NCBI GenBank assembly: GCA_021372575.1
Contig: JAJFUE010000116.1
Location: 1 to 38,410, forward strand
Direction: 5' to 3'
DNA length: 38,410 nt
DNA from: a bacterium
Lineage (GTDB): Bacteria > Sumerlaeota > Sumerlaeia > MVZB01
Part shown: positions 1-38,410 of the stretch, piece by piece
Numbering within the stretch: the stretch's first letter is position 1
Layout of the letters: each line of letters opens with the position of its first letter
Program-made: the position numbers and the translations under genes
Notes under the pieces: generated by a model
Told to the model about the DNA's origin: nothing
Seen by the model: the letters and a program-made list of their open reading frames with translations, nothing else
Database searches by the model: none

Positions 1-602
1 CAGGCGACGATTTCGCCGAGGTTCAGCGTGCCGGCGAGGAACGCGATCACGAGGATGCAAAGGCTCATCGGGATTTCGTAGGAAAGCATCTGCGCGGCGA
101 GGCGCATGCCGCCGTAGAGCGACCATTTGCTGCCGGGCGCCCAACCGGCCATCAGGATGCCGATAACCTCGATGGCCTCGAACGCGAGGATGTAATAAAG
201 GGCCAGCGGCATGTTGGAGACGACGAGGCGCTCGCTGAACGGCAGCGCGGCGAACGGCAGGAACGCGCCGACCAGAACGAGGATCGGCGCCAGAATGTGC
301 AGGACTTTAAAGGCGACGGCCGGGACGATGTCTTCCTTGCCGAGGAGCTTGATGCCGTCGGCGATCGGCTGAAGGAGGCCGAACGGGCCGACGCGGTTGG
401 GGCCGAGGCGGACTTGGATGAAACCGGCAATACGGCGCTCGCCGTACGTGCCGATAATGCCCAGCACGGAGAACCAGCCAAGCATGACGGCGGCGCCGAC
501 GAGGATGACGAGAATGTAAAGCGGCCACAGCGGCACGGCTTTCAGGGCAGGCCACAGCGCGACCAGGACACCGTTGTAGAACTGTTCAACCCAACCTTGC
601 AT
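1..602 (-). CDS. nuoH: NADH-quinone oxidoreductase subunit H, copy 1 (partial)
   Basis: NuoH is the membrane subunit that forms much of the quinone-binding site and links the hydrophilic arm of complex I to the proton-pumping arm. The visible 200 residues contain the hallmark loop ERRIAGFIQVRLGPNRVG followed by LLQPIADGIKLLGKED, several hydrophobic segments, and the conserved stretch around MRLAAQMLSYEIPMSL. The C-terminal part lies beyond the left edge. The ATG at 602 is 11 bp after the nuoD stop, and a GGAT element sits just upstream, so the two genes are probably co-translated. In the classical 14-gene order nuoE, nuoF and nuoG separate D from H; here they are absent. That suggests an 11-subunit-type locus without an NADH-input module, but the rest of the locus cannot be seen. 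A second, clearly different nuoH lies at 30632-31897. Confidence 0.95.
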   Translation of the reverse strand, partial: MQGWVEQFYNGVLVALWPALKAVPLWPLYILVILVGAAVMLGWFSVLGIIGTYGERRIAGFIQVRLGPNRVGPFGLLQPIADGIKLLGKEDIVPAVAFKVLHILAPILVLVGAFLPFAALPFSERLVVSNMPLALYYILAFEAIEVIGILMAGWAPGSKWSLYGGMRLAAQMLSYEIPMSLCILVIAFLAGTLNLGEIVA

Positions 603-613
603 CGCCTATCCGC

Positions 614-1762
614 CTATCGATCGACTTCGCCAAGAACAATGTCGAAAGCGCCGATGATCGCCACGACATCTGCCACGAGCACGCCGCGCACGATCTCGCG
701 CGTGATGCTCAGGTTGCAGAAACTGGGGCCGCGGGCCTTGACGCGAAGGGCCTGCGTCTGGCCGTCGGAAATGATGTAGTAGCCGAGCTCGCCGCGCGGG
801 TTCTCGCACGGGACATAAACTTCGCCGGCGGGCAGGCGCAGGACCTTGGCGACCTTGCCCATCGTTTCGCCCTCGGGCAGACCATTGAGAGCCTGCTCGA
901 CGATCTTGCAGCTCTCCATCATCTCGAGCATGCGGACCCAGTAGCGGTCCCAGCAGTCGCCGGTCGTGCCCTTGAGGCCCTCGCCGACGGGGATCTCGAA
1001 ATCGAACTTGTCGTAGAGGGAATAAGGCTTGGCCTTGCGCATGTCGAGCTTGACGCCGGAGCCGCGCAGGCACGGACCCGTGAGGCCCCACGCGATCGCC
1101 TGGCTGGCGGTGATCACGCCGACGTCGGCCGTGCGCTTGATGAAGATCTGGTTGTTGCTCAGCAGGTCGTTGTATTCGGGCCACGCCTTGCGCATCTGGA
1201 CGAGGAAGGCGCGGATGTCGCCGGCGATCTCGGGCGTGATGTCGCGCGCGACGCCGCCGATGCGCGGGTAGTGGTAAAGCATGCGCTGGCCGCTGATCTT
1301 TTCGCAGATCGAAAGGATCATCTCGCGCTCGCGGAAGGCATAAAGGAAGGGGGTAAACGCGCCGAGGTCGAGGCCGTAGGTGCCGAAGGCGACGAGGTGG
1401 CTGGCGATGCGGTTGAGCTCGGCGAAGATGACGCGCAGGTAAGCGGCGCGCTCGGGAACCTCGATGCCGCCCAGCTTCTCGACGGCGAGGCAGAACGCCA
1501 AGTTGTTGTTCATCGACGCGAGATAGTCCATGCGGTCCGTGTACGGGACGACGGCGCGGTATGGGAGCGTCTCGGCGATCTTCTCAAAGCAGCGGTGCAG
1601 GTAGCCGATGTGGGGCCAGGCCTCGCGGACCATTTCGCCGTCGGTGCGCACGACCAGGCGCAGCACGCCGTGGGTCGAAGGATGCTGCGGGCCCATGTTG
1701 ATGAGCATCTCTTCGGTCTTGAGCGTGTCGCGCGGGGGGGTGGTCGGGAAGATCTCTTGCAT
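614..1762 (-). CDS. nuoD: NADH-quinone oxidoreductase subunit D, copy 1
   Basis: NuoD (49 kDa subunit, related to the large subunit of NiFe hydrogenases) lines the quinone cavity of complex I together with NuoB and NuoH. The 382-residue product carries the family signature INMGPQHPSTHGVLR near the N-terminus, the HRCFEKIAE segment, the RIASHLVAFG region and the usual C-terminal GAFDIVLGEVDR. The frame stays open upstream into nuoC, but the first sensible start is the ATG at 1762, 8 bp after the nuoC stop, which gives a normal family length. It belongs to the compact nuoA-B-C-D-H run. A second nuoD with different flanking residues lies at the right edge of the window. Confidence 0.96.
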   Translation of the reverse strand: MQEIFPTTPPRDTLKTEEMLINMGPQHPSTHGVLRLVVRTDGEMVREAWPHIGYLHRCFEKIAETLPYRAVVPYTDRMDYLASMNNNLAFCLAVEKLGGIEVPERAAYLRVIFAELNRIASHLVAFGTYGLDLGAFTPFLYAFREREMILSICEKISGQRMLYHYPRIGGVARDITPEIAGDIRAFLVQMRKAWPEYNDLLSNNQIFIKRTADVGVITASQAIAWGLTGPCLRGSGVKLDMRKAKPYSLYDKFDFEIPVGEGLKGTTGDCWDRYWVRMLEMMESCKIVEQALNGLPEGETMGKVAKVLRLPAGEVYVPCENPRGELGYYIISDGQTQALRVKARGPSFCNLSITREIVRGVLVADVVAIIGAFDIVLGEVDR

Positions 1763-1770
1763 GCGGTGGC

Positions 1771-2247
1771 TCACTGAACGTTGGAGATGCCGTGATATTC
1801 GGTCGGCGCAACGTAATCCTTGCGCAGGGGGTGGCCTTCCCAGTCGTCGGGCATCAGGATGCGCGTCATGTTCGGGTGGCCCTCGAAAACGATGCCGATC
1901 ATGTCGAACGCCTCGCGCTCGTGCCAGTCGGCGGCCGGCCAGACCGGCGTGACCGATTCGACGCGCGGGTCGGCGCGGTCGAGATCGACGCGGATCGTGA
2001 CCTCGTGGTTGTGACGGGTCGAATACAGGTGATAGACGGCCGAGATGCGGTCCTTCCAATCGACGCCGGTCACGATGCGGAGGAGGTCGAACGCGAGGGC
2101 CTTGTCATCGCGCAGGAAAAGCGCGGCCTCGGCGAGGGACTCGGGCCTGAGGCCGATCCAGGGGTCGCCGGCGGCGGGCGCCTGATACGGCAGCACGGCA
2201 TCGCCAAACCGTTTCGCGAGGAGCTCGTGAATCTGTTCGGTGGTCAT
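1771..2247 (-). CDS. nuoC: NADH-quinone oxidoreductase subunit C
   Basis: NuoC (30 kDa subunit) is a peripheral subunit of the connecting module, next to NuoD and NuoB. The 158-residue protein has the diagnostic region [20 protein letters not shown], then [17 protein letters not shown], in its C-terminal half. It is a stand-alone NuoC and not the NuoCD fusion found in enterobacteria. The ATG at 2245-2247 overlaps the TGA of nuoB in an ATGA arrangement, which points to translational coupling and fixes the start. No metal-binding cysteines are expected in this family and none are seen. Confidence 0.95.
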
Positions 2248-2873
2248 GCGCGTTCCCCCCGGCCCTGTTCCTTGCCCTTGATGCGCTCCTCGATCGGGCG
2301 GTCGGTGCGGATGCGCGCCTGAAGCTTGAGGAACGCGTCGATGAGCGCCTCGGGGCGCGGCGGGCAGCCCGGGACGTAAATATCGACCGGGACGATCTTG
2401 TCGAGGCCCTTGACGACGGAGTAGCCGTATTTGCAATACGGGCCGCCGCCGATCGTGCAGGCGCCCATCGCCATGACGAACTTGGGCTCGGGCATCTGCT
2501 CCCACAGGCGGCGCAGGCGCGGGGCCATCTTGTGCGTGACGGTGCCGGCGACGATCATCAGGTCGCCCTGGCGCGGCGTCGGGCGGAAGGCGCCGGCGCC
2601 GAAGCGGTCGAGGTCAAACTTGGAGGCGCCGGCGCACATCATCTCGATGGCGCAGCAGGCGATGCCGAACGACAGGGGCCAGATCGAGTTGGCGCGCGAC
2701 CAGTTGATCGCGGCGTCGAGCGGCGCGATGAGCACCGAGCCGTTCAGACCTTCCTCGGTCAGCGTCTTGAGGTAGGAAAGATAACGCGTCAGCTCGCGCG
2801 GATCTTTGACTGCCCCGCGCAGCAATTCTTCGGCTGAGGGTGGTTGCGTTTGCGCCGTCATCTGCTCGCTCAT
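2244..2873 (-). CDS. nuoB: NADH-quinone oxidoreductase subunit B
   Basis: NuoB (PSST subunit) carries the terminal iron-sulfur cluster N2, which hands electrons to quinone. The 209-residue product shows the expected cysteine pattern: the adjacent pair in [10 protein letters not shown], a third in [15 protein letters not shown] and the last in [15 protein letters not shown]. The stretch [20 protein letters not shown] is also typical. The N-terminus is about 40 residues longer than the core domain and looks hydrophilic. The gene starts 4 bp after the nuoA stop and overlaps nuoC by 4 bp, so A, B and C form a tight operon. Confidence 0.96.
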
Positions 2874-2877
2874 GGAT

Positions 2878-3387
2878 TTACTCGTTGCGGATTGCCGCCG
2901 CCGTCGAGGAATTTTCCAACGGCTTGAAATTGTGGCGAGCCTCGGCCGCCTCCACGCGTTCGATGCGCTCCCGGCTTTCTTCTTCTTCCAGCCGGATGCG
3001 CGCTTCCTCGTCGGCGCTGATCCAGTCGAGGTTCCCCCAGCGCCATTCGTATGCGAGACCGAGCGTCAGCACGAACAGGAAGACGAGGATCGCGATCAGC
3101 GGAGCGACGGCCACGCCGTTGCGGGCCAGCTCGCGCAATACCAGCGCGGCGGGCACCAGCACGACGACTTCGACGTCGAACAGCAGATAGACGAGCGCGA
3201 CGTTGTAGAAGCGGCTGTTGAACCGGATCCATGCAGACCCGATCGTCGGCTCGCCGCACTCGTAAATGCTGGCTTTTTGCTTCTGCTTGCGGCGCGGACG
3301 CACCAGCCAGCCGAATAAGAGGCTGCCGATCACGAAAGCGCTTCCGAGAAGGAGGAACAACAGGACGGCGGTGAAGTCGTAATACAT
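2878..3387 (-). CDS. nuoA: NADH-quinone oxidoreductase subunit A
   Basis: NuoA is a small three-helix membrane subunit of complex I near the quinone site. The 169-residue protein has the conserved [20 protein letters not shown] segment, the [10 protein letters not shown] helix with its acidic residues, and a third hydrophobic helix. It is longer than the usual 120-150 residues because of a C-terminal tail, rich in Glu and Arg ([20 protein letters not shown]), that probably forms a cytoplasmic helix. It is the first gene of the left nuo run. A promoter-like sequence ends only a few bases before its ATG. Confidence 0.94.
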
Positions 3388-3398
3388 AAGGCGCAGGT

Positions 3399-3427
3399 AT
3401 CTTAGAGATGCGTGGGTGTTTAATCAA
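3399..3427 (-). promoter_or_regulatory. Candidate sigma70-type promoter of nuoA
   Basis: On the minus strand TTGATT (3427-3422) and TAAGAT (3404-3399) are separated by exactly 17 bp. Each matches the -35 and -10 consensus at four of six positions. A start about 7 bp downstream would leave a leader of only about 5 nt before the nuoA ATG at 3387, and no Shine-Dalgarno sequence is visible there. This is a motif match only. Confidence 0.45.
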
Positions 3428-3583
3428 GCCTCAAACTTGCGCTGAGGGGGAGCCAACCGAACGCCTCGCGAGGGCCGAACGTGCTCAATCCCACAGTAAC
3501 GGCTGGAATCGGCACTGTCAATGCTGATTTGGGCGTCCGGAAACGGCGGAATGGAAATTGGGGGTGCCTTCTTCTGAAAAACG

Positions 3584-3592
3584 TGCTATTCT
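3584..3592 (+). promoter_or_regulatory. Possible extended -10 element upstream of the hypothetical gene at 3686
   Basis: TGCTATTCT at 3584-3592 fits an extended -10 (TGnTATnnT). No convincing -35 is visible 16-18 bp upstream. It sits about 94 bp before the TTG start of the plus-strand gene. Weak support. Confidence 0.25.
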
Positions 3593-3685
3593 AAAGAAAA
3601 TCAGGTTCTTTAGCCGCTTCTGACGCCCATCGTCAGAGAGCCGCTGAGAACCCGAATCAGGTCTGAAGGGCAGGTTTTTGAAAAA

Positions 3686-4207
3686 TTGATTCGCAAAGAA
3701 ATTTCAATCGTTGTGGGCAAGGCGCGCGTGGCCGGAACCCTGGACGCGACGCCGGAATGCCTCACTGTTTGCATCGAGTCGCCGTTTAAGCACCTGAAGA
3801 AAAGCGTGCGTTTTTCAGGCTCCCCCGTGGGCGACCGGCGCTTCGCATGCAACGGCAAGTTGAGCAAGGACGCGATTCAGCGCGCCAAGGAGATCCTGAA
3901 GGGCCTCTACCTCGCCGGCGTTGCGCTTAAGCAGGATCCGGACTTCCTCAAACGCCTGCGCCGATTCATGACCCGGTACGAGCAAAACGCATCGGTGATC
4001 CATCGCGACCGGCAGGAGATCAACAGGAAATACGACGAGGGCAAGCTTTCCAAAAAGGCCCACGAAACCAGGCTGGCCGAGTTGCAATACACCGAGCACC
4101 AGAACGTGATCGGCCGGGGAGTCGTCTTCCGCCAGTATGCGGACCAACTGACGCGGTCCTCGGGCGGGAATGCCGATATCCAGTCCGTGCTCGAGTTCAC
4201 GTGCTGA
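3686..4207 (+). CDS. Hypothetical protein
   Basis: I do not recognise this 173-residue protein. The first ~65 residues look like a small mixed alpha/beta domain (basic start MIRKEISIVVGKARVAG, then alternating hydrophobic residues). Residues ~65-150 are strongly charged and probably helical, with a possible coiled coil around the RDRQEINRKYDEGKLSKKAH segment. No signal peptide or membrane segment is seen. The frame opens at 3614 without an ATG; the TTG at 3686 is the most plausible start, but no Shine-Dalgarno sequence at good spacing supports it. The gene is divergent from nuoA. Codon use resembles its neighbours, so it is probably real. Confidence 0.6.
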   Translation: MIRKEISIVVGKARVAGTLDATPECLTVCIESPFKHLKKSVRFSGSPVGDRRFACNGKLSKDAIQRAKEILKGLYLAGVALKQDPDFLKRLRRFMTRYEQNASVIHRDRQEINRKYDEGKLSKKAHETRLAELQYTEHQNVIGRGVVFRQYADQLTRSSGGNADIQSVLEFTC

Positions 4208-4273
4208 CCAAGCGTTCTTCGTTTGGCGCAACTACGCAAATTGGTCATTGCCGCAAATTTTCATCATGATTCC

Positions 4274-4303
4274 AAAAAAAAGCCGCCCTCTTTCGAGAGC
4301 GGC
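4274..4303 (-). terminator. Rho-independent terminator of the RRM gene
   Basis: Read on the minus strand, GCCGCTCTC and GAGGGCGGC pair across a short loop (4282-4303), and a run of eight T follows (4281-4274). It lies just after the stop of the RRM protein gene and is the clearest intrinsic terminator in the window. Confidence 0.85.
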
Positions 4304-4330
4304 CCTTCATTTTTCAGCTTTGCGAGCCGA

Positions 4331-4660
4331 CTAGCGCCAGTTACGGCCGCCGCCGCCGCCACGGTTTCCACCGAAGCCGCCGCGATTGCCACCACCGAAG
4401 CCGCCACCGGAACGCTCCTGCGGACGCGCCTCGTTGACCTTCAGGTTGCGGCCGCCGACTTCCTTGCCGTCGCAGGCCGCAATCGCGGCCTTGGCGGCTT
4501 CGTCGCTCGAGAAATCGACAAAGCCGAATCCCTTGCCGCGGCCGGTCTCGCGGTCCGTAATGACCGCGACCGAACGAAGTTCGCCGTACTGGCCGAAAAG
4601 CTCCTTGAGCTCGTCTTCGGTCGTGCTGTAGCTGAGGTTGCCAACATACAGTTTCATCAT
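4331..4660 (-). CDS. RNA-binding protein with one RRM domain and a glycine-rich tail
   Basis: This 109-residue cytoplasmic protein binds single-stranded RNA through an RNA recognition motif. RNP2 (KLYVGNLS) lies at about residues 3-10 and RNP1 (GKGFGFVDF) at about 43-51. The last ~30 residues are a Gly/Asn/Arg tail (GGFGGGNRGG repeats). It resembles the small glycine-rich RRM proteins of cyanobacteria and several other phyla, often linked to cold response; that role is inferred. Two ATGs stand side by side (4660 and 4657). The AGGTGA Shine-Dalgarno sequence (4662-4667) is only 1 nt from the first and 4 nt from the second, so translation may begin at 4657. A 7-bp hairpin lies just upstream of the ribosome binding site, and a strong terminator follows the gene. 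Confidence 0.93.
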   Translation of the reverse strand: MMKLYVGNLSYSTTEDELKELFGQYGELRSVAVITDRETGRGKGFGFVDFSSDEAAKAAIAACDGKEVGGRNLKVNEARPQERSGGGFGGGNRGGFGGNRGGGGGRNWR

Positions 4661-4670
4661 GTCACCTGTC

Positions 4671-4687
4671 GTCGATTAAGAATCGAC
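4671..4687 (-). promoter_or_regulatory. Stem-loop just upstream of the RRM gene ribosome binding site
   Basis: GTCGATT and AATCGAC can pair across a 3-nt loop. The stem ends 3 nt before the AGGTGA Shine-Dalgarno sequence of the RRM protein gene. It could control access to the ribosome binding site or bind the protein itself; no function is shown. Confidence 0.4.
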
Positions 4688-4778
4688 CCTTTTGCAGTAA
4701 TGACGCTAGCGTGATTGATCGGGGACGCGTCGTATCCCGGAGTATCGAGTCCATCGTTAATCTTTGCAGGTGAACGAT

Positions 4779-4794
4779 GATCCATCGTTGGATC
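4779..4794. repeat. Short palindrome in the RRM-pncB intergenic region
   Basis: GATCCA and TGGATC pair across TCGT. The motif TCCATCGTT also occurs about 30 bp earlier (around 4750), giving a short direct repeat. The role is unknown. Confidence 0.3.
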
Positions 4795-4832
4795 CCAAGC
4801 GAAAGAGAAGCGAATAGAGGATAATCACGTAA

Positions 4833-4860
4833 ACATCCTGCCCGATTCCAGGCAGGATGT
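4833..4860 (-). terminator. Hairpin terminator downstream of pncB
   Basis: ACATCCTGCC (4833-4842) and GGCAGGATGT (4851-4860) form a perfect 10-bp stem with an 8-nt loop, 32 bp past the pncB stop codon. The following T run on the minus strand is short (TTTACG), so termination may be imperfect. Confidence 0.65.
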
Positions 4861-4891
4861 CAAAGCATCATTTCAAAAATCGTGCAGATTT

Positions 4892-6343
4892 TTATTCGCG
4901 CGCCTTCAGAATCAAACTGGTCTTGAGTTCGTGGAAGTTGCTTTCAAGGCCGACGGGATACAAATGCGGGTTGACGAACCGCTTGATGCCGGGGTGCAGC
5001 ATCGCAAGCTGCTGCTGCGCCCTTTCACGAATCGCCCTGATCTCCGGCGATGGATAGACCGGCTTGCCGCCGCGCAAAAGCGGCACGAGCAATTCTTCGG
5101 ATGGCGTTCCGGCCGCGATCCTCTTGCGGCGCGTGATGTCCATCGGATCGACGATCACGCAGTCGCCTTCGGGCGGGCGTTGCGCGTCGTAGATCATGTC
5201 CGCGATGAACAGCGAGTCCCTGAACCGGCGCACGCGCTGGATGCCGGGGGTCGTGATCTTCGCGAGCTGTTCGGACAGCTTGATCCGGTATTGCCACGGC
5301 TCGCCGGGCTTGCGGATGGCGGTGAGCTTGTAAATGCCGCCAAGGGCCGGCTCGTCGTAAGCCGTGGCGAGGCGCGTGCCGACGCCCCAGACGTTGATCC
5401 GCGCCCCTTGCTGCTTGAGGCTCGCGATGATGTTTTCGTCGAGCTCGTTGCTGGCGACGATCGAGGTATCCGTGAACCCGGCCTCGTCGAGCATGCGGCG
5501 GGCCTCGATGCTGAGGTATGCGAGGTCGCCGGAGTCGAGCCGGATGCCGGCCAGCTTGTGGCCGTTGTCGCGCAGACGGCGGCCGGCCTCGATTGCGTTG
5601 CGCACGCCCTCGATCGTGTCGTAGGTATCGACGAGAAAGACGCAGTTGTTCGGCATCGCGTCGGCGTAGGCCTGGAACGCCTCGATCTCGCTGTCGAAGA
5701 GCATGACCCAACTGTGCGCATGCGTGCCCATCGTCGGGATGCCGTAGATCTTGCCGGCGAGGACGTTGGACGTGCCGATGCAGCCGCCGACGTAAGCGGC
5801 GCGGCTCGCCGAGATCCCGCCGTCGATCCCCTGCGCGCGGCGAAGTCCGAATTCGATCACGGGGTCGCCCTGCGCGGCCTGGCAAATGCGCGCGGCCTTC
5901 GTCGCGATCAGCGTCTGGAAGTTGATGATCGTGAGGAGCGCCGTCTCGAGCAGCTGGCACTGGACGATCGGCCCCTGCGTGATGAGGAGCGGCTCCTGCG
6001 GGAACACGACCGTGCCCTCCGGGACGGCGTCGATGTCGAGCGTGAGACGGAGGGTTTTCAAATAGTCGAGAAACGCGGGCTCGAAAAGTAGCTTGCCGTC
6101 GTTGCCCTTGATGCCGCGCAGGTATTCGAGGTCGTCATCGCTGAACCGGAACCGCTCGAGGAACTCGATGGCCTGCTCGAGCCCGCACGCAATCGTGTAG
6201 CCGTTCTCGAACGGATTGCGCCGGAAGAAAAGAACGAACGCCGCCTCGCGATCCGCAACGCCGGCCTTCCAATACCCATACGCCATCGTGATCTCATAGA
6301 GATCGGTGAGCAGAGCGAGCGAGGGGGATTCCTGCCGGTCCAT
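4892..6343 (-). CDS. pncB: Nicotinate phosphoribosyltransferase
   Basis: The enzyme joins nicotinate to phosphoribosyl pyrophosphate, using ATP, to make nicotinate mononucleotide, the entry step of the Preiss-Handler route to NAD. The 483-residue product begins with the family hallmark [18 protein letters not shown] and has [18 protein letters not shown], the phosphorylatable histidine region [10 protein letters not shown] and the [10 protein letters not shown] phosphoribosyl-binding segment, in the usual order and at full length. A GTG at 6361 would add six residues; the ATG at 6343 fits the family better, although no strong Shine-Dalgarno sequence is seen. It is the last gene of a minus-strand NAD cassette (pncA, Nudix, ADP-ribosylglycohydrolase, pncB), separated from the preceding gene by an inverted repeat pair and followed by a hairpin terminator. 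Confidence 0.95.
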
Positions 6344-6376
6344 ACCCACATTTTCGCACACCGCCCGACCGGTGAC

Positions 6377-6494
6377 GGAATTCTTGTTCGGAGTTCAAAC
6401 TTCAGTTTGCATCTACGATCGTAACGTCACAGCACCGCGCACTTAAACTAAAATCCCGGAGCAAACTAAAGTTTGAACTCCTAACAGGAATTCC
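6377..6494. repeat. Inverted REP-like pair (GGAG-foot family), copy A
   Basis: Two arms of 34 bp (6377-6410 and 6461-6494) are inverted copies matching at about 31 positions. Each arm contains GGAGTT followed by a small palindrome: CAAACTTCAGTTTG on the left, and CAAACTTTAGTTTG when the right arm is read in reverse. GGAG in front of a hairpin is the layout of REP sequences recognised by RAYT transposases. It sits between pncB and the ADP-ribosylglycohydrolase gene. A second pair of the same family is at 8003-8090. Confidence 0.8.
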
Positions 6495-6544
6495 GACCTC
6501 ATTACGGAGGCTGCCGGCAGAACTCGAAGGCGCGGATCATATAC

Positions 6545-7438
6545 TCATTCAAAAAATCTTTCCCTCAATCGCAACCACTCGATCGGGATCGAGTCCGCGC
6601 CGGCGGAAAGGGCGACGATGCCGCCGACAATCGCACAGTTGGTATCGACGTCGCCGCCGCAACGGGCGGTTTCGATGATCGCGTAGGGATAGTCGCCGAG
6701 GTGCCGCGCCGCCATCCAGATCGCCAATGGCACCGTGTCCTGCGCGAGAATATTGCTGCCGTTGCCCAGCTTCTCGGCGGCCTCGATCGCCTCGTGATCC
6801 AGCGGCAAATTTGAAGCATCGATCAATCCATCGCGCGTTTCGCTTTTGGGCGTATGCTGAATCACATGCTCGATCATCCCGCGCGGATTCTGATTGCTGT
6901 TTTGATTCCAATGCCACGCCCACGCCGCCGCCAGCGCGACCGCGATCGTGCCCGCCTGGGCTTCAGGATGAGCATGCGTCACCTCGGCCGAAAGCCTCGC
7001 CTGCTCGATTAATGTGTCGATGTCATCGGCAAAATACGCGCCCAGCGGCGCGACGCGCATCGCGCCGCCGTTGCCCATCGAGCCGCCGCCGCCAAAAGAT
7101 GCGCGCGAGAGCGGCCGCCAATTCTCACCGCACGCGACGGCGCCCAACAGCCTCGCGGTCCCCGCGCCATACCCGCGCCGCGGATTGTTTATGTAACTCA
7201 AGGCGAACGCCTCGGCCAATTCGTCCTGATCGATGCGGCCGTGCTTGCTCAACACGCGCACGATATTGATGGCCATGACGGTGTCATCCGTAAACGGCCA
7301 CCGCACGCCATCCATCTGCGTGGGACCATACAATTCAACCGCCGTCCCGTACGAATCGCCGACGGACAATCCATCAAGCGAAAGACGCGCCCGCGCTATG
7401 CGTTCCTCATGATCCGGCGGCAGATTGGTTGTTTTCAT
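6545..7438 (-). CDS. ADP-ribosylglycohydrolase family protein (DraG/ARH type)
   Basis: Members of this family use two divalent metal ions to release ADP-ribose from modified proteins or small molecules. The 297-residue protein is a typical single-domain, all-helical member. The metal-binding motif TDDT is at residues 50-53, NGGAMRVAPLG lies mid-protein, THAHPEA follows, and the C-terminal metal motif GGDVDTN is at about 261-267 (GGDTDTN is commoner). No signal peptide is present. It starts 19 bp after the Nudix gene stop, so the two are probably co-transcribed. The gene order suggests that the ADP-ribose released here is degraded by the Nudix enzyme. The exact substrate (protein, DNA or metabolite) cannot be told from sequence. 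Confidence 0.88.
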   Translation of the reverse strand: MKTTNLPPDHEERIARARLSLDGLSVGDSYGTAVELYGPTQMDGVRWPFTDDTVMAINIVRVLSKHGRIDQDELAEAFALSYINNPRRGYGAGTARLLGAVACGENWRPLSRASFGGGGSMGNGGAMRVAPLGAYFADDIDTLIEQARLSAEVTHAHPEAQAGTIAVALAAAWAWHWNQNSNQNPRGMIEHVIQHTPKSETRDGLIDASNLPLDHEAIEAAEKLGNGSNILAQDTVPLAIWMAARHLGDYPYAIIETARCGGDVDTNCAIVGGIVALSAGADSIPIEWLRLRERFFE

Positions 7439-7457
7439 CGCGTCACTCTTAGGCCGG

Positions 7458-7979
7458 TTATTGCTGAGACTTTAAGAAATACAGCCCGATATACACGCGC
7501 GGGTCGATGCAGAGGCCGGATTCGGATTTCTTTCTGAGCCATGCGTCGGCTTCGGCGATGGGCACTTCGTGGACGGTGATCTTTTCGTTGCCGACTCCGC
7601 CGCCGCCGTTCTTCTTTTCGAGCCCCGTCGCCATGATGAAATTGACGACCTCGTTCGTGAGGCCGGTCGATGACGGGCCCTCGATCACTTTTCTGAATTC
7701 GCGGGCGGCGTAGCCGGTCTCCTCGAGCAGCTCGCGCTCGGCGGCCTTTAAAATGGATTCGTTGTGATCGTCCTCGTCGCCGACGAGGCCCGAGGGCAGC
7801 TCAATGACCTGCGCGTGCATCGACGCGCGGTATTGCTCGACAAGCACGATTTTCTCGTCGTTCGTTTTGGCCATCACGCCGACGACGTTGGTGCCGACCC
7901 TGCGCTCGACGTATTCCCAACTGTTGTCGTCGATGAGGCGGAGGTATTTGCCTTCGGCGAGGACGCGTTTGCCGCTCAT
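7458..7979 (-). CDS. Nudix hydrolase, ADP-ribose pyrophosphatase type
   Basis: Such enzymes split ADP-ribose into AMP and ribose 5-phosphate. The Nudix box is at residues ~67-90: glycine, then E74, then REL-LEE-TGY (R82, E83, E86, E87, G89). The spacing from the glycine to E74 is one residue longer than the standard five. VEQYRASMHAQVIELPSG before the box is typical of the NudF/ADP-ribose branch. The open frame reaches further upstream to 8024, but those extra residues are encoded by the inverted repeat. The ATG at 7979 has CGGAG 9 nt upstream and is the better start (173 residues). There is no winged-helix domain, so this is not an NrtR regulator. It is followed after 19 bp by the ADP-ribosylglycohydrolase gene. 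Confidence 0.9.
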   Translation of the reverse strand: MSGKRVLAEGKYLRLIDDNSWEYVERRVGTNVVGVMAKTNDEKIVLVEQYRASMHAQVIELPSGLVGDEDDHNESILKAAERELLEETGYAAREFRKVIEGPSSTGLTNEVVNFIMATGLEKKNGGGGVGNEKITVHEVPIAEADAWLRKKSESGLCIDPRVYIGLYFLKSQQ

Positions 7980-8002
7980 TGAAATCATCTCCGATTGTTG
8001 AC

Positions 8003-8090
8003 GAAATTCTTGTTCGGAGTTCAAGCTTCAGCTTGCTCTGGGAAATCTTAATTAAGAGCAAACTAAAGTTTGAACTCCGAACTGGAATTC
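8003..8090. repeat. Inverted REP-like pair (GGAG-foot family), copy B
   Basis: The left arm (8003-8038) and right arm (8055-8090) are inverted copies. The left-arm hairpin is CAAGCTTCAGCTTG, whereas copy A has CAAACTTCAGTTTG: both sides of the stem changed together, keeping the pairing. The arms are separated by about 16 bp here against 50 bp in copy A. It lies between nicotinamidase and the Nudix gene. Confidence 0.8.
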
Positions 8091-8097
8091 CATCTTC

Positions 8098-8736
8098 TTA
8101 TTCACGAAGTTTCCAGTTTTCGAAATCCGACGCCGTCACCACTTCGACACCGGCTTGTTTCAGTTCTTCGATCGCGCGCGCTTCGTCGCCGGGGTCGAGG
8201 TTCACCGGCCGGCACGCGTCGTGGATGAGGTGCATTTTAAATCCCATCCGGACGGCATCGAGCGCGCTGAACTTGACGCAATAATCGGTCGTCAGGCCGC
8301 AAATGTAAAGGTCGCGCGCGCCCTGGACCTTGAGATACTCGCCGAGGCCGGTCGATTTCCGGCGGCCGTTGTCGAACAGCGCGCTGTAGCTATCGATGGC
8401 GGGATCGGTGCCCTTGCGGAAAATGTTGTGGATGCCGGCGCGGTTGAGGTCGTGGTGGAGCTCGGCGCCGCGCGTGCCCTGGACGCAGTGGTCGGGCCAC
8501 AGGATTTGCGGCAGGCCGCCCAAGTCGATCACGTCGCCCGGCTTTTTGCCCGGGTGGCTCGAGGCAAAGCTGCCGTGGCTGGGCGGATGCCAGTCCTGCG
8601 TGGCGATCACCATTTCGAAGAGCGGCATCAGGCGGTTGGCAATCGGGACAAGCAGGTCGCCTTCGGGGACAGCCAACGCCCCGCCCGGCATGAAATCGTA
8701 TTGCAGATCGGTGATGATGAAGGCGTTCGCGACCAT
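8098..8736 (-). CDS. pncA: Nicotinamidase
   Basis: PncA hydrolyses nicotinamide to nicotinate and ammonia, feeding PncB. The 212-residue isochorismatase-fold protein has the complete catalytic triad D10 (ITDLQYDF), K108 (FRKGTDP) and C153 (TTDYCVKFSA). The metal-binding residues are D48, H50 and H54 (TQDWHPPSH) and H83 (PDHC). The start ATG at 8736 follows a TAAAAT box that ends only 5 bp upstream. It is the first gene of the NAD cassette and lies 293 bp after the mreB stop. Confidence 0.95.
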   Translation of the reverse strand: MVANAFIITDLQYDFMPGGALAVPEGDLLVPIANRLMPLFEMVIATQDWHPPSHGSFASSHPGKKPGDVIDLGGLPQILWPDHCVQGTRGAELHHDLNRAGIHNIFRKGTDPAIDSYSALFDNGRRKSTGLGEYLKVQGARDLYICGLTTDYCVKFSALDAVRMGFKMHLIHDACRPVNLDPGDEARAIEELKQAGVEVVTASDFENWKLRE

Positions 8737-8741
8737 GCTTC

Positions 8742-8747
8742 ATTTTA
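8742..8747 (-). promoter_or_regulatory. Candidate -10 box of pncA
   Basis: TAAAAT on the minus strand matches the -10 consensus at five of six positions. No good -35 is seen 17 bp upstream. Transcription would start at or next to the pncA ATG, giving a leaderless or nearly leaderless message. Weak support. Confidence 0.3.
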
Positions 8748-8812
8748 CATCGAACGCGACGCGCTCACCAGCAAGGGTGGAGCCGAATTCAATTCAGAAC
8801 CAAAAATGCAAT

Positions 8813-8935
8813 CACGAATTTCACGAAAGGGAACCACGAAAGGTCACGAAAAAAACCATTCTCGTCGCGGAGGCGCGGAGCTTGGCGGAGAGGCAGAGAA
8901 TTCACAATGAACAGGAGGAAACAGAGGAAACCGAG
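8813..8935. repeat. Low-complexity repeat region upstream of pncA
   Basis: CACGAA occurs at 8813, 8822, 8835 and 8845, followed by a GCGGAGGCGCGGAG-like purine-rich stretch (~8867-8897) and GAGGAAACAGAGGAAAC (~8917). No open frame with coding character is seen. The same CACGAA motif recurs in the nuoL-nuoM gap near 25468-25529. The remainder of the gap up to mreB holds only the hairpin at 9005-9027. Confidence 0.6.
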
Positions 8936-9004
8936 AAAATTAATTAAAATCTCTGTTCCCGCCGTTGTTCATGGCAGGTCTGGGATTCGACACGACTGTC
9001 CGGA

Positions 9005-9027
9005 GTCGGCTCAAAGAGCCGACCTAC
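9005..9027 (-). repeat. REP-like hairpin with GTAG foot
   Basis: On the minus strand GTAG (9027-9024) is directly followed by GTCGGCTC, a 3-nt loop and GAGCCGAC (9023-9005). A GTAG tetranucleotide in front of a palindrome is the classical form of REP sequences. It lies just past the mreB stop codon and could also act as a weak terminator, but no T run follows. Confidence 0.55.
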
Positions 9028-9029
9028 CA

Positions 9030-10073
9030 TTACCGGTGCAGCGTGAAGCCGTTCAGGTTTTGCAGAATCTTGATTGAGTCGAGCGTCTTGCCGGTGCCCA
9101 TGACGATGGCGGTTTCGGGGTTGTCGGCGAGGCGCACGTTGAGGCCGGTCTCGGCGGCGATCAGCGTGTCGAGGCCCTTGAGCTGGCTTGCGCCGCCGGC
9201 CATCGTGATGCCCGAATCGACGAGGTCGGCCGCAAGCTCCGGTGGCGTGCGCTCGAGCGTCGATTTGACGGCGTTGATGATCGCCGCGACGGGCTCGGAA
9301 AGCGCCTCGCGGATTTCCTCGCTGGTGACGGTGATCGTGCGCGGCAGGCCGGCGACGAGGTCGCGGCCCTTGATCTCCATCGTGCGCTCCTCGGGCAGCA
9401 CGTCCGCCGAGCCGATCTTGATCTTGATGTCCTCGGCCGTGCGGTCGCCGATGAGCAGGTTGTATTTGCGCTTGATGTGCTGAACGATGGCCTCGTCCAT
9501 CTTGTCGCCGGCGGTGCGCTCGCTGTTGCAGATCACGATGCCGCCGAGCGAGATCACGGCGACTTCGCTCGTGCCGCCGCCGATGTCGATGATCATCGAG
9601 CCGGCGGGCTCGGTCACGGGCAGGCCCGCGCCGATGGCCGCGGCCATGGGCTCGTCGATGAGGAACGTGCGGTGCGCGCCGGCCTGCTCGGCCGATTCGG
9701 TGACGGCGCGCTTTTCGACTTCGGTGATGCCGGACGGGACGCTGATGACGACGCGGATCTTTGCGCCCGGCAGGGTGTGCCAACGCTGGCGCGCCTTCTT
9801 GATGAAATACGCGAGCATGTTCTGCGTGACGGCGAAGTCGGCGATGACGCCGTCCTTCATGGGGCGGATCGCGACGATTTCGCTGGGCGTGCGGCCGAGC
9901 ATGCGCTTGGCCTCGCTGCCGACGGCGAGGACGTCGCGGGAACCGGTTCGGATGGCGACGACGGAGGGTTCGGCCAGAACGATCCCCTCGCCCTTGACAT
10001 AGACCAGGGTGGTGGCTGTCCCTAGATCAATCCCGATATCGAGCGAAAACATGTTGCGAAGTGAGGAGGCCAT
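9030..10073 (-). CDS. mreB: Rod shape-determining protein MreB
   Basis: MreB is the bacterial actin homologue that polymerises under the inner membrane and guides cell-wall synthesis in elongated cells. The 347-residue product shows the actin-fold nucleotide motifs: phosphate-1 (DIGIDLGTATTLVYVKG) at the N-terminus, phosphate-2 (IIDIGGGTSEVAVIS), and the adenosine motif (GITMAGGASQLKGL). IRPMKDGVIADF and VVISVPSGITEVEKRAV are also typical. mreC and mreD do not adjoin it here; the neighbours are pncA downstream and a histidine kinase upstream, all on the minus strand. The ATG at 10073 is used; a second Met at residue 8 is possible. Confidence 0.96.
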   Translation of the reverse strand: MASSLRNMFSLDIGIDLGTATTLVYVKGEGIVLAEPSVVAIRTGSRDVLAVGSEAKRMLGRTPSEIVAIRPMKDGVIADFAVTQNMLAYFIKKARQRWHTLPGAKIRVVISVPSGITEVEKRAVTESAEQAGAHRTFLIDEPMAAAIGAGLPVTEPAGSMIIDIGGGTSEVAVISLGGIVICNSERTAGDKMDEAIVQHIKRKYNLLIGDRTAEDIKIKIGSADVLPEERTMEIKGRDLVAGLPRTITVTSEEIREALSEPVAAIINAVKSTLERTPPELAADLVDSGITMAGGASQLKGLDTLIAAETGLNVRLADNPETAIVMGTGKTLDSIKILQNLNGFTLHR

Positions 10074-10179
10074 CCCGTACGCGCCCTTTCAAAGCCTGTG
10101 CAACGGCTTATCTTGCGAGCATTCGCGAGGCATAACCCGTCCCACAACGGCGCCTGACGCGAACGCATCAGTCTCGCAC

Positions 10180-10208
10180 ATGCTGACACTATTCCGCGCC
10201 CCTGTCAA
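10180..10208 (-). promoter_or_regulatory. Possible promoter upstream of mreB
   Basis: A perfect -35 TTGACA (10208-10203, minus strand) is followed after 17 bp by CAGCAT (10185-10180), which matches the -10 consensus at only three positions. It would give a leader of about 100 nt before the mreB ATG. Confidence 0.35.
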
Positions 10209-10216
10209 CGGAGAGA

Positions 10217-10244
10217 AATGATGAATGATGAGTGATGTATGGTG
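10217..10244. repeat. Heptamer repeat AATGATG, four units
   Basis: AATGATG, AATGATG, AGTGATG and TATGGTG follow one another between mreB and the histidine kinase gene. The sequence 10308-10335, inside the 3' end of the kinase gene, has a similar seven-base rhythm. Confidence 0.7.
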
Positions 10245-10274
10245 AAAAAATGAGCAAATGCTACTTCCAGCGCA

Positions 10275-12335
10275 TCAAGACGCGACTGTCCCCGGTTTCT
10301 CTTTTTCATCCGTCATTCCGCGTTCATCATGCATCCCTTTGCCGAGCGGCGCGAAGTGCAGGATGAAGCGGGCGCCGGCCGTTTCGCTATTCTCGGCCGT
10401 GATCGCGCCGTTGTGCAGGTCCTGGACGATCGTGCGGACCCAGTTGAGGCCGAGGCCTTCGCCGCGCGAGTCGCTCGAGCGCCGGTTCGTGTAACCGAGT
10501 TCGAAGATCTTCTCGATCTCGTGCGGCTGGGCGCGCTGGCCCGACTGGTTCAGGATGCCGGTGCCGCTGTCCTCGACGATGATTTCGAGGCCGCCGTCGT
10601 CCGCGCGGCGCGTGCGGACGCAAATCCACGGCGCCGCATACGGGGCGGAAAGGTTCGGCGTCAGCCGGCGCGTTGCGTCGAGCGCGTTCGTAAACAGGTT
10701 GAACAGCGCGAGCTTGATCAGCCGCGGATCGACGACGCAGCGCGGGGCGTCCTCGGCGAGCTCCGCGCGCAGGTCGATGCGCCCCGAGATCGAGGCCTCG
10801 AACAACTCGAGCGTCTCGCGCACGAGCGCGTTGCCGTCCTGCGTCTCGAGGACCGGGTGTTGAAGATACGCATACGCGCGATACAGGTTGACCGTCTCCT
10901 GCATGAACCGCACCGACCGCAGCAAGCCCTGCAGGGCCTCGACGAGAATGCCGCGGCGGCGTTCGTCGCTGGGCGGCTGGCCGCTGCGCAGCAGGCGATC
11001 GAGCGCCATCAGTTCCAGCTTGCTCGTGGCGATGATGTTGGTGAGGTCGTGGCCGAGGTTGCGCGACAGGCTGATGCTGGCGCGGCCGCGTTCCTGCACG
11101 AGCAGCCGGTTGCGGTTGCCGAGCGTCTGCAGCGCGCCATCGGCCAGCGACACAAGCCGTTCGAGCATCCGCTCGAGCGAGCCGGCCGGCACGGCCTCGG
11201 TCTCGGGATCGATCCCCAGGGCGAACAGGTAGCGGATGCCGCCGCGCTCGGGGTCGGACTGCAGCCGCAGAATGCCGGTGAGCGCCACCAGATCATCGCT
11301 CCATTCGAACGATGCCTGGGTCCGGCCGTCGCGCGGCAACGCGCGGTCGATCTGCCCGGCGACGGCCGCGGCCTGCGCGGTGATTTCCGGCAGGCCGGCG
11401 ATGACTTTCTGGCCGGTCGGCGTGACGGCGCCGGGGCCTTCGCTCACCATTTCGAGGGCGGCGACGAGCGGCGTTCCGACCTGTTCGTGGAACGTGACGC
11501 AAACCAGCCGGACGATTTCCCATCCGGTCAGCTCGGGGTGAAGCGCGATCTGGTCGCGCAACAATCCTTGCAACCGCGCGATGACCGCGTCGAGCGCCAT
11601 GCGGTTGTAGAACATCTCGAGCCGCCGGCCGGGCTTCGCGATGAACGTCGTGTGCTCAGCGGACGACGCCTCGAGCGCGCTCATCACGTTGCGCATCGGG
11701 AACAGGAGCGCCGCGGCGATGCCCCACGCGAAAACCGACAACAGCGCCGCGAGGAACAGCGCATACCAGCGGTAGCGCGCCGTCATCTCCTCGATGCGCG
11801 GGTATCCGAGCGGCGTCGTGTAATTAATCGTGAGCCGCCCGATCGACTTGCCGGCGGCGTCGGAGATGTCCTGCTCGATGAGGCCGGTGAAGTTGCTGAG
11901 GAACAGGGAATTGGACCAGTTGTTCTGGGCCTTGAATTTGTCGCGGCTCAGGTCGATCGCGAACGGCGCGCTGTCGGTCTGGGTGATGAGCTGGTTGCCC
12001 TCGCCCAGCGACGAAATGGCGTCGGCGGTCCGGATGGCGATGCGGTAGATGAAATTCTTCGAATCGAGGATGCCGTTCATGTGATCGATCAGCGCCTTGC
12101 GCGTCTCGGGCGTCGAACCCTGCAGGTCCTTCGCCGCGAATGAATACAGCGTGTCGATCCTCGCCTGCCCCACCTCGCGGTCGAGAAGATAATAAATGTT
12201 CTCGCGGATCAGGCTGCTTTTGTCGTTCTGGTAATACTGGCGGTCGAGCTCGAGCAGCGCCAGCACGAGGACAATCAAATACAGCGCGAAAAACGTCAGC
12301 AGGATGCTGTTGTGCTTGAGCACTCGTTGAAGCAT
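10275..12335 (-). CDS. Membrane sensor histidine kinase, orphan
   Basis: This 686-residue protein is a two-component sensor. A first membrane helix (about residues 11-29) and a second (about 191-212) enclose a ~160-residue periplasmic sensor region that I cannot assign. A long cytoplasmic linker follows, then the dimerisation domain with the phospho-acceptor H429 in NLGHDLTNIIATSKLELMA. The ATPase domain has an N box (LALFNLFTNALDATR), G1 (VEDSGTGI), F box (IEKIFELGYTNR) and G2 (GEGLGLNWV). No response regulator gene is adjacent. A TTG at 12371 would lengthen it by 12 residues; the ATG at 12335 is preferred. The last ~20 residues (GMHDERGMTDEKEK) come from DNA with a seven-base repeat pattern, so the C-terminus may have been altered by repeat growth. 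Confidence 0.9.
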   Translation of the reverse strand: MLQRVLKHNSILLTFFALYLIVLVLALLELDRQYYQNDKSSLIRENIYYLLDREVGQARIDTLYSFAAKDLQGSTPETRKALIDHMNGILDSKNFIYRIAIRTADAISSLGEGNQLITQTDSAPFAIDLSRDKFKAQNNWSNSLFLSNFTGLIEQDISDAAGKSIGRLTINYTTPLGYPRIEEMTARYRWYALFLAALLSVFAWGIAAALLFPMRNVMSALEASSAEHTTFIAKPGRRLEMFYNRMALDAVIARLQGLLRDQIALHPELTGWEIVRLVCVTFHEQVGTPLVAALEMVSEGPGAVTPTGQKVIAGLPEITAQAAAVAGQIDRALPRDGRTQASFEWSDDLVALTGILRLQSDPERGGIRYLFALGIDPETEAVPAGSLERMLERLVSLADGALQTLGNRNRLLVQERGRASISLSRNLGHDLTNIIATSKLELMALDRLLRSGQPPSDERRRGILVEALQGLLRSVRFMQETVNLYRAYAYLQHPVLETQDGNALVRETLELFEASISGRIDLRAELAEDAPRCVVDPRLIKLALFNLFTNALDATRRLTPNLSAPYAAPWICVRTRRADDGGLEIIVEDSGTGILNQSGQRAQPHEIEKIFELGYTNRRSSDSRGEGLGLNWVRTIVQDLHNGAITAENSETAGARFILHFAPLGKGMHDERGMTDEKEKPGTVAS

Positions 12336-12450
12336 ACGTCGTCCGCGGCGCGTGCGTGCGCGCACATTCAATCGTTCAGCCCGTGATTCCGGGCGTCGGG
12401 ACGATCATAACCCACTGGGGATTGGGGATAACACAGAAATTGAATTGCTT

Positions 12451-12471
12451 ATTTCTCATTTCTCATTTCTC
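12451..12471. repeat. Heptamer repeat ATTTCTC, three perfect units
   Basis: Three consecutive copies of ATTTCTC lie in the 189-bp divergent gap between the histidine kinase and the ABC permease genes. No clear promoter pair is seen around it. Confidence 0.75.
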
Positions 12472-12524
12472 ATTGAATTCATTCGGAGAGCGCTCGTATT
12501 CGATGCGATCTCAGGTTAAAGGCG

Positions 12525-13370
12525 ATGATGCTCGATCGTGGACAACGCAGTTTCTTCTGGCTGCTGGTGCGGCGCGACCTCAAGGTGCGCTACGCCGGCT
12601 CGACGCTCGGCGGCCTGTGGAACCTCATCCACCCGCTGATGATGATCGCCATTTACATGACGATTTTCTCGACGCTGATGCGCGACCGGCCCGGCTCCGG
12701 CGGCACGAGCCTCGTCAATTACGGCGCGCTCAATTACGGCGTGCACCTCGTCGCGGGGCTCATCCCGTGGCTCCTTTTTTCCGACGTGCTGATCCGCTCG
12801 ACCGGCGTGCTGATCGAAAACGGCAACCTGTTGCAGAAGGTCGCGTTCCCGCCGATCATCCTGTTCGGGCCGGTGCTGCTCAATGCGTTCCTCGTGCAGG
12901 GCGCCGGGATGCTGATCCTGTTTGTTCTTTTGCTCGCAACCGGCCAGCCGGTCCCGATCGAGGCGCTGTGCTCGCTCGGCGTGATGGCGCTGATGGGCGT
13001 GTCGGCGGTTGGGCTGGGTCTTATTTTGGCCGGACTGAACGTGTTTTTTCGCGACACGGCGCAGATCCTGCAGATCGTGATGCAGGTCCTGTTCTGGTTC
13101 AATCCGGTCGTCTATTACAAGGACATTATCTTCGGGAAAGAAGCCGCGCCCGACGGCCTCCTGCACCAGCTCACGACGCTCGGCCGCGTTATTTTGATGC
13201 TCAATCCGTTCGAGCGGTTCATCACGGCGAGCCAAAGCCTGTTCGGCGCCGTGCACGACAACCCCACCGCGCTCGACTGGGCGATCGTCGTCATCTTCCC
13301 ATGGCTCTGCCTGGCGCTCGGCGTGTGGCTCTTCCGGAGGATGCTGCCCGACGTAAGGGATTGCCTGTGA
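12525..13370 (+). CDS. ABC-2 type transporter permease, polysaccharide-export (Wzm/TagG) like
   Basis: This 281-residue inner-membrane protein has the typical cytoplasmic N-terminal amphipathic start WLLVRRDLKVRYAGSTLGGLW, followed by about six hydrophobic helices. Length and motifs resemble permeases that export O-antigen, capsule or teichoic-acid chains with a separate ATPase. The expected ATPase gene is not adjacent and none is seen in the window, so the partner must be elsewhere or the system is incomplete. Two ATGs stand in tandem (12525, 12528), with AAAGG just upstream that suits the second better. The stop codon overlaps the GTG start of the next gene (GTGA), which indicates translational coupling. 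Confidence 0.88.
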   Translation: MMLDRGQRSFFWLLVRRDLKVRYAGSTLGGLWNLIHPLMMIAIYMTIFSTLMRDRPGSGGTSLVNYGALNYGVHLVAGLIPWLLFSDVLIRSTGVLIENGNLLQKVAFPPIILFGPVLLNAFLVQGAGMLILFVLLLATGQPVPIEALCSLGVMALMGVSAVGLGLILAGLNVFFRDTAQILQIVMQVLFWFNPVVYYKDIIFGKEAAPDGLLHQLTTLGRVILMLNPFERFITASQSLFGAVHDNPTALDWAIVVIFPWLCLALGVWLFRRMLPDVRDCL

Positions 13371-13918
13371 CCGAAAATCAAAAACCTGATTTCGCGAATC
13401 TAAAAACTTTCGATGATTTCCTGAATTTTACAGATGGGTTCTGGGAACTCGATACCGAACGCGATCTCGTCATCTATCTACGTGCCCTCTTGGGGCTTAT
13501 TCGTGAATCCGCGATGGCAAATCCAACATTCCCGCTCATTGGCCGATTGCTTATTGAAGCGCTCACGGCCGATCCCGTCCGTTTCGAGGACGAGTGGTTG
13601 AGCTACGAATTTGCGAATGATGAAAAAAGCTCTCCGTTCGAACGCATCAGCTATACAATCGAAAGACAAATTGCCGATCTCGTTCGATTGGAAGACAGGA
13701 TCCGTAATTCATCGCCTGCGGAACTCTATGGCGGATTTGATAGCTGGTACAATTTTTCGATTCAGGATTTTATGAGGCACGGCGCAGCCGGCATTCGGGA
13801 TCACTTGAAAAAGAGTAGCAATGTGTGGTGGTCGGAAACCCCGCGCTTTTTGACATCGGACGAATGCGACTGGGATGACCTCAATGCGTTCATGGAACTG
13901 GGCCAACTCTATGAATGA
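13367..13918 (+). CDS. Hypothetical protein, translationally coupled to the permease
   Basis: I do not recognise this 183-residue, acidic, soluble protein. It begins at a GTG that overlaps the permease stop in GTGA; a longer frame runs upstream through the permease but has no coding support. Aromatic and acidic residues are common (FDDFLNFTDGFWELDTERD near the start, CDWDDLNAFMELG near the end). It is probably mostly helical, and no signal peptide or membrane segment is seen. Base composition is clearly more A+T-rich than the permease and the other neighbours, which suggests recent transfer. A small acidic protein of this kind could be an immunity or accessory protein, but nothing in the sequence proves it. 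Confidence 0.65.
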   Translation: MTENQKPDFANLKTFDDFLNFTDGFWELDTERDLVIYLRALLGLIRESAMANPTFPLIGRLLIEALTADPVRFEDEWLSYEFANDEKSSPFERISYTIERQIADLVRLEDRIRNSSPAELYGGFDSWYNFSIQDFMRHGAAGIRDHLKKSSNVWWSETPRFLTSDECDWDDLNAFMELGQLYE

Positions 13919-13980
13919 AGCCCGCTTTGTATGTGTTTGGCGTGGGCAAACTGGTTGTAATCGAATGGCGGTGTCAACCA

Positions 13981-14195
13981 GAGCGCCGAAGGCGCGAGAG
14001 AATACAGCCTGGGGCAGAGCGAAGCGTCGCCGCAGGATAGGATCCCAAGAAATAGAGAGCGCTGAAGGCGCGAAAGAAATGGGCGTAACGGATTTCTCTC
14101 GCTCTTTCAGAGCTACCGGAAACGATGCGACTTGACCTGGGGCGGCGCTTCGCTCTGCCCCAGGCTTTTTTCTTGTTGCGCTTTCAGCGCGCGCG
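13981..14195. repeat. Cluster of REP-like palindromes (family of the 15.3 kb transposase)
   Basis: This 343-bp gap (13919-14261) holds no gene. It contains GCGCCGAAGGCGC (13983-13995), an imperfect copy of the CCTGGGGC hairpin (14008-14036), GAGCGCTGAAGGCGC (14057-14071) and an inverted CCTGGGGC...GCCCCAGG hairpin (14136-14164). A further GCGCTTTCAGCGC (14178-14190) follows. The two 29-bp CCTGGGG units are near-identical inverted copies. The same units flank the transposase gene at 15299-15751. Confidence 0.8.
14136..14171 (+). terminator. Hairpin with T run, possible terminator of the permease operon
   Basis: CCTGGGGC and GCCCCAGG form an 8-bp GC-rich stem, followed by CTTTTTT on the plus strand. 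It belongs to the REP-like cluster but has the form of an intrinsic terminator, 218 bp after the upstream hypothetical gene. Confidence 0.5.
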
Positions 14196-14261
14196 TTTCA
14201 CCGGCCCCTCGGATTAACCGATTCCGAAACGCTAAACACAAACCCAGCTTCAGTCCTCAAT

Positions 14262-15125
14262 TCATTTTAACAATTCATTCAATCTTCTGAATTCATCCGG
14301 CGCCAGCATCTCGGCGCGCGTGTTGTCGTCGCGCCCCATGGCCTTGAGCGCCGCGGTGGCGCGTTCTTTCATGTCCGGCACGCCAAGCCTCGCCGCGAGC
14401 GAATTGACCATCTTCTTGCGGCGCTGATTGAACGCGGCGTCGATCAGGCGCGAGAGCGAGGTCCACTCTTCGGGCGAAGGGGTTTCTGTGAGCCGCTCGA
14501 ACACGATCACCGTCGCATCGACTTCCGGCGGCGGCACGAACTTGCGCGCCGGCACTTCCATGAGCCGCGTCGCGCACCACCACATCGCGAGCTTTACCGT
14601 CAGCACGCCGTAATCCTTGCGCCCGGGCGGGCTCAGGACGCGGTCGGCGACTTCCTTCTGGACCATGAACACCATGCGCGACCACGGCATCGCCGGTCCG
14701 CACTGATCGAACAGCAGCGGCGACGTGATCTGAAACGGCAGGTTGCCGGCGATCTGGATCGCGCTCAGCCCGAGCGCAGCCGCGCGTTCGCGCGCGACCT
14801 CGGCCAGGTCGATCTTCATCGCGTCGCCATACACAAAGTTTACAGAATCGACCGTGCCGAACGCATCGGCGTGGATCTCGCGCAGCCGCTCGTCAAGCTC
14901 GATCGCGGTCACGGCCGCGGCGCGCGCGGCCAATTGCGACGTTAAATACCCCGGCCCGGCGCCGATCTCGACAACCAGCGATTCCGGCCCCGCGCCCACG
15001 GCGTCGGCGATCCGAGCAAGGATCTGCTCATCGACCAAGAAATGCTGGCCGAGCCGGTGGCTCTGCCGAATGCCCTTGAGCTTCATCTGGAGCTTGAGGA
15101 AATCGATCGTGGGAAGTTGTTTCAT
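14262..15125 (-). CDS. rsmA: 16S rRNA (adenine1518/1519-N6)-dimethyltransferase
   Basis: RsmA (KsgA) dimethylates two adjacent adenines in helix 45 of 16S rRNA late in 30S assembly. The 287-residue protein has the family start SHRLGQHFLVDEQILARI, the SAM-binding motif VEIGAGPGYLT (residues 52-62), the acidic ligand in ELDERL, and the catalytic NLPF motif at 128-131 (NLPY in most members; F is a conservative change). The C-terminal helical domain, with FNQRRKKMVNSL, is complete. It stands alone on the minus strand and is bracketed by REP-like repeats on both sides. No terminator is evident. Confidence 0.95.
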   Translation of the reverse strand: MKQLPTIDFLKLQMKLKGIRQSHRLGQHFLVDEQILARIADAVGAGPESLVVEIGAGPGYLTSQLAARAAAVTAIELDERLREIHADAFGTVDSVNFVYGDAMKIDLAEVARERAAALGLSAIQIAGNLPFQITSPLLFDQCGPAMPWSRMVFMVQKEVADRVLSPPGRKDYGVLTVKLAMWWCATRLMEVPARKFVPPPEVDATVIVFERLTETPSPEEWTSLSRLIDAAFNQRRKKMVNSLAARLGVPDMKERATAALKAMGRDDNTRAEMLAPDEFRRLNELLK

Positions 15126-15173
15126 GAATAAACCTTATGATTTAGCGTAGTGCGTTCATTATGCATGATCCCG

Positions 15174-15267
15174 GAGCGCCAAAGGCGCTCATCATATCAG
15201 CCTGGGGCGGAGCGAAGCGCAGCCCCAGGACGAGCCCATTTTATCGCAGAGCGCCACAGGCGCGACT
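15174..15267. repeat. REP-like palindromes on the 3' side of the first transposase
   Basis: GAGCGCC-AAA-GGCGCTC (15174-15190), CCTGGGGC...GCCCCAGG (15201-15229) and GAGCGCCACAGGCGCGAC (15250-15267) stand in series between rsmA and the transposase gene. The same hairpins stand on the other side of the transposase. Confidence 0.8.
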
Positions 15268-15298
15268 CATCTGAATCCCGGGTCGCAGCCCCAGACGG

Positions 15299-15751
15299 TC
15301 AATCCCACACATACGCCTCGTTATATTTAACATTATATTTTTCCAAAAACATCCTGAACTCTTCCTGAAATGTTCTTTTTCGATGATGTTCTTCCTGACC
15401 ATCAATATACGTGCGCAATGCGTCCAGATCGCGCGGGCTAATCGAAAAACATCCATACCCGCGTTGCCAAGAAAAATTCCTGAGCGACACGTACTGTTCC
15501 TTTGCCCATTTTGAGGATGACGTTTTTAACCTTTCAACCAATTGTGCAATCGTGATCGTGCGGGACAAACGAATCGCGATATGAACGTGATCCATCACTC
15601 CCCCGACCCGGTAACATTCACAATTTAGATCTCGCGCAATCGTGGCGAGATACGCATGCATCGATGAACGCGAATCCTGGTCCAGAAACGGATGCCGATT
15701 TTTCGTGCTGAAAATCACATGAACGATCACGAGGCTGAGGGACTCCGGCAT
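15299..15751 (-). CDS. REP-associated tyrosine transposase (RAYT, Y1_Tnp/IS200-like)
   Basis: This 150-residue HUH-superfamily nuclease is predicted to cut and join single-stranded DNA at REP hairpins. The start MPESLSLVIVHVIFSTKNRH is characteristic, the HUH motif is HVH at residues 55-57 (GVMDHVHIAI), and the candidate catalytic tyrosine is Y115 in RTYIDGQEEHHRKRTF. The frame is open further upstream to 15991, but that part translates the REP repeats. The ATG at 15751 has AAGGAA at good spacing and gives the usual RAYT length. REP-like palindromes of one family flank it on both sides and recur beyond rsmA. The gene looks intact. It lies tail-side of the JAB-DinG helicase gene on the same strand. 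Confidence 0.92.
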   Translation of the reverse strand: MPESLSLVIVHVIFSTKNRHPFLDQDSRSSMHAYLATIARDLNCECYRVGGVMDHVHIAIRLSRTITIAQLVERLKTSSSKWAKEQYVSLRNFSWQRGYGCFSISPRDLDALRTYIDGQEEHHRKRTFQEEFRMFLEKYNVKYNEAYVWD

Positions 15752-15766
15752 GGGGGTTTCCTTTCC

Positions 15767-15853
15767 GGGGGGCTGCGCCCCCGAATTTAAATGAACCGCG
15801 CCTTTGGCGCTCTCATATCTTTTGCGCCATCTCACCTGGGGCTGCGCCCCAGG
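15767..15853. repeat. REP-like palindromes on the 5' side of the first transposase
   Basis: GGGGGCTGCGCCCCC (15768-15782), GCGCCTTTGGCGC (15798-15810) and CCTGGGGCTGCGCCCCAGG (15835-15853) follow one another. They mirror the units at 15174-15267, so the transposase is enclosed by inverted REP sets, giving an element of about 680 bp. Confidence 0.8.
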
Positions 15854-15962
15854 CTGGGATGACATCGCGCCTTTGTCGCGATTGGAAAAAAACGAAGTCG
15901 AATCCATCATACATCGCCACAATGGTTTATAATTCGCCAAAAAAAGAAATAAATAACGGGCT

Positions 15963-18626
15963 TCAAATATATTCGTTCTCAGCCGATTCAAAAAACGTTC
16001 GCATCGAATCCAAAACCTCGGCGCGGTCGGCGCAGTGGATGTTGCGCGTCGGCAGGCTTCTTAAAAACATCCGTCCATAGGATCTCGTGTTGACGCGGCG
16101 GTCGCAAATCAAAACCACGCCGCGGTCGCCGCGGTGGCGGATCAGGCGGCCGAATCCCTGGCGGAACCGGATCACCGCCTGCGGCACGATCATGTGATAA
16201 AACGGGTCGAGCCCCTGCCGCTTGAGCGCCTCGACGCGCGCCTCGACGAGCGGCTCGCCCGGGACGCCGAACGGCAGGCGCGTCAGCACCAGGCACGAAA
16301 GCGCCTCGCCCTGCACATCGACGCCTTCCCAGAAGCTCGACGTGGCGAACAGGATCGAGCCGATGTCGCGCCGGAAGGATTCCGTGAGCATACTGCGGCT
16401 GGACTGGCCCTGCCGCAGGCACGGGAAACCGAGGTCCTCGAGCCGCGGCGCGATGCGCGCGTGAACGCGATCGAGCAGGTAATACGCCGTGAACAGAACG
16501 AGCGCGCGCCCGCGCGAGACCTCGAGCGCCGGGCCGAGGAATCCGCTCAGCGCCAGCTCGAATTCAGACGCGGTCGGCTCGGGCAAATCCATCGGCACGC
16601 CGACATAGACCTGCCGGTCGTAATCGAACGGGTTGTCGAGCGCGAGCGTGCGCAACGGCCGCGCAGAAGGCGTTGAATCATCGGCTGGCAGCGGCGCGGC
16701 TTCGGCGCTCGGCTGCATCGCGTGCTGGCCGACGACGCCGAGCAGGAACGGGTCGTCCGCGCCGACCTGCCGCAGGAAATAATCGAAGCGGCGCTCGACC
16801 GTGAGCGTCGCCGACGTCATCACGACCGTGTGATGGCGGCGCAAAACGTTCTCCCGCAATGAGGCCTTCACGTCCAGCGGCGCAATGCACCACGAGACCT
16901 CGGGGCCGCGGCGGCTGTCGGGCCGGCGGCGATACTCGACCCAGCGGCATTGGCCGTCGGCGTCGCCGAGGAAACGCATGATCCGCGCGGCGAAGCCCTC
17001 GACCTTGTTGATGGCGGAGCCGAGTTCGAGAATCGGCGTGGCCTCCTCGGGCGTGGCGTCCTCGAGGAATCGCGACAGGATTTTCTCAACCTCGCGCAGT
17101 TTCTCGATGTATTGGCGCGCGGCCGTGAGCACCTCGCGCAACGGCAGGTCGCCCTCGTCGGCCCACCACGGCGGCTCGCCCGTTTCGTCGCCGATGCGTT
17201 TCTTGATTTCGACCGGCTTGTTGAGCGGCACGTTCGACTCGCGGTCGAGCGCGTCGGCAAGCCGCCCCGTGGCCTCGTCCATCGCCTGCAGGACTTCCTG
17301 GTGCCGCAGCGGCAGCTCGCGCATGATCTTCAGCAACAAATCGTCGTGCTCGGCGGGCGTCACCGGCCACGTGTTGTCGTGAATCCGGTTCGCCAGGTAT
17401 TGCAACAGGCCCTCACCGGTGCGCGTGGCCATCAGCCGGCGCATGGCGTAACGAAGCCCGCCGCGGCCGGCGCGCGCGCCGAAATATTCGGTCGCGACCG
17501 GCTCCAGGTTGTGCGCCTCGTCGATCACGATGCGGTGGCATGACGGCAGCGCAGCGGTCGCGGTCCAGTTGCCGGTTTCGGCGCGAATCGCGATGTCCGC
17601 CATCAGCAGGTGATGATTCACGACGAGGATGTTGGCGCGTGCGGCGCGGCGGCGCGCGTTGTAAAAAAAGCATTTCTGGTAATGCGGGCATTTCGTGCGC
17701 AGGCAGTTGTCGCCCTCGCTCGCGACCGATTCCCACACGTCCTCGTCGGGCCGGAATGGCAGGTCGTCGCGGCTGCCGTCGCGCGTCGTCCTGACCCACG
17801 CCTGAATCTCGACAAGCTGCTGGTCCTTCTCGCCGAGCGCGATGAAACCCGCGTGATCCTTGAGGTATTCGGCCTTGCGCAGGCACAAATAATTGTTGCG
17901 CCCCTTCATGAGCGTGGCGTCGAACTTGAGGCCGGTTGATTGCAGGATCGTCGGCAGATCCTTCTCCAAAAGCTGTTCCTGCAAATTGATCGTGCCGGTC
18001 GAGACGACGACCTTTTCGTTGTTGCGCAGCGACCACGCGATCGCGGGCAGCAGGTATGCCAGCGACTTGCCGGTTCCGGTGCCGGCTTCGATCACGGCGA
18101 GGCCGTCGCGGTTGAATGCCTCGGCGACGGCAAAAAGCATCTGGCCCTGCTGCGGGCGTTCCTCATAGCCGTCCATCGATTCAGCGATGCGGCCGCCGGG
18201 GCGAATCCAATCGGTGAGCGCGGCCGCGTCGATCGGCTCGAGGCCGGGGCGCTTCATCGCCTTGACGATCACGCGGATTTGCGTGCAGTCGTTGTTGACG
18301 ATGTAGGAACCGATCCCCTGCCCGCCGAGCTCGCTGCTCACCGCGATGTCGGCGTCCGACGGCTCAAGATTTCCGGAAGGGTGGTTGTGGATGACGACGT
18401 CGCCGGGACGCGCGTATTGCATCAGGGCCGGCACGGCGCGCTTGTTGCCGAATGCGTAGGCCTCGACCTCCTCGACCCGCAGCGCCGCATCGAGCCGCGC
18501 GATGAAATAAACCTCCGCCCCGCCGACCTCGGCAATATCGCGCGCGATCTGTTCGCGGCACTCAGATATAATCAACGTGTCGAGCCGGTCGATCGAATCG
18601 GTGGGAGTGGTCTGTGGGTCGTGCAT
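15963..18626 (-). CDS. dinG: RadC-like JAB domain fused to a DinG-type iron-sulfur DNA helicase
   Basis: DinG/XPD-type helicases unwind DNA 5' to 3', including R-loops and damaged forks. In this 887-residue protein residues ~20-125 form a RadC-like JAB domain with an intact metal motif: H80, H82, S84 and D93 in HNHPSGNLEPSDAD. The helicase follows: Walker A GTGTGKS (182-188), four cysteines for a 4Fe-4S cluster (C248, C308, C313, C319), the DEAH box (369-372), MTSATL, and motif VI in QGFGRLIRHRGDRG near the C-terminus. The exonuclease domain found at the N-terminus of some DinG proteins is replaced by JAB. The ATG at 18626 has no clear Shine-Dalgarno sequence. The gene lies 79 bp after the PIN toxin gene on the same strand and may share its transcript. 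Confidence 0.92.
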   Translation of the reverse strand: MHDPQTTPTDSIDRLDTLIISECREQIARDIAEVGGAEVYFIARLDAALRVEEVEAYAFGNKRAVPALMQYARPGDVVIHNHPSGNLEPSDADIAVSSELGGQGIGSYIVNNDCTQIRVIVKAMKRPGLEPIDAAALTDWIRPGGRIAESMDGYEERPQQGQMLFAVAEAFNRDGLAVIEAGTGTGKSLAYLLPAIAWSLRNNEKVVVSTGTINLQEQLLEKDLPTILQSTGLKFDATLMKGRNNYLCLRKAEYLKDHAGFIALGEKDQQLVEIQAWVRTTRDGSRDDLPFRPDEDVWESVASEGDNCLRTKCPHYQKCFFYNARRRAARANILVVNHHLLMADIAIRAETGNWTATAALPSCHRIVIDEAHNLEPVATEYFGARAGRGGLRYAMRRLMATRTGEGLLQYLANRIHDNTWPVTPAEHDDLLLKIMRELPLRHQEVLQAMDEATGRLADALDRESNVPLNKPVEIKKRIGDETGEPPWWADEGDLPLREVLTAARQYIEKLREVEKILSRFLEDATPEEATPILELGSAINKVEGFAARIMRFLGDADGQCRWVEYRRRPDSRRGPEVSWCIAPLDVKASLRENVLRRHHTVVMTSATLTVERRFDYFLRQVGADDPFLLGVVGQHAMQPSAEAAPLPADDSTPSARPLRTLALDNPFDYDRQVYVGVPMDLPEPTASEFELALSGFLGPALEVSRGRALVLFTAYYLLDRVHARIAPRLEDLGFPCLRQGQSSRSMLTESFRRDIGSILFATSSFWEGVDVQGEALSCLVLTRLPFGVPGEPLVEARVEALKRQGLDPFYHMIVPQAVIRFRQGFGRLIRHRGDRGVVLICDRRVNTRSYGRMFLRSLPTRNIHCADRAEVLDSMRTFFESAENEYI

Positions 18627-18705
18627 TCAGGAGCCGCCGCGCACCGGCCTCAGCCGGATGCAGGCACACCTTAGCACAGGCAATGGAGCGGATGAAAGCG
18701 CGGCA

Positions 18706-19119
18706 TCAGACCAGCTTGGTTTTCAGCCCCGCGGATTTGGCGGCGGCGATCTGGCGGCGGTCGGCCGAAACAAACAGGTCGGCGCCCCAGGCCATCGCGC
18801 ATGCGATGTGGAGAGGATCCATGGTGCGCACCGGGCTTTTCTGCAAGATCTCGATGCTTAACTGGATGACGTCCGGGGTCAGGCTCACGGTGACCGTATC
18901 GCGCGCGTCCCGAAACAGACGCTGCTTGACAAGGGCGTAATCGCGGCGGGTCAAGGCTTTCTCGCGAACGCGGCGATTTAAGGCGGAAACGATCTCCGGA
19001 ACGCAGACGACGCTCAGGCATAGTTCGGTTGCCTGGGAGCAGAGTTCTTCGACTTCGTCGCTTCCCGCCTCTTCGATAAATCGTTTGGCAAACGCTGAAG
19101 AATCGAGGAAGAGTCTCAT
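18706..19119 (-). CDS. PIN-domain toxin (VapC-like ribonuclease)
   Basis: PIN-domain toxins are Mg-dependent RNases that halt translation, usually by cutting tRNA or rRNA. The 137-residue protein keeps the acidic active-site residues: D6 (RLFLDSSAFAKRF), E42 (PEIVSALNRR), D101 (MDPLHIACA) and D120 (FVSADRRQ). So it is likely active. Its ATG overlaps the antitoxin stop in ATGA, the usual coupling of type II toxin-antitoxin pairs. The RNA target is unknown. Confidence 0.9.
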   Translation of the reverse strand: MRLFLDSSAFAKRFIEEAGSDEVEELCSQATELCLSVVCVPEIVSALNRRVREKALTRRDYALVKQRLFRDARDTVTVSLTPDVIQLSIEILQKSPVRTMDPLHIACAMAWGADLFVSADRRQIAAAKSAGLKTKLV

Positions 19120-19334
19120 GCTTTTCGCTCCTCGATGATTGCGGACGACAGCCCGGCACCATTCTTAATCAAGCGCAATGCAGGTCGCTTCCAGGATGGT
19201 TCTTCTTCGGTTACCGGCGAAACGTGGGCTATCGGACGGCCATGCCGGACCACGACAAGGGTCTCGCCATGTTCGACCGCCGACAGCAGATCAGAGGCAT
19301 TTTTCCTGAATTCGGTAGAGCTGATGACTCTCAT
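19116..19334 (-). CDS. Antitoxin, Phd/YefM family
   Basis: The 72-residue protein begins MRVISSTEFRKNASDLLSAV, the typical Phd/YefM DNA-binding fold, followed by GETLVVVRHGRPIAHVSPV. The C-terminal part (from about residue 45) would wrap around and block the PIN toxin. The open frame reaches to 19409, but the ATG at 19334 has GGAG 8 nt upstream and matches the family start. The short upstream region carries a strong promoter overlapped by paired TGTACA sites, consistent with autoregulation by the antitoxin or the complex. Confidence 0.9.
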   Translation of the reverse strand: MRVISSTEFRKNASDLLSAVEHGETLVVVRHGRPIAHVSPVTEEEPSWKRPALRLIKNGAGLSSAIIEERKA

Positions 19335-19350
19335 TTTCCGCGCTCCATTC

Positions 19351-19387
19351 TGTACATTATTATTCATATATGTGTACATATTGTCAA
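19351..19387 (-). promoter_or_regulatory. Promoter and candidate operator of the toxin-antitoxin operon
   Basis: On the minus strand a perfect -35 TTGACA (19387-19382) and AATAAT (19364-19359; five of six -10 matches) are 17 bp apart. Two identical self-palindromic TGTACA sites (19351-19356 and 19373-19378) start 22 bp apart, about two helical turns. One lies in the spacer and one near the start point. This layout suits a repressor that binds both. Confidence 0.75.
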
Positions 19388-19490
19388 AGCGAAAGCCACT
19401 CGATAACAAATATGCGAAATATATTTAAGACAAAAGCCCACCCAGGACGTCTTTATTGACAAGGGCCGGCGTGGCATGATCAGGTCCCAT

Positions 19491-19496
19491 AAGGAG
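19491..19496 (+). promoter_or_regulatory. Strong Shine-Dalgarno sequence of the gene at 19504
   Basis: AAGGAG ends 7 nt before the ATG at 19504 and fixes that start. A TTGACA at 19456-19461 could be a -35, but no good -10 is visible behind it. Confidence 0.7.
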
Positions 19497-19503
19497 ACGC
19501 GCG

Positions 19504-20838
19504 ATGGATGAGCGAAACAGGGCGAAATCGAAATTCCCGTGGCGGCTGGTCGGACTGATTCTACTCGTTCTGATCCTGCTGATCGGCCGGGGCTTCCTTG
19601 GGCATGGGGTCACTTCCGAGCAAACCGAACGCATGCAGCGCAACCAACAAGTCGTTGCGGAACTGCAAAAGAAACTCGCCGCCGAACGTATTACATCACA
19701 CCCGGAAGAAAATAAGGGCGTAGCGACGAAGGATTCGATTACCACGATGAGCGCCGATCGCGCCGCATTGCAGGAGCGATGCGATACGCTTTTCAAAGAC
19801 ATCTTCGACACGTGGAACAGCAAGCCTCACCCTGCGCCGTTCGATGTCTGGGCGATGCAGCAAACACAAAATCTTTCTTTGAGCCTGCTGCCGCAAGCGC
19901 GCGAATTGGCCGCGCTGTATGACCGCGGCATTCGCGTTTCAGCAAAGGCAAAGATCGGCTACCGCACCAACGAGAACGCGCTCCTGATTTCGAGGCTGTC
20001 CTATTATCTGATGGAAAGTAACGGTTATAAATGGGGCACGAAGCAATCGTCGGAAGAAATCTTGAAATACCTGATCCCGGCGGCGAAGTTTGAGCGGGTC
20101 GTCGAGCTGCCCTTGGCATCGAGCGGCGTGACGAGCGCGTTGCAACAACTCCTCGATCCGGAACCAGTCACTCGCAAGGACATGGGATTCCCGCCTTTCA
20201 CTTACCCGCAGGCGATCCAGAACCTCGATCTCGAACTGATATCGCCGCGGCGCGCATGGGACTGGCGCGAACAATTGCCGGGCATCCTCGAATACTCCAA
20301 TGCCTGGGCGAATGATTTCACAAAAAAAATGTCAACGATTCGCGGAACATATGATTGGATTTGTGAAATCCATGGCAACGGAAGTGTGCCTGAGAAAATC
20401 TGGCGCACGGCGCTTTATCTGCCCGGCCGGCAGGGGCAAGTGGAAACTCATCTTAAATTCGCCGAGGAACTCAACGCGCAGGCGGGCAATGTGCATTCCT
20501 ACGCGGATTTCACCCGGAATATTTCCGACTCCAGCCTGACCGAGATGATGATTGGCTCGCAAACGCAGGAACAAATCAAATCCAGGCTGATGTGCGCCGG
20601 GCTGGAAATTCTTCATGGAAATCCAATCCCCACACAGGTCACGCCGGATTCATATTTTTACGATCCATACCGCGGTGGCCGGGTGAAAATCGAACAAACA
20701 CCAATCAGCAAAAACAATGTTCGAATCAAGCTGAGCTGTAGTTACGCTGCAAATCCCCAGGAATGGAATTTCGTCCAATCCAGCATCATCCTGCCGGCGA
20801 ACCACCCGGCGCTGAAGGAAATCAAAAATCAACGATAA
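19504..20838 (+). CDS. Membrane-anchored hypothetical protein
   Basis: I do not recognise this 444-residue protein. Residues ~13-30 (WRLVGLILLVLILLIGRGFLG) form one membrane helix after a short positively charged N-terminus, so the bulk is probably periplasmic with an uncleaved N-terminal anchor. Residues ~38-62 (QTERMQRNQQVVAELQKKL) could form a coiled coil. The rest looks mostly helical and soluble. A strong ribosome binding site precedes the ATG. The last 10 bp overlap tail-to-tail with the FG-GAP protein gene on the other strand, without a terminator between them. Base composition is slightly more A+T-rich than the nuo genes. Confidence 0.7.
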   Translation: MDERNRAKSKFPWRLVGLILLVLILLIGRGFLGHGVTSEQTERMQRNQQVVAELQKKLAAERITSHPEENKGVATKDSITTMSADRAALQERCDTLFKDIFDTWNSKPHPAPFDVWAMQQTQNLSLSLLPQARELAALYDRGIRVSAKAKIGYRTNENALLISRLSYYLMESNGYKWGTKQSSEEILKYLIPAAKFERVVELPLASSGVTSALQQLLDPEPVTRKDMGFPPFTYPQAIQNLDLELISPRRAWDWREQLPGILEYSNAWANDFTKKMSTIRGTYDWICEIHGNGSVPEKIWRTALYLPGRQGQVETHLKFAEELNAQAGNVHSYADFTRNISDSSLTEMMIGSQTQEQIKSRLMCAGLEILHGNPIPTQVTPDSYFYDPYRGGRVKIEQTPISKNNVRIKLSCSYAANPQEWNFVQSSIILPANHPALKEIKNQR

Positions 20839-23456
20839 TTGAGCCAATCGCCGGCCGAGTTTTGCCGCGGGTTCTCGAAAAAATCATACTGGCCCAGCGG
20901 CATCATTATCATGTCGATCGTTCCATTGTGGTCGAAATCGGCCGACACAAACGCCCGCGGCCGATACACGTTTCGAAAATAATTGACCGCGAATTGTGGG
21001 ACAATCCCCTTGCGATTCTCGATATAAAACACGTCGTTGCCGCCAGGCTGGTATCCTGTCCCGACGAACAAGTCTGGATATTTGTCGTTGTCCATGTCGG
21101 CCACACAGAACTGGTCCGGATCGATAATGGTCTGATCGATCACATGTTCGACAAAGGTCGAAGTGCCGCCGCTGCGGATGTTTTCGAACCATACAACCTT
21201 TCCCGGCCTGCCATCCATATTGGCCCGATCCGCGAAGACGGCCACCACATCCGGGTCGCCATCGCAATCGAAATCACTGATCTTGAATTCGAGGCAAACG
21301 TAATCGTTCTGGGTCGAAATCGTGTGCGCGGCGAACGATGCCGCCTTGTTACGGTTCTCGACCCACGCAAGCTCCTTTTGCAAAAGATTCCACGTCACCG
21401 CGTCCGAATCGCCATCGCCGTCCACATCCGCGCACTCCACCATGAAAACGTATTCGGTGGGGATTTGACCCAGCATGGCCTGGCTCGTGAAGACAGGCGG
21501 ATGGGTGCCGTTGTTCTTGTACCATTTCATGGAATCCGGGGTTGTCGCGACAATGTCCGGGACATTGTCTCCGTCCATGTCCGCGACCACAAAATCCATG
21601 AGCCTCGTTTGTGTGTCAATTTCGTGAATCGTCAAATCCGGGTCGGCCTTGCCGTCGTTTTCCAGCCAGACAAGTTTCGGCGTACTGGAAATCCACCCAT
21701 ACGTCACAAGATCAAGATCGCCGTCATGATCGAGATCTCCGGCCGAAACCCGTTCGTTGTATGTGAGGCCCAAAGGATACTTCCGCGTGCTGAATCCCGA
21801 GGGCTTGGACGGATCGCGCCGGAGCCAGCTCACGCCATCTTGCCAGCTCGCCGAGATGACATCGTCCCAACCGTCGCCGTTCAGATCGCACACATCCATG
21901 CGATACGTATATGAGTCAACGCCGGTCGCGACCCCAAGATGCGGCTGGAGCAGGGCAAGCTTCCGGCTAATGACGACCAACTCGATCGTGCGTTCCGTGA
22001 CGGTCACATTCGGGTCGCTGCCCTTGACCGCGAGCGTCTGATGGTGCGTTCCCGACCTCAGCTGACTGACGCTCTGCGTGAACGAAACTTTGACCGTCGT
22101 GCTCGTGCCCGGGTCGGTCGTCCCCTCCGACGGAACCACTTGCAACCATGGCGCGTCCACCGCCGCGGACCAACTCAACTTCAGATCTCTCGAACGGTTC
22201 TGAACAAAGAAATTCATGGTCACGCTCGTAATTTCACCCTCGTTGATGCCAGTGCTCATGCCGGTATCGGGGGTTACTGACGGCAACGCCTCGTTCCAGG
22301 CAAATTGATTTCGAAACCACGACAGATCGATGCTGTTGTCCGCACTGAGCTGGATCACATCCTGGTCGCCGTCGCCGTCGAGATCCTCAACCCCCATCCA
22401 CGCCGGATCCCTGTCGCTTCCGAAGGAATACCTGACAAACGAGGGCGTGGCGGCCCCGTCGTTCAGGTAATAATAAATACGATCCCAATCGGGGTCGTTG
22501 ATCAGAATATCGGGCCGCCCGTCCATGTTCAGGTCGCCGGTAACAATGCAATCAGGCGAATTCAACGACCCGGAAGCGCTGATCGTTCGATTGGTGAACG
22601 TTGGGTTGGCTCCGCCGCTGTTTTGAAGCCAGAACGCCGAGCTGGATCCGGTCCCCAAAATGTCCGTGTCCCCATCCCCGTCCAGGTCGCACACCGCCAA
22701 GCCGTATCCGACAACAATCCCGCTCGGCAAGATGCGCCTCGCCCATGACACAGGTTTTCCGCCCTTGTTCTCGTACCAGATGAACCCTCCATCGACACTA
22801 TGGCACGAGGTGACCAGGTCCAGGTCTCCATCGCCGTCGAAGTCGGCGGCGCACACATTTTGTGGATCATTGTTGGCGGTCGGTTCCTGGTAGATCAGGC
22901 GCGCGGTAAAGGTCGGCACGCTCACGCCGCTGTTCTCATACCAGTAAATAACCGGCCCTATGGATGTCGCGACAACATCCAGGTCTCCGTCCCGATCCAC
23001 GTCCGCAACCAGGATGTCCCGGATGGCAGGCTGGCTCGCGGCGACGACATGCGGCACGACCGCCGGATTCGATCCGCCCTTGTTCTCCCACCAGACCACG
23101 CCGATTTGCGAGCTGATATAACTGGACGAAACAATGTCCAGATCCCCGTCCTTGTCGATGTCCCCGACATCAAAGGCGCTGTCATAGGTGTACGGCAGCC
23201 TGATGTCGTGAGGGATGTAAATCGGGTCGACGGTCGCCGTGCGCTCCAACCAGGAAAAAACAGGCTCGTAATAATTGTTAATGATGATGTCCCGCCGGCC
23301 ATCGCCGTTGAAATCGGCCACGCGAAAACGGTATCCATGGTTGAACCCGAAAGGAATTCGGGAACCGAATTCAATCCCCGCCGCCCCCGCCGAAGCCACG
23401 GCCGCGATCATGACGAACGCAATCAGCGACGAACGAATTGGAGGAACCATCGCCAT
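20829..23456 (-). CDS. Secreted protein with two FG-GAP/VCBS propellers and a BACON-like domain
   Basis: The 875-residue product begins with a signal peptide (SSLIAFVMIAAVASAGAAG), then seven calcium-binding DxDxDGxxD repeats (for example VADFNGDGRRD, VGDIDKDGDLD, VEDLDGDGDQD). A ~110-residue beta-sandwich resembling a BACON domain follows (core WLQVVPSEGTTDPGTSTTV). Seven more repeats come next (from VCDLNGDGWDD to SADFDHNGTID). Seven plus seven repeats fit two complete seven-bladed beta-propellers. Such proteins act outside the cell in adhesion or binding of sugars or proteins; the ligand is unknown. No sorting signal or anchor is seen at the C-terminus. The frame is open to 23540, but ATGs at 23456 or 23450 directly precede the signal peptide. 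It follows the phosphatase gene by 84 bp. Confidence 0.88.
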   Translation of the reverse strand: MAMVPPIRSSLIAFVMIAAVASAGAAGIEFGSRIPFGFNHGYRFRVADFNGDGRRDIIINNYYEPVFSWLERTATVDPIYIPHDIRLPYTYDSAFDVGDIDKDGDLDIVSSSYISSQIGVVWWENKGGSNPAVVPHVVAASQPAIRDILVADVDRDGDLDVVATSIGPVIYWYENSGVSVPTFTARLIYQEPTANNDPQNVCAADFDGDGDLDLVTSCHSVDGGFIWYENKGGKPVSWARRILPSGIVVGYGLAVCDLDGDGDTDILGTGSSSAFWLQNSGGANPTFTNRTISASGSLNSPDCIVTGDLNMDGRPDILINDPDWDRIYYYLNDGAATPSFVRYSFGSDRDPAWMGVEDLDGDGDQDVIQLSADNSIDLSWFRNQFAWNEALPSVTPDTGMSTGINEGEITSVTMNFFVQNRSRDLKLSWSAAVDAPWLQVVPSEGTTDPGTSTTVKVSFTQSVSQLRSGTHHQTLAVKGSDPNVTVTERTIELVVISRKLALLQPHLGVATGVDSYTYRMDVCDLNGDGWDDVISASWQDGVSWLRRDPSKPSGFSTRKYPLGLTYNERVSAGDLDHDGDLDLVTYGWISSTPKLVWLENDGKADPDLTIHEIDTQTRLMDFVVADMDGDNVPDIVATTPDSMKWYKNNGTHPPVFTSQAMLGQIPTEYVFMVECADVDGDGDSDAVTWNLLQKELAWVENRNKAASFAAHTISTQNDYVCLEFKISDFDCDGDPDVVAVFADRANMDGRPGKVVWFENIRSGGTSTFVEHVIDQTIIDPDQFCVADMDNDKYPDLFVGTGYQPGGNDVFYIENRKGIVPQFAVNYFRNVYRPRAFVSADFDHNGTIDMIMMPLGQYDFFENPRQNSAGDWLNYR

Positions 23457-23540
23457 ATCTCTTTTCAAAACCAAGTTATTCAGTATTTTGGATCTGAAAA
23501 GTCGGCTTGGCAACCTGTTTTTGAAAAGCGGCGGGCGCAA

Positions 23541-23900
23541 TCAGATCTCCGGCTCGATTCCGAATATTTGCTCGAGATAAATCTCGGTCCCTGCCTGAAT
23601 CCGCTCAACGAGTTCCGCGTTCATGAACTCGAAGTCGTCAGGAATGTCCAGCGACTCGATCTTCGGGAGCTTCACGTCTCGAAATGAATCACGCAGGCGG
23701 GCCGCATGCCTCTGTTCCATCACCAGGATGAGGTCGGCCCATTCGATATCGTGGCGGCTGATTAACCGCCGGCTCTTCGGGCTGACCCCGGCGGATCTTG
23801 CGTCAAACCGCTGGTCATGCGCATAAATCCGGACCGCCGTCGGACTTCTCCACCGGTTTCGTCCGCACACGAACAGGACGTGTGGTTTATCGCTCATCAT
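23541..23900 (-). CDS. Low-molecular-weight protein tyrosine phosphatase family protein
   Basis: The 119-residue protein has the phosphatase P-loop C-x5-R-S at residues 12-19 (FVCGRNRWRSPTA), followed by RSAGVSPKSRR and IEWADLILVMEQRH. This is the compact variant common in many bacteria. The C-terminal LDIPDDFEFMNAELVERI replaces the usual acid loop, so the general acid is uncertain. The family removes phosphate from tyrosine or arginine residues or acts in redox stress; the substrate is not known. The gene starts 10 bp after the nuoM stop and is likely read from the complex I transcript. A second ATG follows the first; no clear Shine-Dalgarno sequence is visible. Confidence 0.88.
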   Translation of the reverse strand: MMSDKPHVLFVCGRNRWRSPTAVRIYAHDQRFDARSAGVSPKSRRLISRHDIEWADLILVMEQRHAARLRDSFRDVKLPKIESLDIPDDFEFMNAELVERIQAGTEIYLEQIFGIEPEI

Positions 23901-23910
23901 AGCAGCGAAA

Positions 23911-25434
23911 CTACTTTTGCGCGATCGGGGCCAGTGGCGTTTTGCCGACGACTTCGACGATGTGCTGCGCCGAGGGTTCGAGCGCCTGCGCGTAGGGGCG
24001 CGGGTAGAGGCCGATCCAGAACGCGAAAATAATTAATACGACGAGCGTGAGGATTTCGCGCATGTCGAGGTCGGAGACTTTTTTGTTTTCTTCCTTGTCC
24101 AGCGGGCCGAAGAACGTCATTTGCACCATGCGGAGCAAATAAACCGCGGCGAGGATCACGCCGGTGGCCGCGATCACGGCCGCGATCTTGTGCGTCATGA
24201 ACGTGCCGACGAGGATCCAGAATTCGCCGATGAAACCGTTCAGGCCGGGCAGACCGACGGAGCTCAGCACGAGAATCACCGTGAGCGTCGCATAGACCCG
24301 CATGTTGTAGGCGAGGCCGCCGAACTCCTTGAGCTCGCGCGTGTGGCGGCGCTCGTAGAGATAACCGACACACAGGAACAGCCCGCCGGTCGAGATGCCG
24401 TGGTTGATCATCTGCAGCGTCGCGCCGACGATTGCTTCCTTCTGGAACGCGAAAATCCCGAGCATGATGAAGCCCATGTGGCTCACCGAACTGTAGGCGA
24501 CAAGTCGTTTCAAATCCGACTGCGCGAACGCGGTCAGCGCGCCGTAAATGATGCCGACGACCGCGAGGGCGATCATCAGCGGAGCGACCTGCACCGAAAG
24601 GTTCGGGAACAGCGGGATCGCGAAGCGCAGGATGCCGTACACGCCGGTCTTGAGCAACACGCCGGCCAGGATCACGGAACCGGCGGTCGGAGCCTCGGTG
24701 TGGGCGTCGGGAAGCCACGTGTGCAGTGGGAAGATCGGGACCTTGATGAGGAACGCCAGCATGAAGCCGGTAAAGATCATCACCGCGAGCCGCGGGTCGA
24801 TCTTGTCGCTGATCGTCAACAGGTCGGCGAGCGCGAAGCTGCCCGAGCCGGCCAGCGCACGGTGCTGGAAGTAAAGCGCGAGGATCCCGAGCAGCATCAG
24901 GACCGACCCGGCGAACGTGAACAGGAAGAATTTCATCGTGGCATAGATGCGGTTGACCGAGCCAAACACGCCGATCAGGAAATACAGCGGAACGAGCATC
25001 AGTTCCCAGAAGATGTAGAAAACGATGAGGTCGAGGGCGAGGAACGTGCCGATGATGCCGGTCTGGAGCAGCAGCAACCAGAAGTAGAACTCACGCTGGC
25101 GGCTGTCGATCGCGGTCCACGAACCAAGCACGGAGAGGACCATCAGCACGTTCGTCAGCACGATGAGCGAACCCGAAAGGCCGTCGAGGCCAAGCAGGAA
25201 CTTGATGCCGACGATCGGGATCCAGTCGGCGGAGACCGAAGCCGTCCATTCGGCGGGGGCAATGACGATCCCGGCCACGAACTTCACCGAGATGAGGAGC
25301 GTGATCATCGTGGCGACGAGGGCAACGACGCGCGCCAGCGGACGCGGGAAGGCGATGAGCAACACGGCCGCGATCGCGGGAATGAACGTCATCGCGATCA
25401 GCCAGAAGGAGTTCAGGTTCGTCAATGGGGGCAT
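23911..25434 (-). CDS. nuoM: NADH-quinone oxidoreductase subunit M
   Basis: NuoM is one of three antiporter-like proton-pumping subunits of complex I, with about 14 membrane helices. The 507-residue protein carries the key glutamate in FYIFWELMLVPLYFLIG, the lysine in AFLIKVPIFPLHTWLPDAH with the following TEAPTAGSVILAG, and the second-half segment SDLKRLVAYSSVSHMGF. Length is normal. The ATG at 25434 has AGGA 9 nt upstream. It is the last nuo gene of the right-hand set and is followed within 10 bp by the phosphatase gene. A CACGAA-rich repeat fills the gap to nuoL. Confidence 0.97.
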   Translation of the reverse strand: MPPLTNLNSFWLIAMTFIPAIAAVLLIAFPRPLARVVALVATMITLLISVKFVAGIVIAPAEWTASVSADWIPIVGIKFLLGLDGLSGSLIVLTNVLMVLSVLGSWTAIDSRQREFYFWLLLLQTGIIGTFLALDLIVFYIFWELMLVPLYFLIGVFGSVNRIYATMKFFLFTFAGSVLMLLGILALYFQHRALAGSGSFALADLLTISDKIDPRLAVMIFTGFMLAFLIKVPIFPLHTWLPDAHTEAPTAGSVILAGVLLKTGVYGILRFAIPLFPNLSVQVAPLMIALAVVGIIYGALTAFAQSDLKRLVAYSSVSHMGFIMLGIFAFQKEAIVGATLQMINHGISTGGLFLCVGYLYERRHTRELKEFGGLAYNMRVYATLTVILVLSSVGLPGLNGFIGEFWILVGTFMTHKIAAVIAATGVILAAVYLLRMVQMTFFGPLDKEENKKVSDLDMREILTLVVLIIFAFWIGLYPRPYAQALEPSAQHIVEVVGKTPLAPIAQK

Positions 25435-25467
25435 GGAAAGCGTTCCTAATGCAAATTCAATTCAGGT

Positions 25468-25529
25468 CACGAAAAACAAATTCAAATGCAGTTCACGAAA
25501 TTCACGAAAGCACTCACGAAAGACACGAA
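25468..25529. repeat. CACGAA-type short repeats in the nuoL-nuoM gap
   Basis: CACGAA starts at 25468, 25494, 25503, 25515 and 25524; two of the spacings are exactly 9 bp. The same motif is found upstream of pncA (8813-8850). No gene lies in the 116-bp gap. Confidence 0.65.
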
Positions 25530-25550
25530 AAAGAACCGGAGATACTTTCT

Positions 25551-27503
25551 TTATTTGAACCAAATAATGAGCCCGATCACGATGTTGGCTCCCAATAAGA
25601 AAATCAGAACGTACGCCTGCGCCTGGCCGTTCTGCAGCGCGCGGATGAATCGGCTGCCGAGCGAGGCCGCGCCGGCGATCCCGTGCATGATGCCGTCGAT
25701 GACCCAGCGGTCGAACCACGTCGCGAGCTTCGCGAGGCCCCACGTGCCGCCGGCCACGTACTTCATGTAGAAATCGTCCCACCACCAGCGATAAAGGCTG
25801 ATTTTGTAAAGCAGCCGGAAGCGTTTCGCGAGCCGGCGGGCGCCTTCGGGCCATTTCGCCAGCGTGTAGCGATACGCAAGCGCCACGCCGGCGATCGCGA
25901 TCACGCCCGACAGGGCCATCAGCGCGAGCTCGAGCGAGGGGCTGTGCATCTCGTGAGCGTGCGCCTCGGCGACCTTGCGCGCGGGCTCGAGCACCGGCTC
26001 GAGCAGGTTGTTGACACCGCGCCACGTGCCTTCGCCGAACACGCCCGGCAGGTTCAGCGCGCCGGCCACGATCGCGCCGAAGGCAAGCAGGACCAGCGGC
26101 ACGGTCATCGTCCACGGCGACTCGTGCGCGTGATGCTGCTTGTCGTGCGAGAGCCGGCCCGTCCCCTCGAACGTCATGAAATACGCGCGGAACGAATAGA
26201 CGGCGGTCATCAGCGCGGTGATCACGGCGATGATCCACAGGAGCATCGAGCCCGGCGCGCCGGACGCGAACACGCTCCACAGGATCTCGTCCTTGCTGAC
26301 AAACCCGGCGAGCAGCGGCAGGCCCGCGATCGACGCGCACGCGATGCAGAACGTCCATGCGGTGACCGGCATGTATTTGCGCAGGCCGCCGAGATGGTCG
26401 AGGTCCTGCGCGTGCGCGGCGTGGATCACCGAGCCGGCGCCGAGGAACAGGCATGCCTTGAAGAACGAGTGCGTGAACACGTGGAAGATGCCCGCGCCGA
26501 ACGCGCCGACGCCGCACGCCAGGAACATGAAGCCGAGCTGGCTCACGGTCGAATAGGCGAGGACTTTCTTGATGTCCTGCTGCGTGAGCGCGATCGAGCC
26601 GGCCACGAACGCGGTGGCGGCGGCCACGCCGGCGATCACGGTCATCGTCGCCGGCGCGAGGACGAACAGCCCCGACATGCGCACGACGAGATAGACGCCG
26701 GCGGTGACCATCGTGGCGGCGTGGATCAGCGCGCTCACGGGCGTCGGGCCGGCCATCGCGTCCGGCAGCCACGTGAACAGCGGGATTTGCGCGCTCTTGC
26801 CGGTGCAACCAAGAAACAGCGCAAGCGTCACGACGGTCACGAACGCGCCACCGTAGGCAAGCGGGCCGACGCCGGCCGCGCCCTGCTCGGCGGCGAGAAT
26901 AATCTTCTGGATGTCCAGCGTCCCGAGCGCGGCGAACAGCATCATCATCCCGACGAGAAAACCGAAATCGCCGATTCTATTAACAATAAACGCTTTTTTT
27001 CCCGCGTCGGGCGCGCCGGGCAGGTCCATGTAGTAGCCGATCAGCAGGTACGAGCAAAGGCCGACGCCTTCCCATCCGATGAACACGACGGGCAGGCTGT
27101 CGCCGAGCACCAACACGAGCATGCTGAAATCGAACAGGCCGAGAAACGAGAAAAAGCGGTTGAAACCGGGGTCGCCGGCCATGTAGCCCATCGAGTACAG
27201 GAAGACCATGAAGCTCACGCACGTGACGTAGAGGAGCATCAGGCACGTGAGTTGATCGACGCGGAACCCGATCGTGATGTCGATGGCGCCGTTGCTCATC
27301 CAGCGCCACAGCGTGACGTTAAAAGGTGTGAACCCGCCCCACATCGCGCGGATGAAAAGCGGAATCGAAATTGCGGCCGAGCCGCCCATGCACGCCACCG
27401 CGATCCAGCCGCCGAGGCGCCCCAGCCAGCGGCCGAACAGGCCGTTGATCAGGAACGCCGCCAGCGGCAACGCGGGAATGAGGACGATGAGGAACCCGTT
27501 CAT
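25551..27503 (-). CDS. nuoL: NADH-quinone oxidoreductase subunit L
   Basis: NuoL is the distal antiporter-like pump of complex I and carries the long lateral helix. The 650-residue protein shows VFIGWEGVGLCSYLLIGYY, the lysine region GKSAQIPLFTWLPDAMAGP followed by TPVSALIHAATMVTAGVYL, and QQDIKKVLAYSTVSQLGFM. The C-terminal ~150 residues include the hydrophobic and amphipathic segments of the lateral helix and its anchor. AGGT lies about 10 nt before the ATG. It follows nuoN after a gap that holds a hexamer repeat. Placement after nuoN is unusual, since nuoK usually precedes nuoL directly. Confidence 0.97.
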   Translation of the reverse strand: MNGFLIVLIPALPLAAFLINGLFGRWLGRLGGWIAVACMGGSAAISIPLFIRAMWGGFTPFNVTLWRWMSNGAIDITIGFRVDQLTCLMLLYVTCVSFMVFLYSMGYMAGDPGFNRFFSFLGLFDFSMLVLVLGDSLPVVFIGWEGVGLCSYLLIGYYMDLPGAPDAGKKAFIVNRIGDFGFLVGMMMLFAALGTLDIQKIILAAEQGAAGVGPLAYGGAFVTVVTLALFLGCTGKSAQIPLFTWLPDAMAGPTPVSALIHAATMVTAGVYLVVRMSGLFVLAPATMTVIAGVAAATAFVAGSIALTQQDIKKVLAYSTVSQLGFMFLACGVGAFGAGIFHVFTHSFFKACLFLGAGSVIHAAHAQDLDHLGGLRKYMPVTAWTFCIACASIAGLPLLAGFVSKDEILWSVFASGAPGSMLLWIIAVITALMTAVYSFRAYFMTFEGTGRLSHDKQHHAHESPWTMTVPLVLLAFGAIVAGALNLPGVFGEGTWRGVNNLLEPVLEPARKVAEAHAHEMHSPSLELALMALSGVIAIAGVALAYRYTLAKWPEGARRLAKRFRLLYKISLYRWWWDDFYMKYVAGGTWGLAKLATWFDRWVIDGIMHGIAGAASLGSRFIRALQNGQAQAYVLIFLLGANIVIGLIIWFK

Positions 27504-27521
27504 ATCTGTTTAACCTATCAT

Positions 27522-27562
27522 CTCGTGCTCGTGCTCGTGCTCGTAATCGTAATCGTAATCGA
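27522..27562. repeat. Hexamer repeat CTCGTG/AATCGT in the nuoN-nuoL gap
   Basis: Four CTCGTG-type units (the last one CTCGT) are followed by AATCGT, AATCGT and AATCGA. The same two unit types, in the same order and orientation, occur at 29415-29479, and in the opposite orientation at 37446-37481. Confidence 0.85.
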
Positions 27563-27590
27563 ACTGCCCTCGAACAATTCCAACCCTGCG

Positions 27591-29060
27591 TCACCCATGA
27601 TACAGCCACGGGAAAATCGCGAACACGAACACGCACGCGGCGGCAAGGCCGACGGCCAGGATCTGGGCGTCGCCCATGACGCCCGGCTTTTCCGCACCTT
27701 CGGCGGGCTCGGCCATGTACATCGTGATCACCACGCGCAGGTAATACGTCACGGACACCACCGAGGCGAGGATACCGACGACGGCCAGCCAAATGTGACC
27801 ACCCTCGATCGCCATGCCGAACAGGTAGAGCTTGCCGAAGAAGCCGACGGTTGGGGGAATTCCGATCAATGAGATCATCGCCAGGGCCATGCAGGCCGCG
27901 CGCAGCGGGGCGCGGCGGCCGAGTCCCGCCCACGACGCGATCGGGCCTTCGCCCTCGGGCGCCAGCGCGCTGATCACGCCGAACGCAAGGAGCGTCATGA
28001 GCGTGTAGGCCAGCATATAATACGCAATCGCGTCCTCGGCCGCGCCGAGCAGACCGGGTTTCGCAAGCACCACCACGAGCGGGATCATCATGTAGCCGCT
28101 GTGCGCGATCGACGAATACGCGAGCAGCCGCTTGACGTTGGGCTGCACCACGGCGCCGACGTTGCCGACGATCATCGACGTCATAACGACGGCGTAGAAC
28201 GCGGCCCACACGCCGGCCGGGATCGCCTTGAAGCCCGCGGCCATCGCGACGAGGTGGTAGAGCGCGGTGAAGCCGGCGACCTTGGTCCCCGTCGCCAGGG
28301 CGGCGACGACCGGCGTCGGCCCGCCCTCATACACGTCCGGCGCATACATGTGGAAGGGCGCGAGCGTGATCTTGAAACCGAAGCCGACAATGAGCAACCC
28401 CATGCCGAGTGCGAACATGTCCGGTTGGACCGCGCCTTTCGCGTCGAACAGCGCCTTGAGGATCGCCTCGTATCGGGTCTGGCCGTGCGTCGCGCCATAG
28501 ACGAACACGATGCCCATCAGCAGGAACGCCGCGGCGGTCGAGCCGACGATGAAGTATTTGAAGCCGGCCTCGGTCGAGCGCGCGTTGCGCTTTTCGATGC
28601 CGAGCAAAACGTAGAACGTGATCGACAGGAGCTCGAAGTTGAGGAACAGCGCAAGGAGCTCGCTCGAGCGGCCGAGCGCCATCATCGCCATCGCGGCGAA
28701 AAGAAGCAGCGCGTAGTATTCGCCGTGCGGCACGAGCCGCCCGCGCAGCCAGCGCGGCGAAATGGCGATCAAATACAGCGCCATGCCGAGGATCACGTTG
28801 TCGGCAAGGAACGTCAGGCGGTCCAGGACGAGCGCGCCGCTGAACGCATGTTGCGGCGCGGCCGGCATGCCCATCCCATTCAGGACAAACAGCGCCGCGG
28901 CGACGCCCAGCCCGCTGATCCACGGCAGCGCGCCGCGCCAGCCGCGCGGCATCAGCACGTCGGCGGCAAGAACGATAATCGCGGCCCCGAGCAGCACAAG
29001 CAGCGGCGAGGTCAGCAGCAGCGACTGGACAACCTGGGCGTAAAACAGTTTTGGATCCAC
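27591..29060 (-). CDS. nuoN: NADH-quinone oxidoreductase subunit N
   Basis: NuoN is the antiporter-like pump nearest the NuoK/J/A/H end of the membrane arm. The 489-residue protein has the glutamate in LFLNFELLSITFYVLLG, the central lysine in GFGFKITLAPFHMYAPD with VYEGGPTPVVA, and NVKRLLAYSSIAHSGYM, all typical for NuoN and not NuoL or NuoM. It starts 15 bp after nuoK. In most genomes nuoN is the last gene of the cluster; here the order is K-N-L-M. Confidence 0.96.
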   Translation of the reverse strand: MDPKLFYAQVVQSLLLTSPLLVLLGAAIIVLAADVLMPRGWRGALPWISGLGVAAALFVLNGMGMPAAPQHAFSGALVLDRLTFLADNVILGMALYLIAISPRWLRGRLVPHGEYYALLLFAAMAMMALGRSSELLALFLNFELLSITFYVLLGIEKRNARSTEAGFKYFIVGSTAAAFLLMGIVFVYGATHGQTRYEAILKALFDAKGAVQPDMFALGMGLLIVGFGFKITLAPFHMYAPDVYEGGPTPVVAALATGTKVAGFTALYHLVAMAAGFKAIPAGVWAAFYAVVMTSMIVGNVGAVVQPNVKRLLAYSSIAHSGYMMIPLVVVLAKPGLLGAAEDAIAYYMLAYTLMTLLAFGVISALAPEGEGPIASWAGLGRRAPLRAACMALAMISLIGIPPTVGFFGKLYLFGMAIEGGHIWLAVVGILASVVSVTYYLRVVITMYMAEPAEGAEKPGVMGDAQILAVGLAAACVFVFAIFPWLYHG

Positions 29061-29075
29061 AATCAGCAGTCCGCC

Positions 29076-29381
29076 TTAACGTTTAAGCAAGTCGAGTTTT
29101 TCGGCCTCGATGTTTTCGCGGTCGTCGAAAATTTTGATGAACAGCGCCAGCCCGACCGCCGCCTCGGCCGCCGCGATCGTGATCACGAACAGGAACACGG
29201 CCACGCCCTCGGGCTTGCCGAGCGACTGCGCGAGCGTGATGAATCCGAGGTTCGCGGCATTGAACATCAGCTCGATGCACATGAAGATCGTGATCGCATC
29301 GCGCCGCCACATGATGCCGATCGCGCCGATCGCGAAGATCATCACCGCCACGACAAGGTTTCCGGGGATCATGTATTCCAT
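29076..29381 (-). CDS. nuoK: NADH-quinone oxidoreductase subunit K
   Basis: NuoK is a three-helix membrane subunit with two buried glutamates in the proton path. The 101-residue protein shows them in FMCIELMFNAANL and AAAEAAVGLALF, with a normal length. GGAG lies 8 nt before the ATG at 29381. The 217-bp gap to nuoJ upstream is filled with several tandem repeats. Confidence 0.96.
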   Translation of the reverse strand: MEYMIPGNLVVAVMIFAIGAIGIMWRRDAITIFMCIELMFNAANLGFITLAQSLGKPEGVAVFLFVITIAAAEAAVGLALFIKIFDDRENIEAEKLDLLKR

Positions 29382-29414
29382 CGCCGTACTCCGTTCATCA
29401 GCCGTCCACCATAT

Positions 29415-29479
29415 TTCGTGCTCGTGCTCGTAATCGTCTTGCCAGCCGAAGCCTTGGCGAAGGCTGGAATCGTAATCGA
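29415..29479. repeat. Hexamer repeat interrupted by a hairpin, nuoJ-nuoK gap
   Basis: TTCGTG, CTCGTG, CTCGT and AATCGT (29415-29437) are followed by an imperfect palindrome CCAGCC...GGCTGG (29442-29467), then AATCGT and AATCGA (29468-29479). It looks like the repeat at 27522 with a short hairpin unit inserted. Confidence 0.75.
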
Positions 29480-29526
29480 TCCTTGCTCGTCCGCCTGTCC
29501 CTCGCTCACGCTCGGGCTACTGCATT

Positions 29527-29554
29527 CATTCCGCATTCCGCACTCCGCATTCTT
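29527..29554. repeat. Heptamer repeat CATTCCG, four units
   Basis: CATTCCG, CATTCCG, CACTCCG and CATTCTT stand in tandem in the nuoJ-nuoK gap. Confidence 0.75.
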
Positions 29555-29564
29555 ATTCAGTCCT

Positions 29565-29599
29565 GAGCACTAAGCACTAAGGACTAAGCACTAAGCACT
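29565..29599. repeat. Heptamer repeat AAGCACT, five units
   Basis: GAGCACT, AAGCACT, AAGGACT, AAGCACT and AAGCACT stand in tandem and run right up to the stop codon of nuoJ, whose TGA (complement of 29599-29601) shares its last base with the repeat. Confidence 0.8.
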
Positions 29600-30144
29600 C
29601 ATTTCCCCGCCTTCTCCGCCGTTTCGGTCACCGTCTCGACGCCTTGAACCAGGTGCCTGCGCGCGAGCACCACCGCCCCGATCACCGCGACCAGCAGCAG
29701 CACCGAAATCATTTCAAACGGGTAGAGATAATCTGTCAGGATCAGCCGGGCGACATGGTCGATCGTGACCGACGCCGCGGCGGTTGTTTCGGCCGGGGGG
29801 ATGAAGCCCGAGTAAATCACGGCGATGATTTGCGCGCCGATGCCCACGCCGAACAGCAAACCAAGCCAGCGCACCGGCCGGCTGCGCCTGGAAAGCGGCG
29901 CCTGTTTCCCCAGGTTCAGCAGCATGATCACGAACAGGAACAGGACCATGATCGCGCCGGCATAGACGATGACCTGCAGCGCCGCGGCGAGTTGCGCGTT
30001 CATCAGCACGAACAGCGACGCGATCGTCAGCATCGTCAGGATGAGGAACAGCGCGCTGTAGATCGCCTTCTTCGAGACGACAACCATCAGCGACCCGAAC
30101 AGCGCGAGAAATACGAACAGGTGATAAAGAATCTTCAGGAACAT
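29599..30144 (-). CDS. nuoJ: NADH-quinone oxidoreductase subunit J
   Basis: NuoJ is a five-helix membrane subunit whose third helix forms part of the coupling path to the pumps. The 181-residue protein has the conserved start region VVVSKKAIYSALFLILTML, then ALQVIVYAGAIMVLFLFVIM (the pi-bulge helix), and a last helix ISVLLLVAVIGAVVLARR. The C-terminal ~17 residues are hydrophilic and end next to a heptamer repeat. No Shine-Dalgarno sequence is clear; the 30-bp gap to nuoI carries three TTTCATC units. Confidence 0.95.
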   Translation of the reverse strand: MFLKILYHLFVFLALFGSLMVVVSKKAIYSALFLILTMLTIASLFVLMNAQLAAALQVIVYAGAIMVLFLFVIMLLNLGKQAPLSRRSRPVRWLGLLFGVGIGAQIIAVIYSGFIPPAETTAAASVTIDHVARLILTDYLYPFEMISVLLLVAVIGAVVLARRHLVQGVETVTETAEKAGK

Positions 30145-30149
30145 TTATT

Positions 30150-30170
30150 TTTCATCTTTCATCTTTCATC
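30150..30170. repeat. Heptamer repeat TTTCATC, three perfect units
   Basis: Three copies fill most of the 30-bp gap between nuoI and nuoJ, where the ribosome binding site of nuoJ would be expected. On the coding strand this reads GATGAAA three times. Confidence 0.8.
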
Positions 30171-30174
30171 ATTC

Positions 30175-30642
30175 CTAAAGCGGTTGATTGACCTTTAGCA
30201 CGATCGGCTCGCCGAATCCCTTGTCGGGCGCGTCGAGCATCTGCTCCTTGTTACACACGAAGTCGCTGCGCTTATAGTTGGCCATCTCGAAGATCGGGCC
30301 CATGACGATCGCGTCCTCGGGGCAGGCCTCCTCGCAGAACCCGCACCAGATGCAGCGGATCTGGTGGATCTGGTAAAGCCGCGCGTAACGCTCCCCTGCC
30401 CCGACCGGGCGCTTGGGGTCGTTCTCCTCGGCCTCGAGGTAGATCGCCTCGGGCGGACAGACCGCCGCGCACAACGCGCACGCCACGCAGCGCTCGAGTC
30501 CGTTCGAGTAGCGCTGCAGCCGGTGCCGCCCGCGATAAAACGCCGGCTGCGGCCGCTTGACCTCCGGGTAATTGAAGGTCACCGGCTTCTTCCAGATGTG
30601 CTTAAAGGTGACGGCAAGGCCCTTTATGAAATCAATGAGCAT
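30175..30642 (-). CDS. nuoI: NADH-quinone oxidoreductase subunit I
   Basis: NuoI carries the two 4Fe-4S clusters N6a and N6b that pass electrons to NuoB. The 155-residue ferredoxin-like protein has both motifs complete: CVACALCAAVCP and CIWCGFCEEACP, followed by the typical EDAIVMGPIFEMANYKR. The first residues are amphipathic and dock to the membrane arm. The start overlaps the end of nuoH by 11 bp. In the left nuo set this gene, if present, lies outside the window. Confidence 0.97.
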   Translation of the reverse strand: MLIDFIKGLAVTFKHIWKKPVTFNYPEVKRPQPAFYRGRHRLQRYSNGLERCVACALCAAVCPPEAIYLEAEENDPKRPVGAGERYARLYQIHQIRCIWCGFCEEACPEDAIVMGPIFEMANYKRSDFVCNKEQMLDAPDKGFGEPIVLKVNQPL

Positions 30643-31897
30643 GCCCCAGTATCCTTCTCTTGCGAGCTGTCAGAATGCGATCGATGGCAACGACCTGCAC
30701 GACTCCCGCCACGAGCAGCGCGATCGTGAGCGCCGGGCCGTCGGGCGTCGGCGCCGCCGAAATCGGCTTGGCCACCAGCGCGATGACCGCCGCCGTGACG
30801 ACCATGTTCACGAGCGCCGCCGGCAGCATCACCTTCCAACCCAAGTCCATGAGCTGATCGTAGCGGAACCGTGGCAGCGTGCCGCGAATCCAGACGAACA
30901 AACACACCAGCAGGAACACCTTGACGCTGAACCAGAACACGCCGATCACGGCCGAGCCGACGCCGCTCACGATCCCGAAGATCGGCTGGTCGATCATCGC
31001 GTAAACCGACGCCGGCAGCGGGATCGGCCCGTAAAAACCACCGAGGAACAGCGTCGTCAAAATCGCCGAGTAGCTGAACATGTTCATGTATTCGGCCATG
31101 AAAAACATCGCGAACTTCATCGAGCTGTATTCGGTGTGGAACCCCGCGCCGAGTTCGCTTTCGCCCTCAGGCAGGTCGAACGGCAGCCGGTTCGACTCGG
31201 CGAACCCCGCGATGAGGAACAGCGCCGCGCCGATCGGTTGCTTCCAGATGTTCCAGTTCCAAACGCCTTCCGACTGGATCCCGATCAGCCGGCTCAGGCT
31301 GAATGATCCCGCGATGAGCAGCACGCCGACGAGCGACAGGCTCAGCGCGATTTCGTAGCTGATCATCTGCGCGCTCGAGCGGATGCCGCCGATCAGCGAA
31401 TACTTGCTGTTTGACGAATACCCGGCCAGCACGATGCCATACACCGCAACGCCCGTCACGGCGAGGTAAAACAGGATTCCGACTTCAAGGTCGGTGATCG
31501 CGAGCGGGATCTTATACCAGTCGCCGAAGATGTTCAGCCCGATCGGCGGGCCGAACGGCACGATCGCCAGGATCATGATCGCCGGCACGAGCGTGATCAG
31601 CGGCGCGATCCGCCACAGGACCGGATCGACCGCGCGCACACGCACTTCCTCCTTGAGGAACAGCTTTGCGCCGTCGATGAACGCCTGCAGGATGCCGCCG
31701 ATGATGAACTTGCCTTTGAGGAATCCAAGGCCCGGGATGAAGTCGAGGCCGACGCGGTTGGGGCCGACGCGCTGCTGAATGCGCGCGATCAGCACACGCT
31801 CGAGCAGCACCATGAATGGGACCGCCGTCAGCACCGCGCCGAAAATCACAACGATTTTCACGGCGAAAATGATGTTCTCGATCAGCAGTCTGCTCAT
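30632..31897 (-). CDS. nuoH: NADH-quinone oxidoreductase subunit H, copy 2
   Basis: This 421-residue NuoH has LERVLIARIQQRVGPNRVG, SSAQMISYEIALSLSLVG, AESNRLPFDLPEGESELGAG and FHTEYSSMKFAMFFMAEY, all hallmarks of the quinone-site subunit. It is longer than the usual 320-360 residues. About 20 residues (LDFIPGLGFLKGKFIIGG) are inserted between GPNRVG and LQAFIDGAKLFLKEE compared with copy 1, and the C-terminus has an extra hydrophobic segment. The start overlaps the nuoG stop in ATGA and its end overlaps nuoI by 11 bp. It is clearly a distant paralogue of the nuoH at the left edge and not a recent duplicate. Confidence 0.96.
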   Translation of the reverse strand: MSRLLIENIIFAVKIVVIFGAVLTAVPFMVLLERVLIARIQQRVGPNRVGLDFIPGLGFLKGKFIIGGILQAFIDGAKLFLKEEVRVRAVDPVLWRIAPLITLVPAIMILAIVPFGPPIGLNIFGDWYKIPLAITDLEVGILFYLAVTGVAVYGIVLAGYSSNSKYSLIGGIRSSAQMISYEIALSLSLVGVLLIAGSFSLSRLIGIQSEGVWNWNIWKQPIGAALFLIAGFAESNRLPFDLPEGESELGAGFHTEYSSMKFAMFFMAEYMNMFSYSAILTTLFLGGFYGPIPLPASVYAMIDQPIFGIVSGVGSAVIGVFWFSVKVFLLVCLFVWIRGTLPRFRYDQLMDLGWKVMLPAALVNMVVTAAVIALVAKPISAAPTPDGPALTIALLVAGVVQVVAIDRILTARKRRILGHAH

Positions 31898-34500
31898 CGC
31901 CGCGCGGTCGCCTCCTGTTCCAGGATCTCGGCGGCCGGGGCGTCGGCCGGCATGAGATTCACATGCGGCAGTCCCGCGCCGTCCGCGAGGCGAAGCCCGA
32001 GCACGTTGGCCGCGCCGTAAACGACGCCTTCGGCGAGCGTCGGATTGACCAGCACCTGGCTTGGCTGCTCCGAGCCGCCTTCGAGCAGCACCCAGTCGTT
32101 GTTCTTGAGCCCAAGACGCGCGGCGTCCGCGGTGCTGAGCTCAACGCGCGGCCGCGGCCGCAGCGCGTCAAACTGGCTCGACCGCGAACCCAAATGATCC
32201 GGCCCCTGCGAATGCTGAATCCACCACAGCGTCAGTAGGTCGCTCCGGCCCGAAGTGGCATTGCTGTTTGCAGCAATCGCCAGCTCCGGCCGCTCGCTCG
32301 AATGCAATTTGAAATCAGGCCGCTTGATCACGCCGAAATAATTGTGCGTGCCCTGCGGCGCCTCGGGGCCGGGCTGCTTGAGCGTGATCGAATCGAGCGT
32401 GACATCCGGCCGGCCCCACGCGCGCGCAAGATCTGCAAAGATTTCATGCGCGCGCTTCGAGCGGCGAGTGTCGCCGAGCTTAAGCCCGAGCAGTTCAATG
32501 ATGCGCCATTCTTCCTGCGCGTTGCCCGGCACGCGGCAACCCTTGCTCATGCGCTGAAGCGTGCCGTCGATGTCGGTCATCGAGCCGTCGCATTCCATGA
32601 ACATCGAGCCGGGGAAGACGATCGCCGCGCGTTCGGTGATCCACGACGGGAACACGTCGATCGCGATCACCATCGGCGTCGCCGCGATCGCCTTTTCGAT
32701 CAACTCGCGCCGCGGGTGATGAACGAGTTCATCGCACCTGTGCAGCACGAGCACCTTGAACTTGCCTTGCGCGGCCATTTCGAGCAGCCCCGGCGCGGCC
32801 GGGCTCGGATCGGCCGGGATCGCGCTTCCGTAAATTTCGTCGGCCTTGACGCGCAGTTCGGGATCGATCATTCGCCCCGTCGGAACGCGGTCGCTTTGTG
32901 CGCCCGCAACGAACCCGCCCTTGGCATTGCGCGCGGCCGTGACCGGCAGGAAGTGCCATCCCACGCCCAGCGCGCGCAAAATCCGCAACGCCGCCGGAAC
33001 CAGCTCTGGCGCAATCGCCCCGCCCGCCGAATCAAGCCCGAGCACGAGCAACCCATGCTCGGCCGTCACGAACTTGAACAGCTTCTCCATCCCCTGCGGC
33101 GCGTTCGCCGGGTCCTTGCCTTTTTCGAGCGCCTCGGCCAGCGCGATCAGCGTCGCCGCGATTTTCTCCGGCTGCTCGAGCCACGCCGTCTCGGCGAGGT
33201 CGCCCAGCCACGGGTTCACGCGCGAATCGATGAGGCCCAGCCGCGTGCGCTTGAGCCGCGCGCCTTCGCGTAGCCGTAGCGAAATGTCCGGCGCGGATTC
33301 GTAAAGATCTCCCGCCGCCACGATCAGCATCGCCTGGTAGGCTTTCTTGTCGAGCAGATCGAAATCGCCGTCGCTCGCCGAAAGCGCGACGCCTGCCGCC
33401 TGCGCAGCCGACTCGCTCACGAATCGCCCGCGCCAGTCGATGTACGGCGTGTGGCAAACCGCGCGCGCAAGCCTCCCCAGCAAATAAAATTCCTCGTTCG
33501 TCGAGCGCTCGCCGGCGATGAAGCACGCCTCGCCGGGCTTGCAGGCCTTGAGCGCCTCGGCCGCGCGATCAAGAGCCGGTTCCCACTCGCTCTTCACGAG
33601 CTTGCCGTCTTTCCCGCGCGCAAGCGGCTCGAGCAGCCTGTCCTCGTTATCCGTGTAAAGCGACCCGAACCGCACTTCGTTGCTGATGAACCGCGTCGTG
33701 TCCTCGTCGATCGTGTAGAGACCATGACGCCGCCGCGCGGGCGGCGTCACGCGCAAGAGCCTGCCGCCGCGCGTCCACGCCGTGACAATTCCATTCGCGT
33801 GCCGCGGCGTGGTCAGTGTCTGGCGCAGTTCCCACGGCCGCGCCTCGAAGCGGAACGGCTTGCTCGTGAGGCATCCGACCGGGCACAGGTCGATCACGTT
33901 CCCCGAGAACGGATTGGAGACCGGACCGTTGCCGAACGTGCCGATGTAATTGCGGCTGCCGTGGCCGAACACGCCCATGACGTGGTCATTGCCGACCTCG
34001 TCGCAGAACCGCACGCAACGCGTGCACATGATGCAGCGGTTGCGCTCGATGTCGATCAGCGGATCGAATTGCGGCTTGACGAACCGCCGCCGCGCATCGA
34101 CCGTCCGCGCCGTTCCCCAGCCGTATTCCATCGAGTAGCGTTGAAGCATGCACTCGCCGCCGCGGTCGCAGATCGGGCAGTCGAGCGGATGATTCATCAG
34201 CAAAAATTCCATCATCCCCTTGCGACAGTCGTCGATCAGTTCCGAATCGGTGCGGATTTTCAATCCATCCGTCACGACCATGTTGCACGAGATCTCCGGC
34301 TTCGGCCGGCCTTCGATCTCAACCAAACAAAGCCTGCAATTGCCCGCCACGGAAAGCGCCGGCTGATAGCAATAATGCGGCACGTAATGCCCGACATCGA
34401 GCAGCGCCTGGAGCAAATTCTTCCCCTTCGGCAGCATGAGCCCGCGTCCGTTGACGGTGACCGTTACCAAGACAGATGGATCTGGAATTTTCATGGTCAT
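31894..34500 (-). CDS. nuoG: NADH-quinone oxidoreductase subunit G
   Basis: NuoG is the large iron-sulfur subunit of the NADH-input module. The product (868 residues from the ATG at 34500) starts with a 2Fe-2S ferredoxin domain (HYCYQPALSVAGNCRLC, then ISC). The histidine-ligated 4Fe-4S segment (HPLDCPICDRGGEC), a 4Fe-4S motif (CIMCTRCVRFC with LCPVGCLTS) and a long molybdopterin-oxidoreductase-like domain without evident cofactor site follow. The frame extends to a TTG at 34536; ATGs at 34500 and 34494 are more likely, though neither has a strong ribosome binding site. nuoF and nuoG, normally adjacent, are here separated by a transposase element. The stop overlaps nuoH. Confidence 0.95.
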   Translation of the reverse strand: MTMKIPDPSVLVTVTVNGRGLMLPKGKNLLQALLDVGHYVPHYCYQPALSVAGNCRLCLVEIEGRPKPEISCNMVVTDGLKIRTDSELIDDCRKGMMEFLLMNHPLDCPICDRGGECMLQRYSMEYGWGTARTVDARRRFVKPQFDPLIDIERNRCIMCTRCVRFCDEVGNDHVMGVFGHGSRNYIGTFGNGPVSNPFSGNVIDLCPVGCLTSKPFRFEARPWELRQTLTTPRHANGIVTAWTRGGRLLRVTPPARRRHGLYTIDEDTTRFISNEVRFGSLYTDNEDRLLEPLARGKDGKLVKSEWEPALDRAAEALKACKPGEACFIAGERSTNEEFYLLGRLARAVCHTPYIDWRGRFVSESAAQAAGVALSASDGDFDLLDKKAYQAMLIVAAGDLYESAPDISLRLREGARLKRTRLGLIDSRVNPWLGDLAETAWLEQPEKIAATLIALAEALEKGKDPANAPQGMEKLFKFVTAEHGLLVLGLDSAGGAIAPELVPAALRILRALGVGWHFLPVTAARNAKGGFVAGAQSDRVPTGRMIDPELRVKADEIYGSAIPADPSPAAPGLLEMAAQGKFKVLVLHRCDELVHHPRRELIEKAIAATPMVIAIDVFPSWITERAAIVFPGSMFMECDGSMTDIDGTLQRMSKGCRVPGNAQEEWRIIELLGLKLGDTRRSKRAHEIFADLARAWGRPDVTLDSITLKQPGPEAPQGTHNYFGVIKRPDFKLHSSERPELAIAANSNATSGRSDLLTLWWIQHSQGPDHLGSRSSQFDALRPRPRVELSTADAARLGLKNNDWVLLEGGSEQPSQVLVNPTLAEGVVYGAANVLGLRLADGAGLPHVNLMPADAPAAEILEQEATARR

Positions 34501-34574
34501 GCCGGTGAAATGCCCTGATTTTCCATGCTTGCTCAACCAAACGCTTGCTGGTTCTCATTCAAAATTACTGATGT

Positions 34575-34659
34575 CCCAGTCCCGCAGGGACGATCGCTTT
34601 CAGCCCGCCATGACAATGGCGGGTAACGTCGCGATTTGCATCCCGAGTCCCGGAGGGAC
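34575..34659. repeat. REP palindromes on the 3' side of the second transposase
   Basis: Three hairpins in series: GTCCC-GCA-GGGAC (34579-34591), CCCGCCAT-GACA-ATGGCGGG (34604-34623) and GTCCC-GGA-GGGAC (34647-34659). The block 34575-34623 is a near-perfect inverted copy of 35187-35236. Confidence 0.9.
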
Positions 34660-34671
34660 GGCTGATTCTGT

Positions 34672-35127
34672 TTACCCGAAAACGTAATCCTCCTGATATT
34701 CGATCATGTGCCTCTTCAAGAACGCCTTATATTCTTCCTCGAACGTCCTCTTGCGATGATGCTCAATCTGATTACGAATGTATTTTGTCGTTGCCTCGAT
34801 CTGTGAAAACCCGTTCGTGAAAACTCCGTATCCTTCCTGCCAGGCGAATTTATATCGTGACCTAAATTCCTCGTTCACCCATTTTGACGATCCCGCTTTA
34901 ATCAATTGAATCCCCTTCGCGGGCGCCATCGAAGGCGGAATCATCATGAAAATGTGGCAATGATTTTCGGTCCCTCCCGCTATCAGCGATTTCATCCCGT
35001 TTTCTCTGGCGATCCCGCCCATGTAGTCCCACAGGCGCCCCATCCAGTCCGGCAGAATCAGTTTCGTTCGGTTTCGAGTCGAGAAAACGAAATGATACAG
35101 ACAACTGCCGTAGGTGTGACCGCCCAT
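34672..35127 (-). CDS. REP-associated tyrosine transposase (RAYT), second type
   Basis: This 151-residue Y1_Tnp protein has the start GSCLYHFVFSTRNRTKL, an HUH motif with cysteine in the middle (H56-C57-H58 in ENHCHIFMMIP), GSSKWVNEEF, and the candidate catalytic tyrosine Y116 in KYIRNQIEHHRKRTFEEEY. It differs strongly from the transposase at 15.3 kb and has its own REP family (GTCCC/GGGAC and CCCGCCAT/ATGGCGGG hairpins) arranged as mirror images on both sides. The element of about 660 bp sits between nuoF and nuoG, in the same orientation as the nuo genes. It looks intact and may be read from the nuo transcript. Confidence 0.92.
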   Translation of the reverse strand: MGGHTYGSCLYHFVFSTRNRTKLILPDWMGRLWDYMGGIARENGMKSLIAGGTENHCHIFMMIPPSMAPAKGIQLIKAGSSKWVNEEFRSRYKFAWQEGYGVFTNGFSQIEATTKYIRNQIEHHRKRTFEEEYKAFLKRHMIEYQEDYVFG

Positions 35128-35148
35128 TGCACTGGTCCTTTCTCATCC

Positions 35149-35236
35149 GTCCCTGCCGGGACTCGGTTTCCTCTCCGTCATCGTTTCCCGCCATTGTCAT
35201 GGCGGGCTGAAAGCGCCCGTCCCTACCGGGACTGGG
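35149..35236. repeat. REP palindromes on the 5' side of the second transposase
   Basis: GTCCCTGCCGGGAC (35149-35162), CCCGCCAT-TGTC-ATGGCGGG (35187-35206) and GTCCCTACCGGGAC (35219-35232) mirror the three hairpins on the other side in order and orientation. Confidence 0.9.
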
Positions 35237-35259
35237 TTGTCATCTCATATCCATAGTGC

Positions 35260-35427
35260 CTACTTGATGTTCTGCTTCACATATCCATAAACCATGAGAG
35301 CGAGCAAGGGACTCATGAACATCACCACGTCTAGGCCAGTTGGCCTGTTCATATAACCGATTGCGTAAACGATACCCTCCAGTGGCATAAATATAAGGAA
35401 AAAGAAAATTGCGTGTTTCACCTTCAC
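35260..35427 (-). CDS. Small membrane protein downstream of nuoF (55 aa)
   Basis: A short frame begins with GTG at 35427, 4 bp after the nuoF stop codon, and ends with TAG at 35260. A second GTG at 35421 is preceded by AAGG. The product has a basic start (VKVKH), a hydrophobic helix (AIFFFLIFMPLEGIVYAIGY), a short loop MNRPTG and a second hydrophobic stretch (VVMFMSPLLALMVYGY), ending with KQNIK. This is a plausible two-helix membrane protein with a positive-inside pattern at both ends. It is more A+T-rich than nuoF. I do not recognise a family. It ends just before the REP block of the transposase element. Confidence 0.55.
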   Translation of the reverse strand: MKVKHAIFFFLIFMPLEGIVYAIGYMNRPTGLDVVMFMSPLLALMVYGYVKQNIK

Positions 35428-35431
35428 AATT

Positions 35432-36742
35432 TTATCCAAATCTCATGTATCCCTTTTCAAACGGGCATCTTCCCTGATCGATATGCGCCTGGAATTCTGC
35501 CCTGAACCTCGGAATGGTTCTTACCAGACTCCCCGTCGCGAACTCGCCGAGCGCGCAGATCGACCGGCTCGTGATATTGCCGCAGATGTCTTCCAATAAT
35601 TCCACGTCGCCGTTCACGCCCTGTCCCGCCTCGAGCCTTTTCAAGATTTTATACATCCAGTTCGTGCCTTCGCGGCACGGCGTGCATTGCCCGCAGCTTT
35701 CGTCCCAATAAAAGTGCATTAAATTTAATGACGCCCAGACAAAGCACACCGTCTCGTCCATCACGATGATACCGGTTGAGCCCAAAAACGTGTTGTATTT
35801 GCGCGGGCTGTCAAAGTCCATCACCACATCGAGTTCGTCCTCGAACAGCATCGGCACCGACGACCCGCCGGGGAACACCGCCTTGAACTTGTTGCCGTCG
35901 CGAATTCCGCCCGCGTAATCATAAATCAGTTCGCGCATCGTGACGCCAAGCGGCAATTCGTAATTGCCCGGCCGGTTCACGTGGCCACTGATCGAATACA
36001 CCGTCATGCCCGGCGATTTTTCGGTGCCGATCCCCTTGAACCACTCGACGCCGCGCCGCATCACCTCGGCCGCGATCGCCAGCGTTTCGATGTTGTTCAC
36101 GACCGTCGGCGACATGTATAAACCCTGGATCGCCGGGAACGGCGGCCGGTTCCTCGGGTATCCGCGCTTGCCCTCGATGGACTCAATCAGCGCGGTCTCC
36201 TCACCGCAGATATATGCTCCGGCGCCGAGGTGGATCGCGACTTCGCAATTGAAGTCGCTACCCAATATTCCTTTGCCGATCAAGCCCGCGGCGCGCGCGT
36301 CGTCGATCGCGCGCTGCATCTGGCGCGTGGCCTCGTAGTATTCTTTTCTGATGTAAACATAGACCGATTCCGAAAGCGTCGCGAACGCCGCGATCAACGC
36401 GCCTTCGATCAGCAGGTGCGGCCGTTGTTCCAGCAACGACCGGTTGCTGAACGTCCCCGGCTCGCTTTCGTCGGCGTTCACGCACACGTAATGCGGCCGC
36501 TCGCGATTGCGCGGAATAAAGCCCCACTTCACGCCGGCCGGGAAACCGGCGCCGCCGCGCCCGCGAATGTTGGCTTCCTTAATCAGATCGAGAACCTTGT
36601 CCGGTCCCATCTCCAGCGCGCGCTTCAGCCCGTCATAGCCCCCCTTGGCGCGATAATCGGCCAGCGACTCAGAACGGCCGGAATACACGGTCCCGGTCAC
36701 GCCGGCAGACAGGATGGGTTCGTAGTTATTCGTAGCAGCCAT
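35432..36742 (-). CDS. nuoF: NADH-quinone oxidoreductase subunit F
   Basis: NuoF holds the NADH-binding site, FMN and the 4Fe-4S cluster N3, where electrons enter complex I. The 436-residue protein has the nucleotide-binding loop RGRGGAGFPAGVKWGF, the FMN region NADESEPGTF, GAGAYICGEETALIESIEG, and the N3 ligands in ESCGQCTPCREG plus the distal cysteine in SICALGEFA. The frame is complete and of normal length. It is followed after 4 bp by a small membrane-protein frame and then the transposase element. A 131-bp repeat-filled gap separates it from nuoE. No clear Shine-Dalgarno sequence precedes the ATG. Confidence 0.97.
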   Translation of the reverse strand: MAATNNYEPILSAGVTGTVYSGRSESLADYRAKGGYDGLKRALEMGPDKVLDLIKEANIRGRGGAGFPAGVKWGFIPRNRERPHYVCVNADESEPGTFSNRSLLEQRPHLLIEGALIAAFATLSESVYVYIRKEYYEATRQMQRAIDDARAAGLIGKGILGSDFNCEVAIHLGAGAYICGEETALIESIEGKRGYPRNRPPFPAIQGLYMSPTVVNNIETLAIAAEVMRRGVEWFKGIGTEKSPGMTVYSISGHVNRPGNYELPLGVTMRELIYDYAGGIRDGNKFKAVFPGGSSVPMLFEDELDVVMDFDSPRKYNTFLGSTGIIVMDETVCFVWASLNLMHFYWDESCGQCTPCREGTNWMYKILKRLEAGQGVNGDVELLEDICGNITSRSICALGEFATGSLVRTIPRFRAEFQAHIDQGRCPFEKGYMRFG

Positions 36743-36747
36743 TATGC

Positions 36748-36870
36748 TAAATCCGAATATTCAAAATCCGAAATCTTCAAATCCGAAACAAATATATGTG
36801 CGCAGCTCATTCGAATTTCGATATTCGAATTTGTTTCGGATTTCGATATTAGAATTTCGGATTTCGATTT
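36748..36870. repeat. AT-rich heptad-like repeats in the nuoE-nuoF gap
   Basis: AAATCCGAA-type units (36749-36787) face TTCGGAT, TTCGATA and TTCGAAT units in the opposite orientation (36811-36869). Most have a seven-base rhythm, and the two halves could pair into a long imperfect hairpin. The block fills nearly all of the 131-bp gap. Confidence 0.75.
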
Positions 36871-36873
36871 CAT

Positions 36874-37425
36874 TTATGCCCTATACCCATTTCTTCCCGT
36901 AAAATACGGCTTGCGTTTGCCCTGCCGGCATTCCTCTAAAATCCGATCGATTTTCTCGCGCGTCAGCTTGGTCTCGAGCTCCTGGTTGACCAGCATCACC
37001 GGCGCCTCGCTGCACGCGCCGAGGCACTCCCGCCGCTGGATCGTGAACAGCCCGTCCTGCGTTGTCTCCGCCCACGTAATCCCGAGTTTTTCGCTCAAGT
37101 AGGCATACAACCCGTCGGCCGCTTTCAACGCGCACGGCAGCGTCGCGCAAATCCCAAGCACGTATTTGCCGACCGGCTCGCGGTGATACATCTGGTAAAA
37201 ACTGACCGACTCGAGCACCTCGGCCGGCGTGCATTCGCAGATCTCGGCCGCCTGTTTCATCATCTCGTCGCTGATCCAGCCGTCTTCTTCTTGAATCAGC
37301 CACAGGATCGGCATCAGCGCCGACTGCCGAATCGGGTATCGCGCAACGATCGCGTCGATATCGGCGCGATGACGCATGTAAAGGTCGTTCGTCGCAAGGG
37401 CGGATGTGGTGTTCAGTTCAGGCAT
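36874..37425 (-). CDS. nuoE: NADH-quinone oxidoreductase subunit E
   Basis: NuoE (24 kDa subunit) is a thioredoxin-fold protein with the 2Fe-2S cluster N1a next to NuoF. The 183-residue protein has an N-terminal helical bundle (RQSALMPILWLIQEEDGWIS), then the four cluster cysteines: ICATLPCALKAADG and RRECLGACSEAPVM. GGA lies about 9 nt before the ATG at 37425. The C-terminus is rich in Lys and Arg. A hexamer repeat lies in the gap to nuoD upstream. Confidence 0.96.
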   Translation of the reverse strand: MPELNTTSALATNDLYMRHRADIDAIVARYPIRQSALMPILWLIQEEDGWISDEMMKQAAEICECTPAEVLESVSFYQMYHREPVGKYVLGICATLPCALKAADGLYAYLSEKLGITWAETTQDGLFTIQRRECLGACSEAPVMLVNQELETKLTREKIDRILEECRQGKRKPYFTGRNGYRA

Positions 37426-37445
37426 TGCTCAATTCCGAGAACAGA

Positions 37446-37481
37446 TCGATTACGATTACGAGCACGAGCACGAGCACGATT
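37446..37481. repeat. Hexamer repeat ACGATT/ACGAGC in the nuoD-nuoE gap
   Basis: TCGATT, ACGATT, ACGAGC, ACGAGC, ACGAGC and ACGATT stand in tandem. This is the reverse complement of the repeat type at 27522-27562 and 29415-29479. Confidence 0.85.
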
Positions 37482-37505
37482 TGTCAATAACGAACGAACG
37501 CTCTC

Positions 37506-38410
37506 CTACCGGTCGATCTCCCCCAGCACGATATCCAGCGACCCGATCACCGCGATCAGGTCGGCCAGCAGCTGGCCGCGGCTCATCGGCCGGATCGACT
37601 GCAGGTTCACCAGCGACGGGCTCCTTATTTTCAGCCGGTACGGCGTGTAGCCGCCCATGCTGACGATATAGAACCCGAGTTCGCCTTTGCTGCCCTCGAT
37701 CGGGACGTAGGCTTCGCCGGGCGGGACGTAAATGCCTTCGCTCGCCAGCAGGAAATGGTGGATCAGGTCTTCCATCGAGCGCTTGATCCGGTTTCGCGGC
37801 GGGTAGCACACCTTCGGGTTGTCGATGTTGACCGGCCCGTTCTTGGGCATTTTGTCGAGGCACTGCCGGATGATCCGGCAGCTCTGGAGCATCTCCACCA
37901 TGCGGCATTCGTAACGCGCGTAGGTGTCGCCGGCCGTGCGCACGGGAACCTCGAAATCGACCTGGTCGTAATTGAGATACGGGTTGACCTTGCGGATGTC
38001 CCAATCGACGCCCGAGGCGCGCAGCGACGGCCCGGTCAGGCAGTAATCGATCGCATCCTCGCGGCTGATCGTGCCGACGTTGCGTGTGCGCATCACGAAG
38101 ATGTCGTTCATCGTCAAGAGGTCGGAGTAGTCCTTGTGCTTGGCCGGGAAATCCTCGACGAACGCGCGGACGCGGTCGAGCCAGCCGGGCGGGCAGTCGC
38201 GCGCCACGCCACCGACGCGCATGTAGCTGACCGTGAACCGCGCGCCGCTGATTTCCTCGAACAGATCATAAAGAACCTCACGCTCGCGGAACGTGTAAAG
38301 GAACACCGTGACCGCGCCAAGCTCCATCGCATGCGTCCCGAGCCACAGCAGGTGGCTCGAAATACGGGCCATTTCGCACAAAATCATGCGCAGCCACTTG
38401 CAGCGCTCCG
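37506..38410 (-). CDS. nuoD: NADH-quinone oxidoreductase subunit D, copy 2 (partial)
   Basis: The visible 301 residues are the C-terminal three quarters of NuoD; the frame is open to the right edge, where it reads ERCKWLRMILCEMARISSHL, so the gene continues beyond the window. Further NuoD hallmarks are FTVSYMRVGGVARDCP, YCLTGPSLRASGVDWDIRK, ESKGELGF-like PIEGSKGELGFYIVS and the C-terminal SLDIVLGEIDR. It differs at many positions from the copy at 614-1762 and is followed by nuoE, as expected for a complete NADH-using complex. nuoA, nuoB and nuoC of this set probably lie further right; this is inferred. Confidence 0.96.
   Translation of the reverse strand, partial: ERCKWLRMILCEMARISSHLLWLGTHAMELGAVTVFLYTFREREVLYDLFEEISGARFTVSYMRVGGVARDCPPGWLDRVRAFVEDFPAKHKDYSDLLTMNDIFVMRTRNVGTISREDAIDYCLTGPSLRASGVDWDIRKVNPYLNYDQVDFEVPVRTAGDTYARYECRMVEMLQSCRIIRQCLDKMPKNGPVNIDNPKVCYPPRNRIKRSMEDLIHHFLLASEGIYVPPGEAYVPIEGSKGELGFYIVSMGGYTPYRLKIRSPSLVNLQSIRPMSRGQLLADLIAVIGSLDIVLGEIDR

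Follow-up and report, generated by a model that had tools for sequence, protein, structure and literature searches.

REP doublets in a cluster of NAD-metabolism genes

The window analysed here (38,410 nucleotides; contig C111 of a 4.63-Mb draft assembly in 214 contigs) contains, all on the minus strand, pncB for nicotinate phosphoribosyltransferase (4892-6361, with a probable ATG start near 6343), an ADP-ribosylglycohydrolase gene (ARH, PF03747; 6545-7438), a Nudix hydrolase gene (PF00293; 7458-7979, ATG start at 7979) and a gene for an isochorismatase-family protein (8098-8736), which is probably the nicotinamidase gene pncA given the neighbouring pncB and the conserved adjacency of the two. 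The motif GGAGTTCAARCTTYAGYTTG occurs in this window exactly four times, at 6390(+), 6462(-), 8016(+) and 8059(-), where shuffled sequences lead to expect none. These copies pair up as two inverted doublets whose GGAG feet face outward, one at 6376-6495 between ARH and pncB and the other at 8002-8093, filling the spacer between pncA and the Nudix gene. As the original prediction had it, they enclose the Nudix and ARH genes, with pncA and pncB outside.

The first doublet is made of a core at 6390-6410 (+), in which the GGAG foot and TT are followed by the stem-loop CAAAC-TTCA-GTTTG, and of a core at 6461-6481 (-) reading CAAAC-TTTA-GTTTG; a 5' extension conserved among the REPs of this genome (GRNGTYGGAATTYCNGTYMG) occupies 6370-6389 (+). 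In the second doublet, the conserved extension starts directly 3' of the pncA stop codon, and the cores lie at 8016-8036 (+; CAAGC-TTCA-GCTTG) and 8058-8078 (-; CAAAC-TTTA-GTTTG). At 8016 the stem has thus changed from CAAAC/GTTTG to CAAGC/GCTTG on both sides, an A-T pair being replaced by a G-C pair. The compensated change had been described for a stem of six base pairs; the double substitution stands, but the folded stem has five, since with a sixth the loop would shrink to 2 nt. Single REP hairpins (5 bp and a TTYA loop) are weak, at -2.2 to -3.3 kcal/mol. The arms of the doublets are 91% and 83% complementary, and each doublet as single-stranded DNA folds into a long hairpin well beyond shuffled sequences (z of -6.9 to -9.9). 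Each doublet of the window hence folds into one hairpin as a REPIN does, while such doublets are a minority of the clusters genome-wide.

A dispersed REP family with a covarying stem

Searching the genome for further copies with at most three mismatches retrieved 112 occurrences of the REP pattern, with none for the pattern read backwards, which strongly supports the identity of these repeats as high-copy, dispersed REPs. Their architecture is a GGAG foot, TT, a 5-bp stem and a TTYA loop, and the aligned copies have about 45 nt in common, namely GRNGTYGGAATTYCNGTYMG followed by GGAGTTCAARCTTYAGYTTGCYC. Since the extension reads GGAGTTCCTGTTC in several copies, it looks as if the foot had been duplicated in degenerate form; at one Acidobacteria locus, several extension-like 13-mers stand in tandem. 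GGAG does precede each stem, but it is not the known REP foot that it had been taken for: the published foot is GT(A/G)G, one base away, so that in this one respect the repeats fall outside a strict definition of REPs, and no description of a GGAG foot was found in the published REP literature searched. GTAG is the foot of a similar REP found in Sumerlaeota DG2.163, in KSB1 and elsewhere.

The 101 copies that could be placed fall into 77 clusters, among them 54 single REPs, nine feet-out pairs, seven feet-in pairs with a near-constant offset of 66-69 nt, and some direct pairs. At the threshold used, singlets hence predominate, unlike in the doublet-dominated REPIN families, and this counts against a REPIN/RAYT reading, as do the deviating foot and the shortness of the stem. 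The REPs are depleted in genes without being absent from them, 40% lying inside long open reading frames as against 86% of random positions, in a set of frames so crude that the true genic fraction is uncertain; both doublets of the window are intergenic.

The stem is fully paired in 94 of 97 genome copies, mainly as CAAAC/GTTTG, CAAGC/GCTTG and CAAAA/TTTTG, so that the palindrome is kept by compensation. A non-circular sample was obtained by picking neighbours of known REPs through the foot G[GT]AGTTC alone and then filtering for a TTYA loop, the stem being ignored. Among the 48 neighbours with such a loop, 36 are fully paired, and their stems include CACGC/GCGTG, CAACC/GGTTG, CAGCC/GGCTG, CAAAA/TTTTG and CCGCC/GGCGG. 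In a set of 28 distinct cores, made up of 26 from this selection and two consensus forms, 87.9% of the stem cells pair, compared with 68.6% after shuffling and at most 45% after sliding, and 29 cells are changed on both sides, compared with 10.4 (sd 2.5) in shuffled sets. Substitutions in other copies are therefore not the random, non-compensating ones that would have spoken against selection on the hairpin, and such selection is strongly supported, with controls, beyond the window too.

A cognate transposase encoded in trans

According to the original prediction, the window shows no transposase of this family. This is literally true; a RAYT gene flanked by these very REPs is, however, present elsewhere in the same genome. 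It is missed by the PF01797 model, which detects 13 IS200-like genes in the genome, two of them within the window, and it was found only by way of loci from other phyla. At two of these (L162 and L217), a RAYT gene stands between inverted copies of the REP, and the encoded proteins are 63% identical. A profile built from this pair and searched against the window's own genome detected RAYT-A (C31:3013-3603, E = 1e-85) and RAYT-B (C155:39842-40438, E = 4e-80).

RAYT-A lies between inverted REPs of the window family, at 2905(-)/2971(+) and 3636(-)/3703(+) on C31, and homologous RAYTs flanked by the window REP are found in three other genomes. The arrangement of a REPtron, an HUH-Y1 gene between inverted REPs of one family, is thus seen on C31 and in these three genomes. 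The other four RAYTs are 52-59% identical to RAYT-A, and the HUH and Y motifs, as PNH(Y/D)H and NY, are kept in all five. A profile of the five matches the E. coli TnpAREP structure 4er8, the best solved relative, at 7e-9, and two tested homologues (Acidobacteria/Blastocatellia) reach 74-75 bits with NCBIfam NF047646, slightly under its cut-off of 80. The AlphaFold model of the RAYT is poor (pLDDT 45.6).

RAYT-B is flanked by a REP family of its own, GTAGTYCCGCCTTCAGGCGG, with 83 copies in the genome, none for the reversed control and none in the window; the gene and its REPs (C155:39766-40543) also constitute locus L274 1425-2202. The RAYT of G018, taken as Sumerlaeota DG2.163, is flanked by both GTAG- and GGAG-footed REPs with several stems. 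Across 61 genomes, RAYT matches above 200 bits were found only in the window's own genome and in G018, which are two of the three genomes with at least 80 REP copies; in the third, G002 (80 copies; assembly 71% complete), no RAYT was detected.

The window holds two other HUH transposases, both with repeats of their own. The IS200-like transposase at 34672-35127 (-), within 34581-35229, is bounded by an inverted CCCGCCATGACAATGGCGGG hairpin unit; its flank of about 85 nt recurs in the genome as dozens of scattered partial copies (82 matching pieces when both strands are counted), and therefore represents a separate transposase-linked repeat family. The one at 15299-15751 (-), within 15160-15890, is flanked by inverted GGGGCTGCGCCCC and GCGCC..GGCGC hairpins, and its flank has 18 matches in the genome including itself.

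Occurrence in other phyla

A scan of GTDB genomes for GTTYGKAGTTCAARCTTYAGYTTG gave, among the matches listed, records from Acidobacteria, KSB1, Pedosphaera, Verrucomicrobium, Phycisphaerae, Planctomycetes, Hydrogenedentota, Sumerlaeota and Lentisphaerae. The REP core hence recurs, among these matches, in at least about seven phyla, as named from the record titles, an adjacent RAYT being seen for only some of them. We consider the chances roughly even that a single lineage of RAYTs and REPs, in which the foot context (GTTYGKAGTTC) and the TTYA loop are fixed and the stem covaries freely, has spread or persisted across some seven phyla (Sumerlaeota, Acidobacteria, KSB1, Verrucomicrobia, Planctomycetes/Phycisphaerae, Hydrogenedentota and Lentisphaerae) while switching its foot between GTAG and GGAG. 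It would have been overlooked because searches for REPs required GT(A/G)G and because PF01797 misses or barely scores its transposase. Plasmids yielded no relative of the first doublet, plasmids and phages no relative of RAYT-A, and a collection of viral contigs only one match to the REP core.

Such repeats also occur in other arrangements. In Sumerlaeota DG2.163 (L060, L177, L186, L191), the same REP forms tandem arrays of 25-26 nt with up to five units. RAYT relatives in G005 and G011 (L252 1355-1373, L275 1393-1425) are flanked by repeats beginning TTGGAGTGCG, hence with a GGAG and not a GTAG start. A paralogous segment of about 700 bp, found at the ends of short contigs (L119, L120, L121, L075, L076, L098) and probably breaking the assembly, contains tandem REPs at 54 nt inside open frames.

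Origin of the doublets

Copy number, architecture, stem covariation and the inverted REPs of the same family around RAYT-A are direct observations, and with them it is very probable that both doublets are REPINs belonging to a single REP family, which the HUH/Y1 transposase RAYT-A, encoded in trans, has dispersed through this Sumerlaeota-class genome. By analogy with the published biochemistry of TnpAREP, RAYT-A would act on single-stranded DNA, where it would recognise the GGAG foot together with the hairpin and its TTYA loop, cleave beside the hairpin and insert or recombine doublets, mostly into intergenic spacers; the mobility of the REPs is likewise presumed from these systems. The doublets of the window would then be two independent insertions into nearby spacers of a NAD-metabolism gene cluster, and they may act secondarily, once transcribed into mRNA, as stabilising hairpins.

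That such hairpins could be the primary function, the repeats being immobile regulatory elements of the host, shared by the NAD genes, that stabilise or attenuate mRNA, is a reading to which their position between co-directional genes and their strong folding in the transcript sense (with DNA parameters) lend some appeal. It is nonetheless hard to believe in view of some 77 loci in both orientations and of the existence of a cognate RAYT; moreover, no terminator-like site was found at the doublets, and the only Rfam match, MIR5185, is far below threshold (35.3 vs 101.7 bits). The presence in the window of IS200-like transposases, at the positions given above, could in turn suggest MITEs mobilised by an enzyme of the IS200/IS605 type. 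These genes are, however, flanked by different hairpin families, and since none of the 13 PF01797 matches has a window REP within 1.5 kb, this reading is already contradicted and we give it practically no credence.

The original prediction also proposed that the pairs might have carried the two enclosed genes as a unit, that is, that the doublets are the ends of a composite mobile element which brought Nudix and ARH as cargo between pncA and pncB. Examining relatives for pncA directly next to pncB had a mixed outcome in this respect. The two genes are contiguous and devoid of REPs in G017 (with overlapping frames) and G025, in the same order as here, and in G026 in reversed order, so that the Nudix-ARH pair is either an addition in the present lineage or a loss elsewhere. 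The slightly lower GC content of the Nudix and ARH genes (0.59-0.615 vs 0.62-0.66) and the feet-out REPs enclosing the RAYT gene on C31 in the same geometry also speak for transport. Yet each spacer holds a complete doublet, and among 77 clusters chance alone should place two within 1.6 kb of each other about twice. Many relatives have a Nudix homologue (41-49% identity), and the best ARH homologues are those of G036 and G011 (46-48%), but in the relatives searched the two kinds of gene occupy separate loci, and different contigs wherever a genome has both; they are never paired with each other and never beside pncA or pncB. No second Nudix-ARH pair was found, and the ARH and pnc loci of these relatives are without REPs. 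According to a published report (PMC6006769), moreover, REPtrons do not seem to move as single units. Cargo transport, which has no positive evidence beyond geometry, is thus not supported and is in our view very unlikely; independent insertion of two REPINs explains the picture, and gene transport by repeats is no longer needed to account for the locus.

The probable dispersal of REPINs by RAYT-A links a hitherto unexplained repeat of an uncultivated lineage with one particular transposase, and a single genome is seen to contain two pairs of RAYT and REP family that each have a stem of their own. Since the foot of the present family is non-canonical and the family is suggested to be common to many phyla, it offers moreover a direct test of foot recognition by RAYTs.

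Relation to known REP/RAYT systems

The system described here is an ordinary REP/RAYT system with a non-canonical foot and a wide spread, of which no earlier description was found in the host lineage. With the REPINs and RAYTs of P. fluorescens (PMC3116915) it shares dispersed inverted doublets, depletion in genes, compensated hairpin changes and a cognate RAYT encoded in trans, from which it departs by its GGAG foot, its A+T-rich 5-bp stem and the dominance of singlets at the threshold used. As in the REPtrons of E. coli and S. maltophilia (PMC8266576, PMC2817692), inverted REPs flank the RAYT gene and the foot lies at the 5' base of the hairpin, whereas TnpAREP of these Proteobacteria is associated with canonical GTAG/GTGG feet and with longer, G+C-rich stems. 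TnpAREP subclass 2.8 has been defined by an HYH motif together with a proline-rich N terminus (Quentin et al., 2018; PMC6006769), and RAYT-A, RAYT-B and the Sumerlaeota DG2.163 RAYT all possess HYH and a proline-containing N-terminal stretch, L162 having HDH instead. The description of subclass 2.8 is based, however, on Cyanobacteria whose REPs are long and have the canonical GT(A/G)G foot, and the likeness seen here is one of motifs. Finally, the REP of H. influenzae, GTAGGGTGGGCTTYAGCCCACC (PMC2817692), differs in foot and stem sequence but has the identical CTTYAG centre.

Follow-up and report, generated by a model that had tools for sequence, protein, structure and literature searches.

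What kind of element separates nuoF from nuoG in this bacterial genome, and does it move? The earlier note on the window (the whole stretch of 38,410 nucleotides analyzed here) described it as a RAYT gene between perfectly mirrored REP hairpins and as a complete, possibly mobile single-gene element. The gene, tnpA, its hairpins and its neighbors have the following coordinates.

31894-34536, minus strand: nuoG, left neighbor (open reading frame named from sequence; orthologues adjacent in relatives)
34578-34623, minus strand: match to the Rfam family Acido-Lenti-1 (RF01687), 41.4 bits (gathering score 37)
34579-34591, plus strand: outer short hairpin of the left side, GTCCC..GGGAC
34600-34603, plus strand: foot TCAG of the left central hairpin
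34604-34623, plus strand: central hairpin of the left side, CCCGCCAT..ATGGCGGG, with compensatory changes
34647-34659, plus strand: inner short hairpin of the left side, GTCCC..GGGAC
34672-35127, minus strand: tnpA, predicted Y1 (HUH) transposase of 151 aa (open reading frame, PF01797, NF033573, motifs, structural model and fold matches)
35149-35162, minus strand: inner short hairpin of the right side (mirror)
35187-35206, minus strand: central hairpin of the right side (mirror), with compensatory changes
35219-35232, minus strand: outer short hairpin of the right side (mirror)
35432-36742, minus strand: nuoF, right neighbor

All parts of the claimed arrangement, three hairpins on each side of a gene that lies between nuoG and nuoF, are present, and tnpA has the same orientation as both neighbors, here as well as in two other members of the family. 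The mirror order holds but the mirror is not perfect, the two sides being 82-90% alike. The outer blocks are inverted copies over 48 nt (34581-34628 and 35182-35229, 90% complementary), and the extreme ends (34575-34584 and 35227-35236) are complementary at 10 of 10 positions. All four occurrences of the pattern GTCCC N2-6 GGGAC in the window lie within the element, compared to an expectation of 0.13, and none of 100 shuffled sequences reached this number; the two GTCCC hairpins of one side, which enclose the central hairpin, are repeated in direct and not in inverted orientation. The shared orientation suggests that tnpA might be expressed together with complex I, and a simple scan of the element region for terminator-like sites found none. 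A short hydrophobic frame is located between nuoF and the element (window about 35262-35423, minus strand), and in genome G002 a different extra frame lies between the element and nuoG (L066, after 2376).

The tnpA product matches PF01797 (E 6e-25) and NF033573 (70.9 bits, cut-off 55) and contains the motifs NHCH, WQ and YIRNQIEHH. The last of these is a form of Y---Q--HH, the tyrosine motif of TnpA_Y1 subclass 1.2, which was defined by this motif together with WQ (Quentin et al., 2018; PMC6006769); WQ is invariant in our alignment, and the length of 151 aa compares with approximately 148 aa for the subclass. The class 2 tyrosine motif Y---NP is absent. In a tree of 61 proteins, which does not settle the monophyly of subclass 1.2 relative to class 1.1, class 2 forms a separate branch (support 100/100) and the tnpA product clusters with its two family orthologues. 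Searched against PDB sequences, the family profile matches the transposases of IS608, ISDra2 and Sulfolobus, and in the fold ranking for the predicted structure (pLDDT 92) transposases of these types come out best, with TnpA_REP (4er8) behind them. Because Y---NP is missing and the protein falls outside the class 2 clade, it is not a RAYT in the strict sense, and the RAYT identity proposed earlier is set aside in view of the tyrosine motif and the tree position; judged by its sequence, the predicted product is a member of TnpA_Y1 subclass 1.2. A second subclass 1.2 tnpA is present in the window (15305-15730, minus strand); it is 36% identical to the first, and the hairpins that mirror each other around it (mirror score 56) are unrelated in sequence to those of the first. 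The genome also encodes class 2 (Y---NP) Y1 transposases of 245-261 aa (L249 and L250, contigs C127 and C76), with mirrored flanks at one of these two loci.

The class 1 fold and the Pfam and NCBIfam names would fit an ordinary IS200-type insertion sequence between nuoF and nuoG. This appears highly improbable given that close copies are missing from the genome, where the tnpA paralogues are at most 40% identical as opposed to the near-identical copies typical of IS200/IS605, that the flanks are mirrored instead of forming same-strand ends, and that the gene occupies one fixed site in three genera. Indeed, tnpA is located at the nuoF-nuoG junction in all three family genomes examined, each from a different genus; the two orthologues show 71% and 64% protein identity, have the same orientation and are likewise enclosed by mirrored three-hairpin flanks, each in its own sequence. 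An empty junction was seen outside these three genomes, in G003 of the same order, where nuoF and nuoG are adjacent. For the one estimable pair, dN is 0.19 and dS, which is near saturation, is 1.84 (ratio near 0.1). Occupation of the same junction in three genera at 64-71% identity implies that the gene is long settled and not recently mobile; most likely, it entered the junction before the family diverged and was then kept. The suggested mobility therefore has to be divided: the gene is static at one junction, whereas the small hairpin units are dispersed. The note had named two observations as jointly speaking against it, and only fixation at the site was found; other copies of the hairpins do exist (40 genome matches).

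These copies were identified by a DNA search of the draft genome (4.63 Mb, 214 contigs) with the hairpin unit, which located at least 40 distinct places besides the element (40 of 62 candidates were scored). The expectation of a REP-like transposase unit whose hairpins recur elsewhere was thereby borne out: inverted repeats border the gene and recur dispersed in the genome, a property by which RAYTs are recognized. Base pairing in the stems is maintained by compensatory changes, with 22 cells altered on both sides versus 8.5 in shuffles. The units of the tnpA paralogues L013 and L015 are dispersed in the same genome as separate families. Two inverted copies of the unit that belongs to the L013 tnpA family lie in the window at 13983-14198.

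About half of the 40 copies read are enclosed in an element of 140 nt that is bounded by the 13-bp inverted ends CAGGGTGTTGAAA (own-genome loci L071-L103), so another transposase may have spread those. A script applied to the 40 copies detected both ends in 15, of which three (L091, L096 and L097) show an exact 4-bp duplication, and 33 such ends were found in the genome compared to 0 in the control. These observations would be accommodated by a scenario in which another transposase was the main agent of dispersal of the copies, via a miniature inverted-repeat element with captured hairpins, and the mirrored flanks of tnpA are a relic. We consider this scenario unlikely because the CAGGGTGTTGAAA ends are missing from at least 16 of the 40 copies and the same plan is dispersed, in unrelated sequence, in other genomes.

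The breadth of this plan was assessed on 80 named loci from a profile search of genome contigs and 26 loci from the own genome and its relatives, at least two of the sampled loci duplicating one another. The search profile was built from 7 proteins; a set of 20 proteins had no conserved stretch. In the mirror test, the upstream flank was compared with the reverse complement of the downstream flank, and scores above the 99.9% shuffle level were counted as passing. The test was passed at 90 of 103 related loci and failed at 13, compared to none of 25 nuoF flanks and 0.8% of random windows used as controls; flanks taken from different loci passed in 9% of cases. The flanks contain on average 3.06 short hairpins, versus 0.59 in shuffled sequence. 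According to the record names, from which the phylum spread was taken and most of which denote draft MAGs, the loci include members of Acidobacteria, Planctomycetes, Verrucomicrobia, Bacteroidetes, Calditrichaceae, Zixibacteria, a Desulfococcaceae and a Magasanikbacteria MAG. Despite the differing sequences, the same plan recurs, namely a short hairpin, a longer central hairpin, a short hairpin, the gene and the mirror image; in Flavobacterium, the hairpin order differs from that plan. Among 19 Y1 loci judged not to belong to subclass 1.2, which include a few unclassified ones and one truncated frame, 6 passed, of which 4 are class 2 copies from a single genome. A TGA motif common to all units on the 3' side of the outer hairpins was considered and rejected, the enrichment being only weak (0.219 versus 0.164). 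Subclass 1.2 has been described as devoid of IS properties and listed with no REPs (Quentin et al., 2018; PMC6006769), and a literature search of partial coverage retrieved no report of repeats for it; this listing, which is a described property of the subclass and not its defining motif, does not hold here, where both mirrored units and dispersed copies were found.

The units are also specific to their genomes. When 12 units were joined and searched in 12 genomes, 147 of the 150 best unit matches fell in the unit's own genome and the 3 exceptions were confined to three genomes of the same family. At least five unit copies are known in 9 of the 12 genomes (for the own genome, from the separate DNA search); in one, G061, the matches were the gene's own two flanks only. 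Cognate pairing of this kind has likewise been reported as a rule for RAYTs with REPs (PMC6006769). Directly 5' of the central stem, TAG is present in 61 of 109 cases on the gene-pointing strand, as opposed to 9 of 109 on the opposite one, and in many relatives the central hairpin has an unpaired NTAG foot. The letters of this foot are reminiscent of REPs, whose GTAG foot is involved in the selection of CT or CA cleavage sites (PMC8266576). The units of the own genome have the foot TCAG, which keeps the last two bases of GTAG and departs from the GT[AG]G by which RAYTs are recognized.

The Rfam match listed above connects these units to Acido-Lenti-1, a motif of unknown function that Rfam files as an sRNA (RF01687), that Weinberg et al. 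rated as likely RNA (PMC2864571) and for which a 2026 paper discusses protease regulation as a possible role (PMC13298647). The model spans roughly half of the unit, namely its outer and central hairpins; the right-hand block (35187-35233, plus strand) scores 30.4, below the gathering score of 37. The model has 77 matches in the own genome, 42 in G001 and 18 in G002, counts to which other hairpin families built on this plan contribute. In a set of 39 genomes related at class level or more closely, tnpA and Acido-Lenti-1 are both present in 20 and both absent in 15, and 4 have only one of the two (p 6e-7, with kinship between genomes ignored). No other Rfam family exceeded the cut-off at the flanks of 20 loci. 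In the Desulfococcaceae bacterium HSG8 (L134, 879-3395), more than 20 Acido-Lenti-1 matches form tandem arrays around a subclass 1.2 tnpA. Given the 41.4-bit match, the published rating as RNA, the co-orientation with nuo and the conserved base pairs, the hairpins might instead be a transcribed RNA element, for example a stabilizer or processing site in the nuo transcript, with tnpA a mere neighbor. We find this improbable, as mirrored units surround related tnpA genes in many phyla in unrelated sequence and the units are dispersed in a genome-specific manner; the mirror orientation further means that at most one side can be read in a given sense.

Gain, loss and inversion of units can be followed in Flavobacterium. 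At one junction of Flavobacterium cutihirudinis a unit is present where one relative has a solo hairpin and seven others lack any unit, the empty junctions being too diverged for target-site duplications to be read. At a second junction, the unit in a relative is flipped, that is, 98% identical to the reverse complement, in flanks that are 85% alike (L201 and L215, two species). Inverted repeats can flip by template switching, and a flipped unit is therefore no proof of enzyme action.

Taken together, we consider it probable that the locus is a REPtron-like unit made up of a subclass 1.2 transposase and the hairpin repeats cognate to it. IS608 TnpA and E. coli TnpA_REP recognize hairpins, cleave near them and rejoin the ends, and from this chemistry, together with the association of gene and repeats, we infer that TnpA may cut and spread the units. 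When the locus becomes single-stranded, as lagging-strand template or during repair, the three hairpins would fold; a TnpA dimer would recognize a hairpin together with the unpaired foot on its 5' side, which is TCAG at this locus and NTAG in many relatives, the tyrosine of YIRNQIEHH would cleave near the foot while the HUH histidines hold the metal, and TnpA would rejoin the ends. Acting in trans on solo three-hairpin units, the enzyme could cause their excision, insertion or flipping, so that units would spread between genes while the tnpA gene itself stays put. A broader proposal, which we regard with somewhat more doubt than belief, is that subclass 1.2 TnpA represents a separate IS200-derived lineage of repeat-spreading enzymes in many phyla, with multi-hairpin single-stranded DNA units that include Acido-Lenti-1, and that these enzymes can also invert units in place. 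A transposase subclass listed without repeats would gain a conserved cognate hairpin unit, and the orphan family Acido-Lenti-1 a testable identity; if true, hairpin-repeat systems occur around IS200-like enzymes as well as classical RAYTs. Both the enzyme and its presumed substrate are short, which puts the central claim within reach of a test on a single protein and a handful of oligonucleotides.

Among known systems, REPtrons (RAYT/TnpA_REP, class 2) share with this locus the single Y1 gene flanked by inverted hairpin repeats, the dispersed copies, a repeat family of its own for each gene, the foot beside the stem and a low-copy, kept gene. They differ in having Y---NP in place of Y---Q--HH and GTAG-footed REPs in place of TCAG (NTAG in many relatives), whereas the units described here comprise three hairpins, the outer ones direct. 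IS200/IS605 elements (IS608, ISDra2) are similar in fold, catalytic motifs and, as a putative feature here, hairpin substrates; these elements (subclass 1.1) transpose through a single-stranded circle. Unlike them, the present system has no near-identical copies, no tnpB and mirrored instead of same-strand ends. Subclass 1.2 as described (PMC6006769) agrees in Y---Q--HH, WQ, the size of about 150 aa and the low identity between the copies of one genome, but its published members come mostly from Cyanobacteria and Bacteroidetes and were listed as lacking REPs, in contrast to the regular repeats and many more phyla found here. The Acido-Lenti-1 model (RF01687) fits the outer and central hairpins, but is filed as an sRNA and accounts for roughly half of the unit. 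The CGTC REPs (Di Nocera et al., 2013; PMC3733652), compared here by description only, are short palindromes without a known dedicated transposase, and their stems of 8-9 bp with a CGTC tag are unlike our units. Finally, TIRYTs (PMC3733652) are also Y1 genes with inverted repeats, but 20 of the 26 described fall in subclass 2.1, unlike the subclass 1.2 gene at the nuoF-nuoG junction.
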